Assembly: GCA_013426805.1 (NCBI GenBank)
Contig: JACDZG010000068.1
Location: 1-38,376, forward strand
DNA: 38,376 nt
Direction: 5' to 3'
DNA from: Chromatiaceae bacterium
GTDB lineage: Bacteria > Pseudomonadota > Gammaproteobacteria > Chromatiales > Chromatiaceae
Made by a program: the position numbers and the translations under genes. Every line of letters begins with the position of its first letter. Position 1 is the stretch's first letter. Of this stretch, positions 1-38,376 are shown piece by piece. Under the pieces are notes generated by a model. That model saw nothing but the letters and a program-made list of their open reading frames with translations. It had not been told where the DNA came from and did no database searches.

Positions 1-644
1 AGGTCGGTCGGGCGGAATTGCAGCCCCGGCAGCACCCGCGAGCAGATGACCCCGGACTGCGGTGCGATGGGCGTATAGAACCCGGCGGGGGTGCGGGTAT
101 AGAAGGCCTGGTGAGCGGGGTTCTGGTGCAGGATGTAATACTCGGGTACGCCCCCGGCGGCGTATTCGGCCTTCTTGGTCACGGTGTCGCGTACGATGCC
201 GCTGTGCTCCTGGTCGGACAGGGCCTCGATACAGAGGTCGAAAACCCCGTGGTAGGAGCAATCCAGGGGCAGCAGCGGCTCGGGATTGTCATTGCGCACC
301 ACGCCGAAATCGGGCTTGCGGATGACGGTGCCGCTCGGCAGCGGCAGCCGGAAACCCATCTCCAGGCCGACCATTTGCGCGCAGGGGTGGGTGCGCAGGA
401 AGTGCCGCACCAGCTCGCTGAACCAGGCATAGACCAGAAAGGTCTCGTAATCGGACACTGGTTTCTCCTCCAGGCGGCCATTGTTCCACTCGTAATGGTG
501 GTCCGACTCCAGATAATAGGTGGTCCAGTAGACCGCTTCCGAGACCAATAGACCGTCCGCGGGACCCGCCGCGGGCAGGCGTCGCGGCGGCGGGGCCGGG
601 ACCTGCGGCGCGGGTGCGAGTTGAGTGGCAGCGCTGGAGGACAT
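1..644 (-). CDS. Uma2-family (DUF820) endonuclease-like protein, 3' end outside the window
   Basis: Reading the minus strand from the ATG at 644 gives an open frame of 214 codons that leaves the window at its left edge without a stop. The product has a proline-rich start, then segments typical of Uma2/DUF820 proteins: YYLESDHHYEWNNGRLEEKP near residues 44-63, RKPDFGVV near 115, an IEALSD segment near 143, then DTVTKKAEY and GGVPEYYIL near 156-175. This family has a PD-(D/E)xK nuclease fold, and the D of PDFGVV, the E of IEALS and the KK pair are the likely catalytic positions. The family is very abundant in cyanobacteria and multicellular bacteria, and its biological role is not settled. It is co-oriented with the NACHT gene upstream but separated by a probable terminator, so it is probably transcribed separately. 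Confidence 0.8.
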   Translation of the reverse strand, partial: MSSSAATQLAPAPQVPAPPPRRLPAAGPADGLLVSEAVYWTTYYLESDHHYEWNNGRLEEKPVSDYETFLVYAWFSELVRHFLRTHPCAQMVGLEMGFRLPLPSGTVIRKPDFGVVRNDNPEPLLPLDCSYHGVFDLCIEALSDQEHSGIVRDTVTKKAEYAAGGVPEYYILHQNPAHQAFYTRTPAGFYTPIAPQSGVICSRVLPGLQFRPTD

Positions 645-746
645 GGGCGGCAGGTGTCCGGTGTTGGCATCGCAGGGGTCAAGGCTAGCATAAAGCGGGG
701 GGATCGGCGGCGGCGGGCGTGGTCAGCCGGAAAGGGTGGGGGCGGC

Positions 747-790
747 AAAAAAAATCGCGCGCTGCGCGTGGCGGGGGAAGGCTCCCCCGC
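747..790 (-). terminator. Probable intrinsic terminator of the fused NACHT gene
   Basis: Just past the stop of the gene ending at 820, the minus strand carries a perfect GC-rich hairpin (8-bp arms at 771-778 and 783-790, 4-nt loop). A second short GC hairpin follows (about 756-768), then a run of eight T (747-754 on the plus strand as A). Hairpin plus T-run is the form of a Rho-independent terminator. No gene lies between it and the Uma2-like start at 644. Confidence 0.6.
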
Positions 791-819
791 ACCTCCTCCG
801 GAATCGGAAGATCAGAGCG

Positions 820-3800
820 TCAGAGTGCAGAGTGATCAGAGTCCAGAGTTGAAGAAACAGGGGCAGCACGCAACACGACACGAAAACCCAAGCTATCGTT
901 CCGGTTGACGGGTTGAACCCAGTTGCGAAAGGCACAGCGCGCGAGGTCACGATGGTCGAACCACGAACCGCCGCGCAAGACCCGCCGTACCTCGTCCCCC
1001 GCGTCGAGCGCCTCGCGCCGCGCGTCATCCACCTGATACGGGTACGCATAAGTTTTGTCCCAATCCGTGCCCCACAGGCTGCGGGTCCATTCCCAGACGT
1101 TGCCGATCATGTCGTACAGACCAAACCCGTTGGCCGGGAAACAGCCGACCGCCGAGGTCTCCTGGATCTGCGAGTGATCGTCATTGGCGGCATTCGGGTC
1201 GGGAGTGTCGCCCCAGGAGAACACCGCATCGACCAGGCCGCCGCGTGCCGCTTTCTCCCATTCCAACTCGCTCGGCAGGGCGACCCGCCACGATCCTTCA
1301 CGCACCAGCCGGGCAGCCACACTGCCGGTCAAGACCGGTTCGTTCGCCAGCGCCTTGGTGAGCCACTCGCAGTAGGCCAGCGCCTCGCGCCAGCCGACCC
1401 AACGCACCGGCCGGCTATCCGGGTCGCGCAAGGCATCGGCGTCACCCGGTTGGACCCCGGTCGAATCGCAGTAAGCCCTGAACTGAGCGACCGTGACCGG
1501 ATAGCGCGCGATGTAGAACTCCGGGGTCGGCGTGACGGTGTCATTGATCTCGCCCCCGGGGACGTCGTTGCCGATGATGCCTGCGACCCGCTCCAAGTCT
1601 GCCTTCCGCGTGCCGATCCTGAATGCCGAGTCGGCCGGAATGTGCACGAAGCCGAGCAAGTCATCGGCGGGCAAGAAGAATCGCCGCGGGTCGAAGCGCG
1701 GATCGCCCAAGCGCGCCAGGGTGTCGCCGGCGCGGGCGCGCACCGCGGGTGCGGACTGCCTCAGCGCGTCGGCGTCGCTCAGCAGGGCAAGTATCCGGTG
1801 CGCGTATTCGGTCCGGAGCGGCGCGCCGCTCTCGGGCCATTCCAGCGCGGCCGTGCCCGCCAACTCCACGGCGGCGAACCGTGCGTCCGATGTCGCGCCC
1901 GCCTTGGCCAGGGCGCCCAGCAACTCGCGTGCGGACTTGGCCGCATGGGCGCCGAGATAGCCGGCCAGGAGCAGGGTCGGCTCGCGCCACCAGGGGTCGT
2001 CCAGCCGGTCGGCGAGAAAGGCGAGGATGGCCGCGCGACCCTCCGCGCCGGTGACCTCGCGCAGATAGCGCGCGGCCAGGAACTCCTGAAAGGCCAGATG
2101 GATGAAGCGATACACGCCGTTGCGCTCTTCGAGCACACTGCCGCGCTGGCGGGCGTGCCGCAGAAAGTCGTCGATGCGCGGCGGGGTGAAGTCCGCTTCC
2201 TGACGCAGGGCGGCCTTGAGGGCCGGTTCTTCGAGCTCGCGGCCCTGGTCGCGGCCCTGTTGGTGCAGGTGGAAGGCGAGATGCTGCGCCATGTCGCGAA
2301 ACAGCTTCCAATCGGTCGACAGTTCGCGGATATCGCCTTCCTCGCGCCCATAGTCGACCTGCAGCAGGGCATTGATGGCCTTGTCGAACAGATCGGCGCG
2401 CTCGTCCGGCAGCCGGCGGTTGTTGACATGCACGATCAGCAGCAGGCGCACCATCAGGGGGCTGTCCACCAGCGCCGGCACCGCCTCGCCCTGACGCGCG
2501 CGGCGCCCGGCTTCCAGGCGGGTCATCCCGTCCACCAGGTCAGTGACCCGCTCGGCTTGCAAGGACTTGTCCCGCGGGTGGATACAGGCATAGGCCTGCT
2601 GCACCATGGGGACGATGTGCTGCGTGAAATCCAGCGGCTGCACGACGATCTCGCGAAAATCCGCGCCCAGCGCGGTGCGCCCGCCGCGGTAGGCGATGGT
2701 GCGGCAGGTGACCAGGACGCGCATGGCCGCGCGCCCGCCCACCAGGTCCTCCACCGACTGACGCACCTCGGCGCGCTCGTCTTCATTCGCCACCTCATCG
2801 AGCCCGTCGAGCAGCAGCAGCACGTCGCGCCCGTCCTGGAGCAGTTGTACGAAGAAGTCCGCGGGCAAGTCGAAGTCCGCCTGTCGGCTGATCAGCTGGT
2901 GCGAGATGAAATAGGCGAGGGTCCGCTCGCGCGCCGGGGCCTGGCCCAGTAGTTGGCGCCGATAGCGGGCGAAGGAGGCGAGCGGCACGACGATCGGCAG
3001 CGGCAGGGCGCTCGGGTCGGTGGTGAGGCCCAGTCGTGCGCAGGCCGGTTCGGGTTCGCCGGTGAGCAGCGAGCAGGCCAGCGCCCAGGCCATGTGCAGC
3101 AGGACGGTGATCTTGCCGGACCCCGGTCCGCCGATGATGACCAGGCGGTGGCCGAGCCCAAGCACCTGGTTGAGCGTGATGTCGCCGTCCCGTTCATTGG
3201 CCGCGGTGCCGTCGGGCGGCCCAGCGCGGCCCCGGTCGTTCCCGCCTTGGTGCGGCAGCGCCTCGCCGACGCGCGGCAGCGGCCTGGCCCGCAGCGGCAC
3301 ATAGGCCGTCTCCAGCGGCAACAGCACCACCGGCGCCCCGCCCGCCCGCTCGATGCCGCGCAACTCGATGCACTGCGTACGCGCGCGCAGCCAGCTCAGA
3401 TAGCCGGCCACCTGGCGGGCGATCTGTTCCTTGGGCAGCGCCCGGTCCGTGGCGGCATGGTAGTGGGTGACGATCTGGGTGCCGGTGACGATGGTGCCGG
3501 AATTGTCGGCGGTCTTGACGCCGGCCGCCCCGACCGCATCGCCGCCGCCCTGGGCGATGGCGCCGCTGTCGTTGAGTGTGGCCTCATACGCGGTGTGAGC
3601 CGGCGCACCCTGGTCCGGCGCGAAGGTGATGAATCCGCTCGCCGCCAGTTTGTCGAGTTGGCCGTTGAAGTGCAGTTTCAGCGCGTCGAGCGTCTGATAG
3701 CGGGTGTAGAAGTGACCCAGTTGGTCCAGCTTGTGCTGAAAGGCCCAGAGACTCATCAAGTCCTGTTGGTTGGCGCTGCCGATGTCGATCGGGGCATCCT

Positions 3801-4116
3801 TGAAATAGGTGAAGATGTAGGGCTTGCTGGTCGCCTGGAACTGGCCGAAGGCGGTTTCAAACTCTTCCGCGGTGTAGTGACCGACCTTGGTCCAGAACAG
3901 CATGACGAAGAGATCGCAGCGGCGGATCTCGCGGTTGTACTTGTCTTGCAGGCCGGTCCGCGACACCGCGTCCAGGAAGTCTTCCCAGACCACCAGTTCG
4001 ATGAAGACGCCGCGCTGCACCCAGTCGTTGTTCTTGCGGTTGATGAAGATCTCGAACTCCCTGCGATCTTCCAGCAGTTCGCGGGACGAGGCAAGAAAGA
4101 TCCGCTGCGTCTGCAT
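820..4116 (-). CDS. Fused TIR/DUF4062-like - NACHT (STAND ATPase) - FGE/C-type-lectin-like sensor protein
   Basis: 1098 aa. The start is the ATG at 4116, which has AGGAGG 11 nt upstream; a longer start at 4149 lacks this. Residues 5-110 are a DUF4062/TIR-like domain (RIFLASSREL, FVMLFWTKVG, YTAEEF). Residues 183-212 are a Gly/Ala-rich linker. The NACHT ATPase has Walker A GGPGSGKIT (329-337), Walker B LLLLDGLDE (433-441) and the VLVTCRT sensor segment (467-473). Helical repeats follow, then from about 820 a formylglycine-generating-enzyme-like fold (YPVTVAQF, LPSELEWEKAA, IGNVWEW, RGGSW, GFRVV). The cysteines of true FGE are missing, so a binding role (C-type-lectin-like) is more likely than catalysis. 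Architecture suggests an abortive-infection or NLR-like sensor: ligand at the C-terminus, oligomerisation by NACHT, effector at the N-terminus. Odd: Walker A has Ile where Ser/Thr normally binds Mg. The function is inferred from domains only. Confidence 0.88.
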   Translation of the reverse strand: MQTQRIFLASSRELLEDRREFEIFINRKNNDWVQRGVFIELVVWEDFLDAVSRTGLQDKYNREIRRCDLFVMLFWTKVGHYTAEEFETAFGQFQATSKPYIFTYFKDAPIDIGSANQQDLMSLWAFQHKLDQLGHFYTRYQTLDALKLHFNGQLDKLAASGFITFAPDQGAPAHTAYEATLNDSGAIAQGGGDAVGAAGVKTADNSGTIVTGTQIVTHYHAATDRALPKEQIARQVAGYLSWLRARTQCIELRGIERAGGAPVVLLPLETAYVPLRARPLPRVGEALPHQGGNDRGRAGPPDGTAANERDGDITLNQVLGLGHRLVIIGGPGSGKITVLLHMAWALACSLLTGEPEPACARLGLTTDPSALPLPIVVPLASFARYRRQLLGQAPARERTLAYFISHQLISRQADFDLPADFFVQLLQDGRDVLLLLDGLDEVANEDERAEVRQSVEDLVGGRAAMRVLVTCRTIAYRGGRTALGADFREIVVQPLDFTQHIVPMVQQAYACIHPRDKSLQAERVTDLVDGMTRLEAGRRARQGEAVPALVDSPLMVRLLLIVHVNNRRLPDERADLFDKAINALLQVDYGREEGDIRELSTDWKLFRDMAQHLAFHLHQQGRDQGRELEEPALKAALRQEADFTPPRIDDFLRHARQRGSVLEERNGVYRFIHLAFQEFLAARYLREVTGAEGRAAILAFLADRLDDPWWREPTLLLAGYLGAHAAKSARELLGALAKAGATSDARFAAVELAGTAALEWPESGAPLRTEYAHRILALLSDADALRQSAPAVRARAGDTLARLGDPRFDPRRFFLPADDLLGFVHIPADSAFRIGTRKADLERVAGIIGNDVPGGEINDTVTPTPEFYIARYPVTVAQFRAYCDSTGVQPGDADALRDPDSRPVRWVGWREALAYCEWLTKALANEPVLTGSVAARLVREGSWRVALPSELEWEKAARGGLVDAVFSWGDTPDPNAANDDHSQIQETSAVGCFPANGFGLYDMIGNVWEWTRSLWGTDWDKTYAYPYQVDDARREALDAGDEVRRVLRGGSWFDHRDLARCAFRNWVQPVNRNDSLGFRVVLRAAPVSSTLDSDHSAL
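871..975 (-). other. Candidate variable region (DGR-type) in the FGE-like C-terminus, copy 1
   Basis: This stretch encodes RGGSW to GFRVVL (residues 1048-1082). Against the paralogue at 4473-4577 it aligns without gaps. The seven framework codons between RGGS and GFRVV (ARCA, R, P, R) match at 20 of 21 bases, while the other 17 codons match at only 21 of 51 bases. Fourteen of those 17 codons end in C or T, as expected if derived from AAC/AAT template codons by adenine mutagenesis. Diversity-generating retroelements act on this fold and position. No template repeat or reverse transcriptase is in the window, so this remains a candidate. Confidence 0.5.
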
Positions 4117-4133
4117 GGCGATGGGTTCCTCCT

Positions 4134-4196
4134 GGCGAGTCGCGGGCAACTACGGACACCGGACGGGGGAATGATACCCCCGGACCGCGATCATCG
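4134..4196 (-). promoter_or_regulatory. Leader/promoter segment shared with the split locus (copy 1)
   Basis: About 63 bp upstream of the ATG at 4116 is nearly identical to 8433-8494 ahead of the gene starting at 8264. It contains a palindrome (GGGGG-AATGATA-CCCCC on the plus strand, 4165-4181). On the minus strand this reads GGGGG-TATCATT-CCCCC and embeds TATCAT, a plausible -10 box. A -35-like TTCGAT lies 16 nt further upstream but is weak. The conservation and palindrome suggest a common promoter or operator; the regulator is unknown. Confidence 0.5.
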
Positions 4197-4342
4197 AACG
4201 CCTCTTTGCTCCACGAGCGGTTGCCCCGCTTTGACCGCCAATGTTGGCCAAGCATCGGGTCGTAGGCGTTGATCATCCCTCCGGCCGCAACGTTGGCGGC
4301 GGGATACATCATTGCGGACCTGCCGGCCGTAGAGGCTGCTCG

Positions 4343-4440
4343 CCGTAGGATGCGGTGAGGCACGAACCGCATCAACCCCGTCATCACCCGACCGATCGCC
4401 CCGGAGACCTTTCCGATGGAGTACTCACCGCATCCTACGG
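4343..4440. repeat. REP-like inverted repeat (17-bp perfect arms)
   Basis: Arms 4343-4359 and 4424-4440 are perfect reverse complements (CCGTAGGATGCGGTGAG) around a 64-nt middle. Elements with a TAGGATGCGGTGAG core are a common intergenic palindrome type in Gammaproteobacteria. Its right arm overlaps the last codons of the gene ending at 4425, so that protein's extreme C-terminus is encoded by the repeat. The rest of the gap 4197-4342 shows no gene. Confidence 0.75.
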
Positions 4441-7235
4441 GCTTGGGCACATTGGGAACTAGGGACCGAACTCAGTACCACACGAAAACCCCGGTCGTCC
4501 GCCCGACCAAAGGGAAGACTGCTGCTGCGACAGGCACAGCGTGCGTAGTCGTGTTGATTGACATATGAACCGCCGCGAACGACCCGCAGTAGGGTATCCG
4601 CCGCGTCCAGTGACTCGCATTCCCGGTCCTCTCGCCAGAATGGATAAGCACAATCCGGCCTCGCATAATCTGTCCCCCATAAACTGCGCGTCCATTCCCC
4701 TACGTTACCGATCATATCGTACAGTCCGAGTCCGTTGGCTGGAAAGCAGCCGACGGCGGATGTTTCGCCGATCTTCGTATACTCGTAATTGGCTCGGTTC
4801 GGATCTGGTTTATTGCCCCACGAGAACACACTATCGCGATGTTCGGCCCGCGCCGCCTTTTCCCACTCCAACTCGCTCGGCATGGTGACCCGCCATAACC
4901 CGCCACGAACTAACTGCGCCACCTCATACCTTTTGAAGATCGGCGCGGTCGCAAGTATCTTGTTCAGCCACTCACAGTAGGCGAGCGCTTCGTACCAATT
5001 GACGTAACGTGCGGGTCGGTTGTCCGGGTCGCGGAGCGCATTGGCTTCGGCGAGTTCGTATTTTTCCGCATCTACGAAAGCCTTCAGCTGCGCGACCGTA
5101 ACCGGGTAACGCCCGACGTAGAACTCGGACGTCGGTGTGAATGCGTCGTTGATTTCGTATACCGGTATCGTATCGTTAACGATTTTTCCAAATCGCATCG
5201 CGTTCTTCGTTCGTGTCCCGATCCTGAATTCCGGATCAGCGGGTATGCGTATGAAGCCCAGCATCGCGTCGGCTGGGAGGTAGAATTGTCGCGGATCAAA
5301 ACGAGGGTCGCCCCATCGAGCTAGGGCGTCACCGACGCGGGCACGTTGGATCGGATCTGACTCCCGAAGGGCGATCGGATCCTCTAGTAGACCAACGACT
5401 TGTTGTACGCACTGTAACCTGATCTCCGGACCGCTTTCGCGCCACTCTTGCGCGGCTACGCCCGCTAACTCGATAGCGGAAAACCGTGCACCCGCACTTG
5501 CGCCCGCCTTAGCAAGCGCGCCTAAGAAGGTGCGCGTCGCGTCGGCGGCCTGTCCCGCCATAGAGCCGACGAGCAGCAGGATGGGTTCGCGCCACCAAGG
5601 GTCTTCCAGCCGTCCGTCAAGAAAGGTTAGGATGGCGTCGGGATCTTCCGGACCGATCACCGTTCGCAGGTAGCGTGCGACCAGGAACTCTTGGAAGGCC
5701 AGATGGATGAAGCGATACACGCCGTTGCGCTCTTCGAGCAGACTACCGCGCCGGCGGGCTTGGCTCAGAAACCCGTCGACGTGAGGGAGAAAGCGTGCCT
5801 CCTGACGCAGGGCGGACTTCAAGTCCGGCTCTTCGATCTCGCGGCCTTGGGTGCGCCCCTGCCGGTGCATGTGGAAAGCGAGATGCTGCGCCATGTCGCG
5901 AAACCGGGTCCAATCGGTCGATAGTTCGCGGATATCGCTCTCCACGCGCCCGTAGTCGACCCGCAAGAGGGCATCGATGGCCTTTTCAAACAGATCGGCG
6001 CGCTCGTCCGGTAGCCTGCGGTTGTTGACATGCACGATCAGAAGCAGGCGGAGCATCAGCGGGCTGTCCACCAGTGCCCGCGCATCCTTACCCTGACGGA
6101 CGCGGCGCTCCTCCTCCAGCCGTGCAATCCCGTCCAGCAGGTCCTTGACCCGATTGGTGCTTAAGGCCCTGTCCTCCTGATGAATGCACGCATAGGCCTG
6201 ACGCACCATCGGGGTGATGTGCTGCGCGAAGTCGAGTGGCTGCACGACGATCTTGCGAAATTCGGCGCCCAACGCGGTACGTCCGACGCGATAGGCAATG
6301 GTGCGGCAGGTGACCAGGACCCGCATGGAAGCGCGCCCGCCCACCAGGTCTTCCACCGACTGGCGCACCTCGGCGCGTTCGTCCTCATTCGCCACCTCGT
6401 CGAGCCCGTCGAGCAACAGCACCACGTCGCGCCCGTCCTCAAGCAATTGCACGAAGAAGTCGGCCGGTAAAGCAAGGTTGGCCTGTCGGTTGATCAGATG
6501 GTGTGAGATAAAGTGGGCCAGTGTGCCGTGCAGTGGCTGAGCATCGCCCGGCAGGTGGCGACGATAGCGGGCAAAGGAGGCAAGCGGGACGAAGATCGGC
6601 AGCGGCAATTCTTTCGGGGTGATTGGGCCGCCCGAGGCACTCATCAGGCCCAGGCCCGAGTGAGCCGGCTCGGAGGTGCCGGTGAGCAGCGAACACGCCA
6701 GTGCCCATGCAATGTGCAACAGCACTGTGGTCTTTCCTGATCCCGGCCCCCCGACGATCACGAGGCGATTGCCAAACCCGAGTAATTGGTTCGTGGCTAA
6801 GTCACCCCCGTCATCTGCCATCCACCGGGCCTGTAGCGGCACATAGGCTGTCTCTAGCGGCAACCGTACCTCCGGCGCGCTGCCGCGCCACTCGATGTAC
6901 TGCGTAAGGGCACGCAGCCAACTCAGATAGCCGGCCACCTGGCGGGCGATCTGCTCCTTCTGGCGGGCGATCTCGTCATTCTGGCGGGCGATCTGCTCCT
7001 TGGCGAGCGCCCCGCCAGCGGCGTCATGGTGGTGGGTGACGAACCGGGTGACGAATCGGGTATGGGTGAGGGTGAGGATGGTGCCAGAATTGTCGGTGGT
7101 TTTGACGCCGGCCGCCCCGATCGCATCGCCCCCGCCCTGGGCGAGCGCGCCCACGCCGGTCAGATGCGTCGATTGGGCAGCCTCCGGCTGTTCAAGTGCC
7201 GTGATGTCGTTCAGGTCGATGGGTGCGGATGCCAT
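4425..7235 (-). CDS. NACHT (STAND ATPase) - FGE/C-type-lectin-like sensor protein, split-locus partner
   Basis: 936 aa, ATG at 7235, 9 bp downstream of the stop of the TIR-like gene at 7245-8264, so probably one operon. It lacks the N-terminal TIR-like domain of its paralogue at 820-4116 and begins with the Gly/Ala linker (ALAQGGGDAIGAAG, about 30-43). A heptad segment KEQIARQ is then repeated (79-99). NACHT: intact Walker A GGPGSGKTT (162-170), Walker B LLLDGLDE (273-280), VLVTCRT. C-terminal half: helical repeats and an FGE-like domain (YPVTVAQL, MPSELEWEKAA, IGNVGEW, RGGSY, GFRVV) lacking FGE catalytic cysteines. Likely the ATPase and ligand sensor of a two-protein system whose effector part is the upstream gene. 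It is clearly paralogous to 820-4116 throughout. The last residues run into a palindromic repeat. Function is inferred. Confidence 0.88.
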   Translation of the reverse strand: MASAPIDLNDITALEQPEAAQSTHLTGVGALAQGGGDAIGAAGVKTTDNSGTILTLTHTRFVTRFVTHHHDAAGGALAKEQIARQNDEIARQKEQIARQVAGYLSWLRALTQYIEWRGSAPEVRLPLETAYVPLQARWMADDGGDLATNQLLGFGNRLVIVGGPGSGKTTVLLHIAWALACSLLTGTSEPAHSGLGLMSASGGPITPKELPLPIFVPLASFARYRRHLPGDAQPLHGTLAHFISHHLINRQANLALPADFFVQLLEDGRDVVLLLDGLDEVANEDERAEVRQSVEDLVGGRASMRVLVTCRTIAYRVGRTALGAEFRKIVVQPLDFAQHITPMVRQAYACIHQEDRALSTNRVKDLLDGIARLEEERRVRQGKDARALVDSPLMLRLLLIVHVNNRRLPDERADLFEKAIDALLRVDYGRVESDIRELSTDWTRFRDMAQHLAFHMHRQGRTQGREIEEPDLKSALRQEARFLPHVDGFLSQARRRGSLLEERNGVYRFIHLAFQEFLVARYLRTVIGPEDPDAILTFLDGRLEDPWWREPILLLVGSMAGQAADATRTFLGALAKAGASAGARFSAIELAGVAAQEWRESGPEIRLQCVQQVVGLLEDPIALRESDPIQRARVGDALARWGDPRFDPRQFYLPADAMLGFIRIPADPEFRIGTRTKNAMRFGKIVNDTIPVYEINDAFTPTSEFYVGRYPVTVAQLKAFVDAEKYELAEANALRDPDNRPARYVNWYEALAYCEWLNKILATAPIFKRYEVAQLVRGGLWRVTMPSELEWEKAARAEHRDSVFSWGNKPDPNRANYEYTKIGETSAVGCFPANGLGLYDMIGNVGEWTRSLWGTDYARPDCAYPFWREDRECESLDAADTLLRVVRGGSYVNQHDYARCACRSSSLPFGRADDRGFRVVLSSVPSSQCAQARRMR
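4473..4577 (-). other. Candidate variable region (DGR-type) in the FGE-like C-terminus, copy 2
   Basis: Encodes RGGSY to GFRVVL with the same length and framework (ARCA, R, P, R) as 871-975, but 15 of the 17 intervening residues differ. Fourteen of the 17 codons end in C or T. At least five columns differ between the copies as C versus T in the third base, which adenine mutagenesis of one shared template would not produce. Either the templates differ or drift has followed. Confidence 0.5.
6939..7001 (-). repeat. Three tandem 21-bp repeats encoding a coiled-coil heptad
   Basis: Units 6939-6959, 6960-6980 and 6981-7001 are near-identical; the outer two are identical. On the minus strand they encode KEQIARQ, NDEIARQ, KEQIARQ. 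The paralogue at 820-4116 has a single such unit (around 3413-3433). In-frame expansion would lengthen a helix between the linker and the NACHT domain by two heptads. Confidence 0.85.
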
Positions 7236-7244
7236 GGCGTTCCC

Positions 7245-8264
7245 TCAGGCCGTCTTGAGCTTATCCAGCACGAAACGGGTCACCGGTCCGGCGATGCCCT
7301 GGAGGATCGGCGTGGCGAAGAGTGCGACGACCGCCCCGACCGCGCCCGGCACCAGTGCGACCAGTCCGTCCAGTAGCCGGCCCAGTCGACTGTCGTCCGC
7401 CGCCTGCCCCTTGGCGATCTCGGCTTTGAGCACTTGGACCTGTTGCAGGGCTGCGGTTTGCGTGTCCGCGGAGGCCTGCCGGGCGATGACGGCCAGCAGC
7501 GCGGCGAACAGGGGTTCCAGGTCCCGGCCCGGAAGGCCCTGCACCTGCTGGTCGCGGCCGATGAAGTCGCCGCCCGTGGTCACCTCCCCGCCGATGTAGG
7601 CGCCGCCGCCGGTTTCGACCTGGGTCCCGGTGTTGATCCGACCGGTGTTCTGGCCGCCGATCGCGACGCCGCCGGCACCGACCGCGGTCCCGCCGCCTTG
7701 GGCGATGGCACCGCTGCCGTTGAGTGTGGCCTGATACGAGGTGTGAGCCGGCGCACCCCGGTCGGGTGCGAAGGTGATGAATCCGTTCGCCGCCAGCTTG
7801 TCGAGTTGGCCGTTGAAGTGCAGTTTCAGCGCGTCGAGCGTCTGGTAGCGGGTGTAGAAGTGACCCAGTTGATCCAGCTTCTTCTGAAAGGCCCAGAGAC
7901 TCATCAGGTCCTGCTGGTTGGCGCTGCCGGTGCTGATCGGGGCGTCCTTGAAATAGGTGAAGATGAAGGGCCTGCTGGTCGCCTGGAACTGGCCGAAAGC
8001 GGTCGCGAACTCTGCCGCGGTGTAGTGACCGACCTTGGTCCAGAACAGCATGACGAAGAGATCGCAGCGGCGGATCTCGCGGTTGTACTCGTCTTGTAGG
8101 CGGGTGCGCGACACCGCGTCCAGGAAGTCCTCCCAGATTACCAGTTCGATGAAGACGCCGCGCTGCACCCACTCTTTGTTCTTGCGGTTGATGAAGATCT
8201 CGAATTCCCTGCGATCTTCCAGCAGTTCGCAGGACGAGGCGAGAAAGAGCCGTTGAGTCTGCAT
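7245..8264 (-). CDS. TIR/DUF4062-like protein with Gly-rich linker and C-terminal hydrophobic domain
   Basis: 339 aa. The ATG at 8264 is chosen because AGGAGG lies just upstream, as in the paralogue. Residues 5-180 are nearly the same as the N-terminus of the fused protein (RLFLASSCEL, FVMLFWTKVG, YTAAEF, GHFYTRYQTLDALKLHF). A Gly-rich segment follows (about 183-237: GAIAQGGGTAVGAGG, GGAYIGGEVTTGGDFIG), probably a short beta-solenoid. Then a helical stretch, then a hydrophobic tail (VALVPGAVGAVVALFATPIL) near 302-321 that could insert in or associate with a membrane. The gene sits 9 bp upstream of the NACHT gene ending at 4425. Together they mirror the fused protein, so this is probably its effector or adaptor arm. 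Whether the TIR-like domain hydrolyses NAD cannot be judged from sequence; one Glu (YTAAEF) aligns with a shared position. Confidence 0.85.
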   Translation of the reverse strand: MQTQRLFLASSCELLEDRREFEIFINRKNKEWVQRGVFIELVIWEDFLDAVSRTRLQDEYNREIRRCDLFVMLFWTKVGHYTAAEFATAFGQFQATSRPFIFTYFKDAPISTGSANQQDLMSLWAFQKKLDQLGHFYTRYQTLDALKLHFNGQLDKLAANGFITFAPDRGAPAHTSYQATLNGSGAIAQGGGTAVGAGGVAIGGQNTGRINTGTQVETGGGAYIGGEVTTGGDFIGRDQQVQGLPGRDLEPLFAALLAVIARQASADTQTAALQQVQVLKAEIAKGQAADDSRLGRLLDGLVALVPGAVGAVVALFATPILQGIAGPVTRFVLDKLKTA

Positions 8265-8327
8265 GGCGATGGTTCCTCCTGGGGTCTTGATCAGCGTTAC
8301 GGCTGGCGTCCGGGCGCCCGGGCGTCT

Positions 8328-8390
8328 GGTCGAGGCTTTAGCCGGATGAGGTCCGCGCAGCCGCGAGATCGACCGGCTAAAGCCTCGACC
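8328..8390. repeat. Palindromic repeat with 18-bp perfect arms
   Basis: Arms 8328-8345 and 8373-8390 (GGTCGAGGCTTTAGCCGG and its complement) flank a 27-nt loop. It lies inside an extra stretch (about 8281-8432) between the ribosome-binding site of the gene starting at 8264 and the shared leader segment. The homologous leader of the other locus lacks this stretch, so it looks inserted. Confidence 0.8.
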
Positions 8391-8432
8391 TCCGGTGTTC
8401 TTGCGGCCGGTCCGACGATCAAGGCCCCTTCC

Positions 8433-8494
8433 GGCGAGTCGCGGGCGAATAGGGACACCGGGCAGGGGAATGATACCCCGGACCGCGATCATCG
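8433..8494 (-). promoter_or_regulatory. Leader/promoter segment shared with the fused locus (copy 2)
   Basis: Near-identical to 4134-4196, including the palindrome GGGG-AATGATA-CCCC (8465-8479) and the following GACCGCGATCATCG. Here it is about 170 bp from the start codon because of an intervening palindrome-bearing insertion. Homology with the other copy ends at about 8494, marking the edge of the duplicated unit. Confidence 0.5.
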
Positions 8495-8570
8495 CGGCGA
8501 TCGGGCTGAAGACTGACCGACCGCCGGGAGGCATTGATCATAGTTCGGGCCAGCGATGCTCATTTAGAGT

Positions 8571-8614
8571 CCAAGGCTTCAGCCGTGGCCTGCAATCCAA
8601 GGCTGAAGCCTTGG
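8571..8614. repeat. Palindromic repeat with 14-bp arms
   Basis: Arms 8571-8584 (CCAAGGCTTCAGCC) and 8601-8614 are perfect reverse complements with a 16-nt loop. The theme (AAGGCTTCAGCC) resembles the arms at 8328-8390 (GAGGCTTTAGCC) and may belong to the same repeat family. No gene is seen here. Confidence 0.75.
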
Positions 8615-8668
8615 GTTCCAGTCGGCTGAAACGCGGTTGCCCCGCACGCGACGAAGCCGACCAGCCAG

Positions 8669-8727
8669 GATGCCGTCAACCGGTATCGCAGGCGGTAGTG
8701 CGTCGGCGCATCCCGGTTGACGGCATC
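8669..8727. repeat. Palindromic repeat with 15-bp arms
   Basis: Arms 8669-8683 (GATGCCGTCAACCGG) and 8713-8727 are perfect reverse complements with a 29-nt loop. It is the third palindrome in 400 bp, so the gap 8495-8819 consists of repeat elements without a recognisable gene. Confidence 0.75.
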
Positions 8728-8819
8728 GACGTGGACCCGAACCGGCTGCGCACTCGTTGCCATGGATCAACCGCCCGCCGGTGGGCACGATGGTCGGCGA
8801 GACGACGCCTGGGCGTTGG

Positions 8820-9071
8820 TTCCAGACAGCCAGTGAGATAGCGCTTCTCCTCGGGTGAGAGGCGTTTCCAGCGCTGGGGCTCGATGCCCTCGGGCACCAG
8901 ATAGTTGCTCGCGGTCTTCACCGCGTCCTCGATAATGGACTCGATCGGCGAGACCTCGCCGCGCTTGCGCTCGCGGGCCAGTTCGTAGGCCACGTCGATG
9001 TCCTCGATGCCCTGGTACTGAGTCAGCACACGCAGTGCCGCCGCATAGGCGGCGAGTTGATAGTCGGCGTC
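8820..9071 (-). pseudogene. DUF1156 DNA methyltransferase remnant (near C-terminus)
   Basis: Reading the minus strand from 9071 gives DADYQLAAYAAALRVLTQYQ and, further on, ESIIEDAVKTASNYLVPEG and RWKRLSPEEKRYL. These match, from memory of the family, the late part of large DUF1156-type methyltransferases found in anti-phage gene clusters. There is no start codon or ribosome-binding site in frame, and both ends break off: upstream near 9072, downstream at a palindromic repeat region. Only about 84 codons of a protein that is normally around 900-1000 aa remain. It is therefore a relic and not a gene. Confidence 0.55.
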
Positions 9072-9155
9072 TGAGAACGCAAGCTATTTCCTCAAGAGGC
9101 ATGACCGGCGTACTTTCCCGATTTACCCGCGCATGTATTGCCGGACCTCGGCCGA

Positions 9156-9476
9156 CTACCCCGGCGTTGCCAGCTTGAGCCCAATGATGCCCGCCACGAT
9201 GAGACCAAGGCTTACCAGGCGACCTGCGTTGGCCGACTCACCAAACAGGATGATGCCCAGGATGGCGGTTCCCACAGCCCCGACTCCAACCCACACCGCG
9301 TAGGAGGTGCCCACTGGGAGCGACTTCATGGCGATGGCGAGCAAGACGACGCTGCCGGTCATTGCCGCGAGAGTGAAGACGCTCGGCCAGAGTCGCGTCA
9401 TTCCTTCCGTGTACTTGAGCCCGATGGCCCAGCCAACCTCAAGGAGCCCGGCCACCAGCAACAGAATCCACGCCAT
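9156..9476 (-). CDS. gdx: SMR-family transporter, SugE/Gdx type (probable guanidinium exporter)
   Basis: 106 aa, ATG at 9476 with GAGG upstream; longer in-frame starts lack family similarity. Four hydrophobic helices span the protein. The essential glutamate of small multidrug resistance transporters is Glu13 in [13 protein letters not shown]. The segments [13 protein letters not shown] and [17 protein letters not shown] are of the SugE/Gdx subtype, which exports guanidinium in exchange for protons as an antiparallel dimer in the inner membrane. No guanidine riboswitch is recognisable in the 190 bp between it and the divergent jetA start, although sequences with weak conservation could be missed. 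Position next to defence relics is probably incidental. Confidence 0.85.
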
Positions 9477-9664
9477 GCGTTCAGTCCTCTGAGTGTGTGA
9501 AACAGCATTCTCCCACTCGACACGAGACGCCGAGCTGTGCTGGGCGCGGTCGAACAAGCGCGGGTCGCGGAGGCGTTTGCCGCGTTCGCAGGGTACGATT
9601 GACATCTGCCGGTCGCCAGTTTGCGGAAAGACTGGTCACGGTCCTCCTTGAGCGTATCATCACG

Positions 9665-11113
9665 ATGGATTTTGACACCCTCGAAACGCTGCGCACCCAC
9701 CACCCCGGCTGGCGGCTGTTGCGGTCCGACCATGCCGCGCTGGTGGCGAGCTTTCTTCAGCGCGTGTTCATTGAGCCGAATGTGCGGGTGATGGGGGCGG
9801 CCGATCTGGCCGAGGCCCTGGAGGACGCGTTGTACGAACTGCGCACCCGCCTGGGCGCGGATGCCTTCCCGAAGTCCGCACTCAACTACCTGAATGACTG
9901 GGCCAGTCCGGAGAAGGGCTGGCTGCGCAAGTTTTACGCCCGGGAGTCGGACGAACCGCAATTCGACCTGACACCCGCGACCGAGAAGGTCATCGCCTGG
10001 CTGGGGACACTGACCGAACGCGGTTTCGTCGGCACCGAATCACGGCTGTTGACGCTGTTTGCCTTGCTCCAGCAGATGTCGGAGGGTAGTGAGTCAGACC
10101 CGGCCAAGCGCATCGCCGAGTTGCAGAAACGGCGCGACGAGATCGATGCCGAGATCGGCCGGGTCGCGGCGGGCGACGTGCCGCTCCTGGACGATACCGG
10201 GCTCAAGGATCGCTTCCAGCAGTTCACCCAACTGGCCCGCGACCTGCTGACCGACTTTCGTGAGGTGGAGCACAACTTTCGCCTGCTGGATCGCCGGGTG
10301 CGCGAGCGCATCGCGCTCTGGGAGGGGGCCAAGGGGGCGTTGCTGGAGGAGATCATGGGTGAGCGCGATGCGATCGCCGATTCCGATCAGGGACGCAGCT
10401 TCCGGGCCTTCTGGGATTTCCTGATGTCCAGCCGCCGACAAGAGGAGCTGACCGACCTGCTGGCACGGATCCTCGCGTTGCCCCCGGTGGCGGCTTTGAA
10501 TCCGGATGCGCGCACCCGACGGGTGCATTACGATTGGCTGGAGGCCGGCGAGCATACGCAGCGCACCGTGGCGCAACTCTCGCAGCAACTGCGGCGCTTT
10601 CTGGACGATCAGGCCTGGCTTGAGAATCGTCGTATCATGGACATCCTGCATGGGATCGAGGCCAAGGCCCTGGCGTTGCGCGATACGCCGCCCCCGGGTG
10701 AGGTGATGGAGATCCCGGAGTCCGCCGCCGCGGTGGAGCTGCCCATGGAGCGTCCGCTGTTCACCCCGGCGCGCAAACCGCTGATCGCGGATATCGCGTT
10801 GGAGGCGGGCGACTCCGATTGCGATGCCGCCGGGCTTTACGCTCAAATCATGGTGGACCGCGCGGCGCTCGCGCACCATATCCGCCACGCCTTGCAGGAT
10901 CGCGCGCAGGTCACGCTGCGCGAACTGACGCAGTCGCGGCCCTTGCAGCAGGGTCTGGCCGAACTGGTGGCCTACCTGCAGTTGGGCAGCGACTCATTCA
11001 AGATCGTGGTCGATGAGGACACCCCGGAAGTGATCGCCTGGCCGGCGTTGACGACCGGCGGCGACGCGATTGAACGCTGCGCCCGGCTGCCGCGCGTCAT
11101 CTTTGTGAGGTGA
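9665..11113 (+). CDS. jetA: Wadjet protein JetA (DUF3375, MukF/kleisin-like)
   Basis: 482 aa. The start is the ATG at 9665 (MDFDTLETLRTHHPGWRLL), which matches the family N-terminus; no strong ribosome-binding site is visible. The full length fits DUF3375. N-terminal motifs are FLQRVFIEPNVR and LAEALEDALYEL; the middle is helical and charged (AKRIAELQKRRDEIDAEIGR), as in MukF-like kleisins. JetA works with JetB (MukE-like), JetC (MukB/SMC-like ATPase) and JetD (topoisomerase-VI-like nuclease) to recognise and cut circular plasmids. The next gene, jetB, begins 4 bp after the stop but is truncated by an insertion sequence, and jetC is not present. The system should thus be non-functional here unless partners lie elsewhere. 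The reading frame shows no sign of decay. Confidence 0.85.
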   Translation: MDFDTLETLRTHHPGWRLLRSDHAALVASFLQRVFIEPNVRVMGAADLAEALEDALYELRTRLGADAFPKSALNYLNDWASPEKGWLRKFYARESDEPQFDLTPATEKVIAWLGTLTERGFVGTESRLLTLFALLQQMSEGSESDPAKRIAELQKRRDEIDAEIGRVAAGDVPLLDDTGLKDRFQQFTQLARDLLTDFREVEHNFRLLDRRVRERIALWEGAKGALLEEIMGERDAIADSDQGRSFRAFWDFLMSSRRQEELTDLLARILALPPVAALNPDARTRRVHYDWLEAGEHTQRTVAQLSQQLRRFLDDQAWLENRRIMDILHGIEAKALALRDTPPPGEVMEIPESAAAVELPMERPLFTPARKPLIADIALEAGDSDCDAAGLYAQIMVDRAALAHHIRHALQDRAQVTLRELTQSRPLQQGLAELVAYLQLGSDSFKIVVDEDTPEVIAWPALTTGGDAIERCARLPRVIFVR

Positions 11114-11117
11114 GGAT

Positions 11118-11398
11118 ATGGACGAACCAACACCGCTTGCCGCCGGCGCGGAGTTGTCGGCGCTGGCGATCACGCTGCTCAAGGGGGTGATTTACCGCGA
11201 AGGTGACGAGCGCCTCTGGGGCGCGCTGCTCGGCCTGCAGGCTCGGGTGCGCGACACTGTCGCGGTCCTGGGCCTCGAACTGGTGCTCGACGAGGCCGAG
11301 GGCTATGCCTTCCTGAAGAGCCGCCCCGAGCCGGACGCGGAGGAGGCCGCCCCGCGGCTGCCCCGCCTGGTCGCGCGCCGGCCACTGTCGTTTCCGGT
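11118..11398 (+). pseudogene. jetB: Wadjet JetB (DUF4194) fragment truncated by an IS element
   Basis: Starts with an ATG at 11118, with GAGG 6-9 nt upstream, 4 bp after jetA. It encodes about 94 residues typical of the DUF4194 N-terminus (AITLLKGVIYREGDERLW, YAFLKSRPE, RRPLSFPV). The frame then crosses the left inverted repeat of the IS at 11399 and runs on into IS sequence to a stop at 11672. Normal JetB is around 200 aa, so the second half is lost. The missing half is not found on the other side of the IS, which points to a deletion as well as an insertion. Confidence 0.75.
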
Positions 11399-12349
11399 CA
11401 GGGCAATCGCATCAAGCACTGCTAATATTAGCGGATGCCGATGCGCCTGCGTCGTCCTTGCGTTTGGGCGACTCGAAGAGCAGTTTTGTCAGGTAGTCCT
11501 CGTTGCAAGCGGCTTTCAAGCGTTTGTTCTGGAGACCAAGCTTGGTGTCGTCATTCCGGTCTCGAGAAACGCCGACTCGACCCCGGCATCGCCTCGGGCA
11601 TCGGCGTCGATGAAAGCCTCCTCGACCTCGGCGGCCAGCGTTTCCTGGTTGCCTTTGAGGGCCAGGACGTAGTCACCCCCTTGGTTGATGATCTGCTCGG
11701 CAATCTTGGTTTGACAGCCCATGGCATCGATGGTGACGATGCAACCTTGCAACTGCAGCCACTCCAGCAGCCGCGGAATCGCCGTGATCTCATTGGATTT
11801 GGCCTCCGTGGCGACTTGCCCGAGCACCACCCGGTTAGCCGTCGCCCAGGCACTGACCAGGTGCAACGCGGCCAACCCCTTGCGGCGGTTGTGCGAGCGG
11901 CGCAAGGTCTTGCCATCCACCGCAATGATCTCATCGGGAAGCAGCGTGGCGACCGCCGCGCTCCACTGGCGAAAGCAGGCGGCGAACGCCTCGGGATTGA
12001 TCAGCGCAAACACGCGCCCGAAGCAATCGTGCGAGGGAATCCCATGGGGCAGTTCCAGAAAGGTCCGCAGCCACGGCTCCTTGCTCTTGGCGAACGTCTC
12101 CACGGCCACCCAGCCGTCGGCCCCACTGAGGGTCGCGGCGATGGCGATGACAATCATCTCGATCAGCTTGTGCCGGCTTTGCGGCGCGCTGCGTGGGTCT
12201 TCCAGCGCGGCAAAATGACTCGCCAGCGATCGCTCGACACTCAAATCGCACACCGTGAGATCTCCCTAAGATTCAAAAGCCGAGAAGCATGGGGGTGACC
12301 GAGTTGGTTATCCAACAGTATCCGCTAATACGTTGATGCGATAGCCCTG
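11399..12349 (-). mobile_element. Degenerate ISAs1-family insertion sequence
   Basis: Terminal inverted repeats of 17 bp match at 16 positions: CAGGGCAATCGCATCAA at 11399-11415 and the complement of CAGGGCTATCGCATCAA at 12333-12349. The CAGGGC end and the transposase assign it to the ISAs1 (H-repeat) family. At 951 bp it is shorter than intact members (about 1.2-1.3 kb) owing to an internal deletion. No target duplication is evident: the left flank is jetB and the right flank a histidine kinase, unrelated genes. This suggests that adjacent DNA was lost by IS-mediated deletion or recombination. Confidence 0.85.
11412..12253 (-). pseudogene. ISAs1-family transposase with internal deletion and frameshift
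   Basis: Starts at a GTG (12253) behind GGGAG. The N-terminal 230 codons are typical: FAALEDPRSAPQSRHKL, the DDE region IIAVDGKTLRRS, IVTIDAMGCQ and DYVLALKGNQ. At about 11560 the normal sequence jumps: the frame ends at 11516, while the adjacent frame resumes with LQNKRLKAACNEDYLTKLLF, the typical C-terminus, ending at 11412. Roughly 100 residues, including the C-terminal catalytic Glu region, are missing. The enzyme should be inactive, so the element is immobile unless helped in trans. Confidence 0.8.
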
Positions 12350-13712
12350 CCGGCCGTGCAGACCGGTGGGCGCGGCAGTGGCGTCATGACTGCTCGCGGC
12401 GGAGTCCGCTCCGTCGGCATCGGGCGTGTCGGGGAACCAGGCGGGAAACCAGATACGCACGGTCGCACCCAGGCCGGGAGCCGTGTCGACGAGTATATGT
12501 CCACCGGACTCATGCACGATGCCATGCACCACGGCCAGACCCATGCCGCTGCCCTTGCCGACCTCTTTGGTGGAAAAAAAGGCTCGAAGATGCGGTCGAG
12601 GACCTCGGGGGCAATGCCGGGGCCGGTGTCGCCGACCGCCAGTTCGACAAAGGCGCCTTTGACCGGCTGGTGGCAGGAGGCGCACACGCAGGCCCCCCAT
12701 GCACGGGTTGCAGCGCGAGGGTGAGCGTGCCCTTGCCCTCCATGGCATCGCGGGCGTTGATACAGAGGTTCATCAACACCTGCTCGACATGCAGGGGATC
12801 GAGTTGCACGCAGGGGATCTTGCGCGCGAATTCACTACGGATTTCGACGCTGGAGGGCAGGATCGAGGTCAGCAGTCGCATGGCCTCGGCGAGATGGGGT
12901 CCGAGTTGGAGCGCGCGGGGTTCACCGCGCTGACCGCGGCTGAAGGTGAGCATCTGCGCAATCAGGTCCCTCGCGCGCTGACCGGAGCGTTCCGCCCGAT
13001 CCAGGTACTTGGCGAGCCGGGCGTCGCCGTAGTGTTCCGTGCGCTCACGGGCCATCGTCAGGTAACCCATGATACTGGTGAGCATGTTGTTGAAGTCGTG
13101 AGCGATGCCGCCGGTGAGCTGGCCGATCGCCTCCATCTTCTGCGCCTGGCGCAACTGGCTCTCAAGTCGGATCCGGTCCTCCACCGAGCGCCAGCGTTCG
13201 GTGATGTCGCGTAGATAGCCGATGAAGATTCGACCTTCGGGGCCTTCGGCGACCTCGATGGCCAACTCGACGGGAAACTCGCTGCCGTCCGACCGCATCG
13301 CGGTCATCTCGACCCGGCGCCCCAGATAGTGCCGCTCTCCCGTCTCCAGGTAACGGTGCATACCGGCGGCGTGGGCCTCGCGCAGCCGCTCGGGGATGAT
13401 GATGATGCCGAGGTCGAAGCGCTCGCGGATGGCGCGGGCAAGACTCAATCCGTCTTCGCCCGGCAGTCCGACGTCGAGGAGGACCGCATTTGGCGCCGCC
13501 TGGTCGAGCAAGGCTCGGGCGGTGGCCGCGTCGCCTGCCGAAAGCACCTCGTAACCCTGCTCCGATCGCGCCTCCCGGGAGGTGATCCGGCGGAAGCGTT
13601 CAGACGTCGCGGTGAGGATCGGTCGAGGTCGCACGCGCTTCTCGCGGAGCACGCCGATAGGGTCCAAGACGCTGAGATCCGAGGAATCGGAGCGCATCGG
13701 CAGCCGTCTCAT
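12350..13712 (-). pseudogene. Broken PAS/receiver histidine kinase
   Basis: From 13712 the frame encodes a damaged receiver (EQGYEVLSAGDAA, VLLDVGLPGEDG), part of a PAS domain (RRVEMTAMRSDGSEFPVEL), then HisKA (KMEAIGQLTGGIAHDFNNML, phospho-acceptor His) and the N box (LMNLCINARDAME). The receiver ends abruptly after its fourth strand and the PAS lacks its first half, so there is an internal deletion. The ATPase domain is broken twice: at C6 (12693-12698) and at A7 (12574-12580). One extra base in each run would restore GDTGPGIAPEVL and FSTKEVGKGSGMGLAVVHG in one frame. The coding sequence then runs into the IS end at 12349, where hybrid kinases of this type usually continue into a C-terminal receiver. 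It cannot encode a full kinase as read. Confidence 0.75.
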
Positions 13713-13830
13713 GCGATGACCCGGAGCATGGGTCCCTCGTTTCCGTGCCGTCTAAGTATCGACCAGTCGCTAAGCGCCGTTCAATTCAGTCTTCGCTGGG
13801 GTATTGGGTGGTCGGGCCGAACGCCGGCCG

Positions 13831-13968
13831 ACCTTGCTGGTATGGGTCGGCAAGAAGCCCTTGCAGGCGGTCGAGCTGGAGCTGGCGCCGCAGTGGTCGC
13901 AGTTGCTCGCCGTGGTGGAGTGGCTGGCTGCACACCCCCGTCTTGGCATCTACCTGCGGTATGTCGAG
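13831..13968 (+). pseudogene. jetD: Possible JetD (DUF3322) remnant
   Basis: A 46-codon stretch reads TLLVWVGKKPLQAVEL, WSQLLAVVEWLAAHPRLGIY, LRYVE. This resembles the N-terminal DUF3322 segment of JetD (rows of W..LL.V..W...HPRPG.YLRQ). It has no start codon nearby, and after 13968 the similarity stops. It is on the same strand as jetA and jetB about 2.5 kb downstream, where jetD of a Wadjet operon would lie if jetC had been deleted. The match is by eye only. Confidence 0.5.
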
Positions 13969-13996
13969 GGTCGGTCTTGGTGGTGCGGGACTTGAT

Positions 13997-14058
13997 CCGC
14001 TGGGGGATGCCGCCTGGCGTCAATGCGATTGCGGCATCGACGCGACATCCCCAGCGGG
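13997..14058. repeat. Palindromic element downstream of gvpA
   Basis: CCGCTGGGGGATG at 13997-14009 pairs with CATCCCCAGCGGG at 14046-14058, with one bulged base and a loop of about 36 nt. It follows the gvpA stop by 13 bp on the minus strand and might act as a transcript-stabilising or terminating structure, but no T-run follows. Confidence 0.5.
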
Positions 14059-14070
14059 TGCGGGGCTCGA

Positions 14071-14289
14071 TCAGGCCGGGGCGGCAGCCGGGGCGGTGAG
14101 GCCAATGGCCTCGGCATACTTCAGGTAGGTCTCGACCGACGCGATGACGATACGCGCTTCGATGGCGAGCAGCTCGATTCCGACCAGCGAGACTTTAATC
14201 CACGCGTCGATAACGATGCCCTTGTCCAGGATGCGGTCGACCACTTCTGCCAAGCTGGAGGAGTCAGTGGAGTTTGCGACTTTTGCCAT
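14071..14289 (-). CDS. gvpA: Gas vesicle structural protein GvpA
   Basis: 72 aa, ATG at 14289, the normal length for GvpA. Diagnostic segments are [40 protein letters not shown] and [13 protein letters not shown], with an Ala/Pro tail. GvpA monomers assemble into the ribbed, hydrophobic-lined wall of the gas vesicle, giving buoyancy. It stands alone here; no gvpC, F, G, J, K, L or N is nearby, so further gvp genes must be elsewhere for vesicles to form, and this may be an extra copy. The ribosome-binding site is weak (AGAG, 10-13 nt upstream). A near-consensus sigma-54 promoter lies about 155 bp upstream, with an IHF-like site behind it. Some flanking genes are decayed but this one is intact. 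Confidence 0.92.
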
Positions 14290-14443
14290 GTCTGTATGCT
14301 CTGTAATTCGGAAAGACTGCACAGGATGTGCGGCGGTGGCGAGAGTGCATGTCCGGTATGCAATCGCGTTTCCCATGATGGCCTGGGGGCCATGGGTGCT
14401 GACGGTGCGGCGTCTTGCCGGCTTGCTCGCTTAGTTTGAATAA

Positions 14444-14459
14444 AGCATACGCCGTGCCA
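14444..14459 (-). promoter_or_regulatory. Sigma-54 promoter upstream of gvpA
   Basis: On the minus strand the sequence is TGGCACG-GCGT-ATGCT. The consensus is TGGCACG-N4-TTGCW, so only one core base differs. The GG and GC dinucleotides are exactly 12 bp apart, as -24/-12 elements require. Transcription would start near 14433, leaving a leader of about 145 nt before gvpA. The same bases form a short palindrome (14453-14471). Confidence 0.65.
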
Positions 14460-14498
14460 TAATTCGGCACGCGTGTTGGAAAATAAATAGAGATTGAC

Positions 14499-14511
14499 GA
14501 TCAGTATGTTA
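14499..14511 (+). promoter_or_regulatory. IHF-like binding site behind the gvpA promoter
   Basis: GATCAGTATGTTA matches WATCAR-N4-TTR at all defined positions but the first and is followed by an A/T-rich run (AAAAAAATATTTT). It lies about 40 bp upstream of the -24 element, where IHF usually bends DNA to bring a sigma-54 activator to the polymerase. The rest of the gap up to 14762 shows no gene; no activator site was identified. Confidence 0.4.
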
Positions 14512-14762
14512 AAAAAATATTTTCGTTGCCGATTAACTGATCGCGCCGCATTGCGCTCCCGGCGGCTATGGAATGGATTCCCTACCTCGGGTACCGGCTA
14601 CCTAGTCGCGGTGACAGCTCGGCGCTCGCGGTACGCTTTGCGGGTTTGGCCTCGCTGCTAACCCGGACCTCCGGCCGGGAGTTGCGGCGGGTTTCCGCTG
14701 CCGACTGGTCTACCTGCCGGTTTCATCAGATCAGCCTGGCGAATCGGCTATCAGCTCACGGA

Positions 14763-14780
14763 GGCTCCGCCAGCGGAGCC
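14763..14780 (-). terminator. Short hairpin after the XRE regulator gene
   Basis: GGCTCCGC-CA-GCGGAGCC forms an 8-bp stem 12 bp after the stop of the gene ending at 14793. A 2-nt loop would force the inner pair open. No T-run follows on the minus strand, so it is at best a weak or Rho-assisted terminator. Confidence 0.3.
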
Positions 14781-14792
14781 CGCCGACACAAA

Positions 14793-15143
14793 TCAGTCAC
14801 CCGTCGCCGACAGCATACGGGCCATGCCGATCAGCAACGCGCGGCCGCGGGCATCGGTCGCGCGGTAGCACTTGATCAGATCCATCTCGTCGGCGCCGAG
14901 GTCCATCGGGTTCTCGACGCATAACAGCCACGCCGGCGTCACCGTCCCTAAGGCGGCGGCCAACTCCCGCGCCTCTTCGACGCCCATTCGTCGGATGCCC
15001 TGCTCGTAGTTGCTGATGCGCGACTTGGAGAGCCGCCATTCGGTGCGTTCGGACAGATCGCCGAGCGATAGTTTGGCGGAGCGCCGCGCGTCGCGGAGAC
15101 GCTCGCCGATCTCTTTGCTGAGAGGAATCGAGGAGTTGCTCAT
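14793..15143 (-). CDS. XRE-family helix-turn-helix transcriptional regulator
   Basis: 116 aa, ATG at 15143 with GGGAGCG upstream. Residues 11-70 form a Cro/CI-type HTH: IGERLRDARRSAKLSLGDLSERT, then the recognition part LSKSRISNYEQGIRRMGVEEARELAAALG. The C-terminal 45 residues (WLLCVENPMDLGADEMDLIKCY) are helical and resemble those of phage-type XRE repressors without the peptidase domain. It probably binds DNA as a dimer; its target is unknown. The gene stands alone, 59 bp from the end of the DUF805-like gene upstream. It might regulate the gvpA locus or a lost mobile element; nothing in the sequence decides. Confidence 0.85.
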   Translation of the reverse strand: MSNSSIPLSKEIGERLRDARRSAKLSLGDLSERTEWRLSKSRISNYEQGIRRMGVEEARELAAALGTVTPAWLLCVENPMDLGADEMDLIKCYRATDARGRALLIGMARMLSATGD

Positions 15144-15202
15144 CTACTGACGCTCCCGCTGCGATTGTGCACGGATTTTAAAAGATGAAGCAAAAACTGT
15201 GT

Positions 15203-15700
15203 TCATCGGCGGTCAAAATTTCCACCCAAGGTCTCGGCGGACATTGGCCGGGGGTGGAACAACCCGCTGGGAATCAGCAGCAGGCCGAGCGAGAGGAGGC
15301 CGCTGATCGTCCCATGAATCGGGTAGCTTTCGCGCAGGGGCACACCGCTCCCGTGCATGGCATAGCCAAGCCCCGCGGTGGCGATGGCGACTACCAGCAG
15401 TGTTCGCCAACCGGGCAGACCCATGTCGCGAACGCGCTTGGCGAGCAGATTCGCCTTCGCAAAGCCGAAGACGAGGACCAGTGGTCCCAGCAGGGCCAGC
15501 GCCGTCACGTCGATCTGCTGCAACAAATCGGCCGGAGTGGGCACGCGATCCGCGCGGATCAGGTGTTCGGCCAGGCCGCTCCCGAAGGCAATCCCGAGTC
15601 CATACAGGACGAACAAGATCGAGAGCAGGAGCAGGAATCCCAGGAAGGGCAGGCGGGCGAGGCGGCCGGCTCGCAGATCGCCGAAATAGGCTCGAAACAT
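15203..15700 (-). CDS. DUF805-like inner-membrane protein
   Basis: 165 aa from the ATG at 15700 (MFRAYFGDLRAGRLARLPFLG); an in-frame ATG at 15733 would add 11 residues. There are about four hydrophobic helices: FLGFLLLLSILFVLYGLGIAFG, ALALLGPLVLVFGFAKANLL, TLLVVAIATAGLGYAM and ISGLLSLGLLLIPSGLF. The start GRL.R..F and the segment ANLLAKRVRDMGLPGW, an R(x)RD.G.PGW motif, fit DUF805 membrane proteins, although it is longer than the usual 110-140 aa. The function of the family is unknown. The stop is 59 bp from the XRE gene start. Confidence 0.65.
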   Translation of the reverse strand: MFRAYFGDLRAGRLARLPFLGFLLLLSILFVLYGLGIAFGSGLAEHLIRADRVPTPADLLQQIDVTALALLGPLVLVFGFAKANLLAKRVRDMGLPGWRTLLVVAIATAGLGYAMHGSGVPLRESYPIHGTISGLLSLGLLLIPSGLFHPRPMSAETLGGNFDRR

Positions 15701-15746
15701 CCGGTTCGCTCCCGGTGATTGAGGTGAGGTCAAGGGTTGTCCATTG

Positions 15747-16388
15747 TCAATATTTTGGCCCGCCAGTGCTATAACTCAGGCCAGCGTCCGCCCCCTGTGC
15801 GCGCACCGCGTTCCAGACCTGGTGGTCCAGGGAGTCCGCGGCGCCGCCGGCGGCTTCCACCTCTTGCTTGAGGTAGCCGGCGCGTTGGGCCGAGACGTTC
15901 TGGATCTGGGTGCGCAAGGCGTCGCGCCGCTGCGCCGTTTCTTTGACCACCCGCGCCCGCGCGTCGCTGTCCAACTCGGCCAAGGGCTGGGGCAGTTGTT
16001 CGGGTTGCAGTTTGTCCAGGTCCACGCGGCCGCTGGTCACGGCCTCCACCAGTTCCTGGTCACCGAGCAGGCTGGCGGCGCCGCTCTCGGATGCGACAAA
16101 CTCGGCACGCCGGGCCAGCACGGCAGGTGCTGAGGCGGCCTGAACGGCTTTGGCCGCGTCGACCGCATCATTGCGTTTGGAGCGTTCGTCGGGGCTGCCG
16201 AAATAGAGTCGCGTGTCGTCCAACTCGGCCGACAGTTTGGCCAGCGGGGCATCATAGGGTGTGGTGATGGCGACGGCACTGCCGGCCTGATCGACCTGGA
16301 AGTAACCGCCATTGTCAAGTTGAGCGATGCGCTGCCATTCGCCGCCGGTGTCCGGTTGTTGACCGCACTGGATCGTGTTGATCCACGC
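15747..16388 (-). pseudogene. C-terminal fragment of a VWA-domain protein
   Basis: The frame is open from an in-frame stop at about 16389 to the TAA at 15747 but has no credible start at its head; the first ATG is at 16223, inside the domain. It begins with the tail of a von Willebrand A domain (TIQCGQQPDTGGEWQRIAQL, GYFQVDQAGSAVAITTPYDA). A helical, charged C-terminal region follows (LGDQELVEAVTSGRVDLD, AQRAGYLKQEVEAAGG, GLSYSTGGPKY), as in periplasmic VWA proteins of Proteobacteria. The N-terminal signal peptide and most of the VWA domain are missing. The break lies 10 bp from the end of the glycosyltransferase gene at 16399, suggesting that the surface-polysaccharide cassette was inserted or recombined here. 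Confidence 0.65.
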
Positions 16389-16398
16389 TTATTCTGAG

Positions 16399-17484
16399 CT
16401 ATGAGCTGCGATACAGCGTCAGCAGACGATCCGCGACCCTTTCAAGTCCAAAGGTCGCTGCTACCCGCGCCCGTAAATTTCTTGCCAACGGCTCGGACCA
16501 GGGCTCTTTCGCCAGCGCTGCGGCCAGTGCCCGGGCACCTGCCTCGGGGTCGTCAGCCGGGATCCGGATCAGGAAGTCAGTGAGGCGGAGGGTATCAAAC
16601 AGGGAGTCATGCCGGTGCGCGTAAACAATGGGCAGCAGCCCGTGGCTCAGGCACTCCAAGTAGGCGTTGGAGAGCCCCTCTGCGGCGGAGATGGCAAAAA
16701 AATACTGAGCTTGACGCAATTCGTCCATCAGTTCCGCAGTGCCAAGGTGCCCGAGCATGGCTGTCTGAGGTATGGTTGCGGCCAATGCCTGACAGCGGGC
16801 GACATAGCCGGCATCGTACTCGTAGTAGTTGTTGTTGTTGTAAGAACCTGCCAGCCGCAGCTGCAAGCCGGTCCGGATCGACTCCGGCAAGGCCGCGACG
16901 AGGTGCATCGCCTCCAGTTGGCCCTTGCGTGGGCAGATCACGCCAGAAAGAATAATGTTTCGCTGCCCCTGTTTCCCTTGATGTGGCAGGGGCGGGGCAA
17001 CGGCATTGGGGATATTGACTAGGGGTGGGTGACAGTTCGGAATCAGGTCGTCCGGATTTTGTACGATCCAGGCCGTGAGCCGGCTCAAGGCGAGGCGCTG
17101 TAGTTTGCTCCCTCGCCCGTCGAGCAGTGTCGCAGGATCGTCGTGGCCCTTTTGGGACATGTGCAGGAACACCCGAATTCCGAGGAGTCGCAGCACCGGA
17201 GTCAGGTGTACCGCATAGCCGTGGCCATGGAAGTGCACGGTCCGGATGCGCTGCCGGATACAGACGCTGAGAATCGATCGCCAAACCTTCTTGGCCCGCC
17301 GCACATCCAGGCGCTGCCACAAGGGTGGAGGATAGGGCGGCGAGACGGTCCCGAAATAATCCAGGGAGATGACCTGTACTGAGACCCCGGCGCGATAATT
17401 GAGTGTCTCGGCGAGCAGCAAGGCTTGGCGTGCCCGTCCGGAGAGCAACGGCGGGGCATTGAACACTACGTAGAGGACTTTCAT
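16399..17484 (-). CDS. GT4-type glycosyltransferase (GT-B fold)
   Basis: 361 aa, ATG at 17484. The N-terminal Rossmann half starts MKVLYVVFNAPPLLSGRARQ with a HFHGHGYAVHL segment. The C-terminal half has ILSGVICPRKGQLEAMHLV (the strand and loop that usually opens the nucleotide-sugar-binding half), LGHLGTAELMDELRQAQYFFAIS and AEGLSNAYLECLSHGLLPIV, the E..G....E motif of GT4 retaining transferases. It transfers a sugar from a nucleotide-sugar to a lipid- or glycan acceptor at the cytoplasmic face; the acceptor is unknown. It lies downstream of a methyltransferase and a kinase gene on the same strand (51 bp gap), so a surface polysaccharide or glycolipid cassette is likely. A short tract NNNNYYEYD sits at residues 215-223. 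Confidence 0.85.
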   Translation of the reverse strand: MKVLYVVFNAPPLLSGRARQALLLAETLNYRAGVSVQVISLDYFGTVSPPYPPPLWQRLDVRRAKKVWRSILSVCIRQRIRTVHFHGHGYAVHLTPVLRLLGIRVFLHMSQKGHDDPATLLDGRGSKLQRLALSRLTAWIVQNPDDLIPNCHPPLVNIPNAVAPPLPHQGKQGQRNIILSGVICPRKGQLEAMHLVAALPESIRTGLQLRLAGSYNNNNYYEYDAGYVARCQALAATIPQTAMLGHLGTAELMDELRQAQYFFAISAAEGLSNAYLECLSHGLLPIVYAHRHDSLFDTLRLTDFLIRIPADDPEAGARALAAALAKEPWSEPLARNLRARVAATFGLERVADRLLTLYRSS

Positions 17485-17535
17485 GGAGTCGATCGTCTAT
17501 TTGTGGCAGTAAAAATCTCGACTCCCGAAAAAAAA

Positions 17536-18285
17536 TCAGCGCGTACTCGCGGTCGTCTGTCGCGAAATAGTTCTTTTCGCACCACGGACCGGATACGGCT
17601 CCGGCGCACATGCGCTGGTTCGTTTGGAACAAGTGAGGATCACGGATTCCGATATCGGCCACATGACGTGCCTGCGTTGTTCGAGGTCCAGATCGGCATC
17701 CTCAATAAGCCGCGTCCACTCCTCCCGCGAAAGGGCATACGGCCGGACCTTCACCGGCGAGTAACACCGCTTGAACCAGCGAACCAGCGGTGTCCAGCGG
17801 TCGTGCCGTGCGATGTCGAAGATGATGTACCGGGCGGCAACCCGCTCGCATTCCCGCAGGACCAGCGCGATGTTTGGTACAGTGATCAGATGGAGCAGTT
17901 TGAGGCACACTACCGCGTCGACGCTGGCATCTTCGAAAGGCAGTCGCTCGATATCGCCGACCGATAATCCCACGACACCCGATCGTGATCCATGGTGCTC
18001 TCGGCAATGGCTGACCATCGCTGTCGAGATGTCCAGCCCGAGGTAGGACAGGCCGAGCCCGGTCACGAGCGGTGCAATCCGTCCCGTACCGCAGGGAACA
18101 TCGAGCACTGTGCCTTGGCCTTCCAGATGCAACAGTGCCTTTCGTATTCCACGTCGATGCATCGCCGCGTAAACGCGCCCCCACGGCGAACGGAAGCGCT
18201 CGTGCTCGTAACTTGCGACGACCGTCGGATCTTGGTAGTCGCGGCGCGGGTCGGAGGCAGTCACACCGGAGCCGAGGGGATGCAT
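17536..18285 (-). CDS. Class I SAM-dependent methyltransferase
   Basis: 249 aa from the ATG at 18285; a GTG at 18264 would overlap the upstream stop by 4 bp (GTGA) and is equally likely, giving 242 aa. Motif I is VLDVPCGTGRIAPLV (about 60-74), motif II YLGLDIST, and LPFEDASVDAVVCLKLLHLI covers motifs III-IV: the Methyltransf_11/25 pattern of ubiE/bioC-like enzymes. The N-terminus (DYQDPTVVASYEHERF) fits enzymes acting on small or sugar-linked substrates. It overlaps the kinase gene upstream and precedes the glycosyltransferase, so it may methylate a sugar residue of the same product. The substrate cannot be told from sequence. Confidence 0.8.
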   Translation of the reverse strand: MHPLGSGVTASDPRRDYQDPTVVASYEHERFRSPWGRVYAAMHRRGIRKALLHLEGQGTVLDVPCGTGRIAPLVTGLGLSYLGLDISTAMVSHCREHHGSRSGVVGLSVGDIERLPFEDASVDAVVCLKLLHLITVPNIALVLRECERVAARYIIFDIARHDRWTPLVRWFKRCYSPVKVRPYALSREEWTRLIEDADLDLEQRRHVMWPISESVILTCSKRTSACAPEPYPVRGAKRTISRQTTASTR

Positions 18286-19337
18286 CGGTCGGTTCGCATC
18301 GCGGCGAGCAGACCGTTGGCCACCCGATTGTAAGCACGTCGCAGTTGCCAGCCGGTCACGAGGGCTAGAGGTCGCGGAAGTTCGGTGAGTCGCTGTTGGT
18401 GCCGCATCGCGTACCGCGCCAGCGAAATAAATTCGTACACCTTAAGTGCTAATACATCGAGCGGGACTTGTCCTGACGCGTGTTGATAACCCGTCCGGAA
18501 GGCATCGAGCAGCGTCGTTTCGAGAATCGCCGGACACTGATACTGGGCGATGAGCAAGCGGAGTGCAACGCCGAAGTACGCAATATCCGCCACCGTCGGG
18601 GCCTCTCTGTTATGCGTCATGTCGAGTACGATGATACCCCTCTCAGTCACCATGATGTTGCGCCCGGCGAAGTCTCCGTGCTGCGGTCGGCAGTCCAGCC
18701 TGATCACATCAGTCTGCCGGCGGAAGGCATCCAAAGCGGCGGACAGATCGTGTCGCAGACGCGCGGTCAATAACCAATCTACTGTACTATCGTTTGCCGA
18801 GTCGAGCCCGAACGCGGCTTTGATCGGTGAGACCAAGAGGTCAAACGCTTGTTGATCGACGTTGTTTTCCCGCATCGGTGCGAGACCATGAAGTGCTCGC
18901 AGCCATTGACCGCACCGTTCACCGGTCTGCCGAGCCTCAGCGAGCCGTCGCGCCGAGCCCCCACGCCCGCGGACCAGCCACGTCCACAGATCGATTCCGT
19001 CAATCCGTTCGGTCAGCAGGACCTCCAGTCCAGGTATGACGCCGAGTGGGTTCGGGCAGCCGAAGCGGCCTGGTAATGCCACGGCGTTCAGCCGCTGAAA
19101 ATGATCGAGTTCGGTCCAGCCCTCGTGATTATTAGGGTAGACGTGCGAACACTTCGCGACAATCGACCGTCGAGCCGGTCCGCAAGTTAGTTCAAAAAAA
19201 TGAACCCAAGAAGTCCGACGGATAGACTTCACGCAGCGCACCTTCGGATTCCCAGCGGCGGATGGGCAATAAACAGTTGCCTGGCGCAGAAGATGATCCG
19301 CAATTTCGCGACACCGGTCGTCTCGCGCGGTGGCCAT
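18261..19337 (-). CDS. Phosphotransferase-fold kinase (APH/ChoK or lipopolysaccharide-kinase-like)
   Basis: 358 aa. The ATG at 19337 is chosen because AAAGGAGG precedes it at ideal distance; a longer start at 19403 does not fit. The kinase core has an N-lobe with SIVAKCSHVYP (probable ATP lysine), EVLLTERIDGIDLWTW (hinge), the Brenner motif HGDFAGRNIMV (catalytic Asp) and IVLDMTHNREAPTVADIAYFG, where the metal-binding Asp is in VLDMTH. Helical C-terminal region. The family phosphorylates small molecules, choline or sugars; the neighbours (glycosyltransferases, methyltransferase) suggest decoration of a polysaccharide or lipid. First gene of a minus-strand operon of three, divergent from the glycosyltransferase at 19489. 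Base composition is less GC-rich than in the flanking core genes. Confidence 0.75.
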   Translation of the reverse strand: MATARDDRCREIADHLLRQATVYCPSAAGNPKVRCVKSIRRTSWVHFFELTCGPARRSIVAKCSHVYPNNHEGWTELDHFQRLNAVALPGRFGCPNPLGVIPGLEVLLTERIDGIDLWTWLVRGRGGSARRLAEARQTGERCGQWLRALHGLAPMRENNVDQQAFDLLVSPIKAAFGLDSANDSTVDWLLTARLRHDLSAALDAFRRQTDVIRLDCRPQHGDFAGRNIMVTERGIIVLDMTHNREAPTVADIAYFGVALRLLIAQYQCPAILETTLLDAFRTGYQHASGQVPLDVLALKVYEFISLARYAMRHQQRLTELPRPLALVTGWQLRRAYNRVANGLLAAMRTDRCIPSAPV

Positions 19338-19488
19338 TGATCGTCCTCCTTTTCTCGGCCGCTCGGGAAGAAGCGAACCGACCCCAGCGGGCCAAACGCG
19401 CATCGATCTCGATGAGGGCCAAACACATTTGCCTGTTTTCCTATTTTAGACGTAGTCTGCGCCTCAGAACAAATCGGAGGCGCCTGTT

Positions 19489-20568
19489 GTGATATACCTT
19501 GGCTTGAGAAGTGGGTGGTTCCCACGGATCATTCGAGGATTTTTCGACATTCCGCGTTTTTTGTTCCAAGATCTGCGCTGGTTACGTCACTATCTGCGCA
19601 CCCGGCTGAACGGTTCGGTGCGCGGGTTCTTGAACCGCCCGCCCCAAACCGAAGAATTGCTGTTCGTGGTGCAAGAGACTGCCTGCGGCTGGGTCATGGA
19701 GACCATTTGCAAGAATCTCTGCGCCCACTATCCGGGTTCCGCCCGTCTCTATTACCCCGTCCACCATGAGCCGCTGCCCGCTGCTTCGGCCTATTTCTTT
19801 GTTCATCAGAGTATTGCCGTAGCCGCTCTGGCCCGAGACCCCAATGTTTGGCGAGGCCGCCGCCTGGTGCAGTACACTCATCCAAGCCACGAATCAACGC
19901 CGGAGCGAAGGGCCGAGTACGTCTATGCGCTCGATCATCAAAGCCGGGTCTTAACGATGAACAGTCGCGCCCGTGATGCCCTGATCGCGAACGGGGTCCG
20001 ACCGGAGCGGGTCGTGACTCTGATCGGCGCTGCGGATCCGGAGCGCTTTCGCCCCCACCGACGCCTTGGGGGTGGCGTGGTGGGCCTGAGCTGTGCTTAC
20101 TATCCGCGCAAGAACCCGCGGCTCATGGCGGCAGTGATCCGTGCTTTGCCAGACCTGCACTTCGTCTTGCTGGGCCAGGGATGGGAGCAGTGGGAAGGCT
20201 TTGCCGACCTGCGCACCTGCCCTAACTTCGAATACTTGGTGGTCCCCTATGCGGATTATCCCGCCCAATACGCGCGCATGGATGTATTTCTCTCCACCAG
20301 CACCTTGGAGGGCGGGCCGATTCCGCTGATCGAGGCAATGATGAGCAATTTGGTGCCGGTGGTCAGTGATACGGGCTTTGCCCAAGACATCATCCGTCAT
20401 GGAGAAAACGGTTATCTTTTTTCCGTGGACTCTGATGCGGGGCGGGTTGTAGAACTCATCCGTCAGGCCCTTCGCAACCCCTGCGACGTGGCTGTCACCG
20501 TGGCCAACCTGACTTGGCAGGCGATGGCCCAGGATTTGTACCACCAAGTCAACAGTTGCCACCCGTGA
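19489..20568 (+). CDS. GT4-type glycosyltransferase
   Basis: 359 aa, GTG start at 19489 supported by CGGAGG 8 nt upstream; the next ATGs lie deeper in the fold. The N-terminus has a basic amphipathic stretch (GFFDIPRFLFQDLRWLRHYLR) that may bind the membrane. The C-terminal half has GLSCAYYPRKNPRLMAAVI, FVLLGQGWEQWEG, YADYPAQYARMDVFLSTSTL and EGGPIPLIEAMMSNLVPVVS, the E(x7)E motif of GT4 enzymes, then TGFAQDIIRHGENGYLF. It is divergent from the kinase-methyltransferase-glycosyltransferase operon and probably works in the same pathway. The following 248 bp to 20816 contain no recognisable gene. Confidence 0.85.
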   Translation: MIYLGLRSGWFPRIIRGFFDIPRFLFQDLRWLRHYLRTRLNGSVRGFLNRPPQTEELLFVVQETACGWVMETICKNLCAHYPGSARLYYPVHHEPLPAASAYFFVHQSIAVAALARDPNVWRGRRLVQYTHPSHESTPERRAEYVYALDHQSRVLTMNSRARDALIANGVRPERVVTLIGAADPERFRPHRRLGGGVVGLSCAYYPRKNPRLMAAVIRALPDLHFVLLGQGWEQWEGFADLRTCPNFEYLVVPYADYPAQYARMDVFLSTSTLEGGPIPLIEAMMSNLVPVVSDTGFAQDIIRHGENGYLFSVDSDAGRVVELIRQALRNPCDVAVTVANLTWQAMAQDLYHQVNSCHP

Positions 20569-20816
20569 TCAAGCCTGTCCTGATCTATGCGGAGCGTTTC
20601 ATTCTGATGCGTAGCGTGTCCTCGCAGTCCCGGCTTGGTGGACCAGAGCCCCGCCTTCTTGTACTTTCGCCTCGCAGCGTCGTGGACCGGACTGTTGTGG
20701 GACTCGATTTCGGGGTGAAGCGGACGCCGACGGTCTGTTCTGGCTGTTGCAATTGCTATTTACGTAAACTATAAGTTGCATTTGTACACGACGAATCGAC
20801 TCCACTGGAGATTGTC

Positions 20817-21878
20817 ATGTTCCGGTTCATTGTCGTCCTGGTGACGCTGCTCCTCTGCCAGCCTTTGACGCTGGTTCGATCCGCCGCGGCGGTCCCCGCG
20901 CGATCCGGGTCCGCCGATCCGGCGCCCGCGATCCCGAACGAGCAGGATCGGCCCGACTGGTTCAAGAATTCATTTCTCGACATGCGCGAGGACGTGGCCG
21001 AGGCCGCCGCGGCCGGCAAGCGTGTCATCCTCTACTTCTATCAAGATGGCTGTCCGTACTGCGCCAAGCTGCTGCGCGAGGGATTCGGCGACAGGACGAC
21101 GGAAGCGCTGGCGCGTCAGCGCTTCGACCTGGTTGCGATCAATCTATGGGGTGATCGGGAGGTGACCGGTTTTTCGGGGGAGCCGACGACGGAGAAGCAG
21201 TTCGGTGTCGGTCTCAAGGTCCAGTTTACTCCGACTCTTTTGTTTTTGGACGAGGGCGGTCAGGTGATCTTGCGCGTCAACGGCTATTATCCGCCGGACC
21301 AGTTCGCGGCGGCACTGGCCTATGCGGCGGAGCGGCGCGACCAGATGGGGGAACGTTTCGCGGACTTCCTCGCCGTGCGGGCGCCGACGGCCGCGACGGG
21401 TCAGCTGCACGACGAGGGCGGATTTCTGCAGCATCCGTTACGCTTGGCGCACAACCGGGATGTCTCCTCCCGTCCGCTGGTCGTGATGTTCGAGCAGCCG
21501 GTCTGCAAGGAGTGTGATGAACTGCATGAGATCATCTTGCGCAAGGAGGCCGTCGCCTATTCGTTGAGCGGCTTCGACGGCGCAATCCTTGATGCCTACT
21601 CGAAAGCACCGGTGCAGACCCCGGACGGACGTGACCTGACGGCCCGTGACTGGGCCGCGGAACTGGGCATCAAATACACCCCGACCCTGATTTTTTTCGA
21701 TGCCGCGGGTCGCGAGGTCTTTCGTGTCGAAGGTTACCTCAAGTCATTCCACGTTCACGGCGCCCTGGACTATGTGGCGACCGGCGCCTACATCGCTCAG
21801 CCGAGCTTTCAGCGCTATCTCGCCGCCCGTCGCGAGGCGCTGGCGGCTCGCGGAATCACGCTGGATCTCATGCAGTGA
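20817..21878 (+). CDS. Periplasmic protein with two thioredoxin-fold domains
   Basis: 353 aa. ATG at 20817 after CTGGAG. A signal peptide (about 1-27, hydrophobic core FIVVLVTLLL, SAAA cleavage region) sends it to the periplasm. Domain 1 (about 45-170) has YFYQDGCPYCAKLL and the cis-Pro segment FTPTLLFLDEGG. Domain 2 (about 210-335) has MFEQPVCKECDELH and YTPTLIFFDAAGREVFRVEGY. Both halves thus keep a CxxC (CPYC, CKEC) and a cis-proline, so both may be redox-active. Similar double-thioredoxin or SoxW-like proteins in sulfur-oxidising bacteria keep periplasmic thiols or sulfur-carrier cysteines reduced; that role is inference. It stands alone; a Ser/Ala/Pro-rich linker follows the signal. Confidence 0.8.
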   Translation: MFRFIVVLVTLLLCQPLTLVRSAAAVPARSGSADPAPAIPNEQDRPDWFKNSFLDMREDVAEAAAAGKRVILYFYQDGCPYCAKLLREGFGDRTTEALARQRFDLVAINLWGDREVTGFSGEPTTEKQFGVGLKVQFTPTLLFLDEGGQVILRVNGYYPPDQFAAALAYAAERRDQMGERFADFLAVRAPTAATGQLHDEGGFLQHPLRLAHNRDVSSRPLVVMFEQPVCKECDELHEIILRKEAVAYSLSGFDGAILDAYSKAPVQTPDGRDLTARDWAAELGIKYTPTLIFFDAAGREVFRVEGYLKSFHVHGALDYVATGAYIAQPSFQRYLAARREALAARGITLDLMQ

Positions 21879-21997
21879 TGTGCCCATCGGTCCGCGAACG
21901 TCCGCCGCAGGCCAGGGCCCACCGAAATCAGTAGCCGTAACCGGCCTCGTCGATGCCAACGGCTGACTCCAGCGGCTGGGTCTCAATTCACTGGTCG

Positions 21998-22570
21998 TCA
22001 CGGGTGCCCGGCCGGAGCGGTTCTCCCCGCCTGCCGTTTGGCCTTGTCGGGGTTGCGCAACAGGCAGTAGACGGCACCGGTGCCGCCGTCACCGCGTGTC
22101 GCGGAGCAGAAGGCGAGCACTTCTTCGTGCAGGCGCAGCCAGTAGTTGACCTTCTGCTTGAGCACCGGCTGCGCACTGGAGGAACGGGTACCCTTGCCGT
22201 GAATGATCCGGGCGCAACGCACCCGGCGCTGTCCACAAGCGATCAGGAACTCGGCCAGGACACGCCGCGCTATCTCGACCGTGAGTCCGTGCAGATCGAC
22301 TTCCAGTCCGACCTCAATGGCGCCCCGGCGCAGGTCGGCCAGCACGCGCTGCTGGACTCCGGGGCGGGCGAAGGACAGGAACTCGTGGGTTTCGACCTCG
22401 GATTCGGACAGGGCGACACCCGCGTCCTCGGGCAGTTCAGGCGGGCGCGGTCGGGGGACGGGCGGGGGGCGCCGCCGATAGGGCGCGATGCCTTCCTCGC
22501 GGAGCGGCTGCGCGTCCTGAACCAGTTCGTGGAACAATGCCAGGTCAGCCGGGGGGACTTGCTTCTTCAT
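21998..22570 (-). CDS. smrA: Smr-domain DNA endonuclease SmrA-like protein
   Basis: 190 aa, ATG at 22570. An N-terminal helical part (LALFHELVQDAQPL) and a proline-rich linker precede the C-terminal Smr domain. The Smr signature is clear: EVDLHGLTVEIARRVLAEFL, IIHGKGTRSSSAQPVLK and GDGGTGAVYCLLR. Smr domains are structure-specific nucleases related to the MutS2 C-terminus; stand-alone bacterial SmrA/SmrB act on DNA or on stalled-ribosome mRNA. The length and the DLHG.T and HGKG motifs fit this family (SmrA or SmrB). Divergent from surE. Confidence 0.88.
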   Translation of the reverse strand: MKKQVPPADLALFHELVQDAQPLREEGIAPYRRRPPPVPRPRPPELPEDAGVALSESEVETHEFLSFARPGVQQRVLADLRRGAIEVGLEVDLHGLTVEIARRVLAEFLIACGQRRVRCARIIHGKGTRSSSAQPVLKQKVNYWLRLHEEVLAFCSATRGDGGTGAVYCLLRNPDKAKRQAGRTAPAGHP

Positions 22571-22828
22571 CGTCGGTCTCTTCGCGTCTCGACGCGGGTC
22601 AGGTCGGGAGTATACTGGTCAGTGGCGGGGGGCGCCTGCCGATTTAAATGATTTTCATTGAAATAGAGCGGCATAGAGCGTCGTCAGCCAAACAATCAAG
22701 CGCCACGCCGCGCTGGCCGCGGCGGCCCCGGCACGGGGCGGCGCCGCGCGACGATGCCCGCGACGGCCCTTTCCAGTATCATCGTCGGGCGCATCCGCTT
22801 TTTCTTCCCCCACACGGGCATCAGTCCG

Positions 22829-23578
22829 ATGAAGATCCTGGTCAGCAATGACGACGGTTATCAGTCTCCGGGTTTGCTTGCGTTGGCCGCCGGGCTCGCC
22901 CAACTTGGTCAAGTGGTGGTGGTGGCCCCGGAACGCGACCGCAGCGGCGCCAGTAATTCACTGACCCTGGATGTGCCGTTGCGCGCCAGCACGATGAGTA
23001 ACGGCTTTATCCGTGTGGACGGAACCCCGACCGATTGTGTCCATCTGGCGATCACCGGCTTGCTCGACAGCGAACCGGACATCGTGGTCGCCGGGATCAA
23101 CCACGGTGCGAATCTGGGCGACGACGTGCTGTACTCGGGAACCGTCGCCGCGGCGACCGAGGGCCGCTTCCTCGGGCTGCCGGCCATCGCCGTGTCGATG
23201 GACTCACGCGAGCCCCTGCATCTGCAGACCGCGGTGCGGGTGGCGTGCCTGCTGGTGGAGCGGCTGCGTTCCGATCCCCTGGATTCGAATTTGATCCTCA
23301 ACGTCAACGTCCCGGATCGACCCTATGAGGAACTTCAGGGGTTCTTAGCGACCCGGTTGGGTCACCGCCACAAGGCCGAAGCGGTGGTGGCGTCGAAAGA
23401 CCCGCGCGGCCGGGCGATTTACTGGGTTGGTCCGGCGGGGCCTGAGGCGGATGCGGGGCCGGGGACCGATTTTCACGCGGTCCGGGCCGGTTTCGTGTCC
23501 ATCACCCCGCTGCAGGTGGACTTGACCCGCCATGCTGCCCTGGAGTCGCTCGGGCAGTGGCTGCGTCTCTGCCGTTGA
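22829..23578 (+). CDS. surE: 5'/3'-nucleotidase SurE
   Basis: 249 aa from the ATG at 22829 ([15 protein letters not shown]); an upstream in-frame start at 22754 would add 25 residues not found in the family. The metal-binding SNDDG motif is at residues 6-10, [12 protein letters not shown] at about 36-47, and [20 protein letters not shown] at about 91-110, as in all SurE proteins. It removes phosphate from nucleoside monophosphates and exopolyphosphate in the cytoplasm and belongs to the stress-survival cluster with pcm, nlpD and rpoS. The stop overlaps the pcm start (TGATG), which suggests translational coupling. Confidence 0.95.
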
Positions 23579-24240
23579 TGTCGAACCTGCGCTATATCGG
23601 GATCGGCATGACCTCCCTGCGCACCCGGGAGCGCTTGATCACGCGACTGAGCGAGGCCGGGATTACCGACCCGGATGTCTTGCGGGTGATGCGCGACTTG
23701 CCGCGGCACTTGTTTGTCGATGAGGCTCTGGCCAGCCGCGCCTACGAGGATTCACCCCTGCCCATCGGCCACGGCCAGACGATCTCCCAACCGTACATGG
23801 TCGCGCGTATGACTCAGGCGCTGTTGGCGGCCGGGCCGCTGCACACGGTGTTGGAAGTCGGAACCGGGTCGGGTTTCCAGACAGCAGTCCTGGCCGCCCT
23901 GGTGCGGCGGGTGTATAGCATCGAGCGCATCCAATCACTGCAAGTCCGCGCCCACGCGTGCCTGCGTCTGCTGGAGGTGCGCAATGTGCGGTTCCGACAT
24001 GGCGATGGTTTTCTGGGCTGGCCCGAGTATGCGCCCTATGACGGAATCCTGGTGACCGCCGCGCCGCGGGCAGTGCCCCGCGCCCTGGCCGACCAATTGG
24101 CGCCCACGGGTTGTCTGGTGTTGCCGATGGGCGACGGTGACCGCCAAGTGCTGGTCCGGGTGACCCGGGTGCCGGGTGGGTTTGCGCAGCAAGTTCTGGA
24201 ACCGGCCAGCTTTGTTCCTTTACTGGGAGGGGTTGCATGA
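23578..24240 (+). CDS. pcm: Protein-L-isoaspartate O-methyltransferase
   Basis: 220 aa from the ATG at 23578, which overlaps the surE stop; a later ATG at 23608 ([10 protein letters not shown]) is also possible and close to the E. coli start. It methylates isoaspartyl residues in aged proteins to start their repair. Diagnostic segments are [21 protein letters not shown] (substrate-binding loop), [19 protein letters not shown] (motif I), [16 protein letters not shown] and [11 protein letters not shown]. All core SAM-binding elements are present. The last codons overlap a strong SD sequence (GGGAGGGG, 24225-24232) for the next gene. Confidence 0.95.
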
Positions 24241-24243
24241 GCG

Positions 24244-25200
24244 TTGCCCGCGGGTTGTTGCATCGTGAGTTCCCCGGCGTGGTTCGCGCGTCCAAGCCGC
24301 TTGCAGCCCGTGGGTCGGACTGAGGTTCGACCGCGGGTTCAAACGCTGGAGTGCGCCGCGGCGGACGAACGCGGCTTCGACGTCTGCTGCAACGGCTGTC
24401 AGCCGCAACGTTGGGGATCGTCCAACGATGGCGGTGTAAAGCGGTGGTCGCGGTTATTGTTGGGACTCATCCTGGGGTTGGTAACCCTGGTGTTGGCCGG
24501 GTGCGGTTCCACTGGTTCCGCGCCGGTCGGAGGGTGGTCGGGAAAGGGTCCGGTTCCCAAAGGGTATTATCTGGTGCGCAAGGGCGATAGTCTGAGTGAG
24601 ATCGCCGCCAAGCGCCGTGTCAGCACCAAGAACCTGATTCGCTGGAACGCCCTCAAGCCCCCTTACACCGTTTATGTCGGCAAGTTGTTGCGGGTGGCGC
24701 CGCCGGGAAAGGCGCGGGTCGGCCGGGCGCGCGATGTGCCAAAAGTGGCGCAGCCGAAGTCCCGAACATCGTCGGGTCAGGCCGCCGCGGTGGCGCCGAC
24801 CCCGGGAAGTCGAACCAAAGGTTCTGGTGTCGCCTGGGCATGGCCGTTGTCGGGGGCGATCATCCAGGGTTTTCGTGCCGGCGACCCCGCTCGCCAGGGG
24901 TTGCGCATCAGCTGTCGGCCCAGCGAGGAGGTGCGGGCGGCGGCTGCTGGCCAAGTGGTCTACAGCGGTAGTGGACTCAAGGGTTATGGCAACCTTATCA
25001 TCGTCAAACACAACAAGAACTATCTCAGCGCGTACGGCTTCAACCGTCGGCTGTTCATCAAGGAAGGCGACAGCGTCAAGCGCGGCCAGGCGATTTCGGA
25101 GTGTGGCGAGGGACCGGAAGGGGCCCATCTGCTTCACTTTGAGGTACGCCGTAACGGTGCCTCGGTCAATCCGATTGTCTACCTGCCCCCGCGCGAGTAA
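24244..25200 (+). CDS. nlpD: LysM/M23 lipoprotein NlpD (amidase activator)
   Basis: The frame is open from 24244 (TTG); there is no ATG before the lipobox LVLAGC, whose Cys is residue 87 from that start, so the true start is uncertain. Candidates are TTG 24244 and GTG 24265 or 24310. The SD at 24225-24232 fits best an ATG at 24237, but that frame closes after 28 codons. The mature protein has a LysM domain (YYLVRKGDSLSEIAAKRRVS; binds peptidoglycan), a variable linker and a LytM/M23 domain (WPLSGAIIQGF, GNLIIVKHNKNYLSAYG). Metal ligands are degenerate (GLRISC in place of the His-containing motif; HLLHFEVR). This fits NlpD/EnvC, which activate cell-wall amidases at division and do not cleave murein. 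The rpoS promoter usually lies inside this gene. Confidence 0.85.
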   Translation: MPAGCCIVSSPAWFARPSRLQPVGRTEVRPRVQTLECAAADERGFDVCCNGCQPQRWGSSNDGGVKRWSRLLLGLILGLVTLVLAGCGSTGSAPVGGWSGKGPVPKGYYLVRKGDSLSEIAAKRRVSTKNLIRWNALKPPYTVYVGKLLRVAPPGKARVGRARDVPKVAQPKSRTSSGQAAAVAPTPGSRTKGSGVAWAWPLSGAIIQGFRAGDPARQGLRISCRPSEEVRAAAAGQVVYSGSGLKGYGNLIIVKHNKNYLSAYGFNRRLFIKEGDSVKRGQAISECGEGPEGAHLLHFEVRRNGASVNPIVYLPPRE

Positions 25201-25230
25201 CACCGTCTGAGCGGACGGAGGGAGATGTGG

Positions 25231-26319
25231 ATGGTAATCAGCGAGGACACCGAGATCGTTGCGGCCGCGCGGGTCGACCTCGAGATCATCGAGCCCGAGA
25301 TTCTCGATTCCGATATCGACCCGGACAGCGAGTCCCTGATTCTGCTTGACGGAGACCCGGATGAGATCAGCGAGATCAGCGAGATCAGCGAGATCATCGA
25401 CGACGTCGAGTCGGTCGAGCCGGTCGAAGAGGCGGTCGACGAGGATGGGGCCGGGCCGGCCAGTGAGCGCTTTGTGTCCGGCGAGGGTGACTTCGACGCA
25501 ACCCGGATCTACCTGAACGAAATCGGTGAGTCGCGCCTGCTGACCGCCGAGGAAGAAGTTTACTTCGCGCGCCTTGCCCAGCGCGGCGACAACGCCTCAC
25601 GCCAGCGCATGATCGTGAGCAACCTTCGTCTGGTCGTGAAAATCGCCCGCCGGTACCTCAACCGCGGGCTGCCGTTGCTGGACCTGATTGAGGAGGGCAA
25701 CCTCGGTCTCATCCGCGCGGTGGAAAAGTTCGATCCGGAACGCGGGTTTCGCTTCTCAACCTATGCTACTTGGTGGATCCGCCAGACCATCGAGCGGGCG
25801 ATCATGAACCAGACCCGCACCGTGCGTCTGCCGATCCATGTAGTCAAGGAGATCAACATCTATCTCAAAGCCGCGCGCAAACTCGCGCAGCAGCTTGACC
25901 ATGAGCCCACGACCGAGGATATCGCCATTTTGCTGGATCGGCCGATCCACGAGGTGAAGCGCCTGCTCGGTCTCAACGAGCGGATCACCTCAGTCGATAC
26001 CCCGTTCAGCAAGGACGTGGACAAACCGTTGGTGGATATGCTCGAGGACGAGTCCGCGGATGACCCGACCGAACGTATCCAGGACGAGGATATCCAATCC
26101 AATCTTGAGCATTGGCTAGGCAAACTCAACGAGAAGCAGCGCGAGGTGGTCGAACGGCGTTTCGGGCTGCACGGCTACGAGAACGCGACGCTGGAACGGG
26201 TCGCCCAGGAACTCGGTGTGACGCGTGAACGGGTGCGCCAGATCCAGATGGACGCGCTGCGGCGTCTGCGCGACATCCTCGAGAAGGAGGGTTTCTCGAT
26301 CGACTCGTTCTTCAAGTAG
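25231..26319 (+). CDS. rpoS: Stationary-phase sigma factor RpoS
   Basis: 362 aa from the ATG at 25231, with GGAGGGAG (25217-25224) at good distance; an ATG at 25225 abuts the SD and is less likely. Sigma-70 regions are complete: 1.2 ([21 protein letters not shown]), 2 ([50 protein letters not shown]), 3 ([20 protein letters not shown]), 4 ([31 protein letters not shown]). Position after nlpD distinguishes it from RpoD and RpoH. The N-terminal 70 residues are strikingly acidic and carry the repeat (EIS)x3-EII, making it longer than the 330 aa of E. coli. It directs stress and stationary-phase transcription. No terminator is evident before ccoN. Confidence 0.94.
25363..25398 (+). repeat. Four 9-bp repeats in the rpoS N-terminus
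   Basis: GAGATCAGC occurs three times in a row (25363-25371, 25372-25380, 25381-25389) and a fourth time as GAGATCATC (25390-25398). Each unit encodes Glu-Ile-Ser (the last Glu-Ile-Ile). Changes in copy number would stay in frame. Confidence 0.9.
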
Positions 26320-26349
26320 CGTCGAGTAGCCGTGAGGTGTTCGCGATCT

Positions 26350-26363
26350 TTGATCCGGGTCAA
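26350..26363 (+). promoter_or_regulatory. FNR/Anr-type box upstream of ccoN
   Basis: TTGAT-CCGG-GTCAA matches TTGAT-N4-ATCAA at 9 of 10 defined bases. It lies 175 bp upstream of the ccoN start. A class II activator position would put the transcription start near 26398, leaving a leader of about 140 nt. cbb3 oxidase operons are commonly activated by FNR, Anr or FixK at low oxygen. Confidence 0.6.
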
Positions 26364-26537
26364 CGGTCGTTGCGGCAAATCCCGCAGTCGACTGTGCCGT
26401 TTGTCTTGTCGCGGTTGACTTTCCAGGTCTGATCCAGTCTGATTGCGAAGGCTACGCCTGGGGATTGAGGCGCACAGAAGTTAGGCTGGATCGCCTGGTG
26501 TCCTTCTTCGCTTTGCAAAAGAATCCCTGGAGGATTT

Positions 26538-27971
26538 ATGGAATCCGGATTGGAGCAGAAGTACAACTTCGATGTTGTACGCTGGTTCACCATCATGGCA
26601 GCCGTCTACCTGGTGGTCGGTGCCGCGGTCGGTGTCTATATCGCCTCGGAACTGGCGTGGCCGTTTCTCAACTTCGACAGTCCCTACATCTCGTTCGGAC
26701 GATTGCGTCCGGTTCACACCAACGCGGTCATCTTCGCCTTCGGCGGCTCGACGCTGATGGCGACTGCGTTCTATACCGTGCAGCGCACTTGCGGCGTACG
26801 ACTGTGGAGCGACAAGCTCGCCTGGTTCGTCTTCTGGGGCTGGAACACCGTGATCCTGCTGGCCGTCATCACCCTGCCGCTGGGTCTCACCGAGTCCAAG
26901 GAATATGCCGAACTCGAATGGCCGATCGATATCCTGATCGCCGTCGTCTGGCTCTCGTTCACTTTCAATTTCATTATGACCATCGCGGTACGCAAGACCT
27001 CGCACATCTATGTGTCGAACTGGTTCTTCCTCGGCATGATGGTGATGATCGTCTATCTGCACGTGGTCAACAGCCTGGCCATCCCGGTCGGGTTATTCAA
27101 ATCCTACTCGCTGTTCTCCGGCGTGCAGGACGCCATGATCCAGTGGTGGTGGGGTCATAACGCCGTCGGCTTTTATCTGACGGCCGGCTTCCTTGGTATC
27201 ATGTATTACTTCGTGCCGAAGCAGGCCGGTCGCCCGATCTACTCCTACCGACTCTCGGTCATCCACTTCTGGGCCTTGATGTTCGGCTATGTCTGGCTTG
27301 GCGCCCATCATCTCCAGTACACCGCCCTGCCTGACTGGACCGGTTCCCTTGGAGCGGCGGTCTCGATCGCCATGATCATCCCCTCGTGGGGTGGCGCGGT
27401 GAACGGGATGATGACACTGTCCGGCGCCTGGGACCGCCTGCGCACCGACTATGTCCTGCGCTTCCTGATCATGGCCCTGGCGTTCTACGCCATGTCCACT
27501 TTCGAAGGCCCGGTCATGGCACTGAAGACGGTCAACGCACTGTCGCACTACACCGACTGGACCATCGGCCATGTTCACTCCGGTGCGCTCGGTTGGGTGG
27601 CCGGAATCTCCATCGGCGCCATCTACCACCTGATGCCGCGCCTGTTCCATACCGAGATGTTTTCCGAGCGGTTGGTTAACTTCCATTTCTGGACCGCGAC
27701 CATCGGCACCGTGGTGTATATCGTCGCCATGTGGGTGTCCGGCATCATGCAGGGTCTGATGTGGCGTGCCTATGACGAGTACGGCACGCTGGCTTACACC
27801 TTCGTCGAATCGGTGGATGCCATGCATCCCTACTACGCGATGCGGGCAATCGGCGGCGCCATTTTCCTGACCGGTGCGATCGTGATGCTGTTCAACGTGT
27901 TGATGACCGTGCGCAAGTCGGCCGTTGACGGCAGTCTGGTGCGGGCGCGCCACGTTCCGGCCCCGGCCTGA
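26538..27971 (+). CDS. ccoN: cbb3-type cytochrome c oxidase subunit I
   Basis: 477 aa, ATG at 26538 with GGAGG 6 nt upstream. Catalytic subunit of the high-affinity terminal oxidase in the inner membrane, with hemes b and b3 and CuB. A dozen hydrophobic helices. Visible ligand segments are [17 protein letters not shown] (low-spin heme His), [16 protein letters not shown] (CuB His), [12 protein letters not shown] (cross-linked Tyr region), WLGAHHLQY (CuB His pair) and [15 protein letters not shown] (heme b3 and b His). Length and motifs are normal. First gene of ccoNOQP. Downstream ccoO follows after 24 bp with its own SD. A FNR-type box precedes the operon. Confidence 0.97.
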
Positions 27972-27995
27972 TCAACCTACTGGAGTATTAGAGAC

Positions 27996-28742
27996 ATGGC
28001 TGATCGCAAAGTCAAAGCGAAGAGCTTTCAGGAATGGATGGAGATCAACATTTGGGGTCTCCTGTTCTTTCTCGGGATCGCCCTGGCCGTCGGTGGTCTG
28101 GTCGAGATCGTGCCGCTGTTCTTCATGAAAAACACCATGGAGCACAATCAGTTCCCGGAGATCGTCTGGGCCAAGGCGGGGGTCGAGCCCATCGTGGCTG
28201 TCGATGAGGCGGGTAAGCAGGTGTGGAACTGGCAGCCGGGCGAGGGGGTCCGTCCCTATACCGCGCTGGAGCTGGCCGGTCGTGATATCTATCAGCGCGA
28301 GGGCTGTTACCTCTGTCATTCGCAGATGGTGCGGCCGTTCCGTGATGAGAAGGAGCGTTACGGTCATTACTCGCTGGCCTCTGAGTCGATGTTCGATCAT
28401 CCGATGCAATGGGGTTCCAAGCGCACCGGCCCGGATCTCGCGCGGGTGGGCGGGAAGTATTCGGACGACTGGCACCGCCAGCATTTGCGCCGGCCGCAGA
28501 ACCTGGTGCCGGAGTCCGTGATGCCTGCCTATCCCTGGCTGGATGACACCTATGTCAACGGCAAGCAGATGCGCAGGCACATGAGCGGCCTGCGACTCAT
28601 CGGCGTCCCCTATGCGGATGCCGACATCGAGCAGGCGTCGGAGGTGGTCAAAGGGAAGACTGAGATGGATGCGCTGGTCACTTACCTCCAGGTGTTGGGC
28701 ACCATGGCCAAGCTGGATGAGGCGAAGGCTTATCGTGAATAG
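27996..28742 (+). CDS. ccoO: cbb3-type cytochrome c oxidase subunit II (monoheme cytochrome c)
   Basis: 248 aa, ATG at 27996 behind GGAG. An N-terminal membrane anchor ([25 protein letters not shown]) is followed by a periplasmic cytochrome c domain with the heme site CYLCH (about 103-107) in [18 protein letters not shown]. The axial Met is probably in SVMPAYPWL. It accepts electrons from CcoP and passes them to CcoN. The motif [16 protein letters not shown] is typical of CcoO. Its stop overlaps the probable GTG start of ccoQ. Confidence 0.96.
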
Positions 28743-28950
28743 CCTCAGCGAGTATTTTCATACCGACTGGCAGGCGATGACGACCAACGACTGGATCGGC
28801 ACGATCCTGACCGTCGTCATCTTCCTGCTCATGGTGGTGGCCTACTTCCAGGTATTCCGTCCCAAGAACCGGGAGCGGCTCGAAGCGCGCAAATACATCC
28901 CGTTCGAAGAGGACAACGCGTTCAGCGGAGACAAAGATGGCGGAAAATAA
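28735..28950 (+). CDS. ccoQ: cbb3-type oxidase small subunit CcoQ
   Basis: 71 aa from a GTG at 28735 that overlaps the ccoO stop by 8 bp ([11 protein letters not shown]...); an ATG at 28777 would give 57 aa ([11 protein letters not shown]). One hydrophobic helix ([21 protein letters not shown]), then a short charged cytoplasmic tail. CcoQ stabilises the cbb3 complex. The residues FEEDNAF near the end are typical of the subunit. It overlaps ccoP by 14 bp, implying translational coupling. Confidence 0.85.
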
Positions 28951-29851
28951 CCCTTTCCCCGGCGAGAACAACACGGGGCACGTCTGGGACGACAACCTGC
29001 GGGAGTTGAAGAATCCGCCGCCGCGGTGGTGGATGCTGGCGTTCTGGGCCTCCGTCGCCTTCTGGGTCGGCTATGCGATTCTCTATCCGATGTGGCCGAT
29101 CGGCCAGGAGCCGACCCAGGGCGTGCTCGGCTGGAGCCAGATGAAAGAGTACGAGGAGGGTGTGGAGCAGATCACCGCCAAGCGCGCCCAGTTCGAAGAA
29201 AAGCTGGCAGGGATGACGGCCGACCAGATCATCGCCGACCCCGGGCTCAAGGAATACACCCTGGCCTCCGCCAAGGTGCTGTTCGGCGATAACTGCCGTG
29301 CCTGTCATGGCAGCGGCGGGGCGGGTAACCCGGGCTACCCGGTCCTGGCGGATGACGACTGGCTGTATGGCGGCACCACGGCCAAGATCCAGGAGTCCAT
29401 CGCGGCCGGGCGTAAAGGGGTGATGACGGCACACGAGAAGATCCTCTCCCCGGTCGAGGTGGATACCCTGGCGCAGTGGGCCGTGCAGATGAATGATACG
29501 GCGGGAGCCGGTGGGAGTCCGGAGGGTTGGGCATTGTTCAAAAGCAAGGGCTGCACCGCCTGCCATGGCGAGAAAGCGAACGGACACGTGGTCGACCTGC
29601 CGAACGGTGAATTTGTCTCGGTTGGTGCAGCCAATCTCACCGACGGGATCTGGCGCTTCGAACCGGGCGGTTTCGAGAGTGCGAAACACACCATTCTCTA
29701 CGGAGTCAATCAGACCAATGTTCCGGGTACGCGCGACGCCGTGATGCCGGTCTGGGGGCCGGACCCCACGCGTGGTGGAGTGGCGAAATTGGGGCCTGAG
29801 GAAATCAAGAAGCTCGTCGTCTATGTCCACGCGTTCGGCGGCGGTCAATAG
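28937..29851 (+). CDS. ccoP: cbb3-type cytochrome c oxidase subunit III (diheme cytochrome c)
   Basis: 304 aa, ATG at 28937. Normal CcoP layout: N-terminal cytoplasmic segment (GHVWDDNLRELKNPPPRWW, a conserved CcoP signature), membrane helix (MLAFWASVAFWVGYAILYPMW), then two periplasmic cytochrome c domains with heme sites CRACH (about 119-123) and CTACH (about 209-213). Axial Met residues are likely in GVMTAHEK and DAVMPVWG. It takes electrons from soluble c-type cytochromes for CcoO and CcoN. Followed after 81 bp by a small membrane ORF before the operon terminator. Confidence 0.96.
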   Translation: MAENNPFPGENNTGHVWDDNLRELKNPPPRWWMLAFWASVAFWVGYAILYPMWPIGQEPTQGVLGWSQMKEYEEGVEQITAKRAQFEEKLAGMTADQIIADPGLKEYTLASAKVLFGDNCRACHGSGGAGNPGYPVLADDDWLYGGTTAKIQESIAAGRKGVMTAHEKILSPVEVDTLAQWAVQMNDTAGAGGSPEGWALFKSKGCTACHGEKANGHVVDLPNGEFVSVGAANLTDGIWRFEPGGFESAKHTILYGVNQTNVPGTRDAVMPVWGPDPTRGGVAKLGPEEIKKLVVYVHAFGGGQ

Positions 29852-29932
29852 GCCGCGTGAGGGACGCAAACGACTTCGGCGGGCGGCAGTGGCGCCGTCC
29901 GTCGGCACTGCGGCGCGAAGAGGGGAGTTGTC

Positions 29933-30088
29933 ATGAATGTTGTTACCAACCTGATGAATTGGGACCCGGTCGCCTGGATGTCCATTCTGATGGTTCTGAT
30001 GGCCGTCGTCATCATCATCTTTCTGGCCTTCAAGGTCGCGGCACTCATCAAGCATGACGCCGAGGCTCATAAGCAGCAGAAACCCTAG
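29933..30088 (+). CDS. Small single-helix membrane protein at the end of ccoNOQP
   Basis: 51 aa, not homologous to a gene I recognise. ATG at 29933 preceded by GGGGAG at good distance. The sequence has a short polar head (MNVVTNLMNWDPVAWM), one hydrophobic helix (SILMVLMAVVIIIFLAFKVAALI), then a charged His/Lys/Gln-rich tail. It lies between ccoP and an intrinsic terminator, so it is co-transcribed with the oxidase. A Met- and Ile-rich single-helix protein at this place may be an accessory subunit comparable to CcoM of Pseudomonas stutzeri (a 36-37 aa helix found in its cbb3 structure) or an assembly factor. This is inference from position and topology. Confidence 0.7.
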   Translation: MNVVTNLMNWDPVAWMSILMVLMAVVIIIFLAFKVAALIKHDAEAHKQQKP

Positions 30089-30118
30089 CGCCGCTGCGGC
30101 GCGATACCCTAATCCCAC

Positions 30119-30140
30119 GGGGGCCGATGTCCCCCTTTTT
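30119..30140 (+). terminator. Intrinsic terminator of the ccoNOQP operon
   Basis: GGGGG (30119-30123), loop CCGATGT, CCCCC (30131-30135), then TTTTT. A further hairpin GCGCCG-CTG-CGGCGC lies at 30088-30102, right at the stop of the small ORF. ccoG starts 177 bp later and so probably has its own promoter. Confidence 0.75.
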
Positions 30141-30316
30141 CTGTCTGGGGTCTTCTCCGGATCAAGGGTATATCATTGCGAATAGGCATGGGCTGAAGGT
30201 TGCCGGGACACTACAATGATCCGCCCCCGCCCCCGCCCGCGGAAGTTCAGTTGTTCGTCCCCGCCGTGGAGAGACCCGGCACGCATTCGGCATCGGTCGG
30301 GTTCAGGAGTTGTTCC

Positions 30317-31750
30317 GTGAGTATGAGTGACACACGTCAGCATCAGGCTGCTGTCGACGCGCTTTACGACGAGGCCGAGCATTGGCACGTCAATACCGGT
30401 GGCGAGACCATCCATGCCAAGCGCATCCGTGGACGCTGGCGCACCATCAAGTGGATGACGGCTGGCGTCTGGCTGATCTTCTTCCTGGGCCCCTATCTGC
30501 GGTGGGACGGGCGCCAGGCGGTTTTGTTCGATATCCCCAGCCGCCAGTATCACCTCTTCGGGGTGACCATCCTACCCCAGGATTTCTGGATGCTGTCGCT
30601 TCTGCTGTTGTTCTTCGCGATCTTGCTGGCGGTGGTGACGGCTTTGGTCGGGCGTGTCTGGTGCGGCTTCTTCTGCTTTCAGACAGTGTGGACCGACATC
30701 TTCACCTGGATCGAGGAGTGGCTGGAGGGGACGCCGCCCCAGCGGCGCAAGCTCGATCAGGCGCCTTTGAGTCGCGCGAAGGTGCGCATCAAGCTGACCA
30801 AGCATCTGTTGTGGATCCTGATCGGCTTCTTTACCGGCTTCAGCTTTGTTGCCTGGTTCAGTGATGCCCCTGCTCTGTGGGGTGCGTTTTTCCTCGGCGA
30901 GGCGAACAGCGCGGTCTACATCTCAGTCACGCTGTTCACGGTCGGTACCTATATTCTCGCCGGTTATCTGCGCGAACAGACCTGTTTCTGGCTCTGTCCT
31001 TACGCCCGCATTCAAGGGGTCATGCTCGACAAGACGACCATTGTCCCCACCTATGATGAGCGTCGCGGTGAACCGCGCGGCAGGGTCAGGAAGGGCGAGA
31101 CGGAGGCCTCCCGGACCAACGGCGACTGTGTCGACTGCAAACAGTGTGTCGCGGTTTGTCCCACCGGTATCGATATCCGTCAGGGGCAGCAGGAGGGATG
31201 CATCACCTGCGCCCTGTGCATCGACGCCTGCGACGAGGTCATGGAGAAAGTGGGCCGGCCCCGCGGTCTCATCCGGTACGCTTCGCTGGACGAGTTCGCC
31301 GGACAGGCCCCCAAGGCCCTGCTGCTGCGCCCACGGGTCTGGGTCTATGCGACCATTCTGGTGGTCGCCCTGTCCGGCATCTTCTACGGGATGTCTTCGC
31401 TGGATGCGATCGATCTGAAGGTGCTGCACGAGCGCGCCCCGCTGTTCGTAACCCTGAGTGACGGCTCGATCCAGAACAAATACACACTCAAAATGCTCAA
31501 TAAGATGCCGGAGGAACTTGCGGTGCGGATCAGTGTCTCTGGCCCGGAGGGCTTGAAACTGGTCGGCGCCGAAGCGCCGGTGATCATTCACGCCGGCGGG
31601 GTGACGCCCGCGATGGTCTTCGTCAAGGTACCGAAGCGCAATCTGAACAAGGCGCAGGAGCCGATCCGCTTCCGGGTGGAGGCGACCCGGCCTGACGGTC
31701 TGGTGGTCGAGTCCGAGCGTACCAGTGTCTTTGTCGGCCCGGACCGCTGA
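30317..31750 (+). CDS. ccoG: cbb3 oxidase assembly ferredoxin CcoG (RdxA/FixG)
   Basis: 477 aa from a GTG at 30317, chosen because AGGAG lies 7 nt upstream; the ATG at 30323 is the alternative. An N-terminal longer reading is a proline tract and not family-like. Five or so membrane helices (e.g. FWMLSLLLLFFAILLAVVTAL), with WCGFFCFQTVWTD and CFWLCPYARIQG cysteine motifs, then two 4Fe-4S ferredoxin motifs: CVDCKQCVAVCPTGIDI and CITCALCIDACDEVME. C-terminal Ig-like FixG domain. CcoG is thought to reduce Cu(II) to Cu(I) for cbb3 assembly. First of ccoGHIS, in usual order. Confidence 0.94.
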   Translation: MSMSDTRQHQAAVDALYDEAEHWHVNTGGETIHAKRIRGRWRTIKWMTAGVWLIFFLGPYLRWDGRQAVLFDIPSRQYHLFGVTILPQDFWMLSLLLLFFAILLAVVTALVGRVWCGFFCFQTVWTDIFTWIEEWLEGTPPQRRKLDQAPLSRAKVRIKLTKHLLWILIGFFTGFSFVAWFSDAPALWGAFFLGEANSAVYISVTLFTVGTYILAGYLREQTCFWLCPYARIQGVMLDKTTIVPTYDERRGEPRGRVRKGETEASRTNGDCVDCKQCVAVCPTGIDIRQGQQEGCITCALCIDACDEVMEKVGRPRGLIRYASLDEFAGQAPKALLLRPRVWVYATILVVALSGIFYGMSSLDAIDLKVLHERAPLFVTLSDGSIQNKYTLKMLNKMPEELAVRISVSGPEGLKLVGAEAPVIIHAGGVTPAMVFVKVPKRNLNKAQEPIRFRVEATRPDGLVVESERTSVFVGPDR

Positions 31751-31797
31751 TTCAGCCGGCCGGTCAACGTTATCAGTCGTCAGGAGAGCGAATTTCG

Positions 31798-32325
31798 ATG
31801 CAGTCATCCGTCGCGGCCAACAGGTCCAATTCACCCTGGCGCAATCCGTGGGTACTTGGCTGGATCGGCCTGATCATTGTGGTCTTGGGGGTCAATCTGA
31901 CCATGGTCTATCTGGCCGTGTCGACCAATCCGGGCCTGGTCAGTGACGACTTTTACAATCGTGGGCAGCACTACGAACAGACGCTGGTCTCCCGCCTGGC
32001 GAAAGACCCGGGCTGGACCATGCGCACGGACGTTCCAGACGACTTGAGGCCAGGGGAAAGCGCTACCATCCGGGTCGTCTTGGTGGACAAGGTTGGTCAG
32101 CCGGTGACGCCCGATCAGGTCACGTTTTTTGCCTACCGGCCGTCGGACAAGTCGCGGGACTTTTCGGTGCCGATGACGGCCGAGGGGCCGGGACGCTACG
32201 CGGCCCAGGTCGTGTTTCCGCTGTTCGGGGCCTGGGACGGCCTGGTGGCCGTGCGTCAAGGCGAGGATGAGTTCACTACCGGCGACGCGATCATCGTGAC
32301 CCGTCCCGATCGTCCCGGACATTAG
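31798..32325 (+). CDS. ccoH: cbb3 oxidase assembly protein CcoH (FixH)
   Basis: 175 aa, ATG at 31798 with AGGAG upstream. One N-terminal helix (VLGWIGLIIVVLGVNLTMVYLAV) followed by a FixH-type periplasmic domain (LVSDDFYNRGQHYEQ, the family signature; GRYAAQVVFPLFGAWDGLV). CcoH is needed for stable assembly of the oxidase, together with CcoI-delivered copper. It sits 47 bp after ccoG and 37 bp before ccoI. Confidence 0.93.
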   Translation: MQSSVAANRSNSPWRNPWVLGWIGLIIVVLGVNLTMVYLAVSTNPGLVSDDFYNRGQHYEQTLVSRLAKDPGWTMRTDVPDDLRPGESATIRVVLVDKVGQPVTPDQVTFFAYRPSDKSRDFSVPMTAEGPGRYAAQVVFPLFGAWDGLVAVRQGEDEFTTGDAIIVTRPDRPGH

Positions 32326-32362
32326 GACGACATCGTTTCGGCACGCGGTTGGGGGTGATGCG

Positions 32363-34891
32363 GTGTCCGCTCCGGCTTCGGTCACGGCAGCCGGGATGGC
32401 GCTCCAGTCGCCTGACCGCGCGTCTCCCAGCGGTTGCTTCCACTGCGGCTTACCGCTGAATCCGGGGACGGATGCACAGGCCGTCATCCGCGGCCATGAG
32501 CGGATGTTTTGCTGCACCGGTTGCAAGGCGGTCTGTGAGGCGATTCATGCTGCCGGACTTGAAGGCTTCTATCGCCGCACGACCGCGGGTGAGCCGCTGG
32601 GTCCACCGCCGGAGTTGCCGCGGGACCTGTCGCTCTACGATCTGGATGCGGTGCAGGAGGAGTTTGTCGACACCGCCCGCGCGGATCGGGAGATCAATCT
32701 GCTGGTGGAAGGGATCCACTGCGCCGCCTGTGTCTGGCTGATCGAGAACGGGCTCAAGACGCTGCCGGGGGTGGAGGAGGCGCGGGTCAATCTGACCGGG
32801 CGGCGGCTGCGCGTGCGCTGGAACAACGGGCGCATCCAACTCTCGCGTATTCTGGGACGACTGGGCGCGATCGGCTATGCCGCGGTGCCCTTCGATCCGG
32901 AGTCGGCCGAGGGTGCCCTGCGGCGGGCGGAGCGTAACCTGCTCTATCGTTTGGCCTGGGCCGGGTTCGCGATGATGAACCTGCTGTGGATCTCCATCGC
33001 GCTCTACAGCGGCGCGGATGAGGGCGAGTTTCGCGGGCTCTTTCACTGGATCGGTCTGCTGCTCGCCACGCCCACGCTCCTCTACTCGGGCTATCCCTTC
33101 TACCAGGGCGCCTGGAAGGGACTGCGCTCGGGGCATCTCAGCATGGACCTGCCGATCGCCGTCGGGGCCACGATCACCTGGTGCTATTCATTCTACGTTA
33201 CGGTCAGCGGCACCCGCACCGGCGAGGTTTACTGGGACACGGTGGTCAACTTTCTGTTCGTGATCCTGGTCGGGCGTTTTCTGGAGGGGTTGTCCAAGCG
33301 CGAGGCGGTGGCCTCGACCCAGCGGCTGCTCGACCTCCAGCCCAAGGTGGCGACCGTGCTGCGCGACGGGAGTGAATCCGTGGTCCCGCTGCGTTCGATC
33401 GTCCGCGGGGAACTGGTGCTGGTGCGGCCCGGCGAGCGGGTGCCGGTGGACGGGGAGGTCACGGACGGCACCAGCGAGGTCGACGAGTCCATGCTCACCG
33501 GGGAATCCCGGCCGGTGCCCAAAACGACTGGTGCCGCCGTATCGGCCGGCACCATCAATCGCGCCGGGGTGTTGCGGGTGCGCGCCACGGCGATGCTGCG
33601 CGACACCGCCTTGGGGCGCATCATCCGTCTGGTGGAGGATGCCCAGTCGAGCCGCGCGCCCATCCAGCGCCTGGCCGACCGCATCGTGCCCTGGTTCGTC
33701 GCGCTCACCCTGGGGCTCGGCGCCCTGACCTTCATCATCTGGTTGGGTACGGGCATCGAGATCGCCCTCATGGCCGGGACCTCGGTGTTGATCATCACCT
33801 GTCCCTGCGCCTTTGGCATGGCGACCCCGATGGCGGTGGCGGTGGCCTCCGGTCTGGGCGCCGCACGCGGTATTCTGGTCAAGAACGGCGCCGTGCTGGA
33901 GCGTTTGTCGGACATCGACCACTTTGTTTTCGACAAGACCGGCACCCTGACGTTGGGGCGGCCCGAGGTGACCGGGTGGCGGGTTGGTTCCGGCCCGTGG
34001 CGGCGGCTGGACGCGGATGGACTGGATCTCAGCGCGCGGTCGCTGCTGCGGCAGGTCGGCGCCCTGGAGCGGCTCTCCGAGCATCCGGCAGCGGCGGCGG
34101 TGCTGGACTTGTGCGCGCGTGTCGGCATCGGGCTGGAGGGGATACACTGCGCTGCGGTCGAGGTAGTGCCCGGTCAGGGGATCCGCGGCCTGGTCGATGG
34201 CGTCGTGGTGGCGGTGGGAACGGCCGAGTGGATTGAACGTCAGGGTCTGACGGCGCGCCCGGCCGAGGGCGCCGCGGCAGACCTTGAGTGGCTGGTGGAC
34301 GCCGGTTCGATTCACTGTGCGGTCGCGGGTCTGGGAACCCTGGTCCTGGCCACCGAGGATCGGCTGCGGCCGGGGGCGGCCGAGGTCGTCGCGCGGATGC
34401 GCGCCCAGGGTATCCGGGTGACCCTGCTGACCGGTGACCGACTGGCCGTCGCCCGCCGGATCGCCGCCGCATTGGGCGATGTCGAAGTCATCGCCGAGGT
34501 CCTGCCGGCGGACAAGGACCGGATGATCGCGCAGTTGCAGGCCGCTGGACAGCGGGTTGCCATGGTCGGCGACGGGGTCAACGACGCGCCGGCCCTGGTG
34601 CGCGCGGACGTCGGCATCGCCATGGGCAGCGGGACCGATGTCTCGATCGCCGGCGCGGATATCGTCCTCATGTCCGACGCCCTGGAGCGGGTGCTCGAAG
34701 CCGCCGAGTTGTCGCGCCGGACGTTACGGACCATCCGGCAGAATATTGCGATCTCGATCGCCTATAACCTGATCATGGTGCCGCTGGCGATGGCCGCCGT
34801 CATCACGCCCCTGATCGCCGCGCTCTCCATGCCGATCAGCTCACTGGCGGTGATCGGCAACTCGGCGCGGATTCGCGGCATGTTCAACTAA
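32363..34891 (+). CDS. ccoI: Cu(I)-exporting P1B-type ATPase CcoI (FixI)
   Basis: 842 aa from a GTG at 32363. An N-terminal zinc-finger-like region found in CcoI/FixI (CFHCGLPLN, MFCCTGCKAVCEAIH) precedes an HMA domain with GIHCAACVWLIENGL (CxxC). Transport and ATPase motifs: CPCAFGMATPMAVA (intramembrane CPC), TGES, DKTGTLT (phosphorylated Asp), a HP dipeptide in SEHPAAAAVLD, and GDGVNDAPALVRADVG. About eight membrane helices. It moves Cu(I) across the inner membrane for insertion into CcoN. Gene order and full length are normal. Confidence 0.96.
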   Translation: MSAPASVTAAGMALQSPDRASPSGCFHCGLPLNPGTDAQAVIRGHERMFCCTGCKAVCEAIHAAGLEGFYRRTTAGEPLGPPPELPRDLSLYDLDAVQEEFVDTARADREINLLVEGIHCAACVWLIENGLKTLPGVEEARVNLTGRRLRVRWNNGRIQLSRILGRLGAIGYAAVPFDPESAEGALRRAERNLLYRLAWAGFAMMNLLWISIALYSGADEGEFRGLFHWIGLLLATPTLLYSGYPFYQGAWKGLRSGHLSMDLPIAVGATITWCYSFYVTVSGTRTGEVYWDTVVNFLFVILVGRFLEGLSKREAVASTQRLLDLQPKVATVLRDGSESVVPLRSIVRGELVLVRPGERVPVDGEVTDGTSEVDESMLTGESRPVPKTTGAAVSAGTINRAGVLRVRATAMLRDTALGRIIRLVEDAQSSRAPIQRLADRIVPWFVALTLGLGALTFIIWLGTGIEIALMAGTSVLIITCPCAFGMATPMAVAVASGLGAARGILVKNGAVLERLSDIDHFVFDKTGTLTLGRPEVTGWRVGSGPWRRLDADGLDLSARSLLRQVGALERLSEHPAAAAVLDLCARVGIGLEGIHCAAVEVVPGQGIRGLVDGVVVAVGTAEWIERQGLTARPAEGAAADLEWLVDAGSIHCAVAGLGTLVLATEDRLRPGAAEVVARMRAQGIRVTLLTGDRLAVARRIAAALGDVEVIAEVLPADKDRMIAQLQAAGQRVAMVGDGVNDAPALVRADVGIAMGSGTDVSIAGADIVLMSDALERVLEAAELSRRTLRTIRQNIAISIAYNLIMVPLAMAAVITPLIAALSMPISSLAVIGNSARIRGMFN

Positions 34892-34993
34892 ACCGCGCCC
34901 CGGGCGGTATGCGGTGTTGTTGGATAAGATCGGCCCCGGCAGACTCGACGATTGCCGGAGCGGGCGCGGTTTAATGTTTTAACAGGACAGAGA

Positions 34994-35257
34994 ATGGACG
35001 TCATCTACGGTCTGATTCCCGGAATGCTCGTGCTCGGGCTGGTCGCGGTCGCCGTGTTGTTCTGGGCGGCTCGTAACGGCCAGTTCGACGACCTGGACGG
35101 CGACGGCCGGCGCATTCTCATGGATGAGGATGAGGTCGACCCGCGTCGCCTCCCGGACGCCGACGCGGACCCGATGCCGCCCACGCCCGGCACCGGAGAG
35201 GCGTCCATGGCGGCGCGCGACACCGGCGTAGAACACGCAGCGCAGGAGAAGTCATAA
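34994..35257 (+). CDS. ccoS: cbb3 oxidase maturation protein CcoS
   Basis: 87 aa, ATG at 34994 with AGGA/AGAGA upstream; a longer in-frame reading from 34952 lacks support. One membrane helix (YGLIPGMLVLGLVAVAVLFWAA), then the CcoS signature GQFDDLDGDGRRILMDEDE. The C-terminal 40 residues are a polar, Pro/Asp-rich extension beyond the usual 50-70 aa. CcoS is required for heme and copper cofactor insertion into cbb3. Last of ccoGHIS; tmcA follows after 7 bp. Confidence 0.92.
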   Translation: MDVIYGLIPGMLVLGLVAVAVLFWAARNGQFDDLDGDGRRILMDEDEVDPRRLPDADADPMPPTPGTGEASMAARDTGVEHAAQEKS

Positions 35258-35264
35258 TCAGTTC

Positions 35265-37511
35265 GTGGTCTCCCTGGTTGCCCGATTGCTGGTCGCGGCC
35301 CGGACACTCCGGCATCGACTGACCCTGGTGCTCAGTGGCGATCCGGACTGGACGGCCGCCACGGCGCGCTCCGTGGTCGCGGCGGCGGCGTGTGACCGTC
35401 CGGTGTTCTGGCTCTCCGATCGTCCGCTCGACCCAGGCGTGCGTCCTCTGGCGGCGGGCGCGCGTCTGCTCGGCGGTGAGTGTGGGCTACTGGTGTATGA
35501 CGCCTGGTCCGGGTTCGATCCGGACGGGTTCGGTGCCGTCACCGGAACCCTGCGCGGGGGCGGCCTGCTGGTGATTCTGACCCCGCCGTTTGACGACTGG
35601 TCACAGCGACCGGACCCCCATGCGGCGCGCATCGCATCCTGGCCACTGGGTGCGGACGCGGTGGGAGGGCGCTTCATCGCCCGTTTAGTGCGGGTATTGG
35701 CGCCCCAGTCCGGGGTGGTGATCCGCGCGCAGAGGGACGGCGCTGCCGGTTCAGTCACTGACCTGCCGTTTCGATTCATCAACGACACAGCGGTCGGCGC
35801 ATCCTGGCCGGACGTCGATCCCGCCGCTGCGGCGACCCCTGACCAGCAGCACGCCATCACCGCGATCCTGCGGCACGCGCGCGGTCGTCCCCGCCGTCCG
35901 CTGGTGCTCACCGCACACCGCGGGCGTGGTAAGAGCGCGGCCTTGGGGCTCGCCGCCGCCCGCTTGCTCGCTCCGGAGACCGCGACCGCTGCGGCGCGGC
36001 CCTACCGTATTCTGGTGACTGCCCCCAACCGGGCGTCTTGCGACGCCCTGTTTCGCCACGCGGCCCTGGCCTGGCCGGGGTTGCGACCGGACGGCAGCGG
36101 ACTGCGCGCGGGTGACCGGGCCATCGTCTTCATGGCACCCGATGCCTGCCGTGAGGCGCATCCGGACGCGGACTTGCTGCTGGTGGATGAAGCGGCCGGT
36201 ATCCCCGCGCCACTGCTCAGCGCGTTGCTCGAACAGTATCCACGCGTGGTCTTCGCGACCACGGTTCACGGCTATGAGGGGACCGGCCGGGGGTTCGATC
36301 TGCGTTTTCGCGAGACCCTGGACCGCGTGACTCCCCATTGGCGGGGCCTGACCCTGGAGCAACCGATTCGCTGGGCTGCCGACGACCCCCTGGAGTCATT
36401 GGTGTTTCGTGCCCTGCTGCTGGATGCCGCCGCGGTCGGCGACGCCGACCTGGAGTCGATCGACCCCGCCGCCTGGCAGCCCGAGCGTCTGAATCGCGAC
36501 GCCTTGGCGGTGGATGACGCCCTGCTCGGGCAGGTCTTCGGGCTCTTGGTCCTCGCGCATTACCAGACCCGGCCGCTCGATCTGCGGTTGTTGCTCGACG
36601 GGCCCGGCGTGCGCGTCCTGGTGCTGCGCCATCAGGGGCTGGTCGCGGGTACCTTGATCGCGGTGGCCGAAGGGGGCCTGACCGATCCGGATCTGCTTCA
36701 GGCGGTTTACGACGGCCGTCGGCGACCGCGGGGTCACCTGCTGCCGCAGACACTCTCCGCGCACGGCGGGCTCCTGGATGCACCGCGGCTGCGTTACCTG
36801 CGGGTGGTTCGCATCGCTGTGCACCCGGTGCTGGCGCGTCGGGGCCTGGGCCGCCGATTGCTGCGCGCGCTCTATAGCTCTGCGCGGTTGGAGGGAATTG
36901 ATCTCTTGGGTACGAGCTTTGGGGCCACTCCTGGCCTGCTCGGCTTCTGGTCCGCCGGCGGCTATCGGCTGGTGCAGATCGGTCTGAGCCGCAATGCCGC
37001 GAGCGCCGAGCACGCGCTGGTCATGCTGCGTCGCGTGAGTCGGTCGGGCGCGACCTTCCTCGGCGCGGCCGGGCGGCGGCTGGAGGCGCGGTTGCCGGTG
37101 CTGCTGCCGGGTCCATTGCGTCGGCTCGACCCCGCGGTTGCCGCGGCCTTGATCGCTGCCGTGCCGCGTCCCGGCAGGTCGCCGTGGGCCGCGGACTCGG
37201 CTCAGCAAGTGCAGCAGGCGGAGTTACAGTCGTTTACCGCCGGGCAGCGGACGCTGGAGGCCGCACTGCCCGCGCTTGCCGCGGCCGCTCGCCAAGGCCT
37301 GGGACCGGCCCTGCGCTCTGGTCGACTGAGTTCAGACGAGGCCGCTCTGCTGGCCGCCGCCGCCGCCCAGCTGCGGCCGGCAGGCGAGTTGGTGACGATC
37401 TTCCAGGCGAGTGGCCGGGCGGCGCTGATTAAGAACCTGCGCAACATCGTCGGTCGGCTGCTTGGTTGCCCGGTCGTTCCCGATACGATGGCGCAGCCAC
37501 CTGATGCTTGA
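35265..37511 (+). CDS. tmcA: tRNA(Met) cytidine acetyltransferase TmcA
   Basis: 748 aa from a GTG at 35265, 7 bp after ccoS; an AGGAGAA lies 14-20 nt upstream. Domains in order: N-terminal DUF1726-like part (LSGDPDWTAATARS), RecD-like helicase module with Walker A TAHRGRGKSAALG (about 211-223) and LLLVDEAAGIPAPLL plus TTVHGYEGTGRGF (about 327-339), GNAT acetyltransferase (LRVVRIAVHPVLARRGLGRRLL, about 511-532; FGATPGLLGFWSAGGY), and a C-terminal helical part. It makes N4-acetylcytidine at the wobble position (C34) of elongator tRNA-Met using acetyl-CoA and ATP or GTP, which protects against misreading. The location behind ccoS is not a functional link. Conserved and intact. Confidence 0.94.
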   Translation: MVSLVARLLVAARTLRHRLTLVLSGDPDWTAATARSVVAAAACDRPVFWLSDRPLDPGVRPLAAGARLLGGECGLLVYDAWSGFDPDGFGAVTGTLRGGGLLVILTPPFDDWSQRPDPHAARIASWPLGADAVGGRFIARLVRVLAPQSGVVIRAQRDGAAGSVTDLPFRFINDTAVGASWPDVDPAAAATPDQQHAITAILRHARGRPRRPLVLTAHRGRGKSAALGLAAARLLAPETATAAARPYRILVTAPNRASCDALFRHAALAWPGLRPDGSGLRAGDRAIVFMAPDACREAHPDADLLLVDEAAGIPAPLLSALLEQYPRVVFATTVHGYEGTGRGFDLRFRETLDRVTPHWRGLTLEQPIRWAADDPLESLVFRALLLDAAAVGDADLESIDPAAWQPERLNRDALAVDDALLGQVFGLLVLAHYQTRPLDLRLLLDGPGVRVLVLRHQGLVAGTLIAVAEGGLTDPDLLQAVYDGRRRPRGHLLPQTLSAHGGLLDAPRLRYLRVVRIAVHPVLARRGLGRRLLRALYSSARLEGIDLLGTSFGATPGLLGFWSAGGYRLVQIGLSRNAASAEHALVMLRRVSRSGATFLGAAGRRLEARLPVLLPGPLRRLDPAVAAALIAAVPRPGRSPWAADSAQQVQQAELQSFTAGQRTLEAALPALAAAARQGLGPALRSGRLSSDEAALLAAAAAQLRPAGELVTIFQASGRAALIKNLRNIVGRLLGCPVVPDTMAQPPDA

Positions 37512-37538
37512 GCTAAGGCAATCGCTCTGAATCGCGGC

Positions 37539-37560
37539 GACAGGTCGAGCCTGACCTGTC
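37539..37560. terminator. Hairpin between convergent genes
   Basis: GACAGGTC-GAGCCT-GACCTGTC is a perfect 8-bp stem with a 6-nt loop in the 63-bp gap between the tmcA stop (plus) and the adhesin stop (minus). No T-run is seen on either strand, so it may serve as a weak bidirectional terminator. Confidence 0.4.
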
Positions 37561-37574
37561 ACCGTATGATGTGA

Positions 37575-38376
37575 TTACCACTGATAAGAGACGCCGAGCT
37601 TGCCGCCGAGTTCATCGCCATCCGTGTCGGTGCCGATGCCGAAATACAATGCGACATCTTTGTTGATTCGCCCGGCACCGGTCAGACCGACGGCCGACTG
37701 GCTGTCATAGTAGCCATAGCCGAGGTTGAGCCGGAAGTTCTTGTCCGGGTCGGGCAGCAGCACGTCCATGGCCATTGCGGTCGCGGTGCCGCGGGCGGAG
37801 TAGTCCTTCATCTCGTCGGTCGCGCGATTCAACTGACCGACGTTCGTTGCGTCGTTGACATCGACACCGTTGCCGACATTCTGAAGGCGATTGCCGCCGA
37901 AGTCTGCGCGTTGGCCGGGAGCGACGCGCAGGCCGCCGTTGGCGTTGATGGGACCGGAGGCGGTGATACCGCCGGTGTTCAGGCTGCCGACATTCAAACC
38001 GCCCTTCAAGGTCGTATTGCCATTGACCGTCAGGTTACCGCCGACCGTGGCGGCCCCCGTGGTGTTCAGTGTGGCGGTGCTCAGGTTGCCCGTATTGGTG
38101 ATGTTACCGGTATTCGTGATGCCTGTGGTGCTGGTCTGACCATTGACCGCTAAGTTGGCGCCGACTGTCGCGTTGCCGGTGGTTGCCAGCGTACCGGTGC
38201 GCAGGTTGCCCGAATTGGCGAAGTCGCCGGTATTGGTCAGGCCGCTGGTGGTGGTCCGGCCGGCCACCGCCAAGTCGCCGCCGACTGTCGCGTTGCCGGT
38301 GGTTGCCAGCGTACCGGTGCTCAGGTTGCCCGAATTGGCGAAGTCGCCGGTATTGGTCAGGCCGCTGGTGGTGGTC
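37575..38376 (-). CDS. C-terminal part of a repeat-rich trimeric autotransporter (YadA-type) adhesin
   Basis: The frame is open from the right window edge (38376) to a TAA at 37575; the start lies outside. About 266 codons are visible. Residues from the edge are Thr/Asn/Gly-rich 40-aa repeats (NTGDFANSGNL, TATLNTTGAATVGGNLTV). A YadA-like neck follows (RLQNVGNGVDVNDATNVGQLN), then the anchor domain (NFRLNLGYGYYDSQSAVGLTG, DVALYFGIGTD) ending in aromatic YQW, the outer-membrane barrel signal. It forms trimers in the outer membrane and binds surfaces or other cells. Length and passenger are unknown. Convergent with tmcA. Confidence 0.8.
   Translation of the reverse strand, partial: TTTSGLTNTGDFANSGNLSTGTLATTGNATVGGDLAVAGRTTTSGLTNTGDFANSGNLRTGTLATTGNATVGANLAVNGQTSTTGITNTGNITNTGNLSTATLNTTGAATVGGNLTVNGNTTLKGGLNVGSLNTGGITASGPINANGGLRVAPGQRADFGGNRLQNVGNGVDVNDATNVGQLNRATDEMKDYSARGTATAMAMDVLLPDPDKNFRLNLGYGYYDSQSAVGLTGAGRINKDVALYFGIGTDTDGDELGGKLGVSYQW
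38137..38376 (-). repeat. 120-bp tandem repeats in the adhesin
   Basis: The sequences around 38161-38256 and 38281-38376 are nearly identical with a period of 120 bp (40 aa). For example, the 60-base lines starting at 38161 and 38281 differ at one base (GTGCGC versus GTGCTC). A less conserved 40-aa unit lies just before, near 38017-38136. The repeats continue past the window edge. Confidence 0.85.

Follow-up and report, generated by a model that had tools for sequence, protein, structure and literature searches.

Two NACHT genes with FGE-like C-terminal domains

The window, the whole stretch of DNA analyzed here, comprises bases 1-38376 of contig C13 (JACDZG010000068.1) of genome G000 (GCA_013426805.1), which is a draft assembly of 7.6 Mb in 349 contigs. 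Two genes on the minus strand lie near its start. Gene 1 (820..4149, with its ATG probably at 4116) encodes a PDC-S60-like N-terminal domain, a NACHT domain, and a C-terminal domain resembling formylglycine-generating enzyme (FGE). The end of this last domain carries a block that we designate VR1 (copy 1; 860..981, minus strand). Gene 2 (4425..7235) encodes a NACHT domain and an FGE-like C-terminal domain with the block VR2 (copy 2; 4462..4583, minus strand), and it is without the N-terminal domain of gene 1. Residues 4-152 of the gene 1 product match the candidate defense protein PDC-S60 of PADLOC at 29.1 bits. The minus-strand ORF adjoining gene 2 (7245..8534) has a PDC-S60-like start (28.4 bits in PADLOC) that resembles this N-terminal domain; gene 1 has this domain as part of the sensor itself, and for gene 2 it stands on a separate ORF upstream.

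The NACHT NTPase domain scores above the Pfam cut-off of 26.7 bits in both genes (31.4 bits for gene 1 and 36 bits for gene 2). Its Walker A motif reads GGPGSGKIT in gene 1 versus GGPGSGKTT in gene 2, and the NTPase of gene 1 may therefore be weakened. The Pfam FGE-sulfatase match, which reaches 163.8 bits in gene 1, ends at residue 1081 of 1098 in gene 1 and at residue 920 of 936 in gene 2, and in both genes the variable repeat (VR) is predicted to sit at the C-terminus of an FGE/C-type-lectin-type fold. In sequence searches, the FGE domain matches solved FGE enzymes as well as Treponema variable protein 1, and at least 80 distant FGE proteins are among the listed matches in relatives, with best segments 26-41% identical.

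Formylglycine-generating enzyme has two active-site cysteines near its C-terminus. The domains studied here share the fold and the RGGS...GFR motif with this enzyme but, when VR1 is aligned to solved FGE structures, only the second of the two nearby cysteines has a counterpart. Ligand binding is therefore likelier than catalysis, and catalysis by the FGE-like domain of gene 1 appears unlikely. Both genes likely encode NACHT-NTPase conflict sensors in which the FGE-like C-terminal domain serves as a ligand-binding tip. By analogy with known families, the tip would sense an invader and the NACHT part would signal.

Two other features of the window are mentioned for completeness. Positions 1-760 hold an ORF, which we take to be Uma2-like, that recurs at 88-94% identity in nine other places in the genome; the start of C13 falls inside it. 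Positions 11516-12253 presumably encode a transposase-like ORF beside a truncated gene.

Comparison of the two gene ends

An earlier note on this DNA had suggested that the two gene ends are targets of a diversity-generating retroelement (DGR). It had located both ends correctly, and the strand is minus. The interval between RGGS and GFRVV is ungapped, as had been noted, but it spans 25 codons in each gene and not 24. Instead of the 7 framework and 17 variable codons claimed, we count 9 identical residues (25 of 27 bases agree) and 16 differing residues (18 of 48 bases). Most variable codons do end in C or T, although the counts are 12 of 16 for copy 1 and 13 of 16 for copy 2 rather than 14 of 17 for each; over all codons, the corresponding shares are 56% and 54% in the two genes. 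The five columns with C versus T at the third base, which the earlier note had raised as an objection, are real and informative: the two copies are not recent products of one template. Finally, the statement that the silent framework has hardly drifted is weak when only the window pair is considered (p=0.045), because among codons for the same residue the third bases agree at 15 of 20 in the VR block versus 72 of 138 in the compared codons that precede it.

A four-copy family and a template repeat in a congener

At the nucleotide level, the end of gene 1 matches C140:773-1086 (83%), C4:540-827 (78%), C140:5039-5305 (73%), and, at 70%, the end of gene 2. The VR1 family in G000 consists of four copies, namely VR1 and those on C4, at C140:813, and at C140:5079. 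Their frameworks agree almost to the base, and their AAY-type codons differ. From these four copies we wrote an inferred template, and this was done before any matching template repeat (TR) had been found. Among 92 relatives, 14 contain a match to the inferred template. The best of these, at C287:5507-5627 in the congener G001, is 93% identical, which is above any copy in G000.

This G001 sequence is adenine-rich and lies outside a gene. Beside it is a target gene whose VR (C287:5221-5342) differs from the TR at 19 of 25 adenines and at 0 of 96 other sites. The same contig carries a putative Avd remnant, a minus-strand piece whose end resembles the C-terminus of the Avd protein encoded on contig C152 of G000 (12 of 21 residues; no Pfam match), and a reverse transcriptase (RT) remnant (open over 6007-6444). 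The latter retains the C-terminal part only, including YVDD, and matches RVT_1 at 20.8 bits, which is below the cut-off. It is 54% identical over 113 residues to the RT on C152, which is its nearest RT in the 8 genus genomes, where the remnant otherwise has no close homologue. G001 has two other RT matches, both without the DGR motif. A second VR lies on the other strand (C287:6712-6833). Three G001 VRs were compared with the TR; besides the one beside it, they differ at 11 of 25 adenines and 2 of 96 other sites and, on contig C216, at 17 of 25 and 1 of 96. A further FGE end, at C287:8674, is drifted, with changes at 18 of 25 adenines and at 16 of 97 other sites.

Over the 122-nt block, VR1 departs from the G001 TR at 12 of 25 adenines and at 9 of the 96 remaining sites (p=4e-5). 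The corresponding values are 15 of 25 and 8 of 96 for the C4 copy, 9 of 25 and 11 of 96 for C140:813, and 10 of 25 and 9 of 96 for C140:5079. We read the nine non-adenine differences of VR1 as probable species divergence of the template. As the earlier note had anticipated, variation among related copies concentrates at inferred template adenines: the adenines of the G001 TR predict variation among the four G000 copies at 23 of 25 sites versus 8 of 96 other sites (p=6e-16), and at codon positions 1 and 2 only the values are 21 of 23 versus 3 of 58. When the mask is shifted by whole codons, the best of 39 shifts yields p=0.0014. Masks based on the other bases show no enrichment in the four-copy family, with 4 of 38 C, 3 of 36 G, and 1 of 21 T sites varying. 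On these comparisons, VR1 is almost certainly of DGR origin.

The framework can also be followed across the genus at 76 sites selected for agreement between the G001 TR and most G000 copies, a choice that favors G000 and G001. The four G000 copies deviate at 1, 0, 4, and 2 of these sites and the three G001 VRs at 0, 1, and 0. In other congeners, the copies deviate at 9, 9, 8, and 9 sites (two copies in G005 and one each in G004 and G007).

Silent sites and the shared 3′ flank

Codons that encode the same residue in two copies provide a separate view of the framework. In the VR, silent third bases of copy 1 and the C4 copy agree at 30 of 30 positions versus 53 of 90 before the VR; the two C140 copies agree at 27 of 28 versus 47 of 82, and copy 1 and C140:5079 agree at 23 of 24 versus 49 of 79. 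Two further pairs point in the same direction (23 of 27 versus 51 of 96, and 25 of 26 versus 63 of 92). The remaining one of the six VR pairs, copy 1 and C140:813, has hardly any silent excess (20 of 25 versus 113 of 161). The baseline comes from a codon alignment of up to 270 codons before the VR rather than the whole gene; this alignment was used instead of ungapped bins, which are meaningless beyond about 60 bases upstream of the VR. Because silent third bases agree so well in the VRs, selection at the protein level does not explain the framework.

The shared sequence extends past the VRs. The VR and about 75-110 bases of 3′ flank are common to the family at about 91-96% identity (82% for C4 and C140:5079), and the FGE bodies are only 50-82% identical. 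Since genes with different bodies have this end in common, recombination of the gene end did happen; the VR with its 3′ flank looks as if it had moved as a cassette. Could the whole pattern then have arisen with no retroelement at all, if the genes were simply duplicated, selection favored diversity among the binding residues, and gene conversion acted on the gene ends? The shared flank, as well as the marginal silent-site result for the window pair taken by itself, would fit such a history. However, gene conversion would homogenize the adenine sites too, and yet 23 of 25 of these vary while 88 of the 96 interleaved sites, silent ones included, do not. Moreover, the G001 TR lies outside a gene, and every difference between it and the VR beside it falls at an adenine. 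We consider an origin by duplication, selection, and gene conversion very improbable, and diversification by a DGR remains our reading.

Within the flank common to the VR1-family copies is a GC-rich inverted repeat (771..790, minus strand) with an 8-bp stem and a 4-nt loop, which may act in homing or belong to a terminator. Because it is followed by another hairpin and a T-run, these two roles are not separable here. The whole flank folds modestly better than shuffled versions, with z values of -2.4 for VR1, -1.3 and -1.0 for two G000 copies, and -2.5 for G001.

Six other RT-TR sets in the same genome

The earlier note had proposed looking in the genome for a DGR-type RT and for a template rich in AAC codons, and G000 contains both. 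A search yielded 12 RVT_1 matches, among which six carry GLPIGNLTSQ or a near variant. These six DGR-type RTs reside on C152, C311, C139, C198, C347, and C259, and all six match phrog_1423. Matches on C94, C201, and C195 have no DGR motif by pattern; two of these are partial or cut by contig ends, and one has an internal stop. Each of the six RTs has a short AAC-rich copy of an FGE end (a TR) nearby. We scanned 49 G000 stretches and 4 G001 stretches, some of them overlapping, with the six G000 TRs and the G001 TR using a scoring scheme that forgives changes at adenines. Among the best 14 matches per TR, the six G000 TRs match 25 different VRs with ≤9 non-adenine mismatches each. For example, the C198 TR matches VRs on four contigs, one on each, without a mismatch at any of 97 non-adenine sites and with 8, 12, 13, and 18 mismatches at 25 adenines. 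The genome has 68 FGE-sulfatase matches, TR fragments included.

Five candidate ORFs for accessory proteins were compared with Pfam. Avd proteins are found at C152 and C259, with a C311 candidate scoring 39.8 bits against a cut-off of 40, and HRDC proteins are found at C139 and C259. None of these lies next to the window genes.

None of these six systems appears to serve the window genes. VR1 and VR2 were also used as queries over the G000 stretches retrieved; against VR1, the best of the six TRs (C311 and C152) score 30.5 versus 83.5-95 for the family copies, and therefore no known G000 TR templates the window genes. In the reverse scan, again among the best 14 matches per TR, a window copy emerges only for C311, with 29 of 91 non-adenine mismatches, and for the G001 TR. 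None of the six DGR-type RTs is the cognate of the VR1 family. The AAC-rich TRs of G000 are of other classes, and the TR that matches the window pair is the one in G001. The concentration of family variation at adenines, the matching TR of the congener, and the six other RT-TR sets are what the sequences show in favor of a DGR origin of VR1.

A template not found in the draft

A TR of the VR1 family was not found in the 7.6-Mb draft, apart from a possible 62-nt relic. The inferred template matches the four family copies, VR2, and five of the six other-class TRs at 68-78%; beyond these, G000 yields a single 28-nt match on C140 and fragments no longer than 65 nt, which lie in other FGE genes or elsewhere. 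The candidate relic, C140:7937-7998, matches the 5′ flank and first 28 nt of the G001 TR at 53 of 62 bases and then stops. It is possibly what remains of a TR, although it reads TTC where AAC is expected, which speaks against this interpretation. Congeners with drifted copies are similar in this respect. G007 (3 contigs) has a VR of the family and no TR for it was found there, and no templates for the congener copies were seen near their own RTs in the stretches scanned (6 in G007, 9 in G005, and 4 in G004, the latter two genomes being drafts).

Perhaps the missing TR is simply unassembled. This is conceivable because the draft has 349 contigs and because C4, C13, and C140 all begin 540-860 bases (<900) from their VR1-family copies. 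C4 ends with the 47 bases that begin C13, so that C4 and C13 may be neighbors, and C195 contains sequence 92% and 97% identical to parts of the beginnings of C4 and C140, respectively. On balance, we lean toward the view that the family template is truly absent from G000.

These observations bear on whether VR1 might still be a live DGR target, either because a seventh TR-RT set is unassembled or because one of the six RTs, such as that on C152, acts in trans on an unassembled TR. The nearly undrifted frameworks of the four copies, with their seldom deviating sites, would be expected of active targets, and the fragmented assembly leaves room for such a TR. The G001 remnant is most closely related to the C152 RT, and diversification in trans has been reported in Thiohalocapsa (in the part of PMC10907252 available to us). 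Against continued activity stand the lack of any TR with the family framework in 7.6 Mb other than the possible C140 relic, the fact that the only close RT among the 8 genus genomes is a remnant, and the presence in the three-contig G007 of a family VR with no TR for it. We regard a live VR1 as unlikely, and we favor a repeat whose DGR has gone.

VR2 and a MITE-like repeat

VR2 is a drifted relative of the VR1 family. Comparison with the G001 TR shows changes at 15 of 25 adenines and at 26 of the 96 other positions (p=0.0025). With deviations at 16 of the 76 framework sites, VR2 is the most drifted copy. Outward from the end of the VR, copy 1 has 75-113 bases in common with the other three copies at 91-92%, and this flank is absent from the 3′ side of VR2. 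A 98-bp MITE-like repeat with perfect 17-nt inverted ends (4343..4440) is found there instead, and gene 2 takes its stop codon from one of its arms. G000 has 26 exact copies of the 16-nt arm, whereas a reversed control has none. Three arms lie ≤100 nt downstream of VR blocks (C13:4425, C4:476, and C140:4992). Further arms are present on C4, C56, C62, C140, C195, C227, C347, and other contigs, several of them beside FGE or DGR genes.

An alternative is that VR2 was never a VR of this DGR and is an ordinary FGE paralogue. The many differences from the TR at non-adenine sites, the lack of the common flank, and a silent agreement with VR1 that is raised only marginally (the 15 of 20 given above) all agree with that interpretation. 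However, VR2 still departs from the TR preferentially at template adenines, and VR1 and VR2 differ from each other at 18 of 25 TR adenine sites versus 18 of 82 other sites (p=8e-6). A search of the 8 genus genomes for a template specific to VR2 recovered VR2 and otherwise nothing but three VR1-family copies in G000 and their homologues in G005 (2) and G007 (1). An ordinary paralogue seems improbable to us given the adenine bias, and VR2 is quite likely a former DGR variable repeat. The insertion of the MITE-like repeat may have ended homing at copy 2. The original proposal of DGR targets is supported, in that it holds for copy 1 and probably, in a historical sense, for copy 2.

Relation to known DGR systems

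Large genomes with many DGR loci have a precedent in the purple sulfur bacterium Thiohalocapsa sp. PB-PSB1, for which nine DGR loci have been described (Dore et al. 2024, PMC10907252). Going by the part of that paper available to us, its targets likewise include NACHT or STAND NTPases with FGE/C-type-lectin ends, and its authors put forward, as a hypothesis, that the tip senses an invader and that NACHT triggers a response. Also shared with G000, according to the same part, are degenerate loci without RT or TR, remote targets, MITE-like repeats that replace DGR parts, and one class of VRs without a matching TR elsewhere in the genome. The two cases differ in that the template not found in G000 is carried by a congener, in which just the C-terminal part of the RT survives, and in that a MITE-like repeat ends one target gene in G000. 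Furthermore, activity in Thiohalocapsa was shown with metagenome reads, whereas the G000 case comes from sequence comparison. The kind of system is already known from that work, as far as it is described there, and the G000 case adds to it.

Other comparisons concern individual parts. As in Bordetella phage BPP-1 (Guo et al. 2011, PMC3240598), the VR lies at the 3′ end of the gene, and a GC-rich hairpin (8-bp stem, 4-nt loop) stands beyond it. In the portion of that report available to us, phage DGR hairpins lie 4-34 bp from the VR and have a GRNA loop, whereas that of VR1 lies about 70 bases beyond the block and has the loop GCCT (GACT in G001). The FGE domain also appears to have the FGE-like C-type-lectin fold of Treponema denticola variable protein 1 (PDB 2y3c, E=1.6e-11). 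The Treponema protein is a known DGR target that is described as an outer-membrane lipoprotein in the accessible part of Dore et al. (PMC10907252), whereas the FGE domain of the window genes is fused to NACHT.

Fate of a DGR and its sensors

We put the probability at roughly three in four that the window genes encode NACHT-FGE conflict sensors diversified by a DGR that is now missing from G000, with VR1 stalled or frozen and VR2 older and off-template. An error-prone RT would have copied a template repeat of about 120 nt with misincorporation at template adenines. The resulting cDNA would have replaced the gene end, such that variation falls mostly on AAY codons and the framework between them is left unchanged. 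Both the TR and the RT that served the VR1 family would subsequently have been lost from G000, perhaps leaving a TR relic. If they are indeed gone, then VR1 has stalled or become frozen as a variable repeat. For its part, VR2 would be an older VR that lost template control, possibly when the MITE-like repeat replaced its 3′ flank.

A further reading, to which we give slightly less than even odds, is that successive steps in the decay of a single DGR are preserved within this genus. G001 would represent a stage with an intact TR, a half-deleted RT, and near-perfectly templated VRs; in G000 the TR is not found and the framework would still be near-perfect; and G007, G005, and G004 would represent a stage at which the framework has drifted and no TR is found. 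If this is true, then once-hypervariable, immune-like sensors would be kept as a frozen repertoire after the mutator has gone, and a MITE-like insertion into the 3′ flank of a VR, as at VR2, may lock a single target. This analysis adds a DGR-rich genome in which a target family seems to outlive its template while a congener preserves that template. It also makes testable the fate of hypervariable sensors after the loss of their mutator, namely whether a chosen variant is held under selection or decays.
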